DNA from: Candidatus Krumholzibacteriota bacterium
GTDB taxonomy: Bacteria; Krumholzibacteriota; Krumholzibacteriia; Krumholzibacteriales; Krumholzibacteriaceae
Direction of reading: 5' to 3'
Length of the DNA: 51,668 nucleotides
Assembly (NCBI GenBank): GCA_030609325.1
Contig: JAUWCL010000025.1
Coordinates: forward strand, 1 to 51,668
Shown here piece after piece: positions 1-51,668 of the stretch. The notes under the pieces were generated by a model. That model did no database searches and was not told where the DNA came from. It was given only the letters and a program-made list of their open reading frames with translations. The translations under genes were made by a program, and so were the position numbers. How positions within the stretch are numbered: the stretch's first letter is position 1; each line of letters starts with the position of its first letter.

Positions 1-8
1 AAGAGAAA

Positions 9-842
9 TTGCAAGATAGTAATAATCCTGAAAACATCAATATTGGATTCGTCCGCACGGCTAAAACAAACCGGAATTCTCATTTCTCCAGAATTGCAAC
101 GATTTATGAGGATCTAAGAACGATGGATATAGAACCGATTATTTTTATCAGAAATAAATTGCAAGAATTTAACAGTCTTAAAGGAGCCGACATAGGATGC
201 GGTTGCGGGAGATACACCGCAGAATTGCTCCGTTTTGTAGGAGATAATATATTTCTTACCTGTGTTGATGAGAATGAAGATATGTTGAAACAGCTTAAAA
301 TGAACCTGGTAGGAAAGGATCTGCAAAATTTCAAGACGGTAAGAGCCCCTGCCAACAATCTACAAATAGAATCGAACTCGTTGGACTTTATAGTTACCTT
401 CAATGCTGTGCATCATTTCGACCTTGTAGGTTTTCTGAACGAGAGTGCTAGGACCTTGAAAGACAACCGATATCTTTTTGTCTACACCCGCCTGAGAAGC
501 CAGAACAAAAGAAATATATGGGGAAGATATTTCCCAAAGTTTCACGAGAAAGAAACCCGGTTGTATTATCTTGAGGAATTTAAAATGGTTTTAGAAAAAA
601 TAAAGCCATTGAAATTGGATTCTTTTAAATATTTTAAGCATAAAAGAAAAGCTAGCACGAATTGGCTCATAAGTCGCGCCATACATCATCACTATTCTAC
701 TTTCGATTTATATGACGGGGAAGAGTTTGATGATGCTCTAATGAAGTTTCGAAAAAACATTGCTAATAATTTCAGTAACAGAAATGATGTTTTTTGGGAA
801 GACGAAAATGTAATGTTTGTCATTAGTAGAAAATCAAGATAA
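9..842 (+). CDS. Class I SAM-dependent methyltransferase (5' end possibly outside window)
   Basis: Predicted small-molecule, lipid or sugar methyltransferase of the UbiE/Methyltransf_11 type; the substrate is not evident. The SAM-binding motif I is clear (ADIGCGCGRYT, about residues 61-71), followed by an acidic strand end (CVDENED) and the post-motif region SLDFIVTFNAVHHF. The only start in the window is a TTG at 9 with no visible ribosome-binding site, and the frame stays open to base 1, so the true start may lie upstream. The gene is visibly AT-rich, with many AAA/ATT/TTT codons, unlike the GC-rich genes after it, which suggests acquisition by transfer. No stop or frameshift interrupts it. 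Confidence 0.75.
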   Translation: MQDSNNPENINIGFVRTAKTNRNSHFSRIATIYEDLRTMDIEPIIFIRNKLQEFNSLKGADIGCGCGRYTAELLRFVGDNIFLTCVDENEDMLKQLKMNLVGKDLQNFKTVRAPANNLQIESNSLDFIVTFNAVHHFDLVGFLNESARTLKDNRYLFVYTRLRSQNKRNIWGRYFPKFHEKETRLYYLEEFKMVLEKIKPLKLDSFKYFKHKRKASTNWLISRAIHHHYSTFDLYDGEEFDDALMKFRKNIANNFSNRNDVFWEDENVMFVISRKSR

Positions 843-1171
843 ATAGTAAATTCGCTTTCTTTTGACAACGGTTCCTTCTATTAATATCGTCCGCCAAGGA
901 GAAGAGACTAAAAAGATAAAAAGCCCCGGAAGAGGTCCTGGATAAAATTTGGCTCCCCAGTCAGGACTAGAATCCGATCCGCAGAAGAAGGGACAACACC
1001 TCGTCAACCTTGGTGTGCCGGTCCTGGGACTGGTCGGACATGTCGATCCGGAAATCTACCCGTCTCGATGAAATGCACATGCCGACACCGTCAACGGCTT
1101 TAATTGCCCGCTTGCCAGCCGCTCCGATTCTGTTATCCTCTGTAATCGAGTCAGGAATCATGGAGGATATG
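843..1171. other. Intergenic region, no gene recognised
   Basis: About 330 bases between the AT-rich methyltransferase and the first S9 peptidase. Composition shifts here from AT-rich to GC-rich. The peptidase frame is open upstream to about 1010, but the residues encoded there look random and precede a proper signal peptide, so I read this as non-coding. A GGAGG ribosome-binding site lies at 1162-1166. I see no convincing RNA gene or terminator. Confidence 0.4.
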
Positions 1172-3172
1172 ATGAGAACAACGAGAAAGAGGGCGGCGTA
1201 TGCCTGTCTGCTGGCGGCCGCGCTCCTTGCGGCGGCTGCTGCGGCGGGTGCGAAGGAGCCGTTTACCATAGAAGACATCTTCAGGCTGCGGCGGGTGTCG
1301 TCGCCGGCCATATCGCCCGGCGGCAGGTATATCGCGTACATCGTCGAGGAGCCTGCAGATACGCTGAAGGATCAGAAGACCGGCAATCCCGACATCTGGG
1401 TGATCGATCTCAAGGACCGGGACCATCCAAGGCCGTTCGTCTTCAGCGATTCGCGCGAGACGTCGCCGGCCTGGTCGGCAGACGACATGTACCTCTACTT
1501 TCTCTCCGACAGGGAGGAGAAGGGCAAGACCCAGGTGTGGCGGATCGCCTCCTCCGGTGGAGAAGCCGGGCAGGTGACCGTTCTCGAAGGAGGCGCTGCC
1601 TCGTTCGTGCTCAGCCCCGATGGCTCGAGGATCGCGGTGACCGCCGGCAGGGGCGAGACCGCGGCAAAGAAGAAGGCCCGCTCCGACGGCAAGGACTGGA
1701 AGATGGTCGGGGAGGACAGGAGCATACACCGCCTGTGGATAATAGACGCCGGAACAGGGGAGGGGACACCCGTCACTCCCGAAGGGTTCCACGTCTCGTC
1801 GGCCTGCTGGTCTCCCGCAGGGAATGCCGTGGCGATGATCACGGCCGACGCTTCGGGGAGCAACGAGACCTACTTCAATTCGAGGCTTGAGATAATCGAC
1901 CTCTCCGACCGCGGCATCACGCTGGTCACGGACAACGCTTCCGGCGCGCCGTCCTGGTCTCACGACGGGAAACGGATCGCGTTCACGTACAGGCTGCGGC
2001 ATAAGGGGATGACCCTGCCGGCCGGCGTTGTGGCGGTGATCGGTCCGGACGGGAACGACCTCAGGTTCCTCGGCGAGAGGCACAGGGGGACCCTCGTCAG
2101 TCCGGTCTGGATGCCGGAGGGCGACAGGCTCCTCGTGATCAACCTCAACGGGGTGCGGGGAGAGCTCGCCACCGTCTCGGTCGGTGACTCGAAGGTAGAG
2201 CGCATCGAGGAGCTCGAGATCCCCTACTACATGGGGAGATCGTTCGACATATCGCGCGACGGCTCGAAGATCGCGTTCCTCAAGGGCAGCACGAAATCAC
2301 CCCCCGAGGTCTGGCTCTGGGAGAGGGGGCTGTTCAGCGGCAGCGACCGGCTCACACGCGTTCACCGCCGACTCGAGGAGAAGGAACTCCCCGAGGCGAA
2401 GGTCGTCAGGTGGAAGAGCCGCGACGGGACCGAGATAGAGGGTGTGCTCTGGCTGCCGCGGGATTTCAAGAAGGACGGAACCTTCCCCGCCGTGGTCAGC
2501 GTGCACGGAGGCCCGATGTGGGCCTGGTGGTTAGGGTGGCACGGCAGCTGGCACGACTGGGCGATCCCGCTGGCCAGCCGCGGCTTCGTGGTCCTCCTGC
2601 CCAACCCGAGGGGCAGCATGGGATACGGCTCCGGATTCGCGAGGGCGAACTTCGACGACTGGGGCGGCGGCGACTACGAGGACGTGATCGCCGGAGCCGA
2701 CTACCTCGTCAACGAGGGGTATGCTTCCCGCGACAGGCTCGGCATCGGGGGATGGAGCTACGGCGGGTTCATGGCTTCCTGGGCAGTGACGAAGACGGCC
2801 CGGTTCTCGGCGGCCGTGGCGGGGGCCGCGGTGACGAACCTCTTCAGCTTCCACGGCACGACCGACATCACCCCGACGTTCCTCGAGGAATACTTCAGGG
2901 AGATCGCCTACCGGAGGGCGGAGGCTTACCGCAGCCATTCACCGGTGGAATACGTTACCGGCGCCAGGACCCCGACGCTCGTGCTCCACGGCGAGGACGA
3001 CATGCGCGTTCCGGTGGGGCAGGGGTACGAGTTCTACAACGGGCTGAAGCAGTCCGGCGTCGAGTGCGAGATGGTCGTCTATCCCCGCGAGGGACACTCG
3101 CTGCGGGAGATCCACCACCAGATCGACCTGATCGAGAGGATCGTCGACTGGTTCGAGCTCCATTTGAAATGA
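1172..3172 (+). CDS. Exported S9 family (prolyl oligopeptidase-like) serine peptidase
   Basis: Exported peptidase, probably an acylaminoacyl- or dipeptidyl-peptidase working on short peptides in the periplasm. ATG at 1172 is chosen because GGAGG (1162-1166) sits 5 bases upstream and the protein then begins MRTTRKRAA followed by a long Ala/Leu signal-peptide core. The N-terminal half is a WD40/PD40-like propeller with repeated SPDG/SHDG strands. The C-terminal alpha/beta-hydrolase has the nucleophile motif GGWSYGG, the acid in HGEDDMRVP and the histidine in REGHS, so the catalytic triad is intact. At 666 aa the length is normal for the family. One of three S9 peptidases in this window. Substrate specificity cannot be read from the sequence. 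Confidence 0.9.
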   Translation: MRTTRKRAAYACLLAAALLAAAAAAGAKEPFTIEDIFRLRRVSSPAISPGGRYIAYIVEEPADTLKDQKTGNPDIWVIDLKDRDHPRPFVFSDSRETSPAWSADDMYLYFLSDREEKGKTQVWRIASSGGEAGQVTVLEGGAASFVLSPDGSRIAVTAGRGETAAKKKARSDGKDWKMVGEDRSIHRLWIIDAGTGEGTPVTPEGFHVSSACWSPAGNAVAMITADASGSNETYFNSRLEIIDLSDRGITLVTDNASGAPSWSHDGKRIAFTYRLRHKGMTLPAGVVAVIGPDGNDLRFLGERHRGTLVSPVWMPEGDRLLVINLNGVRGELATVSVGDSKVERIEELEIPYYMGRSFDISRDGSKIAFLKGSTKSPPEVWLWERGLFSGSDRLTRVHRRLEEKELPEAKVVRWKSRDGTEIEGVLWLPRDFKKDGTFPAVVSVHGGPMWAWWLGWHGSWHDWAIPLASRGFVVLLPNPRGSMGYGSGFARANFDDWGGGDYEDVIAGADYLVNEGYASRDRLGIGGWSYGGFMASWAVTKTARFSAAVAGAAVTNLFSFHGTTDITPTFLEEYFREIAYRRAEAYRSHSPVEYVTGARTPTLVLHGEDDMRVPVGQGYEFYNGLKQSGVECEMVVYPREGHSLREIHHQIDLIERIVDWFELHLK

Positions 3173-3208
3173 TTCCCGGAGTTCTCCCGCGGGACCGCTA
3201 AAAACGGG

Positions 3209-3237
3209 TTGAGTATCCGCCGACTGCATTGTAGACT
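3209..3237 (+). promoter_or_regulatory. Candidate sigma70-type promoter for the PurF-like gene
   Basis: TTGAGT (3209-3214), a 17-base spacer and TAGACT (3232-3237) lie about 50 bases upstream of the PurF-like start, in the short gap after the S9 peptidase. Spacing is ideal and both boxes are near consensus. This is pattern evidence only. Confidence 0.4.
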
Positions 3238-3289
3238 CCATTCTTTCCGGTCGCTACACATCGTATCCAACCACCCACGGAGGTCATAG

Positions 3290-4747
3290 ATGAGCGGTCT
3301 CTTCGGCGTTGTCTCCAGTAAAAAATGCAGCGAGTATCTTCTCTACGGAACCGACTACCACTCGCACCTCGGCACCCAGTTCGGCGGCGCCGCCGTGCTC
3401 GGCGATGATTTCGAGAGGCAGATCCATAATATCAGCAACACTCAGTTCAAGTCAAAATTTGACGTGGACCTGCTCGCCATGAAGGGCGGGATGGGAATCG
3501 GCGTCATCAGCGCCTTCGAAGAGCAGCCGATCTACATCAACTCGAAATTCGGCCCGTTCTGCATAGTGACCGACGGATTCCTCGATAACGCTCACGAGCT
3601 CACCGCGAAGCTTCTCGAAGAGGGAGTGACTTTCAGCGAGGTCGGCGACGGCGTCGTCAACTTCACCGAACTGGTCGCGAAGCTGATCACGAAAGGTGAC
3701 TCGATCATCGATGGTATAGAGAAGATGTTCGACCGGATCGACGGCTCGATCTGCCTGCTCATCCTCCACGGCGACGGGATATATGCCGCTCGCGACAGGC
3801 TCGGCTACTTCTCGCTTGCCGTCGGCCAGAACGGGGACGGCTGGGCGGTCAGCACAGAGACGACGGCATTTCCCAACCTCGATTTCGACCTGAAGAAGTT
3901 CCTCGGTCCCGGCGAGGTCGTGCTGCTCAGCCCGGGCGGGCTCCAGCAGAAGAGGCAACGCAACGACGCCCAGCAGATCTGCGCCTTCCTCTGGATCTAC
4001 ACCGGATTTCCCGCCTCGTTCTATGAGGGGATCAACGTGGAGACGGTCCGCGAGAAGTCGGGGAGGGCGCTGGCCCGCAGGGACCGCGATATCGAGGTAG
4101 ACGTAGTCGCGGGCATTCCCGACTCGGGAACCTCCCACGCGATCGGGTACGCGATGGAATCGGGCAAACCGTACAGGCGGCCGCTTGTCAAGTACACGCC
4201 GGGATACGGCCGCAGCTACATCCCGCCGTCGCAGGACGTGCGAGACCACGTGGCGAAGATGAAGCTCGTGCCGAACAGGGCGATCATCGACGGCAACAGG
4301 ATCGTAATATGCGAGGATTCGATCGTACGCGGGACGCAGCTGAAGAACTTCACCGTCAAGAAACTGATGGCGGGGGGCGCGAAGGAAATCCACGTCCGCC
4401 CGGCCTGCCCGCCGCTGATGTTCCCCTGCCGTTTCAACCTATCGACCCGCGATATCAACGAGCTCGCCGCACGCAGGGCGATAAGGGCCCTCGAAGGCAG
4501 TGACATCGAGGACATCTCGGAGTATCTAGATCCGTCCACGGAGAAATACGCGAAGATGATCGAATGGATACGCAGGGATCTCGAGATCACGTCCCTGCGC
4601 TACCAGACGATCGAGGACATGGTCGATGCCATCGGGCTCCCGAAGGAGAAGCTCTGTCTCTACTGCTGGAATGGCCAGTACCCGAAGCCCGGCTCGAGCT
4701 GTGCGGGGTGCGGCAGGGAAGAGGTCGGCGCTGAAACTGGCGGGTAA
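3290..4747 (+). CDS. Amidophosphoribosyltransferase (PurF) paralogue with Ser in place of the catalytic Cys
   Basis: PurF-family enzyme; classical PurF transfers ammonia from glutamine to PRPP in the first step of purine synthesis. The protein starts MSGLFGVVS, so the residue exposed after Met removal is Ser2 (codon AGC) rather than the Cys nucleophile of the Ntn glutaminase domain. The rest is well kept: the PRPP-binding motif IVICEDSIVRGT (about 338-349) and cysteines at 231, 380, 456 and 459, which line up with the four [4Fe-4S] ligands of B. subtilis PurF. An extra CAGC pair follows at the C-terminus. The start has GGAGG upstream. Paralogues with Ser or Gly at position 2 exist, to my recollection, in Bacteroidetes. 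It may use free ammonia or serve another role, so I give no purF symbol. Confidence 0.85.
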   Translation: MSGLFGVVSSKKCSEYLLYGTDYHSHLGTQFGGAAVLGDDFERQIHNISNTQFKSKFDVDLLAMKGGMGIGVISAFEEQPIYINSKFGPFCIVTDGFLDNAHELTAKLLEEGVTFSEVGDGVVNFTELVAKLITKGDSIIDGIEKMFDRIDGSICLLILHGDGIYAARDRLGYFSLAVGQNGDGWAVSTETTAFPNLDFDLKKFLGPGEVVLLSPGGLQQKRQRNDAQQICAFLWIYTGFPASFYEGINVETVREKSGRALARRDRDIEVDVVAGIPDSGTSHAIGYAMESGKPYRRPLVKYTPGYGRSYIPPSQDVRDHVAKMKLVPNRAIIDGNRIVICEDSIVRGTQLKNFTVKKLMAGGAKEIHVRPACPPLMFPCRFNLSTRDINELAARRAIRALEGSDIEDISEYLDPSTEKYAKMIEWIRRDLEITSLRYQTIEDMVDAIGLPKEKLCLYCWNGQYPKPGSSCAGCGREEVGAETGG

Positions 4748-4761
4748 AAGGGGAGTGATCC

Positions 4762-5439
4762 CTATTCCTCGTCCCGTTTTTCGAGTTCGGCTTCGAAGGC
4801 GGCGACGACTTCCTCCGCGATATCCACGAGCAGCACCTTGGTGACCGAATCCCCGCTGTGATTCTCCACCGCTTTTACCACGGCGGCTGCGGATTCTTTC
4901 GCCCCGATTCCCCCGTCGACGAATCCCAGTCCGGGCACCGTCACGGTCTCCGCCTCGAGCTCCTCCGCTTCTTTCAGCGCGGCTGCCAGGGCCTCCGTGA
5001 CCGAACCGGCCGTTATGCCGCCCGAGTCGTTGTTCACCGCGGCATGGATGACGTTTCCCGTGGCAAGGTCGCCCGGCCCGGTCGACACGGCGCCGTCGGG
5101 ATCGATGGGGATGACGATGGCGTCGGAGAACACCTCGGTAATATCTGCGAGGCGCACCTCTATACCGATGTTGCCCAGGGAGGTGATGTATCTGTTCTCG
5201 TCCATTGCGATGCCGGCGAGGATCACGTCGGGCCGTTTCTTGAAATCGGCGATCATCGTCTCGCCCTTTCGTGCCGCGTAGCCGGCCGCCTTAAAAACGT
5301 CCGCCGCGTCGGCCTCGCCCTTTTCCCAGGCAGCGATCTTCTCCGCCAGGGCGCCGAGGAGCTCGCCCGATTTTCTGCGCCTCATACGCTCGATGAAATC
5401 TTTCTTTCTTATATCACGGGGATCGTCGTCGAAAAGCAT
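4762..5439 (-). CDS. Macro-domain-like protein
   Basis: About 225 aa. The C-terminal half resembles a macro (ADP-ribose-binding) domain: a DITEVFSDAIVIPID strand, a Gly-rich GDLATGNVIHAAV segment, a paired-helix region and a VPGLGFVDGGIG loop. The loops differ from the canonical DAIVNAAN and GGGVDGAI motifs, so ADP-ribose binding or hydrolysis is uncertain. The N-terminal 70 residues are helical and charged. ATG at 5439 is preferred over 5451 because GGAGG then lies 5 bases upstream. The gene converges on the PurF-like gene, with 14 bases between stops, and diverges from the second S9 peptidase. No signal peptide, so probably cytoplasmic. Confidence 0.6.
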   Translation of the reverse strand: MLFDDDPRDIRKKDFIERMRRRKSGELLGALAEKIAAWEKGEADAADVFKAAGYAARKGETMIADFKKRPDVILAGIAMDENRYITSLGNIGIEVRLADITEVFSDAIVIPIDPDGAVSTGPGDLATGNVIHAAVNNDSGGITAGSVTEALAAALKEAEELEAETVTVPGLGFVDGGIGAKESAAAVVKAVENHSGDSVTKVLLVDIAEEVVAAFEAELEKRDEE

Positions 5440-5565
5440 CGCTTCCTCCATTTTGGGTCTTTTCACAATCCGCCGGGGATTATATCCTATCGGGACGGCG
5501 GCAGAAAGCCGCAAGTGTAAATGGACGATCATCGGTCCGGCACGTGCCCTGCGAAAGGAGCGGGA

Positions 5566-7650
<2,085 letters not shown>

Positions 7651-7651
7651 A

Positions 7652-7715
7652 AAACGCGGCCGGTCCCTCGGAAACCCCGGAGGCACCGAGGGTTTCTACG
7701 GAACCGGCCGCGTTT
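7652..7715. terminator. Bidirectional terminator between convergent genes
   Basis: A perfect 13-bp inverted repeat (AAACGCGGCCGGT at 7652-7664 and its complement at 7703-7715) encloses a second nested stem (CCCTCGG/CCGAGGG). Flanking A and T runs are present on both sides, as expected where two convergent transcripts stop. It lies between the S9 peptidase stop (7650) and the membrane glycosyltransferase stop (7738). Confidence 0.85.
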
Positions 7716-7737
7716 ACTTTAGTTCACCACGCGTCCC

Positions 7738-9357
7738 TTAATTTCCCGGAGTGAGAGAGGGACCGGAGTTCTTGAGGCATCTCTCTGCATCGGGGTGGCC
7801 GGGATCGATCTTAAGAGCTTCTTTCCAGGTTTTTATCGCCCTCGCCGTATCGCCGGAGTTCGCGTAGACCTTTCCCAGCCTCACAATCTGCGACGCCTTT
7901 CCGAACGACGTATCCCTTGCCACCGTCAGGCCGGTGGCATAGAAGATCAGGAGGAGAGTTATCGCCATGATCAAGAGGTCGAAGAGCTTTCTGTCCCGGA
8001 TCATTTTCAGCAGAATCGATATGGCCGCTCCGGCGAGGGGGATCAGGAAAACGACCACTGGTATGCGGTATCGCGCGAGGACGTAGAATACGATCGCCGC
8101 GGTAAAATAAGTCAGCACCCCGCCGTACATCAGGATAAGCCTGTCCCAACGTTTTCTCGTGAGGAATATCCCGAGCAGCGCGAAGGAGAGGACGAACCAG
8201 TAGCCGGGCAGCGGCAGGGCGATGATGCCGCCGAACTTTCTGTGGAAGTACATGCTCTCGACGCTTGCTCGCTCGTACCTGTTGAAGAAGTAGAGGAACT
8301 TCCGGAATGTCAGAGCCGCCGAGGCGCCGGGTTCGGCGGCAATATGCCTCAGGCCCTCCCTCGTCCAGAAACGCGAGACTTCTCCCGGCGAGAGTTTCCG
8401 CTTCCCGGCCGCCTCGGCGAGCAGGTACATCCTCTCCCGCTGGACCTCAGGCGTCCCGCCCAGGGACATGCCCCGGTAGAACGGTACCGAGTAGAAGCCG
8501 TTCGCCTTCGGATTGTGCCCGATGTAGAAGTTTATCCCGCCGCCTGTGGTGAGCGGCACGAACGTTCCCGTCATCCTCGCGTTTCGTATGGTGAGAGGTG
8601 TTATGGCGAACACCAGCCCGGCGACGAGGGCGGCGTATCTGAGAAAATTCACGACGACGCCTCTGCGGGCGTCAGCCGTTTCCAACCTGTCTGCTGCACC
8701 TGCCCTGTCGATTGCTGCATCACCGCTCAATTTCTTCGTCCTGAACCAGATGTAGAGAAGCGCGAAGGGCAGCAGGAGAAGGGCTACCGGCTTGGCCATC
8801 ACGGACAGTCCGAGTACGAATCCTGCCGCCATCAGCCTGGCCGGCCCGGCCTGCCCCGTGTCGGATACCATTAGCAGCAAGAAAAGGGCGTTGAGAAAGA
8901 GTACGAGGGTGGCCGGCAGGAGAACTCCCTCGTAGAATATCGCGGGAAGGTAGAGCGCCGTGAGAAGGCCGGCGGCTATCCCCGCGGTCGAAGATCTGAA
9001 CAGCCTTCTCGTGAACACGGTGATGAAGGCGCAGGTGAATATTCCGAGCAGGGCCTGCACGCTCCGCACGGCAGTCAGAGAGGGCCCGAAGACGCGGTAT
9101 ATCAGGGAGAGGACCCATGGGTAGAGCGGCGCCTGCATGAGCTTCGTCGCGGGGAGCTCGCCTCCCCAGACGAGGGCCTTGGCCCACCTGTCGTATACAA
9201 TCGAGTCGAGGACGAGGTTGTTCGCGAGGGGATTGAGGCGGGCCGTGAATATTACGTGAAGGAGGCGGACCGCCGCGGCGACGAGTATGACCATCGCGGC
9301 GAGAAAGGTCTCGCTGATATATCTTGTGCGGCCGCTATTGTTCTCCATTCGCTTCAT
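7738..9357 (-). CDS. GT39/ArnT-type membrane glycosyltransferase with C-terminal TPR
   Basis: 539-residue polytopic membrane protein with about ten hydrophobic segments. The N-terminal extracytoplasmic loop contains a Tyr-Asp-Arg-Trp motif (DSIVYDRWAKAL), matching the acidic loop of polyprenyl-phosphate-sugar dependent transferases of the PMT/ArnT (GT39/GT83) kind. The last ~45 residues form one TPR-like repeat (SGDTARAIKTWKEALKIDPGHPDAE). It probably transfers a sugar from a lipid carrier to protein or lipid at the periplasmic face; the acceptor is unknown. It lies 33 bases downstream of the nucleoside hydrolase-FmdE gene and may share its transcript. No clear ribosome-binding site supports one start; ATG 9348 is an alternative. 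Confidence 0.75.
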   Translation of the reverse strand: MKRMENNSGRTRYISETFLAAMVILVAAAVRLLHVIFTARLNPLANNLVLDSIVYDRWAKALVWGGELPATKLMQAPLYPWVLSLIYRVFGPSLTAVRSVQALLGIFTCAFITVFTRRLFRSSTAGIAAGLLTALYLPAIFYEGVLLPATLVLFLNALFLLLMVSDTGQAGPARLMAAGFVLGLSVMAKPVALLLLPFALLYIWFRTKKLSGDAAIDRAGAADRLETADARRGVVVNFLRYAALVAGLVFAITPLTIRNARMTGTFVPLTTGGGINFYIGHNPKANGFYSVPFYRGMSLGGTPEVQRERMYLLAEAAGKRKLSPGEVSRFWTREGLRHIAAEPGASAALTFRKFLYFFNRYERASVESMYFHRKFGGIIALPLPGYWFVLSFALLGIFLTRKRWDRLILMYGGVLTYFTAAIVFYVLARYRIPVVVFLIPLAGAAISILLKMIRDRKLFDLLIMAITLLLIFYATGLTVARDTSFGKASQIVRLGKVYANSGDTARAIKTWKEALKIDPGHPDAERCLKNSGPSLTPGN

Positions 9358-9390
9358 CAGCGGGAATGATAATGCAACGGCGCGCGGCGG

Positions 9391-10791
9391 TCAACGATCC
9401 ACGCTGATCTCGAAGAGCTCGCTCTCGTCCATCTCCCAGACCTTCATGCCGGCCTGCTCGACGCCTTCGCTGTCGACGGATCTCTTCACCATCGCGGGGA
9501 TGCCCGGAAGGAGCTTGATGGTCACGGTGGCGCCGCCTGCCGTCATGAATACGGCGAACGGCGGCCCGTCGAACGGCTCGACGGAGATGTTTCTCTTTCC
9601 GAGGGTGCATCCGCTGCCCAGCTGCACGCCGTCGATGAGGCAGGAGGGCGGCGGTTCGAGCACGCTGTGGACCTCGGCGCTGATGCCGAAGTGACCCGAT
9701 GAGCCCGTCTCGTCCAGAGCGAGCCTGCCCATCCTGTAGCCGAGGACGACAAACGGTCCGAGATGTCCATGGAAGTTCCTGATAAGGGCAAGGATATCTC
9801 CTGTGGCCGGCATGTGGTGAGCGTGGCCTTCGTGCTCCATGCCCGGCGCTTCCCAGACGCCGTGAAGGTATCTCTCGAGGTCGGCGCCCTTTTTCAGCCT
9901 GACGATCCTGATCCTGCCGCTGTCCGATCCTTTCAGGGAAAATCCGCCGTCGGCGCGTGCGACCGGCTCGAAAGTCTCACCGCCGACCTCGAAGAGATCG
10001 GGGGCGGCGACAGCCGCCGCGGCGATCTCGTCAAAGAGGAAAGCGTGCGCTCCGGTCCCTCCGCCTACGGTCGCCGTGATCCATCTTGCCGCCTGCGTGT
10101 TTCCCTCGACGTCGCGCAGCAGTCTGCCCGGGTCACCCTCCCAGGATACATCGACAAGGAAGATCGTGCCCGCCGTCTCCATGACGAGCCTGGCCGCTTC
10201 GGGATCGTAGCCGAAATTCCAGCCATCGACCGCTTTCCCATCGAGCGAAACGGGCATCCAGACCTCCACGTCCCGCAGGGCGCCGGGGTCGCGCCGCTCG
10301 AGCCCGGCCAGATTGGTCAGCGGCCCCAGGGCCAGCCACACGTCATCCGGCAGCCGATCCGATCGGGAGGCGGCGTCGGCGAGCGGGCTGTGAGAGAGCG
10401 CGCGTGGGGGAGGGAAAGGATGGCCTCCGAGCCCCTCGGCGTGCATTCTCCACGGCGGAGGCTCTTTCGAGCTTCCCGGTAATCCTCTGTAGACAGTTAT
10501 AGGGGCGGCTCCCGCAGACTCGATCAGGCCGATTACGTTATCTGCCGCCTTTACAGCCGAGGCGGAGCCTTCGACCGTGCAGAAGGCGGCTATCACGATG
10601 CTACGGGAGCCGAGCAGTGCGAATATTGCCCTGGCGTCGTCGAGCCCCATGTCGGTATCGACGATCAGTACGCGGCCCTCTCCTGTCGGCGGGCTGTCGC
10701 CCGTTGCACGGCAGTGGGCCGGCAGGGGATGGGCGAGCAGGGCCGATATCACGAGCGCAGCGACGGCAGCGACAGATTTTACTCTTTTCAT
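9391..10791 (-). CDS. Exported nucleoside hydrolase fused to an FmdE-like domain
   Basis: 466 aa with two domains. ATG at 10791 follows GGAGGATAAG and begins a signal peptide (MKRVKSVAAVAALVISALLA). Residues ~40-330 resemble the inosine/uridine-preferring nucleoside hydrolases: the Asp-rich VDTDMGLDDA motif (44-53, family form DTDxGxDDA) and a late FDEIAAAAVAAPDLF segment matching the second metal-site helix. Residues ~335-466 resemble the FmdE domain: NFHGHLGPF, a GYRMGRLAL helix, and CLIDGVQLGSGCTLGKRN with its conserved Cys. FmdE is known from formylmethanofuran dehydrogenase operons, where its role is unclear. The fusion in an exported protein is unusual. It diverges from a TonB receptor. 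Confidence 0.75.
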   Translation of the reverse strand: MKRVKSVAAVAALVISALLAHPLPAHCRATGDSPPTGEGRVLIVDTDMGLDDARAIFALLGSRSIVIAAFCTVEGSASAVKAADNVIGLIESAGAAPITVYRGLPGSSKEPPPWRMHAEGLGGHPFPPPRALSHSPLADAASRSDRLPDDVWLALGPLTNLAGLERRDPGALRDVEVWMPVSLDGKAVDGWNFGYDPEAARLVMETAGTIFLVDVSWEGDPGRLLRDVEGNTQAARWITATVGGGTGAHAFLFDEIAAAAVAAPDLFEVGGETFEPVARADGGFSLKGSDSGRIRIVRLKKGADLERYLHGVWEAPGMEHEGHAHHMPATGDILALIRNFHGHLGPFVVLGYRMGRLALDETGSSGHFGISAEVHSVLEPPPSCLIDGVQLGSGCTLGKRNISVEPFDGPPFAVFMTAGGATVTIKLLPGIPAMVKRSVDSEGVEQAGMKVWEMDESELFEISVDR

Positions 10792-10884
10792 CTTATCCTC
10801 CGTGTATCCCCGCATGTCGATGACGAAAGTCCTCCGGATCGGGGTTCTTCGATTCGTTATGTCGGATCCTCCTGCACCTAATAA

Positions 10885-10950
10885 CACAAAATATGGAAAC
10901 GTGCCACTATTTTACTTGACTATAATAGCACGAATATAATTATATTAACA
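10885..10950. promoter_or_regulatory. AT-rich divergent promoter region
   Basis: The gap between the nucleoside hydrolase-FmdE gene and the TonB receptor contains a sharply AT-rich island. On the plus strand TTGACT (10916-10921) is followed by overlapping TATAAT-like hexamers at 10935-10944, so the receptor promoter is probably here, though the spacing of the best pair is ambiguous (13 or 17 bases). I see no B12-box or Fur-box that would name the ligand. Confidence 0.4.
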
Positions 10951-10991
10951 CGATTTGTTGTCTGCTGTATTTACCGAACAGGTGGTGGAAA

Positions 10992-12839
10992 ATGCCCCGG
11001 AAGATATTCTCTGCTTTCGCTCTGTTAATGATCCTTGTTCCCGGCGGCGGTCTTTGCGGCGATTCGAAGGGTGAAAAACCGGACACTCTCGTCCAGTACA
11101 GGATGGAGGAGATCATCGTCACTGCGACCAGGATCAAATCTCCCCTCGAGAACCTTGCTCTCTCGGTATCCTTTATCGGACCGAAGGAGATCGATAACTC
11201 GCTCAAGAACTCTTCGACCGACCTGGCCGGTGTGCTCCCGGGTGTTTTTATCATGCGGACGGGGGATTTCGGGAGAAGCGATGTGAGTATCCGCGGGCTC
11301 GGCTCGAGGGGGAGACAGTCGCTTGTTCTCATGGAGGGCCGGCCGGAGAGGATGGCGCTCTTCGACTGCACGGTGACTCATTCTTTCCCCCTGCACGACG
11401 TCGAAAAGGTGGAAGTGGTCAAGGGGGCTTCCTCCACCCTGTACGGATCGGGCGCGATGGGGGGGGTGATGAACGTCATCCCCCGCAGCGTGAGAAATTC
11501 TCTCGAGATCGATCTGCGGGCGGCGGGCGGGACTTACGAGACCTACCTTTCGAGCGGCCGTCTTGCTGGCAGGAAGGGAGGCCTGGCCGGCGTGGTCAGC
11601 GCCGATTACAGGGAGTCGGCGGGCCACGTGGACAATTCCGCTTACAGGGGCACCGATATTATCGCCAGGGGAGAGGCGCTGATTCCCGGATCACTGCTGC
11701 TGTCCGCATGGGCGAAGTATTTCGACGGGTACAAGGAAGAGCCGCTCAGGGCCACCGACGATCCATCGCCGGCCTCCAATACGTGGAACGACTACAAGCG
11801 CGGCAGCTTCGACCTGGGCCTGAAAGGCGAGGGCGATGCGTATCATTACAGCGCAAGATATTACCGCAACTTCGGGGAGCACAGGTTCTCCGACGGATGG
11901 TATTCGAAAGACGCCACCGACGGAATCATCCTGTACGGGAGATCCGAGCCTGTAAGGGGACTGGAGATCTCGGGCGGCGGCGATTACAGGTTCCAGCGGG
12001 GCGAACTGCCGGACGAGCCGGATGCGGAATGGGACAAATGGGAGGCCGGAGCCTATCTCCAGGCAGAGTATTTCTGCAGGGAGCGGCTCGCCCTGACGGC
12101 GGGAGCCAGATACAACCATGACGGCGTTGCCGGAGAGGAAGTGAGCCCGTCTTTCGGTATGGTCTGGCGGCCGCTCGAGGGGACGAGCTTCAGGGCTGTG
12201 GCCGCTCACGGTTTCAGGTCGCCTCAGATCAACGAGCTGTACATGTTCCCCCCGTCGAACGAGAACCTCGAGGCGGAGAGGATGTGGAACTACGAGGCGG
12301 GACTGCGCCAGAGGATCCCGGGAGGCCTCGAGATAGATCTCTCGGTCTACAGGATGGATGGAGAGAACATGATCGAGCTCGCCGACAATCCCTCTCCGCC
12401 CCCGATGATGAGATTCACCAACACGGGGGATTTCGTTTTCGACGGGATGGAGGTATCACTCGATGGAAGCTGGAAAGGCGGCCTCGGCGCGAACGTCTCG
12501 TGGTCGAAAATCGATCCGGGGCGCTGGACGCAGGGACGGCCTGGCACGAAGGTCGATTTTGGCCTCTCTCAGCATGCGAGACGCTACACGGTAAGGTTGT
12601 CCGGAAGATACATCGACGATTATTACGCCGGAAACGATTCAACCGATCCGATACCTTCCTATACGGTTGTCGATATCTACGGGGAAGCGATAGTCGCTGG
12701 AGGCGTGTCGGTCTTCGCCGGCCTCAACAACATCGGCGACGAGGAGTATTTCATCTATACCGATCTGCCGGGGGGGCAGGCAGGCCTGTACCTGATGCCG
12801 GAGAGAACGGTAACAGTCGGGTTGAAGTACGGATACTGA
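10992..12839 (+). CDS. TonB-dependent outer membrane receptor
   Basis: 615-residue outer-membrane transporter. It has a signal peptide (MPRKIFSAFALLMILVPGGG), a TonB box (EEIIVTATR, about 39-47), a plug domain with VSIRGLGSRGRQSLVLMEG and VEKVEVVKGASSTLYGSGAMGGVMNV, and a beta-barrel ending in the aromatic residue of VGLKYGY. The size and plug sequence place it in the cobalamin/siderophore (BtuB/CirA-like) part of the family, but the ligand is not evident. No transporter or riboswitch lies beside it. The start is preceded by GGTGG. It converges with the small zinc-ribbon gene, stop to stop within 12 bases. Confidence 0.9.
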   Translation: MPRKIFSAFALLMILVPGGGLCGDSKGEKPDTLVQYRMEEIIVTATRIKSPLENLALSVSFIGPKEIDNSLKNSSTDLAGVLPGVFIMRTGDFGRSDVSIRGLGSRGRQSLVLMEGRPERMALFDCTVTHSFPLHDVEKVEVVKGASSTLYGSGAMGGVMNVIPRSVRNSLEIDLRAAGGTYETYLSSGRLAGRKGGLAGVVSADYRESAGHVDNSAYRGTDIIARGEALIPGSLLLSAWAKYFDGYKEEPLRATDDPSPASNTWNDYKRGSFDLGLKGEGDAYHYSARYYRNFGEHRFSDGWYSKDATDGIILYGRSEPVRGLEISGGGDYRFQRGELPDEPDAEWDKWEAGAYLQAEYFCRERLALTAGARYNHDGVAGEEVSPSFGMVWRPLEGTSFRAVAAHGFRSPQINELYMFPPSNENLEAERMWNYEAGLRQRIPGGLEIDLSVYRMDGENMIELADNPSPPPMMRFTNTGDFVFDGMEVSLDGSWKGGLGANVSWSKIDPGRWTQGRPGTKVDFGLSQHARRYTVRLSGRYIDDYYAGNDSTDPIPSYTVVDIYGEAIVAGGVSVFAGLNNIGDEEYFIYTDLPGGQAGLYLMPERTVTVGLKYGY

Positions 12840-12850
12840 TCGGGCGCGGG

Positions 12851-13240
12851 TCAATCGGTCCTGCCGTCGAAATCATCCTCGATGATCTCCTCGATCTTTC
12901 GAGTGTCCTCTTGTGTCCTGATCAGCTCGAGCACGTGCTCGTACTCACCCCGCACGTCGTCGCCGAATCCCTCAACCATGGCGAGAGTGCGTTTCCCGCT
13001 GTTGAGGCGGATCGTCCTCATCCGCTCGAGGATCGATTCGTACGGCTTGTCGGAGGTGTAACCGGACAGTGTGTATCTCGACACGAACTGCCCGCATTTC
13101 GCGCACTCGATATAGATCCTGATCCTCTTGCCCCTGCAGAAATAAACATTGTTCCTCGTCTCTACCGCTCCGCACTTCGGGCAGTGCTCGAGCCTCGCGC
13201 TCTCGGTGCCTTCATTCTCGTTTATATGCATGACAGACAT
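12851..13240 (-). CDS. Small zinc-ribbon protein, function unknown
   Basis: 129 aa, cytoplasmic. Two CxxC knuckles (HCPKCGAVE and ECAKCGQF) separated by about 25 residues form a probable treble-clef or zinc-ribbon fold; the C-terminal half is a charged helix (IRTQEDTRKIEEIIEDDFDG). I do not recognise a named family. It lies 25 bases upstream of the DASS transporter on the same strand but reads away from the TonB receptor. ATG 13240 or ATG 13231 could be used; an AAAGGA run sits next to both. Probably a nucleic-acid-binding or metal-handling accessory protein. Confidence 0.6.
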   Translation of the reverse strand: MSVMHINENEGTESARLEHCPKCGAVETRNNVYFCRGKRIRIYIECAKCGQFVSRYTLSGYTSDKPYESILERMRTIRLNSGKRTLAMVEGFGDDVRGEYEHVLELIRTQEDTRKIEEIIEDDFDGRTD

Positions 13241-13265
13241 CCTTTCCGCCTCGCGGCAGCCGGAC

Positions 13266-14636
13266 TCAGAACAGGAAGTATATCACAAGCGTCACGAATA
13301 CGAGTGAAAAGGCCGTGATGATCGATCCGGCCCTGGCCATTTCGCGCACGTCGACATGGCCGGAACCGTAGGCGATTGCATTGGGCGGCGTACTGACGGG
13401 AAGAATCATCGCAGCCGAGGACACTATCGCCACCACCAGTGCGTTCGACACCGGAGAGACAGCGGCGATACCCACCACTATCGGAAGAAGCAGGTTAGCC
13501 GTGGCGCTGTTCGAGATGAACGTCGTCAAGATCGCCGCGGCGGCGGCGAAAAGGAAGAGGATCCCAAGCGTGCCGATCGCGGCGAAATCCACCTGCGAGA
13601 CCATCCATTGGCTCAGACCGCTTTCCCTCATCGCCACGCCGAGGCTCATCCCGCCGCCGACGATAAAGAGGATCCCCCAGCCGAGTTCCCGTATGTCGTC
13701 ATCATCGAGCATTCTCAGCCCGAATAAGACGACAAAAGGTATGAGCGCAGTTATCGCCGGGGGTATCCCGTGCAGGGACGAGGTCAGCCAGAGGACGACG
13801 ACGAGCAGGAAGACGATCAGTATAAACTTCGAGCGGCTGTCGAGCGATTCGGCTTCCTCGGGCAATTCGAGCTCGACGTGCTCGATCTTCGGCCGGTACA
13901 GACTGTAAAGGATCAGCCAGCAGACCAGTATCAGGACGATGACGATTGGAATACCGATGGTCATCCAGCCGAGAAACGTCATCTCGTACCCGGACTGTTC
14001 GAGAAATCCGATCGCGATCGCATTCGGGGGGCTGCCGATCGGCGTGCCGATGCCGCCGATATTGGCGGCGAAGGGGATGCCGAGGATTATCGCCTTCCTG
14101 AACGGCTCGTTGCCGGGGAATGTGTTCACGACCGGGATGGCGACGGCCATCATCAGGGCCGTGGTAGCAGTATTGGAGATCCACATCGAGAAGAAGGAGG
14201 TCATGACCATCACGCCGAGCAGGACGGCGCCCGGCCTGTTCCCGATCCTGTGCAGCAGCTTTCTCAAGAGCCATGTGTCGATGCCGTACCGCTTGACGGC
14301 CTGGGCCATCACGAATCCGCCGAGCAGGAGTACCACGACCGAGCTGAAGAACGGGTGCAGGAAGATCATGTATCCCGAACCGGTCAGTCCAAGCGGCCCG
14401 CCGCTCCGCCCGAGGAGGATCACCTCGAGGATGACGATGATGAACGAGGTCACGTAGAGGGGGAACGGCTCGAGGACCCAGAGTATTGCCGCCATGGTAA
14501 AGATGCCGAAGGTCAGCCGTCCCGCCTCGGACAGCCCGTCGAACGGGATCCGGCTCACCGCGGCCCCGGCCAGCAGTGCGATCGCCAGTATCAGGACGGT
14601 CTTGCGGTTCTTTCTCGTAAGTATCGTCAGAGACAT
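13266..14636 (-). CDS. DASS/SLC13 family anion:sodium symporter
   Basis: 456-residue inner-membrane transporter of the divalent anion:Na+ symporter family (dicarboxylates, sulfate or related anions). Two inverted-repeat signature motifs are intact: SNTATTALM in the first half and SNSATANLLLP in the second, each followed by a loop of the type TPIGSPPNAIA / STPPNAIAYGSG. About 11 membrane helices are visible. ATG 14636 is chosen because GGGAGG lies 9 bases upstream; the open frame continues further 5' but encodes no sensible peptide. Substrate is uncertain; loss of a typical regulatory TrkA-C domain suggests a simple carboxylate carrier. Confidence 0.85.
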   Translation of the reverse strand: MSLTILTRKNRKTVLILAIALLAGAAVSRIPFDGLSEAGRLTFGIFTMAAILWVLEPFPLYVTSFIIVILEVILLGRSGGPLGLTGSGYMIFLHPFFSSVVVLLLGGFVMAQAVKRYGIDTWLLRKLLHRIGNRPGAVLLGVMVMTSFFSMWISNTATTALMMAVAIPVVNTFPGNEPFRKAIILGIPFAANIGGIGTPIGSPPNAIAIGFLEQSGYEMTFLGWMTIGIPIVIVLILVCWLILYSLYRPKIEHVELELPEEAESLDSRSKFILIVFLLVVVLWLTSSLHGIPPAITALIPFVVLFGLRMLDDDDIRELGWGILFIVGGGMSLGVAMRESGLSQWMVSQVDFAAIGTLGILFLFAAAAAILTTFISNSATANLLLPIVVGIAAVSPVSNALVVAIVSSAAMILPVSTPPNAIAYGSGHVDVREMARAGSIITAFSLVFVTLVIYFLF

Positions 14637-14779
14637 CGCGATTCGCCTCCCGGCCTGCCGCGGCCGGTTACCGGTCTTGCAAACAGGGGGAAGATAATGG
14701 CGGGGCATGTAGATGTGAAGTGAAATCGCCATGCGGCTGATTCCATCCCGAATCGGGCAAGATCCCGTCCCGAATCGCC

Positions 14780-14809
14780 TTGACACCGTGCGTTGTAGGC
14801 CGATAGCAT
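14780..14809 (+). promoter_or_regulatory. Candidate promoter for the universal stress protein gene
   Basis: TTGACA (14780-14785) matches the -35 consensus exactly and is followed, after 18 bases, by TAGCAT (14804-14809). It lies about 80 bases upstream of the USP start. A small hairpin (GGTGG/CCACC) follows in the leader. Confidence 0.45.
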
Positions 14810-14890
14810 CACCGGTGGTGAAACCACCCGCGAGGGGCGGCTGGAAGGCTCATCCATTCGATGCCGGTATGGAAATCACGGAGGCCAGAG

Positions 14891-15802
14891 ATGCCCGAAA
14901 TCAGGAAAGTAGTCTTCACGACGGATTTTTCCGACTTGTCCAACCACGCGCTGCCGTACGCGATCAAGATGACGAAGATATACGACGCCGAGCTGATCAT
15001 GCTCCACGCCGTCACGATCTACGACAACGACCCGAACGATCCGGACTACCACTTCCCATACCTGCAGACGTACTGCGAGCAGGCCACGAAGAGCGCCGAC
15101 GAACGCTTCCAGGTATGCTGCGAAAAGGCCGGTGATTCGGGGGTCAAGGTGCGCAAGGCCCTCGTGCAGGGCATCTCCCCGCACGCGGCAATCCTCGAGT
15201 TTGTAGAACAGGAAGGCGACATCGGCCTGATCTGCATGTCTACGCACGGGCGCAGCGGCCTCAAGCACGTCCTCCTCGGCAGTGTCACCGAGAACGTCAT
15301 AAGGTACTCGCCGTGCCCGATCCTCGCTGTCAAGCAGACCGAACACGAGTTCGTCGATCCCGACACTCACGAGGCCCACATCAGAAAAATCCTCTTTCCG
15401 TACGACTTTTCCGACGAGTCTCTCAAGCCGGTCGAGATGCTCCGCTCCATCGCCGCGATAGGCGATGCCGAGATTCTCGTCCTCCATGCCGTCGATGTCG
15501 AGATACCGCCGGTCTATTACATATCGGGGGTAACATCGATACTGCAGCTCGATCCCGGGCTCAACGACAGGGTGGGAAAGAAGATGAGATCGGAGCTCGG
15601 GAAGGCCCTCGAAGGCTTCAACGTGAAGTATGTCGTGAAGGAGGGAAGGGCGGTCGACCGGATACGCGAGGTCGCCGAGGACGAGAAGGTCGATTTGATC
15701 GTTATGGGAGCGGCAGGGTCACACGGAGTCGGAGACTTCCTCTTCGGGAGTACCACGGCCCGCGTCATCCAGAAGGCCGTCTGTCCCGTCTTCATCATCT
15801 GA
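14891..15802 (+). CDS. Tandem-domain universal stress protein
   Basis: 303 aa with two UspA domains in tandem. Each carries the ATP-binding signature G-x2-G-x9-G(S/T): STHGRSGLKHVLLGSVTE in the first domain and GAAGSHGVGDFLFGSTTA in the second, so both halves can probably bind nucleotide. ATG 14891 is used because GGAGG lies 6-7 bases upstream; an upstream in-frame ATG at 14861 lacks one. Role: general stress survival, cytoplasmic. Its last 84 bases overlap the 3' end of the convergent PAP2 gene. Confidence 0.9.
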   Translation: MPEIRKVVFTTDFSDLSNHALPYAIKMTKIYDAELIMLHAVTIYDNDPNDPDYHFPYLQTYCEQATKSADERFQVCCEKAGDSGVKVRKALVQGISPHAAILEFVEQEGDIGLICMSTHGRSGLKHVLLGSVTENVIRYSPCPILAVKQTEHEFVDPDTHEAHIRKILFPYDFSDESLKPVEMLRSIAAIGDAEILVLHAVDVEIPPVYYISGVTSILQLDPGLNDRVGKKMRSELGKALEGFNVKYVVKEGRAVDRIREVAEDEKVDLIVMGAAGSHGVGDFLFGSTTARVIQKAVCPVFII

Positions 15803-16519
15803 TCCGCCGCCGCCCGCCCGGTCCCGGCTCCCGCAGAGCTTCCCGAACGCGATCCAGGCGAGCCAGCCCAGGAGCGCCCCGAGGGACATTCCGACGATGA
15901 TGTCCGAGGTCCAGTGGACGCCGATGTATACCCTCGAATAGGAGACGAGCGCCGCTACGAAGAGGAGGGGCCAGAGCGTCTTCCGGAATGCGAGGCCGAG
16001 AAAAAGCATAGACCCGGTTATATTCGTCGCGTGGCTCGATGGGAACGAGAACGAGGACTTGTAGCTCCGCACGACCTCGGCAGGTGTTGTGATCCAGCCC
16101 TCGAGCCCGTACCAGAGGTGGATGCTGCCGAGAAGTTCGCACGGCCTCGACCTGCCGACGAGCGGCTTGATGACCGAGGCTGAGAGTTGATCGGTTGCCG
16201 CGACGAGCGGGATCAGCATCACCGCTGCCCACTTTCCCCTGTTTCCGCCGAAGAGGACCAGCGCGGCCCACACGAGAAGCAGCATGATGCGGCTGCGCTT
16301 CAAGTCGGTGATGATCGGCATGACGAAGTCGAGGACGGGGTTGGCAGCCCTCGAATTGAGGAGCCTGAACACCCTGACCTCGAGGGAGCCCTCGTCGGCG
16401 GCCGGCGGCGCTGCAGCCGGCAGCGCGGCGGATGCCGCGGGTATCGCCATGACAGCCGCCATAACCGCTGCTGCGGCAATAACCATGACCAGTGCAGTTA
16501 TACGAATATTATTATTCAT
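15719..16519 (-). CDS. PAP2 superfamily membrane phosphatase
   Basis: 266 aa. N-terminal signal anchor, then a PAP2 domain with the three phosphatase motifs: KPLVGRSRP (KxxxxxxRP), FPSSHATN (PSGH-type, here PSSH) and SRVYIGVHWTSDI (SRxxxxxHxxxD). It probably dephosphorylates a lipid pyrophosphate such as undecaprenyl-PP or phosphatidic acid at the membrane. The hydrophilic Gly/Asp/Glu-rich tail (~35 residues) is encoded in the region overlapping the USP gene on the other strand, so the tail may be a stop-codon extension. ATG 16519 starts MNNNIRITALVMV. It lies downstream of the SPFH/zinc-ribbon cassette. Confidence 0.85.
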   Translation of the reverse strand: MNNNIRITALVMVIAAAAVMAAVMAIPAASAALPAAAPPAADEGSLEVRVFRLLNSRAANPVLDFVMPIITDLKRSRIMLLLVWAALVLFGGNRGKWAAVMLIPLVAATDQLSASVIKPLVGRSRPCELLGSIHLWYGLEGWITTPAEVVRSYKSSFSFPSSHATNITGSMLFLGLAFRKTLWPLLFVAALVSYSRVYIGVHWTSDIIVGMSLGALLGWLAWIAFGKLCGSRDRAGGGGSDDEDGTDGLLDDAGRGTPEEEVSDSV

Positions 16520-16577
16520 CGGTGGCAATCTACCGCATCGACCGTGTGCTGGCAAGCAGGGAAAGAACTTAAGAAAT

Positions 16578-16597
16578 CACTCCCGGCGCCGGGAGTG
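16578..16597. repeat. 20-bp perfect palindrome, copy 1
   Basis: CACTCCCGGCGCCGGGAGTG, identical to 36221-36240. It sits between the last gene of the zinc-ribbon cassette and the PAP2 gene. On the minus strand it is followed by ATTTCTT, so a terminator role is possible, but the stem has almost no loop and a protein-binding site is equally possible. Confidence 0.7.
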
Positions 16598-16641
16598 CGG
16601 AAATCATTATTATTTCTACTGGATTGCAAACCGACGGGATT

Positions 16642-17475
16642 CTATGCGGTCGGATCGATCCCGACCATCTGCGACTGTATGTGGAATTCCCCGACAAGGC
16701 TCTCCAGCGAGCCGGAACTCTCGAGAAAAGGGAACTCTATCAGGACGGGGTTCGAGGCCTCGAGGTGGATCCTCTTCATGAAGCTAGAGCAGGTCTGTAT
16801 CGATTCGGGCAGGGTGGCGAAGAAGATGTAGTCGACCAGGCGGACGGCGTCTTCCGGCCCGAGCACGCACATGACCGGCTTCCCGGGATCGTCGAACCTC
16901 TCCGCGTTGAAGGCCGGCTGGCGGCGGGTCATGAGCTGTCCTATCTTCAGGTACGTCCGCGTGTTGGTGGTCCAGAAGGCGGGGATGTATACGTGCCAGC
17001 GGCCGTCCGACTCCATACGGCCGAGTATATGCTCGAGCCTGGCCCTCGACGGCAGCCGCTTCGACAGGTTCGGCGAGTCGATCATTGCAGGTGCGCGCAC
17101 ATCGGCAGGGTCGGCTCCCATCAGGTTCATTCCCAGCTCAATGATCCAGTCAGGCTTGGACGGATCCGCCTCGATCCTGGTCGTGGCGATCTTCTGCGAT
17201 ATCTCCGCAAGGCCGGTCATGACCGAGGAGATGTTCTTTCTCAGGGCGTCCACGTCGGCCCTGAGGACCCAGAAAGGCAGGTATACGATTGTTCCCTCGC
17301 GCTCTTCCGGGGGCGAAGCCCTGTATACGTTGAGGGGAGCGAGGCCGTCGTCCGTGATGACGCAGCGGCGGAAGCAGGTCCTGCACTGGAAGGTGACGTA
17401 CCTTCCCATGACGGGCAGTTCGCCTCCGCAGTGGCCGCACTGAAGACGCTGCACTGTCAACAGGCCGTTCTTCAT
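16642..17475 (-). CDS. Zinc-ribbon protein of SPFH cassette, function unknown
   Basis: 277 aa, last gene of the four-gene overlapping cassette. It begins MKNGLLTVQRLQCGHCGGEL and has a four-Cys zinc ribbon (QCGHCGG and QCRTCFRR) in the first 50 residues. The rest is a soluble alpha/beta region with repeated hydrophobic strands (IVYLPFWVLRADV, WHVYIPAFWTTNTRTYLKIGQL) that echo segments of the two preceding genes, suggesting a shared domain. No membrane helix is obvious. ATG 17475 overlaps the upstream stop as ATGA and has GGAGG 6 bases before it, so translation is probably coupled. I do not recognise a named family. Confidence 0.7.
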   Translation of the reverse strand: MKNGLLTVQRLQCGHCGGELPVMGRYVTFQCRTCFRRCVITDDGLAPLNVYRASPPEEREGTIVYLPFWVLRADVDALRKNISSVMTGLAEISQKIATTRIEADPSKPDWIIELGMNLMGADPADVRAPAMIDSPNLSKRLPSRARLEHILGRMESDGRWHVYIPAFWTTNTRTYLKIGQLMTRRQPAFNAERFDDPGKPVMCVLGPEDAVRLVDYIFFATLPESIQTCSSFMKRIHLEASNPVLIEFPFLESSGSLESLVGEFHIQSQMVGIDPTA

Positions 17476-18572
17476 AACCTTCCTCCGAACCAGCGCTCGA
17501 GCCTCTCCTGCAGCCAGCGGTGCGGCGGCAGGATCCTGCCGGACTGCATCGTGTCGTGTACGTACGTGGCCCCGGCGGCGATGAAGAGCAGCGGCAGCCA
17601 TGTGCCGGCGAGTATCGCGGCGAATGCCGGAACGAGAAAAAACGACTTCGCCGAGATCTTCCTCCATCGGGGGAAGTCTCCGCGTATCACATTGCCGTTG
17701 TTGCCGTCGATGGTGATCGAGTAGATGCGGCCTGCGTGACGGTACCGCAGGATATATACGGGGTAGTAGTAGATCGAGAGTCTGTTGCCGAAGAGCTCGA
17801 ACCTGCTCGCCTTGATGAACGCGCCCGCAGGCGCAGCGAGCGTGGTCATGTAGCTGTATCCGTCACTGCGCGCCTGCGCGGCCGTTTTCATCGGAAGCGC
17901 GATGTTGAGCTTGTCCTTCATGTCGTGCTCGAAGACGTTCCACTTGAGCATCCGCGTTCTCAGCGAGATCCCCTGGAGGCCGAGGTGCCTGAGCGAGCAT
18001 GCCGGCGTGCTCCAGTCGATCCGCTTGAACGCGAGCCTGGAGAAGGGACGCTTCTCCTCCTCGGTCCTCGTGACCATCCTCGTTCCTTTCGGACCGGGGA
18101 CGGGGACCTTGGTCTCGTGCCTGATGACCTCGTCGCCGCTTATCCACCCGGCCATCATCCCGTTCATCCGCCAGAAGGGCACGTTGATCATCCGCAGGTC
18201 GATTATCGAGGCGTGTCTCGCCTTGACCCTGCCGCCCGTCTTCTCGGACAGGTACTGCAGAGCGGCGAGCCTCGCCTTGCCCTCGCTGATGCGGGGATCG
18301 AGGATGTATCTGCGGACCCCCCTCGGGCGGGTGACGAGCAGCGCGCAGCCGCAGTATTCACAGCGAATGCTTCTCTCACCCTCGTGGACCCTGAGCGATC
18401 CGCCGCATCCGCTGCAGCTCACTCCGAACGTCTCGGTGGACAGGGATGTCTGCCGGGCGGCGGCATTCTCTTCGGCTTCGGCAGCGGTCCGGGTCTGCCC
18501 GGAAGTCTGCGCCTGTCCGGACGTATCCGGCGCGGAGACGCTCGAGGAGGCGTTATCGAGGATCTCAGTCAC
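17472..18572 (-). CDS. Zinc-ribbon membrane protein of SPFH cassette
   Basis: 366 aa. A disordered Ser/Thr/Ala N-terminus (~45 residues) precedes a zinc ribbon (SCSGCGGS, RCEYCGCA), then an alpha/beta region with YPVYILRYRHAGRIYSITIDG and a C-terminal hydrophobic hairpin (SFFLVPAFAAILAGTWLPLLFIAAG) before a basic tail. The layout of zinc ribbon, beta-rich middle and C-terminal membrane hairpin resembles B. subtilis YdjG, a partner of the PspA/SPFH membrane-stress proteins. It overlaps the gene before it by 8 bases and the gene after it by 4. The ribbon probably faces the cytoplasm. Confidence 0.7.
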   Translation of the reverse strand: MTEILDNASSSVSAPDTSGQAQTSGQTRTAAEAEENAAARQTSLSTETFGVSCSGCGGSLRVHEGERSIRCEYCGCALLVTRPRGVRRYILDPRISEGKARLAALQYLSEKTGGRVKARHASIIDLRMINVPFWRMNGMMAGWISGDEVIRHETKVPVPGPKGTRMVTRTEEEKRPFSRLAFKRIDWSTPACSLRHLGLQGISLRTRMLKWNVFEHDMKDKLNIALPMKTAAQARSDGYSYMTTLAAPAGAFIKASRFELFGNRLSIYYYPVYILRYRHAGRIYSITIDGNNGNVIRGDFPRWRKISAKSFFLVPAFAAILAGTWLPLLFIAAGATYVHDTMQSGRILPPHRWLQERLERWFGGRL

Positions 18573-19278
18573 TCCTGCTCACCATCCTCGCGCGAAGGGA
18601 GAATATGCCCCATCCGGCAAGGGCCGCGGCCATGATCACCATTGTCCTGGCTGCAGCCGAATGACCGAGCTTTCCCGCGAAGAGATAGACGAGGGCCATC
18701 GAAACCGCTACGAGGATGTTCGGAATGCTGATACCCCGCGGACGTTCCGGCGGCAGGGAATCTGCGAATACATAGTAGCTCTCGCCCATGATCAGGGCGC
18801 GGTATTTCTTTCCCGCGGCCCTGTACCGTACCCGGTATACGGGAAGGAAGAGGATCCTGGTCGCTTCGGCCAGCGTCTCCGGATTCTCATCGAGCGGGAT
18901 CACTTTCTCGTCGCCGGCGAGTGATTCGTCGAAGAAACGGTATTCCCCCGCGGGAGGGAAGGAGAGGGGGCCGACCTCGGGCCACGAGCCTCTGCCGGGC
19001 TGGCCGAAGAGGCGTCCCCTGTCGTCCTCGAGCATGCTGTAGGGGATGTATGCGAAATCGAGCTTTATATCCTTCGGAAGAGCGAGGCTCTTTGCCGCTA
19101 GAAACGACCGGAGCGCCTCTTCGGCGTGCCGGTCGTTCCGTTCGTGAGGCAGTATGAGGCGCTCGGCCCCCCTGTCCTCCTCGATAGCGAGGGCGGAACC
19201 GCAGTACGAGCAGAAGAGCATCTCCTGCCCCGGGTGAACACTGTTTTCGCCTCCGCAGAGGCGGCAATTAACCTGCAT
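18565..19278 (-). CDS. Zinc-ribbon membrane protein of SPFH cassette
   Basis: 237 aa, starting [14 protein letters not shown]. It has the same plan as the next gene: an N-terminal zinc ribbon ([15 protein letters not shown]), a middle region with [23 protein letters not shown], and two C-terminal membrane helices ending in a basic tail ([11 protein letters not shown]). The shared PVYxxRYRxxGxxY motif shows the two genes are paralogues. ATG 19278 is chosen because the ribbon begins at once and the start overlaps the SPFH stop by 11 bases, which suggests translational coupling. Probably an inner-membrane partner of the SPFH protein. Confidence 0.7.
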
Positions 19279-20425
19279 CGTCCTCTTTTTCCAGCTTCTC
19301 GCCGCAGCTCGTGCAGAACTTCGTTCCATGAGTCAGCTTCGCGCCGCAGTGCGGGCAGATCAGCTCGGCGCCGATCTCAATTCCGCAGCTCGAACAGAAC
19401 TTCGCCTCGGCGGGCAGCTCCGTGCCGCAGTCCTGGCAGCGGTTCATCACGACCAGATGGGTCCCGCAGTTCTGGCAGAACCTCGAGTCGGGCGTGACTT
19501 CGTTGTGACACTTCGGGCACTGGAGCATCTCGATAGTGCCGGTTGCCGAGCCCGACGGGGTGCTGACGCTCCGGGCGAGCATGCCGGGGATCATCATCCC
19601 GAGACCCGCTCCGACGCCGACGCCCATCCCGCCGGCCGCAGCCGCTCCCGCGCCGCCGCCACCGCCGTTTGATGCGGCGGCGTCACCCATCGCCTTGGCG
19701 GCCTTGAACTTGAAGAACTCGTCAAGATTGCCGACCGCCTCGAGCCCGCTGCGCTCATCGATCATCTTCTGGACTTCGGGCGGTGGGGTTATCGAGTTGA
19801 TGAAGAAGTCGGTCAGCTCCATGCCGTACTTGGAGAAATCGTTGACGAGCCTCTCCTTGATCTCGACGGCGAGTTCGTCGTAGTACTGCGGGAGCTCGAA
19901 GATCGAGTCGAGTTTCTCGCCGAAGAGGTCGTTCATCCTGGCGACGACGACGTCGCGCAGGTAGTTGCCGATCATCTCGCTCGTATAGACGCCCTGCGTT
20001 CCCACGACCGTGTTGATGAAGAGGACCGGCTCGGTAATCTTGAATGTGTAGATGCCGAACGCGCGGAGCCTGACCAGACCGAGCTTGCTGTCCTTGAACG
20101 CGACGGGATCCTTCGTTCCCCACTTCTGGTTGAGGAACATCTTCATGTTGACGAAATAGACCTCGGCCCTGAAGGGCGACTTGAATCCCCAGGGAAGCGA
20201 GAGGACTTTCGTGAGGATCGGGAGGTTCTTCGTCGTGAGCGTGTGGCGTCCCGCGCCGAAGATGTCGAGGCCCTTTCCGTCCTTGAAAAAGACGCCGGAC
20301 TGGTTGTCGCGCACGATCAGCTGGGCGCCCATCTTGATCTCTGCGGACCCCTCCGGGGGTATCCTGTGAACGATCTCCTCGCCTGTCTCGTCGAACCACT
20401 CGAGGACTTCCATGAACTGTGACAT
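19268..20425 (-). CDS. SPFH domain protein with three C-terminal zinc ribbons (YdjI-like)
   Basis: 385 aa. The N-terminal ~240 residues are an SPFH/band-7-like domain of the YdjI/virion-core type ([61 protein letters not shown]). A Gly/Ala-rich hydrophobic linker (~255-280) follows, then three zinc ribbons of CxxC...FCxxCG form. YdjI in B. subtilis belongs to a PspA-associated module responding to envelope stress. The start has AGGAGGCAAT directly upstream. It heads the cassette, and its 5' region holds an unusual cluster of repeats. No PspA gene is in this window. Confidence 0.85.
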
Positions 20426-20442
20426 ATTGCCTCCTGACTATA

Positions 20443-20576
20443 AAATTGCCGGTCCGGGCGCAAAAAATTGCTAAATTGCCGGTTTACACTGTGCCGGAAA
20501 GGTTTTTTGCAAGGTGGGTGCCAAAAAAATGTGCCGGTAAGCGCGCAGATTTTTTAGGCACTCCCGATGCCGGGAG
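20443..20576. promoter_or_regulatory. Repeat and inverted-repeat cluster upstream of SPFH cassette
   Basis: AAATTGCCGGT occurs twice, 30 bases apart (20443 and 20473), and TGCCGG recurs at 20492 and 20532. Between them run A/T tracts flanked by GC: GCAAAAAATTGC, GGTTTTTTGC and a 13-bp inverted repeat with one mismatch (20518-20530 with 20549-20561). A CTCCCG/CGGGAG hairpin (20561-20576) closes the block. This looks like a multi-site operator or a bent-DNA control region for the divergent cassette. No known riboswitch consensus was recognised. Confidence 0.5.
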
Positions 20577-20805
20577 GAAATTCCGGGATACTACGTGTCA
20601 CCTCGTTTTTAGACGAGAAAAAGCTTGTCATCGCCGGGAATTGTCCTGAAAATAAAATGGAACGGTATTTGCTTCGTTCGTTCGGACCCGCGGGACAAGA
20701 GTGCGTCCCGTGACGTATACAGTTACTGATCAGCACAGCGCAACCGTGGATAAACAACCTGATGGTGAGATGAATATTATCAGTGCTGCGAGGGAGGTGA
20801 TAGGT

Positions 20806-20850
20806 ATGAAGTGGACCCCGGGGAACAGGGATCTTTTCCCCGGGAGATGA
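20806..20850 (+). CDS. Possible 14-residue leader peptide ORF
   Basis: ATG at 20806 follows an almost perfect anti-16S match (GGGAGGTGAT, 20792-20801) at ideal distance and encodes MKWTPGNRDLFPGR. The ORF spans a strong 9-bp hairpin (20817-20844), and its TGA overlaps an ATG at 20847 that opens a 28-codon ORF. Such an arrangement is typical of attenuation or translational-coupling leaders, but no amino-acid run points to a controlling signal. Confidence 0.4.
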   Translation: MKWTPGNRDLFPGR

Positions 20851-20878
20851 ATGAGCCCGGCCGGCCCGCACGGGCCGG
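20817..20878 (+). promoter_or_regulatory. Two tandem hairpins in the leader of the outer-membrane barrel gene
   Basis: First hairpin: CCCGGGGAA (20817-20825) pairs perfectly with 20836-20844. Second: CCGGCCC (20861-20867) pairs with GGGCCGG (20872-20878) across a GCAC loop. Neither is followed by a T run, so they are not simple terminators. They lie 50-110 bases upstream of the barrel start, inside the two tiny ORFs, and could control translation or mRNA stability. Confidence 0.55.
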
Positions 20879-20933
20879 AGGTATGGAATCGTGGAACTGT
20901 AATATCACTTACTGGCCTGGGAGATTCGGATGA
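20847..20933 (+). CDS. Possible 28-residue leader ORF overlapping the barrel gene start
   Basis: ATG 20847 overlaps the preceding tiny ORF's TGA, and its own TGA (20931-20933) overlaps the ATG of the barrel gene at 20930, giving two successive stop/start overlaps. The peptide begins MNEPGRPARAGG and shows no domain. It spans the second hairpin. Whether it is translated is unknown; I record it because the double overlap is unlikely to be trivial for coupling. Confidence 0.25.
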   Translation: MNEPGRPARAGGMESWNCNITYWPGRFG

Positions 20934-21535
20934 AACGCATAGTTGTTATCGCTTTCGTGATCATGGCGATTGCCGCGACTGCTTCGGCACAGGAATCGTC
21001 GAAATGTCTGGGCATAAAGGGCGGCCTGAACATGTTCAAGGTTTACGGCGACGACGTAGCGGATGATGTTGTCAGTTATCTGTACGGCTTCGCCGTCGGC
21101 GGCTTTTTCACGTACAACATCAACGAGACATTTGCCCTCCAGCCCGAACTCTATTATTCGATGAAGGGCTGGAAGCTTGAAGCTGGTACAGAGGAGACTG
21201 ACGTCAAGTTCGGTTACATCGACATCCCCGTCCTGATCAAGGTTAATATTCCACTGGAGGGAAAATCCTTTGCTCCCAACATGTTCGCCGGTCCTTACAT
21301 GGCTTTCAACATGAGCGCTGACATTGAAGGTGAGGATTTCAAGGACGAGATAAAGAGTACGGACTTCGGTCTGGTAGTCGGCGCCGGTGTCGACGTAATG
21401 CTCAAGGAAGGCGTGCAGATGCTCACCTTCGATTTCCGTTACTCGATCGGATTTGCGAAGCTCGACGATGAAGGCGAGGCCGAGTCGTTCAACAACGGCT
21501 TCCAGTTCCTGCTGGGTTACGGATTCAGCCTTTAG
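20930..21535 (+). CDS. Outer membrane beta-barrel protein (PorT/OMP_b-brl_2-like)
   Basis: 201 aa. Signal peptide MKRIVVIAFVIMAIAATASA is cleaved before QESSK. The mature part is about eight amphipathic strands (LGIKGGLNMFKV, FALQPELYYSMKGWKL, FGYIDIPVLIKVNI, FRYSIGFAKL) ending in LLGYGFSL, the C-terminal aromatic/hydrophobic signal of outer-membrane barrels. It resembles the PorT-like small barrels common in the FCB group, probably structural or of unknown transport role. GGGAG lies 6 bases before the ATG. Codon usage has more T-ending codons than its neighbours, perhaps reflecting high expression. It ends at a strong terminator. Confidence 0.85.
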   Translation: MKRIVVIAFVIMAIAATASAQESSKCLGIKGGLNMFKVYGDDVADDVVSYLYGFAVGGFFTYNINETFALQPELYYSMKGWKLEAGTEETDVKFGYIDIPVLIKVNIPLEGKSFAPNMFAGPYMAFNMSADIEGEDFKDEIKSTDFGLVVGAGVDVMLKEGVQMLTFDFRYSIGFAKLDDEGEAESFNNGFQFLLGYGFSL

Positions 21536-21559
21536 TGAATATACGGCCTGTCTGTTCGA

Positions 21560-21594
21560 AAGGGCGCGGTGCGGCCTGTGCATCGCGCCCTTTT
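21560..21594 (+). terminator. Rho-independent terminator after the barrel gene
   Basis: AAGGGCGCGGTGC pairs with GCATCGCGCCCTT (13 bp, one G-U) across the loop GGCCTGT, followed by TT. It lies 25 bases after the barrel stop codon. Confidence 0.9.
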
Positions 21595-21633
21595 CATAGA
21601 CCTGTCTCCGGCGTGTCCGGGAGACCGATATTG

Positions 21634-21661
21634 TTGGAATCGCCCTTTTCCCTGTGATAAT
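21634..21661 (+). promoter_or_regulatory. Candidate promoter for the glycosyltransferase/PanD cluster
   Basis: TTGGAA (21634-21639), a 16-base spacer and GATAAT (21656-21661) with an upstream TGT that may act as an extended -10. It lies between the barrel terminator and the TTG start of the glycosyltransferase. A GTTACC/GGTAAC inverted repeat follows in the leader. Confidence 0.45.
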
Positions 21662-21716
21662 GTTACCGGGAACAGCGATATGGTACGCAGGGTAACCCCT
21701 TGGAGGAAAGATTCCC

Positions 21717-22877
21717 TTGGCCGGAGAAGGACCGCACAGGATAAAAATCTGCGTGATGCTGCCGAGGCTCAGGATCGGCGGCGCCGAGATGCAGGTCCTA
21801 GGCCTTCTCGCCAACATCGACCGCCTGCGGTTCGAGCCTCACCTCTGTGTGTTCACACGTGGCGACGCGAAGATGGAGGAGGCGGCGAGACGCAACGTCG
21901 AATCGTTTACCTGCCTCGATTTCCGCTGGAGAAAGCTGCCTGTCGTATTCCCCCGGCTCGTACGCTACCTGAAGAGGGAGAGATTCGATATCCTCCACGC
22001 GCATCTCGCCATGGCCGATTCCTTCGGCCGCATAGCGGCCAGGTTCGCGGGCGTACCCGTGCTGATGACCACCGAGCACGGGAAGCATCTCTGGAAGGGG
22101 AGACTCTACCTGATGATGGAGAGGATACTCGCACGGTCGACCGACATGCGGATATGCGTTAGTGACGATATAGCCCGCATCCGCGTCAATCGCGAGAGCA
22201 CTCCGGATGAGAAACTTGTGGTCATACCCAACTCCGTCGATCCGGCCCCCTTCCGCGGGGCAGTAAAGGGACGCGCGACGGTCATGGCCGAATTCGGGTG
22301 GGATGTCGAGGATCCCCTCGTCGTCACAGTCGGGAGGCTTGTTGTCGCGAAGGCCTATCCGTCCCTTGTCGAAACGGTTTCCTTCCTGAAGGAGGAGTTC
22401 CCGTCGGTCCGGTGCCTGATAGCCGGCGACGGGCCCTGCCGCGAAGAGATAGAGGAGGCGGTGGAGAGATACGGGGTGAGCGGCAACGTGACAGTCCCCG
22501 GAGCGCGAAGGGACATACCAGACCTGCTGTCGGCCTGCGACGTATTTGTACTCTCGTCGATAAGGGAGGGGCTGCCCGTCTCCCTTCTCGAGGCGATGGC
22601 GTCCGGCTGCGCGATAGCGGCGACGACGGCGGGAGGGATATCGGAGGCTGTAAGGGACGGCGAGAGCGCCCTGCTCGTGCCGCCGGACGAACCGAGGGCC
22701 CTCGCCGGGGCGATCGGCAGGCTGCTGGGAAACAGGGAGTTCGCCGCCCGGTTCGGGGAGAACGCCTCGCGAGTAATAGACGAGAGGTACAACGCGGCGG
22801 CGGTCACCAGGAAGATCGAGGATATCTACACGCGGCTCGCTGCCGCGGTGAGAGGTGAGGACGATCGGAGCGCCTGA
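21717..22877 (+). CDS. GT4 family glycosyltransferase
   Basis: 386-residue GT-B glycosyltransferase (GT4), cytoplasmic or membrane-associated, transferring a nucleotide-activated sugar in surface polysaccharide or lipid synthesis. N-terminal Gly-rich acceptor loop LRIGGAEMQV, central LVVTVGRLVVAKAYPSLVE, and the nucleotide-sugar E-x7-E motif in SSIREGLPVSLLEAMASG. The start is TTG at 21717 with GGAGG ten bases upstream. Its 3' end overlaps the deacetylase start by 23 bases, so the two are co-translated. First gene of a cluster that runs through the ligase-PanD fusion to the site-2 protease. Confidence 0.9.
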   Translation: MAGEGPHRIKICVMLPRLRIGGAEMQVLGLLANIDRLRFEPHLCVFTRGDAKMEEAARRNVESFTCLDFRWRKLPVVFPRLVRYLKRERFDILHAHLAMADSFGRIAARFAGVPVLMTTEHGKHLWKGRLYLMMERILARSTDMRICVSDDIARIRVNRESTPDEKLVVIPNSVDPAPFRGAVKGRATVMAEFGWDVEDPLVVTVGRLVVAKAYPSLVETVSFLKEEFPSVRCLIAGDGPCREEIEEAVERYGVSGNVTVPGARRDIPDLLSACDVFVLSSIREGLPVSLLEAMASGCAIAATTAGGISEAVRDGESALLVPPDEPRALAGAIGRLLGNREFAARFGENASRVIDERYNAAAVTRKIEDIYTRLAAAVRGEDDRSA

Positions 22878-24126
22878 AGTCTGCAGGAACCGCAATCCCG
22901 GCGATGATTCCGGGAAAGGTCCCGGGAAGAAGCGCGGCATCCCCGTTGTGATGTATCACGGCGTCGGGCCCGAACGGCCCGGCTGGATCTGGAACCACCT
23001 GCTCACCCCGCTCGACGTGTTCGAGGGGCAGATGAAGGCCCTCAGTGACAACGGCTGGACGACGATCTCGCTCGCTCAGCTGCATGCCCATGTATCCGCC
23101 GGAGAGCCCGTTCCTGAAAAACCCGTTGTCCTCACCTTCGATGACGGATATCTCGACAATTACGTCCTTGCCTGGCCGATACTTAGGAAGCACGGTCACC
23201 GGGCGGTCATCTGGATGACGACCGATTTCATCGATCCCTCTCCCGATTCGAGGCCGGCGCTGGACAGCGGGATCGAGGGGGGCGCCTGGAAATCGGGGAT
23301 GCCCCTCTGCGGTTTTCTCTCGATGGCCGAGATGAGGCTGATGGAGGCTTCGGGGCATATCGAGATCCAGAGCCACGCGAAGACTCACACGTGGTACCCA
23401 TCCGGCCCGAGGATCGTCGACTTTCACAGGCCGATCGGCGTCGAGGGATATGCGCCTCCGCCATGGTTCGCGTGGAACGCCTTTCCCGAAAGCAAGTACG
23501 AGTACATGTCACGGGGCAGGGAGGACGAGATCCCCTGCGGCACGCCGATTTATCAGCACTCCAAGTCGCTCGAGGCGCCGAGGTATTTCCCCGATCCCAC
23601 GCTCTCCGAAAGGTTTGTCCTGCATGTCATCGAGAACGGCGGCGACAATTTCTTCGCGAGAGACGGATGGCGGAGCGAGCTCGAGAGGATAGCGGCGGAG
23701 AACCCTCCGTCGGCCGACAGTGTGGAAACACAGGAGGAGTACCGCGAAAGGGTCCTGTTCGAGCTGACCGAATCGAAGCGGATACTGACAGGGGGGCTTG
23801 GCCACAGCGTCGATTTTCTGTGCTGGCCGGGAGGCGGCAGGAATCCGGAGGTCCTCGAGCTGGCGAGGGAGGCGGGGTATCTCGCCACGACGACCCACTA
23901 CCAGGTTATGGATAAAAGGAACGTCCCGGGGCAGGACCCGTCGGAGATCGGGAGGATCGGCAACGGCTCGCCGTGGGTCTGGAGGGGGAAGCTTTTCCGC
24001 AGGACCGATCCGGGATTCTTCATATCGATCCTCGAAAACTTCGCCGGCGGTCAAAATACGGTTTGGACGATGAGATCCTATAAATTAAAATACATTTTGC
24101 GCCATTATCTTACCGGCACGAGATGA
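22855..24126 (+). CDS. Polysaccharide deacetylase (NodB/CE4-like)
   Basis: 423 aa. NodB-type TIM-barrel core: PVVMYHGVG at the N-terminus, the metal/base motif VVLTFDDGY, and a histidine motif IEIQSHAKTHTW. The family removes N- or O-acetyl groups from sugars of cell-wall or surface polymers. A long insert (about residues 185-285) between the His motif and the late FLCWPGGGRN motif is larger than in minimal CE4 enzymes. No signal peptide is visible, so it may act on a cytoplasmic lipid-linked precursor. Starts at GTG 22855 inside the glycosyltransferase gene. A perfect 10-bp hairpin follows its stop. Confidence 0.85.
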   Translation: MRTIGAPEVCRNRNPGDDSGKGPGKKRGIPVVMYHGVGPERPGWIWNHLLTPLDVFEGQMKALSDNGWTTISLAQLHAHVSAGEPVPEKPVVLTFDDGYLDNYVLAWPILRKHGHRAVIWMTTDFIDPSPDSRPALDSGIEGGAWKSGMPLCGFLSMAEMRLMEASGHIEIQSHAKTHTWYPSGPRIVDFHRPIGVEGYAPPPWFAWNAFPESKYEYMSRGREDEIPCGTPIYQHSKSLEAPRYFPDPTLSERFVLHVIENGGDNFFARDGWRSELERIAAENPPSADSVETQEEYRERVLFELTESKRILTGGLGHSVDFLCWPGGGRNPEVLELAREAGYLATTTHYQVMDKRNVPGQDPSEIGRIGNGSPWVWRGKLFRRTDPGFFISILENFAGGQNTVWTMRSYKLKYILRHYLTGTR

Positions 24127-24140
24127 ACGATGAAAGAACC

Positions 24141-24164
24141 CGCGTCGGCCCGGGGGCCGACGCG
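24141..24164 (+). promoter_or_regulatory. Intercistronic hairpin before the ligase-PanD fusion
   Basis: CGCGTCGGCC pairs perfectly with GGCCGACGCG across a CGGG loop. No T run follows, and the next ribosome-binding site (AGGAG, 24171-24175) begins 7 bases later. It may stabilise the upstream mRNA or tune expression of the fusion relative to the first two genes. Confidence 0.55.
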
Positions 24165-24187
24165 CTGACCAGGAGCTGATTCAACCG

Positions 24188-25909
24188 ATGTTCCCGTCCC
24201 TTCCCGAATCACTTGTAAGAAACGTTGTGTATCCCGTATACAGGGGATTCCGCAAGGACAGGGTCCTCGACATCCTCGACGAGCTTGAACACAACCAGTT
24301 CCTTCCCGAGAGAGAGATAGAGGACCTGAAGTGGCGGAAGCTGTCCGTCCTGCTCGAGGCGGCCGGACGCCACGTCCCGTATTACAGGGATCTTTTCGAG
24401 CGCGAGGGGATCGACCCGGCCGCTTTCGAGAGCCCGGTGGACATGGCGGCGATACCGTTCCTGACGAAGGAGGTAATCCGGGGCGAGAAGAGGAAGATGA
24501 TCTCGAAGGACCCGCTGCGCAGGGGGTATCCCTCGAGCACGGGAGGATCGATGGGGGAGCCGCTCCATTTCTGGTGCGACACCGCCGCCGGCCCGGTACG
24601 CCGTGCGAACACGATGAGGGGATACCGCTGGACGGGATCCGATATAGGCGGAAGGCAGGCGATGCTGTGGGGATTCCATCTCGACAGGCCGCTGAAGGAT
24701 CGGATCTCCGAGGGCGCGAAGAGCTTCTTCAACAACATTATGACCCTTTCCTCGTTCGACATGACCCCGGAGACGATGAGGAGATACGCGGCGAAGCTCA
24801 GGCGGTTCAGGCCGTCCATCGTGATCGGCTACCCTTCCGCGCTGACGGTCTTTTCCGAATTCTGCCGGGGCGCTGGCGTTCGCCTGCCATCTCCGAAGGC
24901 CGTGATAACGGGAGGCGAGAGGCTCTTTCCGCACCAGAGGGATCTGATCGAGGAGGCCTTCCACGCCGACCTGTTCGACCGCTACGGAAGCAGGGAGTTC
25001 TCCACCGTCGCGCACGAATGTTCCGAGCACAAGGGGCTGCATGTCTTCAACGACCTCTTTCACGTCGAGGTTATTCACGAGAGCGGGCGCGCGGCGCAGA
25101 GCGGCGAGATCGGGGAACTGGTCATCACCGACCTCTCCAATCTATACATGCCGTTCATAAGGTACAGGACGGGCGATCTCGCCATGCCGACGGAGAGGAA
25201 ATGCCCGTGCGGCAGGGGCCTCCCGCTGCTCGAGAGGATAGAGGGGCGCTCATTCGACTCGATCGTTACCCCCGAGGGAAAGAAGGTCGGCGGCTTCTTC
25301 TGGACCTGGCTGTCCAGGGCCGTACCCGGCATCGACAGGTTCCAGATCGAGCAGAGGGACAGGGCCGGCATCATCTTCCGTATCGTTCCGGGCGAGGGGT
25401 GGAGGGACGATCATATGGAGGTTCTCGCCGGAAAGATACGCGAGAACTGCTGCGAGAATTTCAGGATCGATTTCCAGGTGGTCGACGACATCCCGCTGAC
25501 GCCGGCGGGAAAGGCGAAATTCATCATCTCGAACATCGAGGAGAGGCTCGTCATCAAATCGAAGATCCACAAGGCTCACATAAGCGGCGACGCGCCGGAG
25601 GAGAACGATTGCCTGCGGATCGACGCGAAGCTGATGGAATTGAGCAACGTGGCTGCCTTCGAGAAGATCCTCATAGTCAACGCCACGAGCGGGGCCAGGC
25701 TCGAGACCTTCGCACTCGAAGCGGAGAGCGGGAGCGGGGACATCATTGCCTGCGGGGCGGTTTCGAGGCTCTGCAGGCCGGGAGACGAGATAAGCGTCAT
25801 GGCATTCACCTGGTCGACCGGGGAATCGGGTGATTTCAGCAATATCCTCGTCGACGAGGAGAACAGGTTCGTCAGATACCTCACCGAGAAGGCCGGCGAC
25901 AGGATCTGA
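24188..25909 (+). CDS. PaaK/CapK-type adenylate-forming ligase fused to a PanD-like domain
   Basis: 573 aa. Residues 1 to ~450 form a PaaK/CapK-like adenylating enzyme: SSTGGSMGEP (116-125), FDRYGSREF (263-271), RTGD (327-330) and a Cys pair in KCPCGRG. Such enzymes activate a carboxylate as acyl-AMP, often then a thioester. Residues ~452-563 align without gaps over the first 77 positions with aspartate decarboxylase PanD. Using E. coli PanD numbers, Lys9 (K459), His11 (H461), Arg54 (R504) and Thr57 (T507) are kept. The self-cleavage pair Gly24-Ser25 is Asp474-Cys475, Tyr58 is Phe508 and Asn72 is Cys522, so this copy probably cannot form the pyruvoyl group. A true PanD follows. I know of no described fusion of this kind. 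Confidence 0.8.
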   Translation: MFPSLPESLVRNVVYPVYRGFRKDRVLDILDELEHNQFLPEREIEDLKWRKLSVLLEAAGRHVPYYRDLFEREGIDPAAFESPVDMAAIPFLTKEVIRGEKRKMISKDPLRRGYPSSTGGSMGEPLHFWCDTAAGPVRRANTMRGYRWTGSDIGGRQAMLWGFHLDRPLKDRISEGAKSFFNNIMTLSSFDMTPETMRRYAAKLRRFRPSIVIGYPSALTVFSEFCRGAGVRLPSPKAVITGGERLFPHQRDLIEEAFHADLFDRYGSREFSTVAHECSEHKGLHVFNDLFHVEVIHESGRAAQSGEIGELVITDLSNLYMPFIRYRTGDLAMPTERKCPCGRGLPLLERIEGRSFDSIVTPEGKKVGGFFWTWLSRAVPGIDRFQIEQRDRAGIIFRIVPGEGWRDDHMEVLAGKIRENCCENFRIDFQVVDDIPLTPAGKAKFIISNIEERLVIKSKIHKAHISGDAPEENDCLRIDAKLMELSNVAAFEKILIVNATSGARLETFALEAESGSGDIIACGAVSRLCRPGDEISVMAFTWSTGESGDFSNILVDEENRFVRYLTEKAGDRI

Positions 25910-25933
25910 GCGGCATCCTGCACCCGAAACAGC

Positions 25934-25962
25934 TTTTCATCGCAGGGGTTTTGTACTATATT
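25934..25962 (+). promoter_or_regulatory. Candidate promoter for panD
   Basis: TTTTCA (25934-25939), exactly 17 bases, then TATATT (25957-25962), about 50 bases upstream of the panD ATG. It would allow panD and the downstream protease to be expressed independently of the ligase fusion. Confidence 0.45.
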
Positions 25963-26012
25963 CCGAACCGGGCTGGTATATGACGCAACGATTCTTCGCG
26001 GTGGACTGCTAC

Positions 26013-26360
26013 ATGAAACGCCTTCTGCTCAAATCGATGATTCTCGGGGCCACCGTGACGCAGGCCGACCTGCGCTATGTGGGAAGCATCACAATCGACG
26101 AGGACCTGATCGACAGGGCCAATATGAGCGAACACGAGAATGTACACGTCGTTGACCACACCAACGGCCACAGGCTCCAGACCTACGTCATCAAGGGGGA
26201 GAGGGGAAGCTGTGTGATAGGGATGAACGGCGCAGCCGCCCACCTCATAAAGGAGGGCGACGAGATCGACATCATGGCCTACAGCTGGTCGTCGGACGAT
26301 GCGCGCCCAATGCTGATAGAGCTCGATTCAGGCAACAGGTTCAAGGGTTACGCAGGCTGA
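26013..26360 (+). CDS. panD: Aspartate 1-decarboxylase PanD with altered N-terminal active-site residues
   Basis: 115 aa. PanD makes beta-alanine from aspartate for pantothenate, using a pyruvoyl group produced by self-cleavage between Gly24 and Ser25. Here RYVGSITID keeps Tyr22, Gly24 and Ser25 at the same positions, and GHRLQTYVI (Arg54, Thr57, Tyr58) and MNGAAAH (Asn72) are intact. However, the usual KxH of the first strand (KSKIH in M. tuberculosis, Lys9 and His11) is Met9 and Leu11 in KSMIL. Those lost residues are the ones preserved in the upstream fused domain. ATG 26013 gives the family length; GGTGG lies 8 bases upstream. The M50 protease follows after 16 bases. Confidence 0.9.
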   Translation: MKRLLLKSMILGATVTQADLRYVGSITIDEDLIDRANMSEHENVHVVDHTNGHRLQTYVIKGERGSCVIGMNGAAAHLIKEGDEIDIMAYSWSSDDARPMLIELDSGNRFKGYAG

Positions 26361-26376
26361 CCCGCCGGGATGATCG

Positions 26377-27522
26377 ATGTTCAAAAGAAATCTCAGGCTC
26401 TTCACTCTCCAGGGCATACCGGTCGAGATCAATATCTCCTGGCTTTTCCTGCTTGCGCTTGTCACGTGGTCGTTCGCCACCGGGTTCTATCGTGAATCGT
26501 ACCCGGGCCTCTTTACGTCCGCCGCCAGATGGGCGATGTCGCTGCTCACCGCTCTTCTGCTCTTCGTGTCGATACTGATCCATGAGTTCAGCCACTCGAT
26601 CGTCGCTTCGAGAGGCGGCCTGCCGATCAAACAGATAACGCTGTTCATGTTCGGCGGCGTCGCCCAGATGGGCCACGAGGTCGACGAGCCGTCGCTTGAG
26701 CTGCGAATGGCGGCGGCGGGCCCGCTGATGACCCTTGTCCTCGTCGCTATGTTTCTGGGGGCGGCGGTCCTGGCGAGGGGCGTCCCGTTCCTCTCGATCC
26801 TTCTCGGTACGGTCGGCGCGATTAACATCGGGATCTTCATATTCAACATGGTGCCGGGATTCCCCCTCGACGGGGGGAGGATATTGAGGGCGATCATCTG
26901 GAAGAGGACCGGCGACGTCAGGAAGGCGACGCGGATCGCGACCGGTGTGGGAAAGGTGTTTTCCTGGGTCCTCGTGGCGGGAGGAGTCTTCAACTTCCTT
27001 GTTTACGGTAACCTCGTCAGCGGGATCTGGATGGTGTTCATCGGGCTCTTCCTCAGGCAGGCAGCCGAGAGAAGCTACAGACAGATCGTCTGGAAGAAAT
27101 CGCTGGCAGAGGTGAAGGTCGGAGACGTGATGCGCCGGGAGACGACGGCCGTCGAGCCTTCGACCGATCTCGAGACGCTCGTCGGGGAGTTCTTCCTGCG
27201 CTTTCACCGGGACAGCCTGCCGGTCGCGGCAGGAGGGATGCTGCTCGGGATCGTATATCTCGATGATGTCACCGCGATAGACCGCGGCGCGTGGGCCGGC
27301 ATCTCCGCCGCCGATATTGCGAAGAAGATCGATCCTTCATCGGTCGCGAGGCCGGAAGATCCGGCCTGGATGCTTTTCGGGCCCCTGATGCAGCAGGGAC
27401 GCGGAATCGTCCCGGTAGCCGGACCAGACGGACGTCTGGCCGGTGTTGTGACGAGAAGGGACTATTCGGCCCTTCTCGAGGTGATGTCTTCTGTAGGGTC
27501 CCGGGACCGCAGCCCCGGATGA
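26377..27522 (+). CDS. Site-2 (M50) intramembrane zinc metalloprotease with CBS domains
   Basis: 381 aa, SpoIVFB-like. Membrane helices contain HEFSH (69-73), the zinc-binding HExxH, and the second motif FNMVPGFPLDGGR (NxxPxxxxDG). About six helices are followed by a CBS-domain pair (~240-375; VGDVMRRETTAVEP, LAGVVTRRDYSALL), which may sense adenine nucleotides. Such proteases release membrane-anchored regulators, for example after anti-sigma cleavage. A start at 26377 follows PanD by 16 bases, so it is probably in the same transcript. Its substrate is not evident. It converges with a small minus-strand ORF 2 bases after its stop. Confidence 0.9.
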   Translation: MFKRNLRLFTLQGIPVEINISWLFLLALVTWSFATGFYRESYPGLFTSAARWAMSLLTALLLFVSILIHEFSHSIVASRGGLPIKQITLFMFGGVAQMGHEVDEPSLELRMAAAGPLMTLVLVAMFLGAAVLARGVPFLSILLGTVGAINIGIFIFNMVPGFPLDGGRILRAIIWKRTGDVRKATRIATGVGKVFSWVLVAGGVFNFLVYGNLVSGIWMVFIGLFLRQAAERSYRQIVWKKSLAEVKVGDVMRRETTAVEPSTDLETLVGEFFLRFHRDSLPVAAGGMLLGIVYLDDVTAIDRGAWAGISAADIAKKIDPSSVARPEDPAWMLFGPLMQQGRGIVPVAGPDGRLAGVVTRRDYSALLEVMSSVGSRDRSPG

Positions 27523-27524
27523 TA

Positions 27525-27686
27525 TCATTCTTCGTCGTCGCTCGGGGAATCCTCCTCGAGAAGAGTGGAAACGCCGTATTTGCTCGTCTTCCTCTCCGTG
27601 GGGCTTCTCTGTTTTATCAAACCGCAGCCTTCGTATGACCGCTTGTCTTTGTGTTTCGACCTGTGGTTGTTGGGTTTCTTCTTCAA
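27525..27686 (-). CDS. Small charged protein, 53 aa, function unknown
   Basis: TTG at 27686 has GGAG 8 bases upstream. The product starts with a Lys/Arg/His-rich half (MKKKPNNHRSKHKDK), passes through a YEGCGLIKQR segment with a single Cys, and ends in an acidic tail (LLEEDSPSDDEE). The strong polarity from basic to acidic is not expected from a random frame, and codons look similar to the neighbours. I recognise no family. It could be a small nucleic-acid- or ribosome-associated protein. It converges with the M50 protease gene, 2 bases between stops. Existence is moderately supported only. Confidence 0.45.
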   Translation of the reverse strand: MKKKPNNHRSKHKDKRSYEGCGLIKQRSPTERKTSKYGVSTLLEEDSPSDDEE

Positions 27687-27821
27687 CTCGGTCGCTCCTT
27701 TCTCGTCCCCCGCAATAGTGAATCACTTCCGAGCAGAACTTTGCAAGATTTATGACAAGAATTCCAAGGGTTTCTGTTAAGTGGCAGAAGAGTATACTTG
27801 CTTGGAAATAATATAATTAAC

Positions 27822-27865
27822 AAGGGGCTGCAGGGCGTTGCATAACGCCATGCAGCCCCTTTTGC
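27822..27865. terminator. Strong hairpin terminator
   Basis: AAGGGGCTGCA (27822-27832) pairs perfectly with TGCAGCCCCTT (27851-27861), with a nested GGCGTT/AACGCC stem inside, followed by TT and another T-rich stretch on the plus strand. The minus side is followed by TTGTTAATTAT, so it may also end the lipoprotein transcript. The preceding 130 bases are AT-rich and hold no recognised gene. Confidence 0.8.
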
Positions 27866-27923
27866 CTTTTCTAATCCTGCATTTTGAGAACCGTTGAAAA
27901 CAGCCCCGTCCTGTATACGGCCG

Positions 27924-28703
27924 TCAGTCCTCGGTCGGCTTCGGCCTGTTCTTCTCGAACTCCGCCCTGTCGATCTCGACGTCGAACTCGATCGACTTCC
28001 AGATCATCTCCCGGTTCTTCGAGCCGTTGACGTATATCGTCTCGTGGAACGGGACGAGGTATCCGTTGACCGGGCGGTAGTCGTCGTAGAGGTTGTGGTT
28101 CCATTCGCCCTGATCGTCCTTGTCGATCGCCCGTGCAGGCAGCCAGGTCGAGTTGTCAAGGTCGAAGAATACCGTGTCCGCCCCCTCGACGGCGGCGACC
28201 CTCGTGAAATCGACTCCGGTGAGTATCGTATCGGGCTCGACTTCGGCGACGATGTAGAGGGTGTCGGCGTGCTCGAGATAGTACGCTATCCCGTCCACCG
28301 TCCTGAGCCCCTTATCGAGCATCGTCGTGTAGCGTTCGCTCTGCCTCACGCCGAGGTTCACCATGACCCATGCCTCTCCGGCGTTGTAGGTGTACCTGAA
28401 GAAGAACGGATGGTCGTAGGCGCTGTAGTCCTGGTCCAGGACCATCATGTCCGGTTTCTGGATGTAGTAGGTGCAGTCGGCCCGCAGGTCGCCCCAGCCG
28501 GGCCAGGTCGTCATCATCAGTCCCCTGTTCACAGAGGTCTTCCATCCGGTAGCCCTCTCGAGGCCGCCGAGCGCCTTCACCGATCTCTTCATTATTCCCT
28601 CGGCGTCGGGCGGGCCGCCGCAGCCGGAGAGCTGGACGGCCGATGCCGCCAGGCAGCAGGCGGCCAGCAGGGCCAGTGACGCCTTCATTCCTGATATCCT
28701 CAT
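27924..28703 (-). CDS. Outer-membrane lipoprotein-like protein (LolA/LolB-like fold possible)
   Basis: 259 aa with a lipoprotein signal peptide ending in LSGC. The mature part begins PPDAEGIMKRSVKALGGLERA, a phrase typical of exported proteins of the LolA-like outer-membrane lipoprotein-sorting group, then alternates beta-strands with aromatic residues (YYIQKPDMMVLDQDY, WVMVNLGVRQSERY). A role in lipid or lipoprotein handling is inferred only from this resemblance. ATG 28688 (MKASLALL) is an alternative start. The aldo/keto reductase gene lies 20 bases upstream on the same strand, so the two probably form an operon. Confidence 0.65.
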   Translation of the reverse strand: MRISGMKASLALLAACCLAASAVQLSGCGGPPDAEGIMKRSVKALGGLERATGWKTSVNRGLMMTTWPGWGDLRADCTYYIQKPDMMVLDQDYSAYDHPFFFRYTYNAGEAWVMVNLGVRQSERYTTMLDKGLRTVDGIAYYLEHADTLYIVAEVEPDTILTGVDFTRVAAVEGADTVFFDLDNSTWLPARAIDKDDQGEWNHNLYDDYRPVNGYLVPFHETIYVNGSKNREMIWKSIEFDVEIDRAEFEKNRPKPTED

Positions 28704-28722
28704 CTCGTTACTTCCCCTCTTG

Positions 28723-29943
28723 TCAGACGGCCAGCTCTTCGTGCGCCCTTATGAGCTTAGACCTGATATCGATGTTGTAAGAACAGCTTGCCGTGCAGTG
28801 CCCGGCGCATGAAGCGCACTGTCCTGCCCGGCGCGACTCCGGCAGTTTCGAGTACATGCTCATCGCGTACTTTTCCCTGCCGTAATTGTTGAAGTAGAGC
28901 CGGTACCTCAGTATGTCGTGGACAGGGACGTCATTCGGACACGAGTCGAGGCACCCGTCGCAGCCCGGCCTGCAGTAATCGCTTCCCAGCAGAGCGCAAT
29001 ACCCTTCCAGGACCTTCTTTTCCTTCATCGACATCTTCGGTCTGCCCGATACGGCGACGAGTTCGTCGATGTCCTCGATCGTGCCCATCGAGATGCAGAC
29101 GGTGTCGAGGTTCGGCTGCGCGAGCATCCATTTCGTCAGCGCCTGCCTCGCCGTGCGGCCTTCCTTCACGTACTCCGAATAGTCGATCTTTCTCGCGGCC
29201 GAGAGGCTCTTCATCGCAACGACGGCAACGCCCTTCTTCTTCGCCTTGGCCAGAACGGGCTCGAGCCCCTTCGTGAGAAGGTTCATGCCGGGCATGATCA
29301 TGTCGAGATCGGTGTTGTCGAGGAGCCAGTCGAAATCCTCGACCATCTTCGGGCCGTGGGAGCTGGCACCCCACGCCCTGATCTTGCCCGCCTTCTTCGC
29401 CCTGCCGAACGCCTCCGGTATCGCCGGGTTCTGGACCCTTTCCAGCCCGCCGAGGTTCGGGTCGCCGACCGAGTGGATCAGGCAGCAGTCGATATAGTCG
29501 GTGTTGAGCCTTTCGAGGCTCTCCTCGATCGCCGTCGTGATCTGCTCGACCGTCGTCTCGGGGGTGAACAGCTCCGGCATCAGTTTCGTCGTCACAAAAA
29601 GCTTGTCGCGCTTTGCAGGGAAGATCTTCCCGACGACCACCTCCATGTCGAAGTACTGCCGAGCCGTGTCGACGTAGTTGATCCCGCGCTCGATGGCGTA
29701 CTCGAGCTGGGCTGGGTCCTGCATCCTCCCGTTGCCGAAAGAGATATCGGAGACCTTCCAGCCAGTCGAGCCGAGAGGCTTGTAGTCGAGGATCTGCGGC
29801 TTGGCCGCCTCTTTGCCCCCCTCAGCGGGAGGCCCGCCGAGGGCCCTGCCTGCGCCGGCGATCCCTATCCCCGCCCCGACTATGCCGGCCATGCCCCGGC
29901 CGAGGAATGATCTCCTCGATATTTCTTTCCTGTCACGATCCAT
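28723..29943 (-). CDS. TAT-exported aldo/keto reductase with C-terminal Fe-S cluster motifs
   Basis: 406 aa. The N-terminus carries a twin-arginine signal (SRRSFLGRGMAG), so a folded, probably cofactor-loaded enzyme is exported. The central ~270 residues are an aldo/keto reductase barrel (YVDTARQY; DYIDCCLIHSV; KAGKIRAWGASSHG). The C-terminal 90 residues hold two Cys clusters, CRPGCDGCLDSCP and CASCAGHCTASC, that resemble 4Fe-4S ferredoxin-like motifs, a layout seen in one branch of this family. NADPH use in the periplasm is puzzling; electrons may come through the clusters. Substrate unknown. Upstream of the lipoprotein gene and 21 bases downstream of the third S9 peptidase. Confidence 0.85.
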   Translation of the reverse strand: MDRDRKEISRRSFLGRGMAGIVGAGIGIAGAGRALGGPPAEGGKEAAKPQILDYKPLGSTGWKVSDISFGNGRMQDPAQLEYAIERGINYVDTARQYFDMEVVVGKIFPAKRDKLFVTTKLMPELFTPETTVEQITTAIEESLERLNTDYIDCCLIHSVGDPNLGGLERVQNPAIPEAFGRAKKAGKIRAWGASSHGPKMVEDFDWLLDNTDLDMIMPGMNLLTKGLEPVLAKAKKKGVAVVAMKSLSAARKIDYSEYVKEGRTARQALTKWMLAQPNLDTVCISMGTIEDIDELVAVSGRPKMSMKEKKVLEGYCALLGSDYCRPGCDGCLDSCPNDVPVHDILRYRLYFNNYGREKYAMSMYSKLPESRRAGQCASCAGHCTASCSYNIDIRSKLIRAHEELAV

Positions 29944-29964
29944 GACGTACCTCGCTTTTGCGCG

Positions 29965-32085
29965 CTACTCCTTGCCTTCTTCCTCTTTTTCCTCCTCCAG
30001 GTCGAGGCCGTAGCTCCCGTGAATCAGAAGCGGAGGCATCGGCCCCTCAAGGGGATTTCTGTCGCGTACGTACCAGTCGTACCACTCTATGTGTCTGTAT
30101 AATACGTCGATCCGGCCGGGTTGTTTCCTGTTTCCGTGTCCCTCGCCGGGATACTGCACGAGCCGCACAGCCGGGTGATCGTTCATCTTCAGCCGCCGGT
30201 GAAACTCGAGGCTCTGGGAGGGGTGGACCCTCGTGTCGGCCGCCCCGCCGATGATCAGCACGGCCGACCTGCTCTGGTGGGCCCAGTAGATCGGGCTGCG
30301 CTTGAGGCTGAACTCCCACTGGTCCCAGTCTGCGTCGAGCTTCTTGCCCGAGTGGACGTAGAGCTCCTCGTACGGGATGTCTGTCGTGCCGCGCTTGCTT
30401 ACCAGGTCGCTGATGCCGACGAACATGCAGACGGCCCTGACTTTCCCGGTGTAGTAACCGGCGAACCACGCCGCGGCGAAACCGCCGTATGATCCGCCCC
30501 CGAGGCCGACCCGGGAGCCGTCGGCGATTCCCTCGTCGACGAGGAAATCGATCCCGTCGGCGACGTCGTCGAATTCCTTGCCGGCGGCGTCCATGTATCC
30601 CTGCGCGGCGAACTCTACCCCGTAACCGGTGCTGGCCCGGTAGTTGGGGTAGAAGACCGCGTACCCCTTGCCGGCGAGGACCTGGGCGGGGTGGAAGTAC
30701 GAGCCGAGCCAGATGTTGCGGTAGTGTGCCTCAGGCCCGCCGTGGACGGTCATGATCAGGGGATATTGCTTGCCCTCCTCGTAACCGACCGGATAGACGA
30801 GGATCCCCTCGATCTCGAGGCCGTCGCGCGCCTTGTACCGCACGACCTCCTGACGGCCGAGCTCGCGTTCGGCGATCCACGGGTTGAATGTCGTGAGCCT
30901 CTCGAGCTCCCTGCCGCCCTTTTTCCAGTAGAATATATCGCCGGGGATGTCGGGCGACGCCCCGACGAACGCGAAATGCTTGAAGTCTTTCGTGAAATGC
31001 GGGGCGTTGAAGACGATGCCTGCCTTCTTTCCGTCGAGGATGACCTTGCGCCCGCCGCCTTTCGCCTTCACCGTGCTGAGCGTGTTCCAGGCACCCTCGC
31101 CGGCGAGGGTGCAGACGGTGCCGTTGTTCTCCCAGCCGACCCAGTTGATGTGGCCTCGGAAGTCCTCCGGCGTGAGGTTGATCGCCTCCTTGCCCGCGAC
31201 GTCGATGACGTAAGCCTGGCTGAGGGCGTGATCGGCCTGCGTGAGCGCAGCGACGTAGGCGAGTTTCTTTCCGTCGGGGCTGAACGCGAATCCACCGAGT
31301 TTGCCGGGATTGTCGGTCAGGCGCCTCGTTCTGCCCGTCTCCAGGTCGAGGATGTGGATCTTCCTGAACATGTACCGGTGATCTATGAGATTCTTCGGGC
31401 AGGTAGCGATCGCCGCGTACTTCCCGTCGGGGCTGAGCACGAAGCCAACGACGTGGATTCCCTCGGTGACCTTCTTGCCCTTTACCTTCTCGCACTCTCC
31501 GAATTTTCCTGTGTAGAGCTCGCGGTTGCGCAGGTTCTCCTCGTAGTAGATAAATCCGTATCCCTTGTCGTCGAGCGTCTTCTCGACCTCCGGTTTCTCC
31601 TCCATCTCGAGCCAGGCGATCCCGCTCCCGTCGGGAAGCCAGCGGAACGAGCCGGCGCCGGTCTTCGAGGTGGTCACCTGAACCGATTCGCCGCCGTCGA
31701 CAGGGATCATCCATACCTGGGTCTTGGCCTTTTCCCCGCGGCGCATCGTGAAGCCGATCTTCTTTCCGTCGGGGCTGAAACGGGGCGAGCCGACGTTGAC
31801 CTTGCCGGTTATGAATGGGAGGATCTCGCCTGTCTTCGTCGAGACGAGATAGAGTTCCGAGTACGCTCCGCCCGCCTTCTCCTTCGCGCAGCGCGGGACG
31901 CTCAGGGTGTATGCTATCCACCGGCCGTCGGGGCTGATGTCGGCGTAGTAGGTCCTCTTGACGCGGAGCATGTCCTCCGCCGAGACGACGTCGGCCGAAA
32001 CCGGCGCCTGAAACGCGGAAAGCGCCGGTATCATCAGGGACAACACCAGCGCAAGCAGGAAGTCGAACCTCCCGAACCTGGTCAT
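29965..32085 (-). CDS. Exported S9 family prolyl oligopeptidase-like peptidase
   Basis: 706 aa, third S9 peptidase of the window. ATG 32085 follows GGAG by 7 bases and gives the signal peptide MTRFGRFDFLLALVLSLMIP. Propeller repeats carry SPDGR/SPDGK motifs; the hydrolase domain has GLGGGSYGG (Ser), IGGAADTRVHPSQ (Asp) and PGEGHGN (His). It starts back to back with the OPT oligopeptide transporter about 210 bases away, an arrangement consistent with extracellular peptide cleavage followed by import. A TATAAT-like box lies on the minus strand near 32139-32144 upstream of its start. Confidence 0.9.
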   Translation of the reverse strand: MTRFGRFDFLLALVLSLMIPALSAFQAPVSADVVSAEDMLRVKRTYYADISPDGRWIAYTLSVPRCAKEKAGGAYSELYLVSTKTGEILPFITGKVNVGSPRFSPDGKKIGFTMRRGEKAKTQVWMIPVDGGESVQVTTSKTGAGSFRWLPDGSGIAWLEMEEKPEVEKTLDDKGYGFIYYEENLRNRELYTGKFGECEKVKGKKVTEGIHVVGFVLSPDGKYAAIATCPKNLIDHRYMFRKIHILDLETGRTRRLTDNPGKLGGFAFSPDGKKLAYVAALTQADHALSQAYVIDVAGKEAINLTPEDFRGHINWVGWENNGTVCTLAGEGAWNTLSTVKAKGGGRKVILDGKKAGIVFNAPHFTKDFKHFAFVGASPDIPGDIFYWKKGGRELERLTTFNPWIAERELGRQEVVRYKARDGLEIEGILVYPVGYEEGKQYPLIMTVHGGPEAHYRNIWLGSYFHPAQVLAGKGYAVFYPNYRASTGYGVEFAAQGYMDAAGKEFDDVADGIDFLVDEGIADGSRVGLGGGSYGGFAAAWFAGYYTGKVRAVCMFVGISDLVSKRGTTDIPYEELYVHSGKKLDADWDQWEFSLKRSPIYWAHQSRSAVLIIGGAADTRVHPSQSLEFHRRLKMNDHPAVRLVQYPGEGHGNRKQPGRIDVLYRHIEWYDWYVRDRNPLEGPMPPLLIHGSYGLDLEEEKEEEGKE

Positions 32086-32295
32086 ATCGACGCTCCTTCC
32101 GTTGAATGCAATTTGCTGAGGGCTTGATTGCACGAGGAATTATACACACGGGGGCGGAGGTTTGGATATAACAAAAGGGAACAGCAGCATCCGGCGGACA
32201 ATATCTGCTTTACCGGCCAGGCACGGCGGTGATAGTTTTCTGACGATGCGAGGAAAAAATACAGTACGAGCTGTCATGACGAGAAAGGATGCTCA

Positions 32296-34254
32296 ATGAG
32301 CGATCAGCCTACGAGACTTTCGCCCGAAGCGTACAGGGAACTGAAGGAAGGCGAGACTTATCACCCGATAGTGCCGGCAAGCGAATCTCCGCTCGAGATC
32401 ACCGTCAGGTCGGTGACGATTGGACTGATCATGGCGATGGTCTTCTCGCTCGCTTCCGCCTACCTGGCTCTCAAGACGGGGCAGGGGATGGAGGCGGCGA
32501 TACCGATCGCCATCATTGCCATCGGGATAGCCAACGTATTCGCGCGCAAGAGCACGATCCTCGAGAACGTGATCATCCAGTCGATAGGCGCAGCGTCGAG
32601 CGCCGTGGTCGCCGGCGCAGTATTCACGATACCGGCCCTCTACATGCTCGACATCGAGGTAACCTTCTGGCATATCTTTCTGACCGCTTTCTTCGGCGGT
32701 TGCCTGGGCGTGCTCTTCCTCATACCGCTTCGCGACTATCTCATGGTCAGGGAACACGGCAAGCTCCCCTTCCCCGAGGCGATGGCGACGACCGAGATCC
32801 TCGTGGCCGGCGAGAGCGCCGGGCGGCAGGCGAAGACACTCGCCTGGGCGGCGCTGGTCGGTTTCGTATTCGACCTCTGCATACTCACGTTCTCGTTCTG
32901 GAAGGAGGTCATCACCTTCCACGCCGTGGGGCTCGGCCGCTGGATCGAGCGCAGATTCTCGATGGCGTTCAGGATCGACGGGCTTTCCGCGATCGTAGGG
33001 CTCGGGTATATCGTGGGGATCAAGTACGCATCGATCATCGCGGCGGGAAGCTTCCTCTCGTTCCTCGTCCTCATACCGCTCGTCAAGTTCATCGGCGGCG
33101 GGCTCGATATAGTCATCCCGCCGGGGGATGTTCCGATCTCACAGATGTCGGTCGACGACATATTCGTCAACTATATACGCCTCATCGGCATCGGTGGGAT
33201 CGCCGGAGCGGGGATCATGGGGATCATCAGATCGATCCCCTCGATAGGACAGTCGTTTATCCTCGGGATAAAGGGTATCGCCGCCTCAAGGGGAGAGGAG
33301 CACCCCGACGTCAGGACCGAGCGCAACCTCAACATGCGCGACGTCCTGATAGGCATCGCCGCGATCGGCGTCTGTCTCTGGCTCTTCTTCCGCGGCGGAG
33401 TGGCAGACAGCCTCGTGGCGACTATCGGCGTTCTGCTCGCACTCGGCATATCGTTCCTCTTCACGATGGTCGCCGCAAGAGCGATCGGACTGATCGGAAC
33501 GAACCCCGTCTCGGGAATGACGCTGGCGACGCTGATTATAACGAGCGTGATACTCACCCGCGTCGGGCTGTCCGGCCCGCCGGGGATGTTCATAGCGCTG
33601 ATCATCGGAGGAGTCGTCTGTACGGCCCTCGCTACGGCCGGCGCATTCGCGACCGACCTGAAGACAGGTTACTGGATAGGCGCCACGCCGAAAAATCAGC
33701 AGACTTACAAGTTCCTCGGCGTCCTTGTCTCCGCCGTTTTCTGCGCGCTGGCGATGATGCTGCTGGCGAACACATACACTTTCGGATCGATGGAGATGCC
33801 CGCGCCCCAGGCCTCGGCGATGAAGGAGATCATATACGGGCTGATGGGACCGGAGGCGGGAGTCCAGTGGATACTGTTCTCGTTCGGGGTGATCATCTCG
33901 GCCATCCTGTGGATGGCCGGCGTACCGGCCCTCGCATTCGCGCTGGGCATGTACCTGCCTATCCAGCTCAACACCGCCGTGTTGCTCGGCGGCATCATAT
34001 CGTGGTTCGTCGGCAGGTCGAGCAGGGACGAGAAGGTCGCAAAGGAACGCAAGGCGAGGGGTATCCTCGTCGCGTCAGGATTCATCGCCGGCGGCTCGAT
34101 CGCCGGAGTCGTCGCTGCGGTCTTCGCCGCGCTGGGATGGGACAGGATCCTCGGCGTCTCATACGGGGAAAACGCCTCCGAGCTCGTAGCCATCGGCATG
34201 TTGATAGCCCTTTCCCTGTTCATGTACCATTACTCGAAGAGGGTGAAGGGATAA
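32296..34254 (+). CDS. OPT family oligopeptide transporter
   Basis: 652 aa with about 14-16 membrane helices, an inner-membrane transporter of the OPT superfamily (peptides or metal-peptide complexes). Near the N-terminus it carries ITVRSVTIGLIMAMVFSLASAY and the family motif of helix 2 with KTGQGMEAAIP, then LPFPEAMATTEIL. It belongs to the bacterial OPT/YSL-like branch that takes up short peptides. AAAGGA precedes the start. Divergent from the third S9 peptidase. Followed after 30-70 bases by a GC-rich hairpin. Confidence 0.9.
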   Translation: MSDQPTRLSPEAYRELKEGETYHPIVPASESPLEITVRSVTIGLIMAMVFSLASAYLALKTGQGMEAAIPIAIIAIGIANVFARKSTILENVIIQSIGAASSAVVAGAVFTIPALYMLDIEVTFWHIFLTAFFGGCLGVLFLIPLRDYLMVREHGKLPFPEAMATTEILVAGESAGRQAKTLAWAALVGFVFDLCILTFSFWKEVITFHAVGLGRWIERRFSMAFRIDGLSAIVGLGYIVGIKYASIIAAGSFLSFLVLIPLVKFIGGGLDIVIPPGDVPISQMSVDDIFVNYIRLIGIGGIAGAGIMGIIRSIPSIGQSFILGIKGIAASRGEEHPDVRTERNLNMRDVLIGIAAIGVCLWLFFRGGVADSLVATIGVLLALGISFLFTMVAARAIGLIGTNPVSGMTLATLIITSVILTRVGLSGPPGMFIALIIGGVVCTALATAGAFATDLKTGYWIGATPKNQQTYKFLGVLVSAVFCALAMMLLANTYTFGSMEMPAPQASAMKEIIYGLMGPEAGVQWILFSFGVIISAILWMAGVPALAFALGMYLPIQLNTAVLLGGIISWFVGRSSRDEKVAKERKARGILVASGFIAGGSIAGVVAAVFAALGWDRILGVSYGENASELVAIGMLIALSLFMYHYSKRVKG

Positions 34255-34282
34255 GATAAACAGCTGACATGCGCCCGATCTG

Positions 34283-34324
34283 AAAAACCGGGGCGGCTCC
34301 ACAGGTCATGGCCGCGCCGCCCCG
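34283..34324 (-). terminator. Terminator at the end of the lower-GC gene patch
   Basis: CGGGGCGGC (34289-34297) pairs perfectly with GCCGCCCCG (34316-34324). On the minus strand it is followed within two bases by TTTTT, so it is a terminator for the SUMF1 gene reading leftward; it may also stop the convergent OPT transcript. Confidence 0.75.
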
Positions 34325-34459
34325 CGTCCCTGCCTCACCACCTGCCCGCCCGTGTCCCGATCTGTCTTCGTATACAGATACACAGCGGGTGGGGAGGGTA
34401 TTCAGATGCAGCTGGACAGAATGACCAAGTGTGTCCAAGAATCCAAGGGACCGCGGAGA

Positions 34460-35419
34460 CTAGCGGGCAAAACCGCCGCGAGCAACACGAAATCCGGTGT
34501 AGATTTCCTCACTCGCCGAGCCGCGCCCGCTGAAGTCGCGAGTTGCTGAACGGCAGTAGGCAGGGGAGTTGTACCAGCCGCCGCCGCGATGGGCGCGGTA
34601 AATGTAAGGTTCAGAAACATTAACATCCGGACCCAGTGGATTGTCCTGAAAGCTACTTGGATAGTTATCAAACTGGTCCCAGCACCATTCCCATACATTA
34701 CCGCTCATATCATATGCACCCAGACTGTTCTCATGCAGCTGCCCAACTGGATGTGTGGTTGATCCTGTATTATCCTCATACCATGCACAGTCCCCTATAT
34801 CGGGATCCAAATTACATCCGCTGTGCTCAGCCCCCGATGAAACACTCGTACCATTTATATATCTCGCCGCGTATTCCCACTCCGCCTCTGTAGGCAATCT
34901 GAACCCATCCCCAGCCCAATCCACATAGTCATTGCCTATATCTCCACCCGTTGATGAATCCTTATAAAATTCTGTCTTCGACGAGCTTGTATAATATACT
35001 GGTGTTAGCCCTTCTTTATCTGAATACGCGTTGCACCAGGCTATGCAATCCCGCCAGTTTATATATGTTACAGGGTGCTGACCTGTAGTACTACAAGGTT
35101 GGGGATAACATCCGCCTTGTTGGCCAGCATTCGAAAAAATATATCCATTCGACTCAGCCCAGGTCTTGACCTCTGTCCAGAGAGCATAGGTTACCTCGTA
35201 TTTGCCAATCTGGAACTCATCCAAGGATACAGTATGAACTGGTGCTTCATTAGCTACTATCCCATCCCAGCCCATCGGATAACCGATTGTCGCGGGGACT
35301 GTGCTTAAATCATATTCATCGGGTTCAGTTACTGGATTTGTCACCTCATCTTCACCGCAATTAATGAATGAAATAGAGATAAAAATAACCATGGCAAATA
35401 GTGCGAAAAGCCTTTTCAT
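34460..35419 (-). CDS. SUMF1/FGE-sulfatase-domain lipoprotein
   Basis: 319 aa lipoprotein (signal ends SFINC). The mature part is a formylglycine-generating-enzyme-like (SUMF1) domain: VSLDEFQIGKYEVTYALW, RLPTEAEWEYAAR, MSGNVWEWCWD, RGGGWYNSPAYCRSATRD and GFRVARG. Only one cysteine lies near the C-terminal active-site segment, where true FGE enzymes have a Cys pair, so it is more probably a ligand-binding or structural SUMF1 domain. The gene is lower in GC, with a richer set of A/T-ending codons than its neighbours, suggesting a transferred patch. AAAGGAG precedes the start. Confidence 0.8.
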   Translation of the reverse strand: MKRLFALFAMVIFISISFINCGEDEVTNPVTEPDEYDLSTVPATIGYPMGWDGIVANEAPVHTVSLDEFQIGKYEVTYALWTEVKTWAESNGYIFSNAGQQGGCYPQPCSTTGQHPVTYINWRDCIAWCNAYSDKEGLTPVYYTSSSKTEFYKDSSTGGDIGNDYVDWAGDGFRLPTEAEWEYAARYINGTSVSSGAEHSGCNLDPDIGDCAWYEDNTGSTTHPVGQLHENSLGAYDMSGNVWEWCWDQFDNYPSSFQDNPLGPDVNVSEPYIYRAHRGGGWYNSPAYCRSATRDFSGRGSASEEIYTGFRVARGGFAR

Positions 35420-35565
35420 TTTATTTCTCCTTTGGTATGAAGTGCCGTTCCTTCTTCCTGATGACTATATAGTACCATATCCCCATCAATGCATAGAATA
35501 CCATCATTGGGTATGGAGAAGTTTCGGCATTACACATAACATTGTGTTATCCGTAGTCGGCCTCT

Positions 35566-36177
35566 CTATTTGTCGTGTTCTATGCACCCCTTGTTCGATT
35601 CACCAGATGCGTATTCTCTCAATATTGGAAGAGCTATGCTGTAGGATATCCATGGAAATTCATCGTTTTGGTAGATTGTACCTTCAAAAAGATCTTGGGT
35701 AAGTGAGTTTTTGGGGATCAAGAAGAACATATCTTTTGACGCAACGACAGCAAAGAACTTATGGCTATCGATTGAAAGCAACGATATCTCTGAATCGGTT
35801 TTCTTCTTCCTAAGATCATGAATGACGCCAAATAGCTTTTCCTGTCCTGATGATCGATAGTACTCCCACTCCTCGCCAGTATTTCTAACGCTGATCATAC
35901 CCTTGGGAACACCCTTGACTAGAATAGGAAAGTCAAAGCAGACGAATGTCGCATTGGCAAGTAGGCTGGATCCATCTTCATCTAAATTCAGCAAGTCTTT
36001 ACTCCACATCACATATCTTGGATATGGCTCGCCTAGGGATGCATTTAGGCCGCGCTTCTCCAGATACACCTCCGCGACATCGCGAGCTTCCTCAGGGACC
36101 TCAACTGAATGAGCAAGAGCTGACATCATCAGAGATAAAATGAATATCGTGGCAGTCTTTGGACTTATATCAAACAT
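35566..36177 (-). CDS. Hypothetical exported protein
   Basis: 203 aa; signal peptide MFDISPKTATIFILSLMMSALAHS. The mature N-terminus (VPEEARDVAEVYLEKRGLNASLGEPY) resembles the start of propeptide- or SpeB-inhibitor-like domains of exported peptidases, then a beta-rich region follows. I do not recognise a family with confidence. Its codons are A/T-rich, like the SUMF1 gene downstream (145 bases away), which supports a small acquired island. AGGA lies 8 bases upstream of the ATG. Confidence 0.6.
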   Translation of the reverse strand: MFDISPKTATIFILSLMMSALAHSVEVPEEARDVAEVYLEKRGLNASLGEPYPRYVMWSKDLLNLDEDGSSLLANATFVCFDFPILVKGVPKGMISVRNTGEEWEYYRSSGQEKLFGVIHDLRKKKTDSEISLLSIDSHKFFAVVASKDMFFLIPKNSLTQDLFEGTIYQNDEFPWISYSIALPILREYASGESNKGCIEHDK

Positions 36178-36220
36178 AGATGAATTCCTATTTCGCTCAA
36201 TCCGATTACGTATATTGCCG

Positions 36221-36240
36221 CACTCCCGGCGCCGGGAGTG
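36221..36240. repeat. 20-bp perfect palindrome, copy 2
   Basis: Identical to 16578-16597. It begins one base after the lipoprotein stop codon on the minus strand, at the boundary between the GC-rich chromosome and the lower-GC patch. No T run follows in either direction. Confidence 0.7.
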
Positions 36241-36241
36241 C

Positions 36242-36793
36242 TTACTGGAGTGGGCGTTTGAGCAGCTTTATTTCGTCGATCCAAACCGTTCCGTGTCCGC
36301 TGACGTGGATGTTCAGCTCGACCACGTCGGGATTCTGGCCCGCGCGGAGCTTGAACGGGGTGCTCCTGACCGTCCAGTCGTTTGTACCCGACAGGGCGAA
36401 CTGGTAGTTTCGCGAGAAAAACTCGCCCTCCCCCTGAAAAAAGCACTTCATCTCAAGAAACGTCTCTCCCTCCAGGTCCTTGGTGCGCAGGGCCGCCTGG
36501 TAGACGAGGAACGCCTCCTCGAGATCGATGTCGCCGAGCCTGTAGAGCGGCAGTGTCTGTGTGCCCGATACGTCTATTCTGATAGAGCCGTTCCCGTCGC
36601 GTGAGATATTGTTGTCGGTGGATATGTTCTTTCTCGCGATCACTTCGGAGGAAGAGTTGACGGGGATCTTTTTGATAACGTCCCCGTTGCCGTCGCCGTT
36701 TCCCCCGCCTCCGCCGCAGGCCGAGAAGAGAGCCAGCAGTATGGCGAACGCCGCCATCGCGGTCTTACCTGTCGAGGTCTTCCGTACGGTCAT
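36242..36793 (-). CDS. Lipoprotein with beta-sandwich (carbohydrate-binding-like) domain
   Basis: 183 aa. Signal peptide with a lipobox-like LFSACGGGG, then a Gly/Asn/Asp-rich linker. The rest is beta-rich (SIRIDVSGTQTLPLYR, DVVELNIHVSGHGTVWIDEIKLLKRP), matching the jelly-roll fold of carbohydrate-binding-module-like domains, with the typical late VWIDEIKL strand. ATG 36793 is chosen because GGAGG lies 9 bases before it. Probably outer-membrane anchored. It follows the MDR dehydrogenase by 16 bases on the same strand, so they may be co-transcribed. Confidence 0.65.
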   Translation of the reverse strand: MTVRKTSTGKTAMAAFAILLALFSACGGGGGNGDGNGDVIKKIPVNSSSEVIARKNISTDNNISRDGNGSIRIDVSGTQTLPLYRLGDIDLEEAFLVYQAALRTKDLEGETFLEMKCFFQGEGEFFSRNYQFALSGTNDWTVRSTPFKLRAGQNPDVVELNIHVSGHGTVWIDEIKLLKRPLQ

Positions 36794-36809
36794 GGTCGTC
36801 AACCTCCGT

Positions 36810-37835
36810 TCATTCCCGGGGCCTGATTATCACCTTTATCGATTCGGAGCCTTCCGCGACGAGCCTGAATCCCTCGGCCGTTCTGTCGAGGGGAAGGCGG
36901 TGGGTGATCATGTCATCGACCCCGACCTCTCCCGAGGCGAGCAGATCGATCGCCTCGCGCGAGTCGACCGGCGGCCCGGCGTAAGTGGAGAGAATCGTGA
37001 TCTGGTCGCGCCATACGTCGAAGAACGGGATCATGATCTCCACTCCCGGTGCCAGAGGCGCGAAGAGGAGTACCGTACCGCCGCGATCGACCGACCGGAG
37101 AGCCTGCAGGACGACCGGTTCGACCCCGGCGCATGTCACCGTCAGGTCGAAGAGGCGCCCGCCGTTGAGCTCCTTCAGTCTGTCAGGAAGAGCTTCCGAC
37201 GCTTCGACAGCCTCGTCCGCTCCCATCCGTATCGCCGCCTCGAGCCTCGCGGGGTCGACGTCGGTGGCGACGATCCTGCCCGCGCCTCTCGCCCTGAGGA
37301 GCTTGATGAAGAGGAGCCCCGAGATGCCGCTGCCGAGCACGAGGACGTTGTCGCCTTCCGTGAAACGCGTCACGCCCAGGCCGCGGACGACGCAGGCCAG
37401 CGGTTCGATGAACGCGGCGGCGTCGAACGAGAGGCCGTCAGGGATGAGGAACGTCCCCTTCTCGACATTGATCTGCGGCACACGGACGAACTCGGCGAAT
37501 CCGCCCGGGTCGAAATTCGTTGTGCGCAGCGTGTCGCACAGGGAGTACTGGCCCTTGAGACAGTATCGGCACTGCTCGCAGGGCACGTGATGGGCGACCG
37601 AGACCCTGTCGCCGGGCGTGAACCGGTCTATGTCGGCGCCGACCCCTTCCACCGTGCCGGCGATCTCGTGGCCGAGCACGAGCGGCGCCTTCTTCACGCG
37701 GTACCATTCCATCACGTCGCTGCCGCAGATACCGCTCGACTCGATGCGGACGAGGATCTCGCCCGGGCCGATCTCCGGCACCGGCATCTCCTCGATGCGG
37801 ATGTCGTTGTTATTGTAGTAGACGGCTGCCCTCAT
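36810..37835 (-). CDS. Zinc-dependent medium-chain alcohol/polyol dehydrogenase
   Basis: 341 aa, MDR family related to sorbitol and threonine dehydrogenases. Catalytic-zinc ligands appear in GICGSD and GHEIAG, the structural-zinc cysteines in CEQCRYCLKGQYSLC, and the NAD(P) Rossmann motif in VLGSGISGLLFIKL. Cytoplasmic oxidoreductase for a sugar alcohol, threonine or related alcohol. ATG 37835 gives MRAAVYY; a TTG at 37853 would add six residues and nearly overlap the aldolase stop. It lies 20 bases downstream of an LsrF-like aldolase, so the two may act in one carbohydrate breakdown route. Confidence 0.85.
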   Translation of the reverse strand: MRAAVYYNNNDIRIEEMPVPEIGPGEILVRIESSGICGSDVMEWYRVKKAPLVLGHEIAGTVEGVGADIDRFTPGDRVSVAHHVPCEQCRYCLKGQYSLCDTLRTTNFDPGGFAEFVRVPQINVEKGTFLIPDGLSFDAAAFIEPLACVVRGLGVTRFTEGDNVLVLGSGISGLLFIKLLRARGAGRIVATDVDPARLEAAIRMGADEAVEASEALPDRLKELNGGRLFDLTVTCAGVEPVVLQALRSVDRGGTVLLFAPLAPGVEIMIPFFDVWRDQITILSTYAGPPVDSREAIDLLASGEVGVDDMITHRLPLDRTAEGFRLVAEGSESIKVIIRPRE

Positions 37836-37854
37836 ATGGATCGTGCCTGTCAAG

Positions 37855-38646
37855 TTACTCGTTGGAGAGGTTCTCGAAAAGCTCGAAGGCCTCGTCGACC
37901 GACATGTTCTCCTGGACGACGCCGCGCACGGCCCTTATCGCCGCGACAGGGTGGTCGGCCTGCCATATGTTCCGTCCCATGTCGACTCCGCTTGCGCCCT
38001 TTGAGATCGCGTCGTGCGCCAGCTGAAGCGTATCCTTGAACGTATCGAGCTGCGGGCCGCCGGCGATGACCACCGGAACGGGGCATCCCTCGACGACCTT
38101 CTCGAACTCGTCGCAGTAGTATGTCTTTACATAGTGGGCGCCGAGCTCGGCAGCGATACGGCAGCAGAGGGATAGGAACCTCGCGTCCCTCTTCTTCAGC
38201 TCCTTGCCGACGGCCGTGACGGCGAGCACCGGTATCCCGTACTTCTCGCCCTCGTCGACAAGCTCGGAGAGGCTGAGCAGGGTCTCGCGCTCGTAATCGG
38301 TGCCGACGAATATCGACAGCGTCACCGCCGACACGTTGAGCCTGATCGCTTCCTCGAACGATGTGGTGAGCCCCTCGTCTGCGAGCGAAGGGCCTATGAT
38401 GCTCGTGCCGCCGGAGACCCTCAGCACTACGGGGATGCTAGCCTCGGGATCGACGCACGTGCGCAGGATGCCTCTTGTGAGCATCAGGGCGTCGGCGTAA
38501 GGGAGCAGGGGCGTTATCGTCTCGCGCGGGTTCTCGAGTTTTCTCGTGGGACCGAGGAAGTAGCCGTGGTCGACGGCCAGCATCACGGTGCGGCCGGTCT
38601 CGGGGTTGAATATCCTCGACAGCCTGTTTTTCATTCCCCACTGCAT
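37855..38646 (-). CDS. LsrF/DeoC-class I aldolase family protein
   Basis: 263 aa TIM barrel. The N-terminus WGMKNRLSRIFNPETGRTVM and AVDHGYFLGPT match E. coli LsrF closely, and VKTYYC carries the Schiff-base-type lysine strand; the C-terminus has VVIAGGP and GASGVDMGRNIWQADHP. LsrF is the autoinducer-2 breakdown thiolase; the wider family includes class I fructose-bisphosphate aldolases. No lsr transporter or kinase is here, so the substrate may be a different ketose phosphate. GGAG lies 6 bases before the ATG. Upstream of the MDR dehydrogenase. Confidence 0.8.
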   Translation of the reverse strand: MQWGMKNRLSRIFNPETGRTVMLAVDHGYFLGPTRKLENPRETITPLLPYADALMLTRGILRTCVDPEASIPVVLRVSGGTSIIGPSLADEGLTTSFEEAIRLNVSAVTLSIFVGTDYERETLLSLSELVDEGEKYGIPVLAVTAVGKELKKRDARFLSLCCRIAAELGAHYVKTYYCDEFEKVVEGCPVPVVIAGGPQLDTFKDTLQLAHDAISKGASGVDMGRNIWQADHPVAAIRAVRGVVQENMSVDEAFELFENLSNE

Positions 38647-38713
38647 GATTATCTCCTCTTTGTTTTGATGGTGACCGTGCGGGGTGGAGTATATTAGCGG
38701 CTTGCGGTGATGG

Positions 38714-39961
38714 TCAAGCGGTGAATTCCCGCCGGTATAAGTGCGGCTCGGCGCGCCTGGCGATCCTGCACCCGTCGGCCGAGATCCTGCCGGTCCTTAT
38801 CATCGTGACGAGATAGGCCAGGACCAGCAGAGTCATAACCCCGAGGAGCAGGAAGGGGGCGTTGATCCCGAATGAATCGGATAGCCTCCCCGATATGAAC
38901 GAGAAGATCGAGTTGCCGATGATCATGACGTTCGAGGCGAGGCTGAACGCCGCCGTCCTGTTCTTCGGGTCAACGGAGCTCCCGATGAACGAGAGGATGG
39001 CGGGGTAGGTGGCGAAGAGCGCGATGCCGAAGACGGCGAAGGCGGCGATCGTCACGGGTACGTTTCGTCCGAGCCCGAAGATCACGGCGACGACAGCTAT
39101 TGCGATGTACGCGTAGACGAGGGTCCTCGACCTGCCGAGAATAGCCGAGATCCTGCCGTAGGAAAATGCCGAGAAGGTGCCCGCGGACATCCAGCATCCC
39201 ATGATGATCCCTGTTATTGACATCGGCACGCCGAGCCTGTGGTTGAGAAGGCTCGGGGCGTAGTTGATCGTGATCCCCCAGGCGAGGCCTCCGAGCACCA
39301 TCATCGGGATGAACGATTTTATCCCGTGGAATGCCCTGATCCACGAGACGGGCTCCTTCTCCTCCTCGATCTGCTGCGCGATCTCGCTCTTCTCGTACGG
39401 ATTGCGCGAGAGGTAGAGGCCGATAGCGACGGCCGAGAGGTTTATCATGCCCCACATGTAGAGGGGCGCCTGCCAGCCGAAATGCTCGGCGAGGAAGCCT
39501 GTCGACGCGAAGGCAAGAAGTACTCCGATGTTGCCGAAGGCGCTCTGGAATCCCATCGCCCTGTTGAGGTTCTTTCCGGCGAATACATGGGATATCCACG
39601 AGATCCCGACGGGGTGGTATATGCTCGTACCCATCCTCACCCCGATGAAGAAGAGGACGAGCATCCAGTAGCTCGTCGCCTTCGTCATGAGGATCAGCGA
39701 TGTCCCGACGAGTAGAGCGTCGACGGCGAGGTAGTATCTCGAATGGCGCGTCCTCGCGAAATGTCCGACAAACGCCTGGAAGATCACGGCGGTTACGAGG
39801 CCGACGAGGTTCGTCGTCCCGATGTCGGAGTAGCTGTGGATGAGCAGGCCCTGCGTGCAGAGGAGGGGGAAGATCGACGGCAGCACGACGGTCGAGGCGT
39901 CGTTGCACGCGTGGTGCAGCGAGACCGATCCGAGTATCCTTCTTTTCTTGCCGGTTATCAT
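38714..39961 (-). CDS. MFS transporter, fosmidomycin-resistance (Fsr)-like
   Basis: 415 aa, 12 membrane helices. It carries the MGTSIYHPVG motif typical of the Fsr drug-exporter branch of the MFS, and NDASTVVLPSIFPLL near the N-terminus. Likely proton-driven exporter of a small toxic or metabolic compound; the substrate is unknown. Lies about 70 bases upstream of the LsrF-like aldolase on the same strand with no visible terminator, so a common transcript is possible. The start diverges from the Memo-like gene. Confidence 0.85.
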   Translation of the reverse strand: MITGKKRRILGSVSLHHACNDASTVVLPSIFPLLCTQGLLIHSYSDIGTTNLVGLVTAVIFQAFVGHFARTRHSRYYLAVDALLVGTSLILMTKATSYWMLVLFFIGVRMGTSIYHPVGISWISHVFAGKNLNRAMGFQSAFGNIGVLLAFASTGFLAEHFGWQAPLYMWGMINLSAVAIGLYLSRNPYEKSEIAQQIEEEKEPVSWIRAFHGIKSFIPMMVLGGLAWGITINYAPSLLNHRLGVPMSITGIIMGCWMSAGTFSAFSYGRISAILGRSRTLVYAYIAIAVVAVIFGLGRNVPVTIAAFAVFGIALFATYPAILSFIGSSVDPKNRTAAFSLASNVMIIGNSIFSFISGRLSDSFGINAPFLLLGVMTLLVLAYLVTMIRTGRISADGCRIARRAEPHLYRREFTA

Positions 39962-40090
39962 CGTCTCTCCGGGCAGTGCAGGACAGGAGTATCTAGCAAT
40001 GAATATATTTTCAGAGCGTGATAATGTCAGGCTTTTTCTGTGCCGGGAGGCCGCGCTGATGTATCATCGTCCGGTATCAGGAGGTCGATC

Positions 40091-41215
40091 ATGAGAAGAA
40101 ATATCCGGGCGGCGCTGATGATCGCCGCCGCAACGGCCGCGGCGCTGCCGGCGGCATCAGTGGAACAGCAGGCGTTTGAGAGCCCGACGGCCGGCACCGT
40201 GCGCCAGCCGTTCGACACCGTGGGATACGCGACGACTCCGGAACAGGTGGAGGCCGTCATCGCGGTATCCGATTCGCTTGCCGCGGCAGAGCTTCCGCTC
40301 GTCTCAGGTTCCGCTCCCGCCGATGCGGGAGCGATGATAGGGGCGATCGTTCCGCACGACGATTACATATATGCCGGGCCGTACTACGCGATGACGGTCG
40401 ACGGGGTGAAGGCGCCGCTCGTCGTACTCTTCGGAGTGGCGCACAGGGCGAGGAGGACAGGGCTCGAAGGGAAACTGATATTCGACGATTTCAGCGGGTG
40501 GAAGGGACCTTACGGAGTGACCGCGGTATCGGATCTCAGGGAGAGGATCATCGAGCGGCTGCCCGAGGAGATCGTCCTCGTCGACGGATCTTTCCATGCA
40601 TCGGAGCATTCTCTCGAGGCGTTCATCCCGTTCCTGCAGTATTACGGTGGCGGGAAAGTAGAGATACTACCCGTCCTCGTGACCAGGTTCGCGGGGGATT
40701 CGTTCGGTATAGCCGTCGGCGAGATGACGCGCGCCCTCTCCGCGGTCCTCGAGGATGAGGGGAAGAAACTGGGCAGGGACGCCGCCGTGCTGATCTCCGC
40801 TGACTGCGTTCACTACGGTGATGAGGAGTGGGGCGGCAGGAATTACGCCCCGTTCGGCACGGACCGCGAGGGGTACGTGCAGGCGACGGCGCAGGATATC
40901 GACATAGCGAGGGAGACCCTGGAAGGGCCCCTCTCGGCGGAGAAGATCGCCTCCTTCCGCGAGCGGGTCGAGAGAGACGACCTCGAGTGGCCGTACAAGG
41001 TCACGTGGTGCGGGGTCTATTCGATACCGTTCGGGCTGAGCGTCCTCGACGGGCTGGCCGCCGCGCAGGGACTCCCTGCGCCTGACGGCCACATTCTCGG
41101 GTACGGGACGAGCCTCGAACCGGGCCGGCTACCTGTCGAGCGGACGGGCCTCGGAGCGACGAACATCGCCACGGAGAGACACTGGGTGGGGTATCTCGCG
41201 ATGGGGTACTGGTAG
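40091..41215 (+). CDS. Exported Memo-like (AmmeMemoRadiSam B) protein
   Basis: 374 aa. ATG 40091 follows AGGAGGTCGATC and opens a signal peptide (MRRNIRAALMIAAATAAALPA), so the product is probably periplasmic. The core matches the Memo/AmmeMemoRadiSam-B fold: VPHDDYIYAGPYYA (family form PHAGYxYSG), a GVAHRARRTG strand, EHSLEAFIPFLQYYG and SADCVHYG. Memo folds resemble extradiol dioxygenases, with metal-binding His. The usual AmmeMemoRadiSam partners (AMMECR1 and radical-SAM proteins) are absent here. Unusual mostly for being exported; function unknown. Confidence 0.8.
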   Translation: MRRNIRAALMIAAATAAALPAASVEQQAFESPTAGTVRQPFDTVGYATTPEQVEAVIAVSDSLAAAELPLVSGSAPADAGAMIGAIVPHDDYIYAGPYYAMTVDGVKAPLVVLFGVAHRARRTGLEGKLIFDDFSGWKGPYGVTAVSDLRERIIERLPEEIVLVDGSFHASEHSLEAFIPFLQYYGGGKVEILPVLVTRFAGDSFGIAVGEMTRALSAVLEDEGKKLGRDAAVLISADCVHYGDEEWGGRNYAPFGTDREGYVQATAQDIDIARETLEGPLSAEKIASFRERVERDDLEWPYKVTWCGVYSIPFGLSVLDGLAAAQGLPAPDGHILGYGTSLEPGRLPVERTGLGATNIATERHWVGYLAMGYW

Positions 41216-41233
41216 AAAAGGAAGGGCCGCGCA

Positions 41234-41581
41234 TCAACCGGGCTCTATGACGAGGATGTCGCCGACCGACGTGCCTGTCTCGGACAGACGCTCGGGAGGG
41301 AACTCCACCGCGCTGACCGCGCCGGCGACCGGTTCGACGAAGCAGTTCGGCGGGAAACTGCGGTAGATCTTTATTACCCGCATATTGCTGTCGAGGAAGA
41401 CGATGTCGATCGCCCTGCTCATGCCAATGGTGTATATCCCCTGACAGGGCGATATGTAGAGCGCGCAGTCCGCCGGGATCCCCTGGTTGTTGATATGTCT
41501 CAGGGTATTCATGAAATGCTCGTTCAGCGTCAGGAGAGTCGTCCCGAGGTAGGTGCATCTTGTTCTGTTCCAGACAGCCAA
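41234..41581 (-). CDS. DUF192 family protein
   Basis: 115 aa. Contains the DUF192 core: GMSRAIDIVFLDSNMRVIKIYRS, then VSAVEFPPERLSETGTSVGD. The family is widespread and often exported; this copy lacks a signal peptide, so it appears cytoplasmic. The start is TTG 41581 with AGGAGG 6 bases upstream. It follows the small membrane protein by 13 bases and is probably co-transcribed. Function unknown; sometimes found near prepilin-processing genes. Confidence 0.75.
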   Translation of the reverse strand: MAVWNRTRCTYLGTTLLTLNEHFMNTLRHINNQGIPADCALYISPCQGIYTIGMSRAIDIVFLDSNMRVIKIYRSFPPNCFVEPVAGAVSAVEFPPERLSETGTSVGDILVIEPG

Positions 41582-41594
41582 CTCGATCCTCCTG

Positions 41595-42215
41595 TCAGAT
41601 GAACATGTCGGTCATCAGCACTGCCAGTGTCGCGACGGCGAGCGAGGTCCGCCAAAGCAGCATCTCGATGCCGGCCGGTATTCGGGCGTCGGCATCCCCG
41701 CCGGGTTCTGCGGCGCTGTCATCCTGATTTCTTCGGGGGGGCTTCCTGAGTCTACGGTTCTCTATCAAGGCCAGGATGGAACGGCCGGTCGGATTGCATC
41801 CCGCGTCGGAACCGGCAAACCGGGGGACTAATCTGTCCATCATCGCCGGCTGGCGGCCGGGCGAGCGCTGCACGATGTAGATCGCAGCCGCTATGGCGAT
41901 CGCGGCCAGCCCTCCGATCGGGCCGAGAAGGGATCCCACCGCCACTGGAGCGGCGATGTCCCTGAGCGCGACCCTGTTTCTCGCGACAAGCGGAGCGGAG
42001 ACGGCAAATGCCGCCATGGCCCCGATAAGAGTCATTAAAAGCCCGCCTCCACCGGATCGCAGTAAGTTAACTGTGGCGGAGGCGGTAACGATGATTAGGT
42101 ACAACACGGTTTCCCGTCCTGCTTCCTTTCCTCTTCCGCGGATGCGAAGGAGGGCGAAGACGAAAAGGACAGCTATGAGCCTTAGTATCAGCGTTTCGGT
42201 TTCACAGATGCTCAT
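41595..42215 (-). CDS. Membrane protein, possibly degenerate prepilin-peptidase-like
   Basis: 206 aa with about five hydrophobic helices and a hydrophilic Arg/Pro-rich loop (NRRLRKPPRRNQDD) before the last one. The region RDIAAPVAVGSLLGPIGGL is loosely like the GDVKL helix of A24 prepilin peptidases, but the catalytic Asp pair is absent, so I treat it as a hypothetical membrane protein. ATG 42215 has GGGAG 6 bases upstream. It pairs with the DUF192 gene downstream. Confidence 0.5.
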   Translation of the reverse strand: MSICETETLILRLIAVLFVFALLRIRGRGKEAGRETVLYLIIVTASATVNLLRSGGGGLLMTLIGAMAAFAVSAPLVARNRVALRDIAAPVAVGSLLGPIGGLAAIAIAAAIYIVQRSPGRQPAMMDRLVPRFAGSDAGCNPTGRSILALIENRRLRKPPRRNQDDSAAEPGGDADARIPAGIEMLLWRTSLAVATLAVLMTDMFI

Positions 42216-42639
42216 AGAGATCTCCCTGCCGGGGACTGTCCTTCGAATCCGCACAAATAACCATTAACAAGATACGGTCCATGGATTCGGGATCGGATCG
42301 TCAGCTGCCGCCGACACCTGGGAACGATATCTAAATGTGCCGTAACCCACTGATATGGTGAGGATAGCGAAGCTGACGGTTTTCAGGGACTGCGGGCGGA
42401 AACCTGTATTCGCGTCATGACTGAACGGAGGGCGAGGTCTGAGGCTGGGGAATTTCCCTCATGCCCGGGCGGCGGACTCCCGCCCTATGAGTAGAATTGC
42501 TTATTAAGAAATCCCGGCGTTCTTCAAAGCGCTCAGGACGGTCTGTCGTTTCCCGTCGTTTCCCGTCGTTTACTGTCGGTCTCCGTGCCTTCCTGTGATG
42601 GCCCGGAACCGGGCTGCTCACCGGCGATGATCGCTATCG
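42216..42639. other. Intergenic region with tandem repeat and hairpins
   Basis: About 420 bases without a convincing gene. It holds a long-range inverted repeat (CGTCAGCT 42299-42306 with 42371-42378) that would frame a 64-base loop, a 10-bp tandem repeat (42545-42574) and a GCCCGG/CCGGGC hairpin (42601-42614) downstream of the glycosyltransferase stop. I recognise no riboswitch or small RNA family. Confidence 0.4.
42545..42574. repeat. 10-bp tandem repeat, three units
   Basis: GTCGTTTCCC occurs twice in tandem followed by the variant GTCGTTTACT and a partial GTCGG. Too short for a named element; it may be a slippage product. Confidence 0.6.
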
Positions 42640-43704
42640 TCATGGTCCTTCGACGAGGCGTGTGAATTCCATCTCGGCCCTTTCCATGTTCGGAAGCCAT
42701 AGCCCCCGCTGCGCGACCGCCGCCGCCGACTCTTCCCTCATCGAGGCGGCCAGGACGGGATTCTCGTGAAGGCTGAGCATCGCTTCGGTCAGGCCGGTGG
42801 CGTCACCGGAGCGGAAGAGCAGGCCGCCGACGCCGTCGCGTATCCATTCGCGGTTGGCATTGAGGGCGGCCACTACGGGTACCGCGCCGCAAGCCATCGC
42901 CTCGAGGAGGGAGACCGACGTCGAATCCGATTTCGCGGTGGAGACGTAGATGTCGGCGCGTTTCAGCTCCCTGGCGATATCTGCCGGATCGAGCCTGCCG
43001 GTGAACGTGACCCTGTCACCTGTGCCGAGGCTTTCCGCCCTCCTCTCCAGCGCACCCCTCTCGGGCCCGTCGCCGCAGATCACGAGCCGGGAGTCAGCCT
43101 TCCCGTGCATCTCTGCAAAGGCGGCAAGGAGGGTGTCGAGGCCGTAGATGGGGTAGAGATTCCTCGTGCTGACGATCCTCAGGGGCCCGTCGCCGCGTTC
43201 GGCCCGGCCCTCGCGGTTGAAGACGGACGGGTCGATGCCGAAGTAGATCTCGACGATCCTGGAAGGCTCCACGCCCGCATGGACGACGCTTTCGGACAGC
43301 GACTCGGCGTCGGTCGTCACGAGCGACGCGTGCCTCAGGGCATACTTGATCTGGAGCTTGTGAACGAACGAGGAGGGGTAGTCGACGAGCATGTCCGACC
43401 CTATCGCCGTAACGACAAGTGGGCGGTAGCCGGACTGCGCGCCTATGAATCCGTATCCGCCCGCGTAGATCGCGTTGACGATGTCGGGACCGAACGATTC
43501 GAGCTCTTTCCTGACGGTGCCGAGGGCCGCCGCGTATCCGGCGAGCTTCGTGGGGAGGAGTTTTCTGATGCGCCTGGCGGGAAAGGGGCATCCGGCGACA
43601 TCCTCGAAGGAGACCAGCAGGACGTCATGCCCCTTGTCGTGAAAGTAATCTGCCCATCGGCGAACGTGGCCGAGAGAGCCGTCGCCGAGAAACGCGATCC
43701 GCAT
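42640..43704 (-). CDS. GT4 family glycosyltransferase
   Basis: 354 aa GT-B enzyme. N-terminal acceptor domain (MRIAFLGDGSLGHVRRWADYF), C-terminal nucleotide-sugar domain with RIVSTRNLYPIYGLDTLL, VICGDGPE and STAKSDSTSVSLLEAMACG, the last holding the phosphate-binding Glu of the E-x7-E region. Likely surface-polysaccharide or glycolipid synthesis. ATG 43704 is preferred over 43710 because AGGA then lies 5 bases upstream. It is distinct in sequence from the glycosyltransferase at 21.7 kb and sits alone, next to the AbgT gene. Confidence 0.85.
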   Translation of the reverse strand: MRIAFLGDGSLGHVRRWADYFHDKGHDVLLVSFEDVAGCPFPARRIRKLLPTKLAGYAAALGTVRKELESFGPDIVNAIYAGGYGFIGAQSGYRPLVVTAIGSDMLVDYPSSFVHKLQIKYALRHASLVTTDAESLSESVVHAGVEPSRIVEIYFGIDPSVFNREGRAERGDGPLRIVSTRNLYPIYGLDTLLAAFAEMHGKADSRLVICGDGPERGALERRAESLGTGDRVTFTGRLDPADIARELKRADIYVSTAKSDSTSVSLLEAMACGAVPVVAALNANREWIRDGVGGLLFRSGDATGLTEAMLSLHENPVLAASMREESAAAVAQRGLWLPNMERAEMEFTRLVEGP

Positions 43705-43794
43705 CCTCATCCTTTCCCGTGAGGTCCGACTCCTGCCTTTATAGCAGAATCACCGGTTACGGGACAGATGAAACTGGAGCGCCCGCGGGCCGGG

Positions 43795-45333
43795 CTAACC
43801 GGGAAGCCGGATCGGCGCGTCCGGGCCGACGGGCAGCCCGATCAGCATCCATACGGCGAGCAGGATCGTCCATACGATTCCGATGATGACCGTGTACGGG
43901 AGCATCGTGGCCGTGATCGTGCCTATCCCGTATTTCTCGTCGTATTTCTGCGCGAACGCGACGATCAGGGCGAAGTAGCTCATCATAGGAGTGATGATGT
44001 TCGTTATCGAGTCCCCGATCCTGAACGCCGCCTGCGTTATGCCCGGGTGATATCCGACGAGCATGAACATAGGAACGAAGACCGGCGCCATGATCGCCCA
44101 TTTGGCCGACGCGCTTCCCATGAAGAGGTTGATGAACGCCGACAGTATCAGGAAGGAGACGAGCAGCATGACCCCGGTGAATCCGATGCTGCCGAGGAAC
44201 CCGGCGCCCTTGATCGCAACCAGCACCCCGATGTTGCTGTATTTGAAGTAGTAGACGAACTGGCCGGCGAAGAATACAAGGACGATGTAGCCGGACAGGC
44301 CTTTCATCGAGCCCGTCATACTTTTGATGATATCCTTGTCGCTGCGGATGGAACCGACGGCGATCCCGTAGGCGATACCCGGTATCAGGAAGAAGATCAA
44401 GATCGCGGTGATGAGCCCGTTCATAAAGGGCGATCGCAGGAGCGATCCGGTCTCGGGGTCCCTGAGGACGGCCCCCTCGGGGAGGGTGAGCAGGGCGAGG
44501 ATTATCAGGAATGCGGCCGTCGCGCCGGCCGCCCAGGCGAGGCCCTTTCGCTCGTTGGGCGATACCTTCTCGAAGTCCTCGCTCTCCCCCTCGTATTTTC
44601 CCAGCCTCGGCTCGACGATCCTCTCGGTGACGAACGTGCCGAAGATGACGATCAGGAAGGCCGAGGCAAACATGAAGTAGTAGTTTACCGCGGGGGATAT
44701 ATGCATATCGGCGTCGATGATCTGGGCGGCCGATTCGGTCAGCCCGGCGAGGATCGGATCGATCGATCCGATGAGGAAATTCGCCCCGAAGCCTCCCGAC
44801 ACACCGAGGAAAGCGGCCGCCAGCCCTGCTATCGGATGCCGCTTGACGGCGGCGAATATCATCGCTCCGAGGGGGATCAGCACGACGTATCCTGCGCTCG
44901 AAGCGAGGTGCGAGAGGATTCCTGCGGCGATCACCGCGGCAGTGATCAGCCGCGGCGGCGCGCTCGTGACGATGTGGCGCAGCAGCGCCGAGATGAGGCC
45001 CGAACCTTCCGCAACGCCTATGCCTATCATCGCCACCAGTACGATGCCGAGGGGAGGGAAAAACACGAAATTGTCGGTCACCTTCGTCCACATGAACCGG
45101 AATCCCTCGTGGGAGAGCATGTTGATCGCCTCGATCGTCGCGCCTGTCCCCGGATGGACGGCGGTGATACCGGCCCTCGAGATCAGCGCCGAGGCGACGG
45201 CGGTGCTGACGGCGAATATCGCGAAGAGTGTCGCGGGGTGGGGGAGCTTGTTGCCCACCCGCTCGATGCGATCGAGGAATCTCATCAGGGCGGATCTCTT
45301 TACCGTTGCGGTATTGTCGTTGCCTTCGGTCAT
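43795..45333 (-). CDS. AbgT family transporter (p-aminobenzoyl-glutamate/sulfonamide type)
   Basis: 512 aa, about 11 helices and two re-entrant loops. AbgT-family features include RIERVGNKLPHPATLF at the N-terminus, FVFFPPLGIVLVAMIGIGVAEGSG, GFGANFLIGSIDPILAGLTE and GSASAKWAIMAPVFVPMFM. The family imports p-aminobenzoyl-glutamate or exports sulfonamides by cation antiport, so it links to folate salvage or drug efflux. The ATG follows GAGAGGACTGACG. It is 54 bases downstream of nikR on the same strand and may be regulated with it. Confidence 0.9.
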   Translation of the reverse strand: MTEGNDNTATVKRSALMRFLDRIERVGNKLPHPATLFAIFAVSTAVASALISRAGITAVHPGTGATIEAINMLSHEGFRFMWTKVTDNFVFFPPLGIVLVAMIGIGVAEGSGLISALLRHIVTSAPPRLITAAVIAAGILSHLASSAGYVVLIPLGAMIFAAVKRHPIAGLAAAFLGVSGGFGANFLIGSIDPILAGLTESAAQIIDADMHISPAVNYYFMFASAFLIVIFGTFVTERIVEPRLGKYEGESEDFEKVSPNERKGLAWAAGATAAFLIILALLTLPEGAVLRDPETGSLLRSPFMNGLITAILIFFLIPGIAYGIAVGSIRSDKDIIKSMTGSMKGLSGYIVLVFFAGQFVYYFKYSNIGVLVAIKGAGFLGSIGFTGVMLLVSFLILSAFINLFMGSASAKWAIMAPVFVPMFMLVGYHPGITQAAFRIGDSITNIITPMMSYFALIVAFAQKYDEKYGIGTITATMLPYTVIIGIVWTILLAVWMLIGLPVGPDAPIRLPG

Positions 45334-45387
45334 CGTCAGTCCTCTCTGTCAGTCGGGCCGGGTGCTTTTGATCCGGTGGATAAGATG

Positions 45388-45801
45388 TCAGAGCGCCACG
45401 CCCGCGGTGGCCTTGACCAGCGTCCCGTATTTGATGCCCTTCATCGAGATCATCTCGTCGGCGAAATCTCTCACTTCTCCGGCCTTTCCGCGAATCACCT
45501 TGACCTCGAGACAGTTGTCGTGGTCGAGATGGATGTGCAGAGTCGACAGGATGCCGCCCTCCCAGTAATGTTCCTTCTTCAGGAGACGGGAGGAGAGCTC
45601 GCGGCTGTGATGGTCGAACACGATGACGAGCACCCCGATGATCTCTCCCGCGGCGTCGGCCCATTCGTCGTCGACGATCGTTTTTCTTACCAGGTCGCGT
45701 ATAGCCTCGGACCTGTTGGGATAACCCTTCTCCCGGACCATCGCGTCGAGCTTTTCGAGGAGCCCGTCCTCCATCGACACTCCGAACCTTGTCGTACTCA
45801 T
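45388..45801 (-). CDS. nikR: Nickel-responsive regulator NikR
   Basis: 137 aa. N-terminal ribbon-helix-helix DNA-binding segment (TTRFGVSMEDGLLEKLDAMV) and a C-terminal ACT-type metal domain. The high-affinity nickel ligands are present: His78, His89, His91 and Cys97, matching E. coli His76, His87, His89 and Cys95. It represses nickel uptake when nickel is plentiful. No nickel transporter lies nearby; instead it heads the strand before AbgT. The intergenic region to the divergent glycosylase contains a short CCGGCGCCGG palindrome but no obvious GTATGA-type NikR operator. Confidence 0.9.
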   Translation of the reverse strand: MSTTRFGVSMEDGLLEKLDAMVREKGYPNRSEAIRDLVRKTIVDDEWADAAGEIIGVLVIVFDHHSRELSSRLLKKEHYWEGGILSTLHIHLDHDNCLEVKVIRGKAGEVRDFADEMISMKGIKYGTLVKATAGVAL

Positions 45802-45880
45802 CTGAGACCTTTCGCAATATTCGAGGTTACATACAACAGGATGACCCTAAGAGAGAAGCGGCCCGCAGGTCAACCGGATT

Positions 45881-45890
45881 CCGGCGCCGG
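45881..45890. repeat. CCGGCGCCGG palindrome, core of the 20-bp repeats
   Basis: The same 10-bp core that sits in the middle of the palindromes at 16578 and 36221, here without the CACTC/GAGTG arms. It lies in the divergent gap between nikR and the MagIII-like gene. Confidence 0.4.
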
Positions 45891-45965
45891 GAAAGAGATG
45901 GTTGAACGCGGCCGGCCGGCTGATGTAAGTTTATCCGGTCGGTAAAAGCGCGATGCGAGGTGAAT

Positions 45966-46682
45966 ATGGTCCGCGGGGAATCACCGGACAGAAAGATCGC
46001 TGACACGATCAGGGAAGTCTACGAAATCCTGCTGTCGGAGTATGGGAGGCAGGGATGGTGGCCCGTGACGAGGCGAAGGGGCGGGGAGCCCGAATACTTC
46101 GGCGGTCCCAGCGACCGGCGAGGGAGGTTCGAGGTGGCGGTCGGGGCGGTGCTCACGCAGAACACCTCGTGGAAGAATGCAGCCAGGGCGGTCTCGGCCC
46201 TCTCGGCGGCGGGAATGATCGATCCGGGCAGGCTCGCCGCCGCCCCGCGCGATGAGGTCGCCGGACTGATACACAGCTCAGGCTACTACAACCAGAAGGC
46301 CCGCCGCCTCGGGATACTCGCCCGCTATTTTCTCGATGCCGACGACGGCCCGCCGGAGAGGGAATCGCTCCTTGCCCTCGAGGGGATAGGTCCCGAGACC
46401 GCCGATTCGATTCTGCTGTATGCATATTCGGGCACTTTTTTTGTTGTGGACGCCTACACGAAAAGGTTATTTTTGCGACTGGGTGTCATACGGGGTAACG
46501 AGAGTTACGACCGGATCAGGGGCCTTTTCGAGGGAAGCCTCGAAAAGACTCCGGAAATATACAACGAGTACCACGCGCTTGTCGTCGAGCACTGCAAGCG
46601 AAGGTGTATGCGTGGGCCGGTATGTATAGACTGTCCCCTGTCGACCCTGTGTGTGTCCGAAAGCTCGCGCGGGGAAGGGTAA
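45966..46682 (+). CDS. MagIII/endonuclease III-like DNA glycosylase
   Basis: 238 aa HhH-GPD protein. The helix-hairpin-helix is LLALEGIGPETADSILLYA and the catalytic Asp sits in FFVVDAYTKRL. Where endonuclease III has a catalytic Lys (GVGRKTA), this has Glu (GIGPETA), so it is a monofunctional glycosylase without lyase activity, as in the MagIII 3-methyladenine family. The C-terminal CMRGPVCIDCPLSTLC with an earlier Cys is a probable [4Fe-4S] loop, which MagIII of Helicobacter lacks. ATG 45966 or 45960 may start. Repairs alkylated or oxidised bases; upstream of the stress island. Confidence 0.8.
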   Translation: MVRGESPDRKIADTIREVYEILLSEYGRQGWWPVTRRRGGEPEYFGGPSDRRGRFEVAVGAVLTQNTSWKNAARAVSALSAAGMIDPGRLAAAPRDEVAGLIHSSGYYNQKARRLGILARYFLDADDGPPERESLLALEGIGPETADSILLYAYSGTFFVVDAYTKRLFLRLGVIRGNESYDRIRGLFEGSLEKTPEIYNEYHALVVEHCKRRCMRGPVCIDCPLSTLCVSESSRGEG

Positions 46683-46773
46683 GGTCTTTTCTCCGCTCAT
46701 CGATATGGTCCGGCAGCGGACGATAACTCGCAGTCGGAGTGCCGGAGCAGGTCGGCGGCAACAAGAATTATTA

Positions 46774-46802
46774 TTGACTTGATTGCCGTTTATTCGTAAC
46801 TT
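46774..46802 (+). promoter_or_regulatory. Promoter of the PerR/rubrerythrin island
   Basis: TTGACT (46774-46779), a 17-base spacer and TAACTT (46797-46802), about 50 bases before the PerR-like gene, within an AT-rich stretch (GAATTATTATTGAC) that may hold a PerR-type operator. Autoregulation by PerR is plausible but not shown. Confidence 0.5.
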
Positions 46803-46849
46803 GAAACTGTGTAAAGGATTAGAATCTCCGGGGGGGTAGGAGCGGTAAG

Positions 46850-47266
46850 ATGCATTCGTTCGAGACGACTATCGGAAGACTGAGAAGCGAAGGATTCAAG
46901 CTGACGCCGCAGCGTCTGTCGGTGATCCGTTACCTGATCGGCAACAAGACTCACCCGACCGCCGCCGTTATCTACGGGGACCTGAAAAAGAAATACCCGA
47001 GTCTTTCCTTCTCGACGGTCTACAACACGCTGAACATGCTCGAGAAGATCGACGAGGTACAGTCGCTCCACCTCTTCGACGATTTCCTCAACTACGATCC
47101 GGATACCGGCTCTCATTACCACTTCGTCTGCAGGAGCTGCGACAGTATCATTGACATTTTCCCGCGTAACGGCGAGAATGTATCCCTGCCGGAAGGCGAT
47201 ATTTCCGGAAACAGGATCGAATCGGCACAGGTCGTTTTCAAAGGTACGTGCAAGAACTGCCTTTAG
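46850..47266 (+). CDS. Fur family regulator, PerR-like
   Basis: 138 aa. Winged-helix DNA-binding domain (GFKLTPQRLSVIRYLI, FSTVYNTLNMLEKI) and a dimerisation domain with HYHFVCRSC and a second pair GTCKNC, giving two CxxC motifs that bind structural zinc. The Asp/His set of the sensing site (YDPDTGSHYHFVC) fits PerR or Fur. It starts a run of peroxide/oxygen-protection genes, which favours PerR. A typical role is iron-dependent repression relieved by peroxide oxidation of a His. No perR symbol is given because PerR and Fur cannot be separated from this alone. Confidence 0.85.
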   Translation: MHSFETTIGRLRSEGFKLTPQRLSVIRYLIGNKTHPTAAVIYGDLKKKYPSLSFSTVYNTLNMLEKIDEVQSLHLFDDFLNYDPDTGSHYHFVCRSCDSIIDIFPRNGENVSLPEGDISGNRIESAQVVFKGTCKNCL

Positions 47267-47278
47267 GGGAGAACCTGC

Positions 47279-47920
47279 TTGATAGCCCAGGTCTGGAAGT
47301 GTTCGGTGTGCGGACACGAGACAATAGGGCTTTTCCCGCCCGAAACGTGTCCTGAGTGCGGCGAGCCGAGGTCGGTCTATGCGTTGGACGATGCGCTGAA
47401 GATACCGGCCGATGAGGTCGACGGCGTCATCGACGCGTGCTGGAAGGTCACCTACGGGCTCTACGTGATATCCTCTGCAGACGGCGAACGGATAAACGGG
47501 CAGATCGGCAACACGCTCTTCCAGGTGACGTCCACTCCGCCGAGACTGGCGATTGCGATCAACCGGGAGAACTACACGCACGAACTGATCGAGAAGAGCG
47601 GCGTGTTCGCCGCCTCGATCCTCGGCAGGGACGATCACAGGTTCGTCCGGCGTTTCGGCTACAGGTCGGGCAGGGATTTCGACAAGTTCAAGGGGGTCGA
47701 GATCCGCACGGCGAGAAACGGCTGCCCCGTCCTGGCAGGAGCGGTAGGATACTTCGAGTGCGAGGTTATCCCGGAGATGACGGTCAGCGCGGGGACTCAT
47801 ACGATATTCGTTGCCGACCTGACCGGCGGCGGCATCCTCGCCGGCGGCGATCCCATGACCTACGCGCACTATCACGAGGTCAGGTCCGGCGAGATGAAGA
47901 AGGCGAGATCGAAAGACTGA
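47279..47920 (+). CDS. Rubredoxin-like domain fused to flavin reductase (Hrb-like)
   Basis: 213 aa. The N-terminus has a rubrerythrin-type zinc/iron ribbon (KCSVCGHE, CPECGEP; Cys at about 8, 11, 24 and 27). Residues ~50-200 are an FMN-binding split barrel of the flavin reductase type (GLYVISSADGERINGQIGN, FAASILGRDD, HYHEVRSG). This matches high-molecular-weight rubredoxin (Hrb), which feeds electrons to flavodiiron proteins or rubrerythrin to reduce oxygen or peroxide. Start is TTG 47279 with GGGGAG upstream. Twelve bases after the PerR-like gene. Cytoplasmic. Confidence 0.85.
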   Translation: MIAQVWKCSVCGHETIGLFPPETCPECGEPRSVYALDDALKIPADEVDGVIDACWKVTYGLYVISSADGERINGQIGNTLFQVTSTPPRLAIAINRENYTHELIEKSGVFAASILGRDDHRFVRRFGYRSGRDFDKFKGVEIRTARNGCPVLAGAVGYFECEVIPEMTVSAGTHTIFVADLTGGGILAGGDPMTYAHYHEVRSGEMKKARSKD

Positions 47921-47945
47921 CAGCAGGGGGAAGGCGGCCGAGGCA

Positions 47946-48941
47946 GTGAGCAACGACGAACGCGAACAGATCCTGAAGGTGCTTTCCGGAGCGATCATCC
48001 GCGAGACCAACGCATTCAACTTCTACTACGAGGGCGGCGAGAATCCGAACATACCTGCCGGTGTGCGAGGGCTTCTCACGAGGCTGGCCGAGGAGGAGCG
48101 CGTTCACAGGCAGCTCCTCATCAACGAATACAAGGCGATCGAGAAGGGCTGGAACGGCGAGCCGGGCGAGGAAGGGGAGCCGGAGCTTTCCTACACCATG
48201 CCCGACGATCCCACCTTCACTCCGCTCGAACTGAGCGATCGCCTCGAGGCGCTCGCACTCACCATGCCGAGCAGGCTCGTGGGCGGCGACAACATATTCT
48301 CGAGGGTCATCCGTGACCATAGCGGGAACGACAGGGGGACGCTGCTCCTTCTATATGACACCATGGGCCACAGCATGAAGACGACCGAGATCAACGGTTT
48401 CGCGGCCAAGGCGGTCGGCGAGTATATCGATTTCGTCTCTCTCTCGGGGATGGAGATCGAGATGCTCGGACCGAAGAAGATAGTGACCCTGCTCAACGAG
48501 AAGATCGCGGAGAAGTACGAGGGGGAGGGGATCTTCCTCACCGTGTTCTGCGTCCTGTTCGACAGCAGGGAAGGGACGCTGACCTATACATGCGCGGGGC
48601 ACGAGCCCCCGTTTCTGGTCGACGCTTCGGGTAAGGCCTCGTCGCTCCTGCAGACCCAGCTGATAGCGGGTATAGATCCCGTCTTCCGCTACAGGGAGCA
48701 TTCGATGCCGTTCGGTCCGGAGGATATCTTCTGCGTCTTTTCCGACGGGATCGTCGAGGCGGAGAATGCGGAGGAGGAGATCTACGGGCGAGGAGGCATA
48801 TCGAAGATCCTCGAGGAGAACAGGGACGGAACACCCGGCGACATTGTCGCGGGCGTTCTGGCGGGCCTGAAGGACCACCTCGGCGGGAAGCCGCTGAAGG
48901 ACGAGGTGTCGATCATCCTGGTGAAATTGAAGGGAGAGTGA
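47946..48941 (+). CDS. Half-ferritin domain fused to SpoIIE/PP2C-type phosphatase
   Basis: 331 aa. Residues ~10-65 form a two-helix ferritin/rubrerythrin-like hairpin: ligand-type Glu20 in RETNAFNFYY and the ExxH of EEERVHR (Glu51, His54). Two such halves could make a diiron site in a dimer. Residues ~100-330 are a SpoIIE/RsbU-type PP2C phosphatase: VGGDNIF (Asp115), LYDTMGHS (Asp138), TCAGHEPP and FSDGIVEAEN, with GGRG-like YGRGG. Such phosphatases act on anti-sigma-factor antagonists. The fusion links a putative iron or oxygen sensor to protein dephosphorylation. GTG start at 47946. In a PerR-headed operon. Confidence 0.8.
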   Translation: MSNDEREQILKVLSGAIIRETNAFNFYYEGGENPNIPAGVRGLLTRLAEEERVHRQLLINEYKAIEKGWNGEPGEEGEPELSYTMPDDPTFTPLELSDRLEALALTMPSRLVGGDNIFSRVIRDHSGNDRGTLLLLYDTMGHSMKTTEINGFAAKAVGEYIDFVSLSGMEIEMLGPKKIVTLLNEKIAEKYEGEGIFLTVFCVLFDSREGTLTYTCAGHEPPFLVDASGKASSLLQTQLIAGIDPVFRYREHSMPFGPEDIFCVFSDGIVEAENAEEEIYGRGGISKILEENRDGTPGDIVAGVLAGLKDHLGGKPLKDEVSIILVKLKGE

Positions 48942-48944
48942 GCC

Positions 48945-49079
48945 TTGTCGCACCATACTCTGAAAGACGCCATCACGGGGGCGATATACGCCGAGACGAG
49001 GGCCAGCGACTTCTACCTCGCCGAGGCGGAGAAGGCCGAAGACCCCGAGCTGAAGAAGATGTTCGAAAGTCTTGCGTAG
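48945..49079 (+). CDS. Half-ferritin ORF ending at an in-frame TAG
   Basis: 44 aa from TTG 48945 (GGGAG 8 bases upstream). The protein MSHHTLKDAI...FESLA is the first ferritin-like helix and part of the second (ligand-type Glu17). A TAG at 49077 comes two codons before Glu47 of the conserved ExxH (QEKGH) and the frame then continues without a stop into the rubredoxin. So either a nonsense mutation split a rubrerythrin-like protein, or the TAG is read through. The related half-ferritin of the preceding gene continues past this point, which shows the missing part is functionally important. Confidence 0.6.
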   Translation: MSHHTLKDAITGAIYAETRASDFYLAEAEKAEDPELKKMFESLA

Positions 49080-49115
49080 CAGGAAAAGGGGCATTCCGAC
49101 CGAAAGGAGCCAGGT

Positions 49116-49277
49116 ATGAAAAAGTACGTATGCGACGTCTGCGGGTATATCTATGATCCCGAAATCGGCGATCCTGACAGCGGTATCGAGCCCGGGATGG
49201 CCTTCGAGGATCTTCCCGACGACTGGGTATGCCCTGACTGCGGCGCCGGCAAGGGCGAGTTCTCGGCCGTCGAGTAG
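49116..49277 (+). CDS. Rubredoxin
   Basis: 53 aa, classic rubredoxin with the two Fe-binding knuckles CDVCGYIYD and CPDCGAG, and the [17 protein letters not shown] signature. It transfers electrons, here probably to rubrerythrin-like proteins or the Hrb-like flavoprotein. ATG 49116 has AAAGGAG 6 bases upstream, so it is translated on its own, but it also lies in frame with the half-ferritin ORF before it, interrupted only by TAG (49077-49079). Cytoplasmic. Confidence 0.9.
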
Positions 49278-49410
49278 TCCCGTCCGGTTCCGCGCTGCGC
49301 GACGGCAATAAGTATTGAAAGCGGCCGGTCGGCCGGATAAGATACATCCCTGCCGGACCCGTCATGTGTCACGGCACGGAAACGTACGATTGTCAACGAA
49401 AGGATCATGA

Positions 49411-49914
49411 ATGGGAATTTCCTTTAACGCCGACGAAATCTTCGAGATGGGAATGGACATCGAGATGAGCGGTGAAGCCTACTACCGCAAGGCTGCCGAG
49501 CTGACCGAGGACCCCGAGATCAGGAAAATCTTCGAGGATCTGATGGTCGCCGAGAAGCAGCATTACGAGACGTTCAAAAAACTCAGGGAGAACCTTCCCG
49601 CGAAGGACACGACTCCACTTGTCTCCGATCCCGAGGACCAGGAATATCTCTATCTCGACGCGCTGGTCAAATCGAGGCTTTTCAACAACGTCCGCGAAGC
49701 GGAGGAAGTCGTTTCGAAGACATCCGGCCCGATCGAGGCGCTCCAGGGCGCCCTGGCCTTCGAGAAGGACACGATCCTCTTCTTCACCGAGATGAAGGGG
49801 AGGACGAGGGAAGATCTCGGCAAGAAAGAGATCGACCGTCTCATCGCGGAGGAGAGGGAGCATATCATCTGGATCTCCGGCATGATCAGGAAGATCAGGG
49901 AGAGGGAAGCCTGA
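49411..49914 (+). CDS. Rubrerythrin/ferritin-like diiron protein
   Basis: 167 aa, a full four-helix ferritin-like bundle. Helix 1-2 ligands: Glu18 in EMSGEAYY and the ExxH of AEKQH (Glu48, His51); the second half repeats the pattern with ALAFEKDTILFF and AEEREHI. It lacks a C-terminal rubredoxin domain, which is encoded separately just upstream. A peroxide-reducing or iron-handling role is typical. AAGGA lies 6 bases before the ATG. It is the last gene of the oxidative-stress run before two strong hairpins. Confidence 0.85.
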   Translation: MGISFNADEIFEMGMDIEMSGEAYYRKAAELTEDPEIRKIFEDLMVAEKQHYETFKKLRENLPAKDTTPLVSDPEDQEYLYLDALVKSRLFNNVREAEEVVSKTSGPIEALQGALAFEKDTILFFTEMKGRTREDLGKKEIDRLIAEEREHIIWISGMIRKIREREA

Positions 49915-49925
49915 TCCTGTCTCAG

Positions 49926-49997
49926 GGGCGCCTGACGGCGCCCGCACCACGCAGATCTGTCTTTCGGGGCGCACCGTAACGGCGCGCCCCGATTTTT
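49926..49997 (+). terminator. Double hairpin and terminator after the stress island
   Basis: First GGGCGCC-TGAC-GGCGCCC (49926-49943), then CGGGGCGC (49965-49972) pairing with GCGCCCCG (49984-49991) followed by ATTTTT. The second is a good intrinsic terminator. Confidence 0.8.
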
Positions 49998-50110
49998 CAT
50001 GCCATCCGAATTGTGAACGTTTCTTGCCCGATATCCCCGGTGGTGCTTTCTGCGCCTGAAAGCGCAAGAAATCCGGCCCGTGGTGCAAGTTTTTCCCACG
50101 AGAGGGATGG

Positions 50111-51436
50111 ATGGGCAAGCCGAAACCGGGTAAGAGCGATAAAGATCTCAAACGGCCTTCCGCCGTCGATCCGGCAAGTCGGCCGCTGGAGTGGAAGATA
50201 CGCGCCTTCGACGCGGCGGCCCGCATGGCCGGCGCACTGGAGATGTCCCGCGATCACCGCGAATCGATCAGGATCCTGCTCGACGTCCTCACCGAAAGCC
50301 TCGGGATCGGATGCCAAGCTGTCTATCTCGACGAGGCGGGGACCGGCGACCTGAGACTTCTGCGCTGCTGCGGAGCGGAACCGGGAACGCTTCCCGAATC
50401 GATAGGCACCGGTTCGGCATTCGTGGAATGGCTCGGTCGAAGCGGGTCACCGAAGATAATAGAAAGCTTTTTCCATACATCGGGCGAACTTACCGAAAGC
50501 GAGTTGTACTTGCAGGACGCCTTCGTCCGCGCCGGGACCGGCTCGGCATGCGCGCTGAAGTTCGGTAGCGAGGTCATGGGGATCTACATCTTCGGATCGG
50601 GATCGGGAGAGGAATGCCGGATAGAGGAGATGCATGCCGCGGTTGGTCTGATGACCGGCATAGCCGCGGCCGCTGTCGCGAGCCAGCTCATATCGGTGGA
50701 GGCCGGCCAGGGTGCCGAGGCCCGTGAGAGAGCCCGCGCGATCGAGTTCCGGGCCGTCCGCAGCGCTGTCCTCGAGAAAACAGCCGCCGATCTCGAGACC
50801 TCCCTGGGGGTCCTGAAGAGCGGCCTCTGGTCGATAGATCCCGATCCGGACAACGGCTCGGTGATGATCGATATGGCGCGGGACGCCGCGGTCCGTCTCG
50901 GCGCGAAAGTCGGGGAACTGATATCCCTGAGCGGCATCGAACCGGCCGGGTCGGATCTCGAGCTCGAAGAGGTCGACATGGCCGATATCGTCGAGGACAT
51001 CACGAGAGAGATGATCGCCGATTTCGATCGGAAGGAACTGGTCGTGGCCGTCGAGGACCGGACAGACGGAAGAATGCTGCGCGCCGATTCCGGGAAGCTC
51101 GCCTATGTCGTACGCAGCGTCATAGATCATGTCATGCAGTCAACCGACAGGGGCGGCACCGTGGATATTGCCTGGTCGGCCGTGAACGAGGGACCTGACG
51201 GAGACAACGGCCCCTGGTTCGTGCTGCGCGTGAGCGGCGACGGCAGGCCCGGAGGGAACGACGCCATAGAGGCTATCCTCGACAGTCTCGCCGCGGAGCA
51301 TGGAGAGGCGGCGGGGCCTCCAGTCGACTCGGGACTGACCCTCTCGGAATACATACTGGAATCCCACGGCGGCCGGCTGGTCCGGGGCGGGGACGATGCC
51401 GGCGGCATCTCGGTCTGGCTCCCCCTGGGGTACTAG
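50111..51436 (+). CDS. GAF domain protein with degenerate histidine kinase core
   Basis: 441 aa. Residues ~30-185 form a GAF domain (ILLDVLTESLGIGCQAVYL, MGIYIFGSGSG). Then a helical segment takes the place of a DHp domain, but no phospho-acceptor His is visible (FRAVRSAVLEKTAADL), and the C-terminal HATPase-like region has degenerate boxes (VIDHVMQS for the N box, VSGDGRPGG for G1; LTLSEYILESHGGRL is preserved). So it is probably a pseudo-kinase sensor or adaptor. It follows the rubrerythrin-like gene and lies behind a terminator, so it has its own promoter. A role in redox or stress sensing is inferred from context. Confidence 0.7.
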   Translation: MGKPKPGKSDKDLKRPSAVDPASRPLEWKIRAFDAAARMAGALEMSRDHRESIRILLDVLTESLGIGCQAVYLDEAGTGDLRLLRCCGAEPGTLPESIGTGSAFVEWLGRSGSPKIIESFFHTSGELTESELYLQDAFVRAGTGSACALKFGSEVMGIYIFGSGSGEECRIEEMHAAVGLMTGIAAAAVASQLISVEAGQGAEARERARAIEFRAVRSAVLEKTAADLETSLGVLKSGLWSIDPDPDNGSVMIDMARDAAVRLGAKVGELISLSGIEPAGSDLELEEVDMADIVEDITREMIADFDRKELVVAVEDRTDGRMLRADSGKLAYVVRSVIDHVMQSTDRGGTVDIAWSAVNEGPDGDNGPWFVLRVSGDGRPGGNDAIEAILDSLAAEHGEAAGPPVDSGLTLSEYILESHGGRLVRGGDDAGGISVWLPLGY

Positions 51437-51500
51437 CTTGCCATAGTGAAAGCCTTTAGAACTGCTCGGCCAAATAATTGGCTCCCGTGGTACTGGAAAA

Positions 51501-51524
51501 GGGCGGCTCCCGGTAGAACCGCCC
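51501..51524 (-). terminator. Terminator for the cyclophilin gene
   Basis: On the minus strand GGGCGG pairs with CCGCCC across a 12-base loop and is followed by TTTTCC. It lies 33 bases downstream of the cyclophilin stop codon. Confidence 0.6.
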
Positions 51525-51556
51525 CCTGCGATCTGAATTATCTCAGCCTGAGATCC

Positions 51557-51668
51557 CTATTCGTCCTCATCCGTCATCAGCGTCATCGCCTTGATGATCA
51601 CCGGCTTTACCGGCACGTCGCCGTAGGAACCCTTCGTTGTTGTCTTGGCCATCTCGATCTTGTCGATG
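51557..51668 (-). CDS. Cyclophilin-type peptidyl-prolyl isomerase (3' end only)
   Basis: Only the last ~37 codons lie in the window. The C-terminus VDKIEMAKTTTKG, YGDVPVKPVIIKAM, LMTDEDE matches the end of cyclophilin-type prolyl isomerases, whose last strand carries DVPxxPVxI. It reads leftward from beyond the right edge, and converges with the GAF protein gene. The active-site part is outside the window, so catalytic residues cannot be judged. Confidence 0.7.
   Translation of the reverse strand, partial: IDKIEMAKTTTKGSYGDVPVKPVIIKAMTLMTDEDE

Follow-up and report, generated by a model that had tools for sequence, protein, structure and literature searches.

The aspartate decarboxylase PanD is pyruvoyl-dependent and makes beta-alanine, from which vitamin B5 is built. 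Its active site is located between adjacent subunits, where Arg54 of the neighbouring subunit touches the ligand and the exchange R54A leaves the enzyme inactive (PMC6969166). Both Lys9 and Arg54 are lent by the other subunit, and Pyr25, Thr57 and Tyr58 belong to the subunit that carries the pyruvoyl group (PMC3314653). Enteric bacteria possess the PanD-PanZ (PanM) system, in which PanZ is a CoA-binding protein of the acetyltransferase fold (PMC4410942, PMC3473359). Enzymes that involve a paralogue have been described in trypanosomatids, whose S-adenosylmethionine decarboxylase needs a dead paralogue, the prozyme, which relieves autoinhibition (PMC5201418). Another example is the trypanosomatid deoxyhypusine synthase, which also needs a dead paralogue, its heterotetramer being made up of one impaired and one inactive copy (PMC3663545). 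Neither a heteromeric PanD nor a PanD fused to a PaaK/CapK-type ligase is described in the open-access papers that were searched.

The locus presented here lies on a contig of a Candidatus Krumholzibacteriota bacterium (JAUWCL010000025.1), of which the whole analysed stretch of 51,668 nucleotides is called the window. It encodes a PanD-like domain fused to a ligase, termed F, and a stand-alone PanD, termed P, which starts 103 bases 3' of the fusion reading frame and had been overlooked in the earlier reading of this DNA. Residues of the PanD parts are given in Escherichia coli PanD numbering, to which 450 is added for residue numbers in the fusion, and f1 and f2 denote the two families in which F and P occur together. 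The features are as follows.

21717..22877, forward strand: GT4 glycosyltransferase, upstream (neighbour in f1 only)
22855..24126, forward strand: PgaB-type polysaccharide deacetylase, directly upstream of the fusion (neighbour in f1 only)
24188-25909, forward strand: ligase-PanD fusion of 573 aa, intact (single reading frame)
24188..25540, forward strand: PaaK/CapK-type adenylate-forming ligase part, residues 1-451 (motifs, NCBIfam, match to a solved PaaK)
25547..25906, forward strand: fused PanD-like domain F (Pfam PF02261, alignment, AlphaFold model and PDB fold match)
25562..25570, forward strand: F codons for K459 and H461, the Lys9 and His11 equivalents, predicted trans half-site (alignment)
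25607..25612, forward strand: Asp-Cys of F (D474-C475) replacing the cleavage pair Gly24-Ser25 (alignment)
26013..26360, forward strand: stand-alone PanD P, 115 aa (TIGR00223 panD, Pfam, alignment)
26037..26045, forward strand: P codons for Met9 and Leu11, at positions that are Lys and His in nearly all further PanDs (alignment)
26377..27522, forward strand: M50 site-2-type protease containing CBS domains, separated from P by 16 bases (kept in both families)

The fused reading frame and its ligase part

The original prediction, which proposed an adenylate-forming ligase joined to a PanD-like domain, is borne out by the single intact frame of 573 codons and by the Pfam Asp_decarbox match at residues 454-560 (75 bits against a cut-off of 25, E=4.6e-21). 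The remaining part is also found to be a PaaK-type ligase, though Pfam AMP-binding gives no match to it. It contains the P-loop SSTGGSMGEP (116-125), YGSRE (266-270), RYRTGD (325-330) and the A10 lysine in GK (441-442), together with ECSEH and CPCG cysteines of zinc type. Against NCBIfam, residues 1-451 match DVU1553_fam_AMP (4.8e-40) and PaaK (1.5e-24), with every NCBIfam cut-off far above the score; for the phenylacetate-CoA ligase PaaK, TIGR02155, the score is 86 bits and the equivalog cut-off 646. The closest solved relative is the PaaK structure 4r1l (3.8e-29). Among 20 full-length fusions, the P-loop, YG-E, RYRTGD and A10 lysine are intact in 18 and lost in those of genomes G007 and G004. 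An AlphaFold model of the full-length fusion from four sequences reached a pLDDT of 42 and was set aside.

Two PanD copies with complementary residues

The fused domain has the PanD fold and not an unrelated one, since its AlphaFold model, built from 14 sequences, is confident (pLDDT 91.5) and finds a solved PanD chain in each of the 40 top-ranking PDB matches, with E down to 1e-10 and a probability of 1.00. Among solved PanDs, its sequence matches 2c45 (1.3e-11), and it aligns without a gap to E. coli PanD positions 3-91, as had been claimed for a shorter stretch. For the panD equivalog TIGR00223, F stays below the cut-off (48.9 bits against 106). P exceeds both family cut-offs, with 118.3 bits against 106 for TIGR00223 and 128.7 bits against 25 (1.2e-37) for Pfam. 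Apart from F and P, the genome of the window has no PanD match.

An alignment on E. coli numbering brought together 23 F and 22 P sequences with 10 ordinary PanDs taken from sister families, and was compared with 84 other PanDs, a set drawn from diverse bacteria, from plasmids, from virus-assigned contigs and from E. coli. In the comparison PanDs, position 9 is Lys in 81/83 and position 11 is His in 83/84, and Met9 occurs in none of the 84. F and P are mirror images in this respect, Lys9 and His11 being present in F only and the Gly-Ser cleavage site in P only. The F of the window has Lys9 (K459), His11 (H461), Arg54 (R504) and Thr57 and lacks Tyr22, Gly24-Ser25, Tyr58 and Asn72; the predicted Asp-Cys at 24-25 and the changes of Tyr58 and Asn72 are thus confirmed by the alignment. 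Across all F, Lys9 and His11 are found in 23/23 and Arg54 in 22/22 (one sequence is masked at 54), position 24 is Asp in 23/23, position 25 is Cys in 19, Ser in two and Gly in two, and Tyr22, Tyr58 and Asn72 are missing from nearly all. The cofactor-side residues Gly73, Ala74 and mostly Thr57 are retained. Eighteen positions, Lys9, His11 and Arg54 included, are invariant among the F sequences, which are far more diverged, at a mean identity of 0.59, than those of P, at 0.80.

In P, Tyr22, Gly24, Ser25, Arg54, Thr57, Tyr58 and Asn72 are retained in 22/22 sequences, position 9 is always Met (22/22), and position 11 is Leu in 20 and Met in two. Ile86, which is near the active site and conserved in most PanDs, is replaced by Asp in 22/22. 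The P of the window thus differs from other PanDs by Lys9 to Met, His11 to Leu and Ile86 to Asp. These P genes are annotated as ordinary panD in their genomes; judged by their residues, the products are probably inactive alone.

It had further been argued that F does not form the pyruvoyl cofactor. F is indeed likely to lack it, because Asp24 is invariant and position 25 varies between Cys, Ser and even Gly; the argument from the Cys at 25 and the loss of Asn72 went too far, as the E. coli PanD mutants S25C (1pyu) and N72A (3tm7) are processed according to their PDB titles.

A PanD copy on Bradyrhizobium sp. 187 plasmid p187_1 (L091, 4992-5345) has Gln9, Phe22 and Phe58 with Gly-Ser intact, and is possibly degenerate or altered. 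On a plasmid of Streptomyces sp. NBC_00826 (L088, 212-7049), panD lies in a cluster that also encodes an acyl carrier protein along with an amino acid adenylation protein and that may serve to load beta-alanine. At the plasmid sites that were examined, PanD is encoded by an ordinary single gene.

A probable split active site

The best explanation, which we consider probable, is that F and P form an obligate mixed oligomer, a PanD with a split site in which P provides the cofactor half and F the binding half, with beta-alanine as product. An ancestral panD would have been duplicated, each copy then keeping one part of the active site. P retains the half matured to pyruvoyl (Tyr22, Gly24-Ser25, Thr57, Tyr58, Asn72 and Gly73-Ala75), and F the residues contributed by a PanD subunit to the adjacent one (Lys9, His11 and Arg54). 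The obligate mixed oligomer is predicted because the residues are partitioned in this way and because Lys9 and Arg54 cross between subunits in solved PanDs. A homomer of F or of P would each lack one half, and only a mixed oligomer would restore the full site. Its simplest form would be a tetramer alternating as F-P-F-P, with each P pyruvoyl opposite an F whose Lys9 and Arg54 bind aspartate, so that two sites would be complete and two dead. His11 would likewise be in trans, judging from the nearby Lys9, with which it shares a strand; the His11 of F may also assist the maturation of P. The E. coli PanD H11A structure 1pt1 is listed as unprocessed in the PDB. We infer hetero-oligomerisation, the stoichiometry, that neither subunit works alone, and aspartate as the substrate.

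Some residues count against a split site. Arg54 is kept in 22/22 P, where it would be superfluous in a strictly alternating ring, and F retains Gly73, Ala74 and mostly Thr57 of the cofactor side. Arg54 in P and Gly73-Ala74 in F, which depart from the split, may have a structural role. The invariant exchange of Ile86 to Asp near the active site of P also speaks against it.

Conserved F domains beside decayed ligases

The ligase part would travel along with F as a fused and usually intact adenylating enzyme. In the fusions of G007 (L049, C50) and G004 (L047, C204), the ligase has lost its C-terminal subdomain, the A10 lysine and, in the P-loop, the serines and the glycine. The ligase evolves fast in these two (tree branches of 0.67 and 1.56), and its identity to other fusions has dropped to 0.50 in G007 and 0.41 in G004, against about 0.58. 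Their F domains (0.61 and 0.59) are as conserved as elsewhere and retain Lys9, His11 and Arg54. Because the ligase has decayed in two genomes where F is normally conserved, F is not retained for the sake of the ligase, and its role is independent of ligase activity. Close stand-alone ligases, which stop at the point at which the PanD domain would start, exist in G007 (L077), G006 (L078) and G013 (L079), so that the ligase, in turn, does not need F; the separate copy of G007 is intact. The copies in G013 and G007 are located near glycan-type genes.

These observations bear on the original proposal that F tethers the ligase to PanD. In its fuller form, P would be a self-sufficient homotetramer in which Lys9 and His11 are replaced by other means, and F a pseudo-subunit that docks the ligase, which might perhaps use beta-alanine or regulate PanD. 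The fusion architecture itself hints at docking, and P is above the TIGR00223 cut-off and keeps Arg54 with all cofactor-side residues. Nevertheless, all P have Met9 and Leu11 or Met11 where nearly all PanDs have Lys and His, F never loses Lys9 and His11 though it is more diverged than P, and F survives where the ligase has decayed. We therefore regard this reading as unlikely: that F joins PanD was probably right, and the tether role is at odds with the two decayed ligases.

The same genomes speak to the idea that F is a functionless, degenerate leftover of the duplication, retained through its fusion to a useful ligase. The loss of the cleavage site, Tyr58 and Asn72 would fit such decay, but the 18 invariant positions with Lys9, His11 and Arg54, the two genomes in which the ligase decays and not F, and the close PanD-free ligases, which can do without the domain, make this hardly credible.

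Distribution and origin

The survey covered 80 genomes of Krumholzibacteriota and, more widely, 387 genomes. Twenty-one genomes, all from f1 and f2 of one order of the phylum, carry both F and P, and no further pair was found outside that order among the 387. A chance match or an artefact is ruled out by the presence of both genes in 21 genomes. They are linked in 21/21, lying 34-182 bases apart in 20 and 1171 in G018, where an apparently opposite-strand gene of about 1.1 kb stands between them (L060 4990-6165). One genome has only F and one only P (G017 and G021), in both cases at contig edges. G010 carries a second fusion beside a glycosyltransferase (L053, C148:59994-61679), which has no P gene of its own. 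In the other families of the class, one ordinary PanD is found in f4, f7 and f8 and none in f3, f5 and f6. Among the 387 genomes, a second PanD match turns up in eight that do not belong to the order; these second matches are not adjacent in the manner of F and P and show no reciprocal residues, and two of them are partial or very weak.

In the tree, F (support 100/100) and P (97/93) are sister clades; they group together (100/97), separately from the phylum's ordinary PanDs, and F has a long stem. One duplication before the split of f1 and f2, followed by complementary loss, would explain this topology, and the partition within each clade is a single ancestral event kept over time, not many independent ones. 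At the DNA level, F and P of the window share only one 22-base match of 77%; the duplication is therefore old, and a recent duplication in the window was rejected.

Genomic context and pathway

The module shared by f1 and f2 consists of F, P and the M50 protease. PanB and PanC are present in G000, the genome of the window, and PanC (PF02569) is also found in all f1 and f2 genomes except G018, which is 62% complete; the presence of PanC and PanB rules out the ligase as a replacement of PanC. The PLP-type decarboxylase PF00282 was not found by the profile survey in G000 nor in most f1 and f2 genomes. It is present in nearly all genomes of the PanD-less families f3, f5 and f6, which suggests that it is a different source of beta-alanine there. 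Because G000 has PanB and PanC, no other PanD and no PF00282, the F-P pair should be functional, and from this gene content it is probably the source of beta-alanine for pantothenate in G000. In the split-site reading, the product would go chiefly to PanC.

An alternative is that F and P decarboxylate a substrate other than aspartate, for instance the substrate or product of the ligase, in a glycan or secondary pathway and not for pantothenate. The exchange of Ile86 to Asp in 22/22 P would be in line with another substrate, as would be a glycan pathway with the glycosyltransferase and polysaccharide deacetylase that adjoin the pair in f1, and with the similar genes near the close PanD-less ligases of G013 and G007. 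However, F retains both aspartate-binding residues, Lys9 and Arg54, the glycan genes are not beside the pair in f2, and G000 has PanB and PanC and no other beta-alanine enzyme among the kinds searched, which together make this quite improbable.

Everything about the reaction of the ligase we infer, and beta-alanine is one possibility for the compound that it activates. It is a tentative and rather doubtful extension of the split-site reading that F and P are an obligate aspartate decarboxylase whose beta-alanine is adenylated by the ligase borne on F and attached to CoA, a carrier or a glycan. If so, the complex would be a self-assembled decarboxylase-ligase machine, in which beta-alanine from the composite site is passed to the ligase.

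Comparison with known systems

The ligase of the fusion has the core motifs of the PaaK/CapK-type ligases 4r1l and 2y27, among them the P-loop, RYRTGD and the A10 lysine, and differs from them in its C-terminal PanD-like domain and in NCBIfam scores below the cut-offs. With the PanDs of E. coli, Mycobacterium tuberculosis and Helicobacter pylori, the pair shares the fold, the gapless alignment, the total of active-site residues and the position of the site between subunits. Known PanDs are homotetramers with all residues on every subunit, whereas here the residues are split over two genes, one copy being fused to a ligase. If the split-site reading is true, this would be, as far as found in the open-access papers searched, the first PanD that depends on subunits of two PanD types. 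It would also be a clean natural example of a homomer turned into an obligate heteromer, in which duplication and complementary loss have shared out one active site. The function of Lys9 and His11 in trans would then be open to direct testing, and the pair could provide a two-component switch for the production of beta-alanine.

Reliance of PanD on a second protein, as predicted here, is also a feature of the PanD-PanZ system; PanZ, unlike F, is not a paralogue of PanD, nor is it known to contribute residues to the active site. The deoxyhypusine synthase resembles the predicted F-P complex as a heterotetramer of impaired and inactive paralogues, but is another enzyme, of another organism and fold, and is not fused to a second enzyme. 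S-adenosylmethionine decarboxylase with its prozyme is likewise a pyruvoyl decarboxylase that needs a dead paralogue, a dependence that for F and P is predicted from their residues; it has an unrelated fold and no enzyme fusion, and F, in contrast to the prozyme, is predicted to contribute residues that bind the substrate in a common site.

Follow-up and report, generated by a model that had tools for sequence, protein, structure and literature searches.

Within a window of 51,668 nucleotides, the whole stretch of Krumholzibacteriota DNA that was analysed, we found a gene that joins a two-helix ferritin-like hairpin to a SpoIIE/PPM phosphatase domain. Judged from its sequence, the product looks like a soluble sensor-phosphatase in which half a ferritin site replaces the usual sensor. 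The gene and its parts are as follows.

47946..48941, plus strand: ferritin hairpin-SpoIIE/PPM phosphatase fusion, GTG start, open reading frame of 331 aa
47952..48149, plus strand: two-helix ferritin-like hairpin, residues 3-68 (30/30 invariance, EncFtn PDB profile matches)
48003-48005, 48024-48026, 48096-48098 and 48105-48107, plus strand: predicted hairpin ligand codons E20, Y27, E51 and H54, respectively
48150..48242, plus strand: linker, residues 69-99, non-helical in the model and poorly conserved
48243..48932, plus strand: SpoIIE/PPM phosphatase domain, about residues 100-329 (Pfam and PDB matches)

In Pfam searches, the SpoIIE profile (PF07228) matched residues 129-328 of the fusion with 108.8 bits, and the Rubrerythrin profile matched residues 11-78 with 23.1 bits, barely over its cut-off of 22.8 bits. 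The latter match covers profile positions 1-69 of 137, which equals one hairpin. Rubrerythrins are defined by a single-chain four-helix diiron domain together with a rubredoxin domain, and the fusion, with one hairpin and no rubredoxin domain of its own, falls outside this definition; it differs in the same way from the rubrerythrin and two-hairpin ferritins of its own operon, each half of which is homologous to the fusion hairpin. Instead, the hairpin belongs with the EncFtn-type half-ferritins, which have two helices with Glu, Tyr and Glu-x-x-His. When a hairpin-only profile was compared with the PDB, it matched Pyrococcus furiosus EncFtn (5n5e), the EncFtn-encapsulin particle 2e0z, Myxococcus EncB/EncC, sulerythrin and 2fzf, and the same profile also recognised both halves of the two-hairpin ferritins encoded nearby. 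The phosphatase domain matched RssB, SiaA, SpoIIE and Rv1364c in the PDB, and its D138, D267 and D319 align with D628, D746 and D795 of SpoIIE, so that both the domain match and the metal-binding aspartates of a SpoIIE-type PPM phosphatase are present. The earlier note, made from the sequence alone, had described a two-helix ferritin-like segment with E20, E51 and H54 in front of a PP2C/SpoIIE domain with intact Asp motifs, and would have counted the lack of a ferritin-like HMM match in the N-terminal 70 residues as a refutation. The residues were found as stated, and with ferritin-like matches from both Pfam and PDB profiles the description passed this test.

An AlphaFold2 monomer, based on the family alignment, gave a mean pLDDT of 90.2, with modelled helices at residues 3-31 and 38-68, a low-confidence non-helical linker in which the pLDDT drops to 53 at residues 71-80, and then a PPM fold. 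The hairpin modelled alone reached a pLDDT of 93.9. Foldseek with the hairpin alone placed EncFtn (5n5e) first with a TM score of 0.77 and E = 0.18, followed by other matches such as 7s8t and 7s5c; the right families were thus on top, but with E > 0.1 these matches are weak on their own. EncFtn and EncB/EncC are the closest matches in both profile and fold, and have in common with the fusion a half-site of two helices in which Glu, Tyr, Glu and His are spaced alike. In EncFtn, the irons are held by Glu32, Tyr39, Glu62 and His65 from two adjacent chains, and the dimer is stabilised by diiron binding, dimerisation being metal-dependent (PMC5012862). Residues E20, Y27, E51 and H54 of the fusion correspond to these four positions, and the E-Y, E-E and E-H spacings are 7, 31 and 3 compared to 7, 30 and 3 in EncFtn. 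Since the ligands match at near-identical spacing, a single fusion hairpin would therefore supply exactly half of a symmetric diiron site, with these residues as the predicted ligands. That two halves must pair, as had been proposed, is supported by the EncFtn site, which spans two chains. The fusion differs from EncFtn in being joined to a phosphatase, in lacking the C-terminal cargo tail, and in not keeping the second site formed by Glu31/Glu34, which are R19 and N22 in the window.

Because one marginal Pfam Rubrerythrin match is weak, the retention of the hairpin in relatives was examined. A whole-protein search identified 15 further full-length members in close genomes (48-85% identity), and a profile search found the fusion in 16/80 genomes of the window's phylum, which belong to just two families within a single order. 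Scanning about 85,000 species genomes yielded 29 full-length members, or 30 counting the window protein, from Krumholzibacteriota, Latescibacterota, Aegiribacteria/Fermentibacteraceae, Zixibacteria, Eisenbacteria, B38 and unnamed bacteria (about six phyla), and among these 30 intact members the identity to the window protein is 25-85%. In their alignment, E20, Y27, E51 and H54 of the hairpin are unchanged in 30/30 members, as are E49, E50, R52 and E61, which lie outside the metal set, and D115, D138, D267 and D319 of the phosphatase. The scan used two patterns, and because LAEEERxHR includes E51 and H54, both residues were pre-selected in some loci; the 16 genomes of the window's own phylum came from the whole-protein and profile searches, which used no motif seed, and ligand conservation there agrees. 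Within the fusion, conservation is strongest in the hairpin, with a mean column entropy of 1.28 bits at residues 10-62, compared to 1.84 bits in the phosphatase and 2.32 bits, the highest value, at residues 63-105, which include the linker. When members were scanned singly against Pfam, SpoIIE was matched in 30/30 and Rubrerythrin in 26/30, with a best E value of 2e-9. Separately, sensor-like hairpins without a phosphatase domain were seen in ferritin-like proteins of Acetothermia and Methanoculleus draft genomes (L128 1011-1193 and L131 8001-8156).

The fusion lies in an operon with the order PerR-type regulator, rubredoxin-like/flavin reductase, fusion phosphatase, decayed rubrerythrin, rubredoxin and ferritin-like protein, confirming the PerR operon that had been claimed. 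The other features of the operon are listed below.

46762..46802, plus strand: predicted operon promoter with overlapping Fur/PerR-like box (conserved upstream alignment)
46850..47266, plus strand: Fur-family regulator of PerR type (Pfam FUR, 79.6 bits)
47279..47920, plus strand: fusion of a rubredoxin-like domain (RUBY_RBDX, PF21349, 31.9 bits) and a flavin reductase (PF01613, 109.4 bits)
48945..49115, plus strand: decayed two-hairpin rubrerythrin-like gene (Pfam Rubrerythrin, 22.1 bits on a 44-aa remnant)
49116..49277, plus strand: rubredoxin (PF00301, 84.3 bits; NCBIfam RubredRD over cut-off)
49411..49914, plus strand: ferritin-like protein of 167 aa (Pfam Rubrerythrin, 38.5 bits), conserved in relatives

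The regulator has B. subtilis PerR (2fe3) as its best PDB match, and all five iron-site positions are conserved in the alignment; we take these residues to be H37, D85, H91, H93 and D104. Its score against the NCBIfam PerR(Clab) model was 107.6 bits, under the equivalog cut-off of 180. The box CAAGAATTATTATTG at 46762-46776 overlaps the -35 element TTGACT (46774-46779), which is followed by a 17-bp spacer and the -10 element TAACTT (46797-46802). This AT-rich palindromic box is kept in the upstream alignment of five relatives, with TAATAATAATTATTGACT in the best two. Its pattern has a single match in the window, where 0.01 were expected, and exactly one site without mismatch in the window's own genome, in which no additional operator copy for a regulon was better than 3 mismatches. 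The operon itself is probably repressed by the PerR-type regulator. The protein encoded next resembles high-molecular-weight rubredoxin and is likely an electron donor. The decayed rubrerythrin gene has lost sequence twice: one internal deletion has brought its two homologous hairpins together, ahead of an in-frame TAG, and the other lies directly before the rubredoxin gene; an intact homologue of about 160 aa is present in close relatives (L057/L058). Reading the TAG as a sense codon was rejected, given that relatives carry the full gene and the window copy has two deletions. Two genes outside the operon were also noted: a histidine-kinase-like protein directly 3' of it (50111-51436, plus strand; HATPase weak in Pfam, 14 bits), and, at 43795-45801 on the minus strand, what by its sequence looks like a NikR-type regulator, adjoining an AbgT-like transporter gene.

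Rubredoxin, rubrerythrin/ferritin or flavin-reductase genes were found within about 3 kb of the fusion in 24/31 loci, and a rubredoxin gene lies downstream of it in 21/31. Seven of the 31 loci have no redox neighbours, one of which (L085) ends just after the gene. No COX1 was found in the window's own genome, which fits an anaerobe. As judged by eye, the L096 locus contains peroxiredoxin-like and hybrid cluster protein-like genes, and two divergent carriers without redox neighbours, L092 and L094, have a gene resembling PCMT, a protein-repair methyltransferase, directly upstream of the fusion (3980-4687 and 1946-2665, respectively).

We consider it reasonably likely that the fusion is an iron- or redox-gated sensor-phosphatase, in which a symmetric diiron site between two identical subunits would detect peroxide, oxygen or iron and, through dimerisation, control the phosphatase. 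In PPM phosphatases of the SpoIIE class, the N-terminal domain dimerises the catalytic domains via switch helices, which leads to activation (PMC12143880, PMC8080068). A metal-paired ferritin hairpin would be a natural dimeriser of PPM domains, and for this reason we favour an iron- or redox-gated dimerisation switch. Two fusion hairpins would pair into an antiparallel four-helix bundle as in EncFtn, and would hold a symmetric diiron site made of two sets of E20, E51 and H54, with Y27. Peroxide or O2 would then change the iron or redox state of this site, which the rubredoxin system of the same operon would probably reset. The state of the site may alter how the two PPM domains come together, thereby moving the alpha1/alpha2 switch and turning Ser/Thr dephosphorylation on or off, with either the oxidised or the reduced form being the active one, and the phosphatase output would tune the oxidant response of the anaerobe alongside PerR. 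Iron binding, homodimer formation, redox sensing, phosphatase activity and the direction of the switch are what we infer for the fusion from these comparisons. One prediction counts against this mechanism: in RsbU-type phosphatases the signal passes through an alpha-helical coiled-coil linker (PMC12143880), whereas residues 69-99 of the fusion, in the AlphaFold2 monomer, lack the alpha-helical linker that in RsbU-type GSR phosphatases precedes the PPM domain, so that signal transmission may differ.

The hairpin could be read in other ways. If Fe(II) occupancy rather than oxidation dimerised the hairpin and switched the phosphatase, the protein would act as an iron-supply sensor, like an Fe-dependent dimeriser. 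The metal-dependent dimerisation of EncFtn (PMC5012862), the ferritin-like neighbours and the Fur-family regulator agree with such a role; however, most neighbours have to do with peroxide and electron transfer (rubredoxin, flavin reductase, rubrerythrin) and the regulator looks more like PerR than like Fur, which makes it unlikely in our view. It is even less probable that the hairpin is a structural dimerisation or docking module, for instance one that docks on the adjacent rubrerythrins, with no metal being sensed. Mixed pairing would be possible, since the hairpin profile matches the neighbouring two-hairpin ferritins, and the invariance of E49, E50, R52 and E61 beyond the metal set points the same way, but neither the first-shell ligands nor the equivalent Tyr vary in any member, and structure alone would not need E20, E51 and H54 together. 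A random fusion, an assembly artefact or a decaying gene might be suspected from the decay of the next gene and from a Pfam Rubrerythrin score just 0.3 bits above the cut-off. Conservation has already refuted this, as there are 30 intact homologues from independent assemblies with invariant active residues, on which grounds a chance fusion was rejected and the chance of this reading is practically negligible.

The output of the phosphatase is a separate matter from its input. STAS proteins are typical targets of SpoIIE-class phosphatases (PMC11418112), and among substrate classes phosphorylated STAS proteins would be the likeliest for the fusion; that the target is an anti-sigma antagonist, as the earlier note had it, is plausible. 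It is possible, and we put this forward tentatively, that the fusion dephosphorylates an anti-sigma antagonist of the STAS type and thereby sets an alternative sigma factor free. Such a pathway describes the output and the iron- or redox-gated switch the input, so both can hold together. The suggested look-up of STAS and RsbW genes gave a divided answer. The STAS domains of the window's own genome number about 10, in proteins from contigs C6, C19, C22, C33 and C36, and the genome also encodes several RsbW-like kinase domains, on C29, C33 and C36, as well as five SpoIIE domains including the fusion, from which it follows that partner switching exists there, and STAS was present in 15/17 fusion-carrier genomes searched; on the other hand, no STAS or HATPase_c_2 (RsbW) gene adjoins the fusion in any of the 31 loci. 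The use of sigma-B by C. difficile to drive reverse rubrerythrins (PMC7482061) speaks for such a pathway. Against a sigma pathway, two Zixibacteria carriers, both drafts with no completeness given, had no match to STAS or STAS_2, and no SigB/SigF-like sigma factor was recognised in the window's own genome, where just two sigma-70 proteins possess region 3 and both, in our reading, resemble RpoD or RpoS. That the Ser/Thr phosphatase under the metal- or redox-paired ferritin-like diiron switch has, in at least some carriers, a substrate beyond the classical STAS/sigma partner switching we hold to be rather doubtful; if so, bacterial PPM signalling in oxidant defence would gain a new kind of input and perhaps of output as well.

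Other proteins with these domains were encountered in the same genomes. Contig C33 of the window's own genome contains, at about 9167-13075 (L036, L044, L045, L048), a frame of 1423 aa with an RsbW-like kinase, a SpoIIE and three STAS domains, and frames carrying the same domains, about 1380-1493 aa long, recur across the family. Contig C29 (44692-45000, L038) encodes a protein of about 283 aa with a C-terminal HATPase_c_2 domain and an N-terminal part that is receiver-like by look, and many carrier genomes likewise have HATPase_c_2 proteins of similar length, about 280-300 aa.

The fusion has a catalytic domain with metal-binding aspartates and an N-terminal regulatory domain in common with SpoIIE/RsbU/RssB/SiaA-type PPM phosphatases, but its sensor is a ferritin-like hairpin and not a PAS, GAF, receiver, HAMP or RsbU N-domain, and, compared to RsbU-type enzymes, it has no predicted helical coiled coil in the linker. 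The reported N-terminal sensors of this phosphatase class are PAS, response-receiver, GAF and HAMP domains (PMC12143880), in line with the PAS, GAF and receiver domains that had been named as the known ones. A literature search covering few subscription papers returned nothing relevant on SpoIIE combined with rubrerythrin, a ferritin-like domain or hemerythrin. In the C. acetobutylicum PerR regulon and the C. difficile sigma-B system, PerR or phosphatase-initiated partner switching likewise stands over the rubrerythrin-type O2 and peroxide defence of anaerobes (PMC7482061), with RsbZ described in PMC12143880. Here, in contrast, a PerR-type gene and a phosphatase with a putative diiron site share one operon.

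As this combination is conserved across several uncultivated phyla beside peroxide-defence genes, the fusion looks like a switch of an undescribed kind that would sense iron or oxidants. Ferritin-like domains are familiar as enzymes and as stores of iron, and here, by sequence and conservation, one would serve as the sensor of a phosphatase. Because the site needs paired half-sites and dimerisation is what activates phosphatases of this class, signal and output would be coupled directly and in a way that is simple to test. If true, this would also show how uncultivated anaerobic phyla tie peroxide defence to protein phosphorylation.
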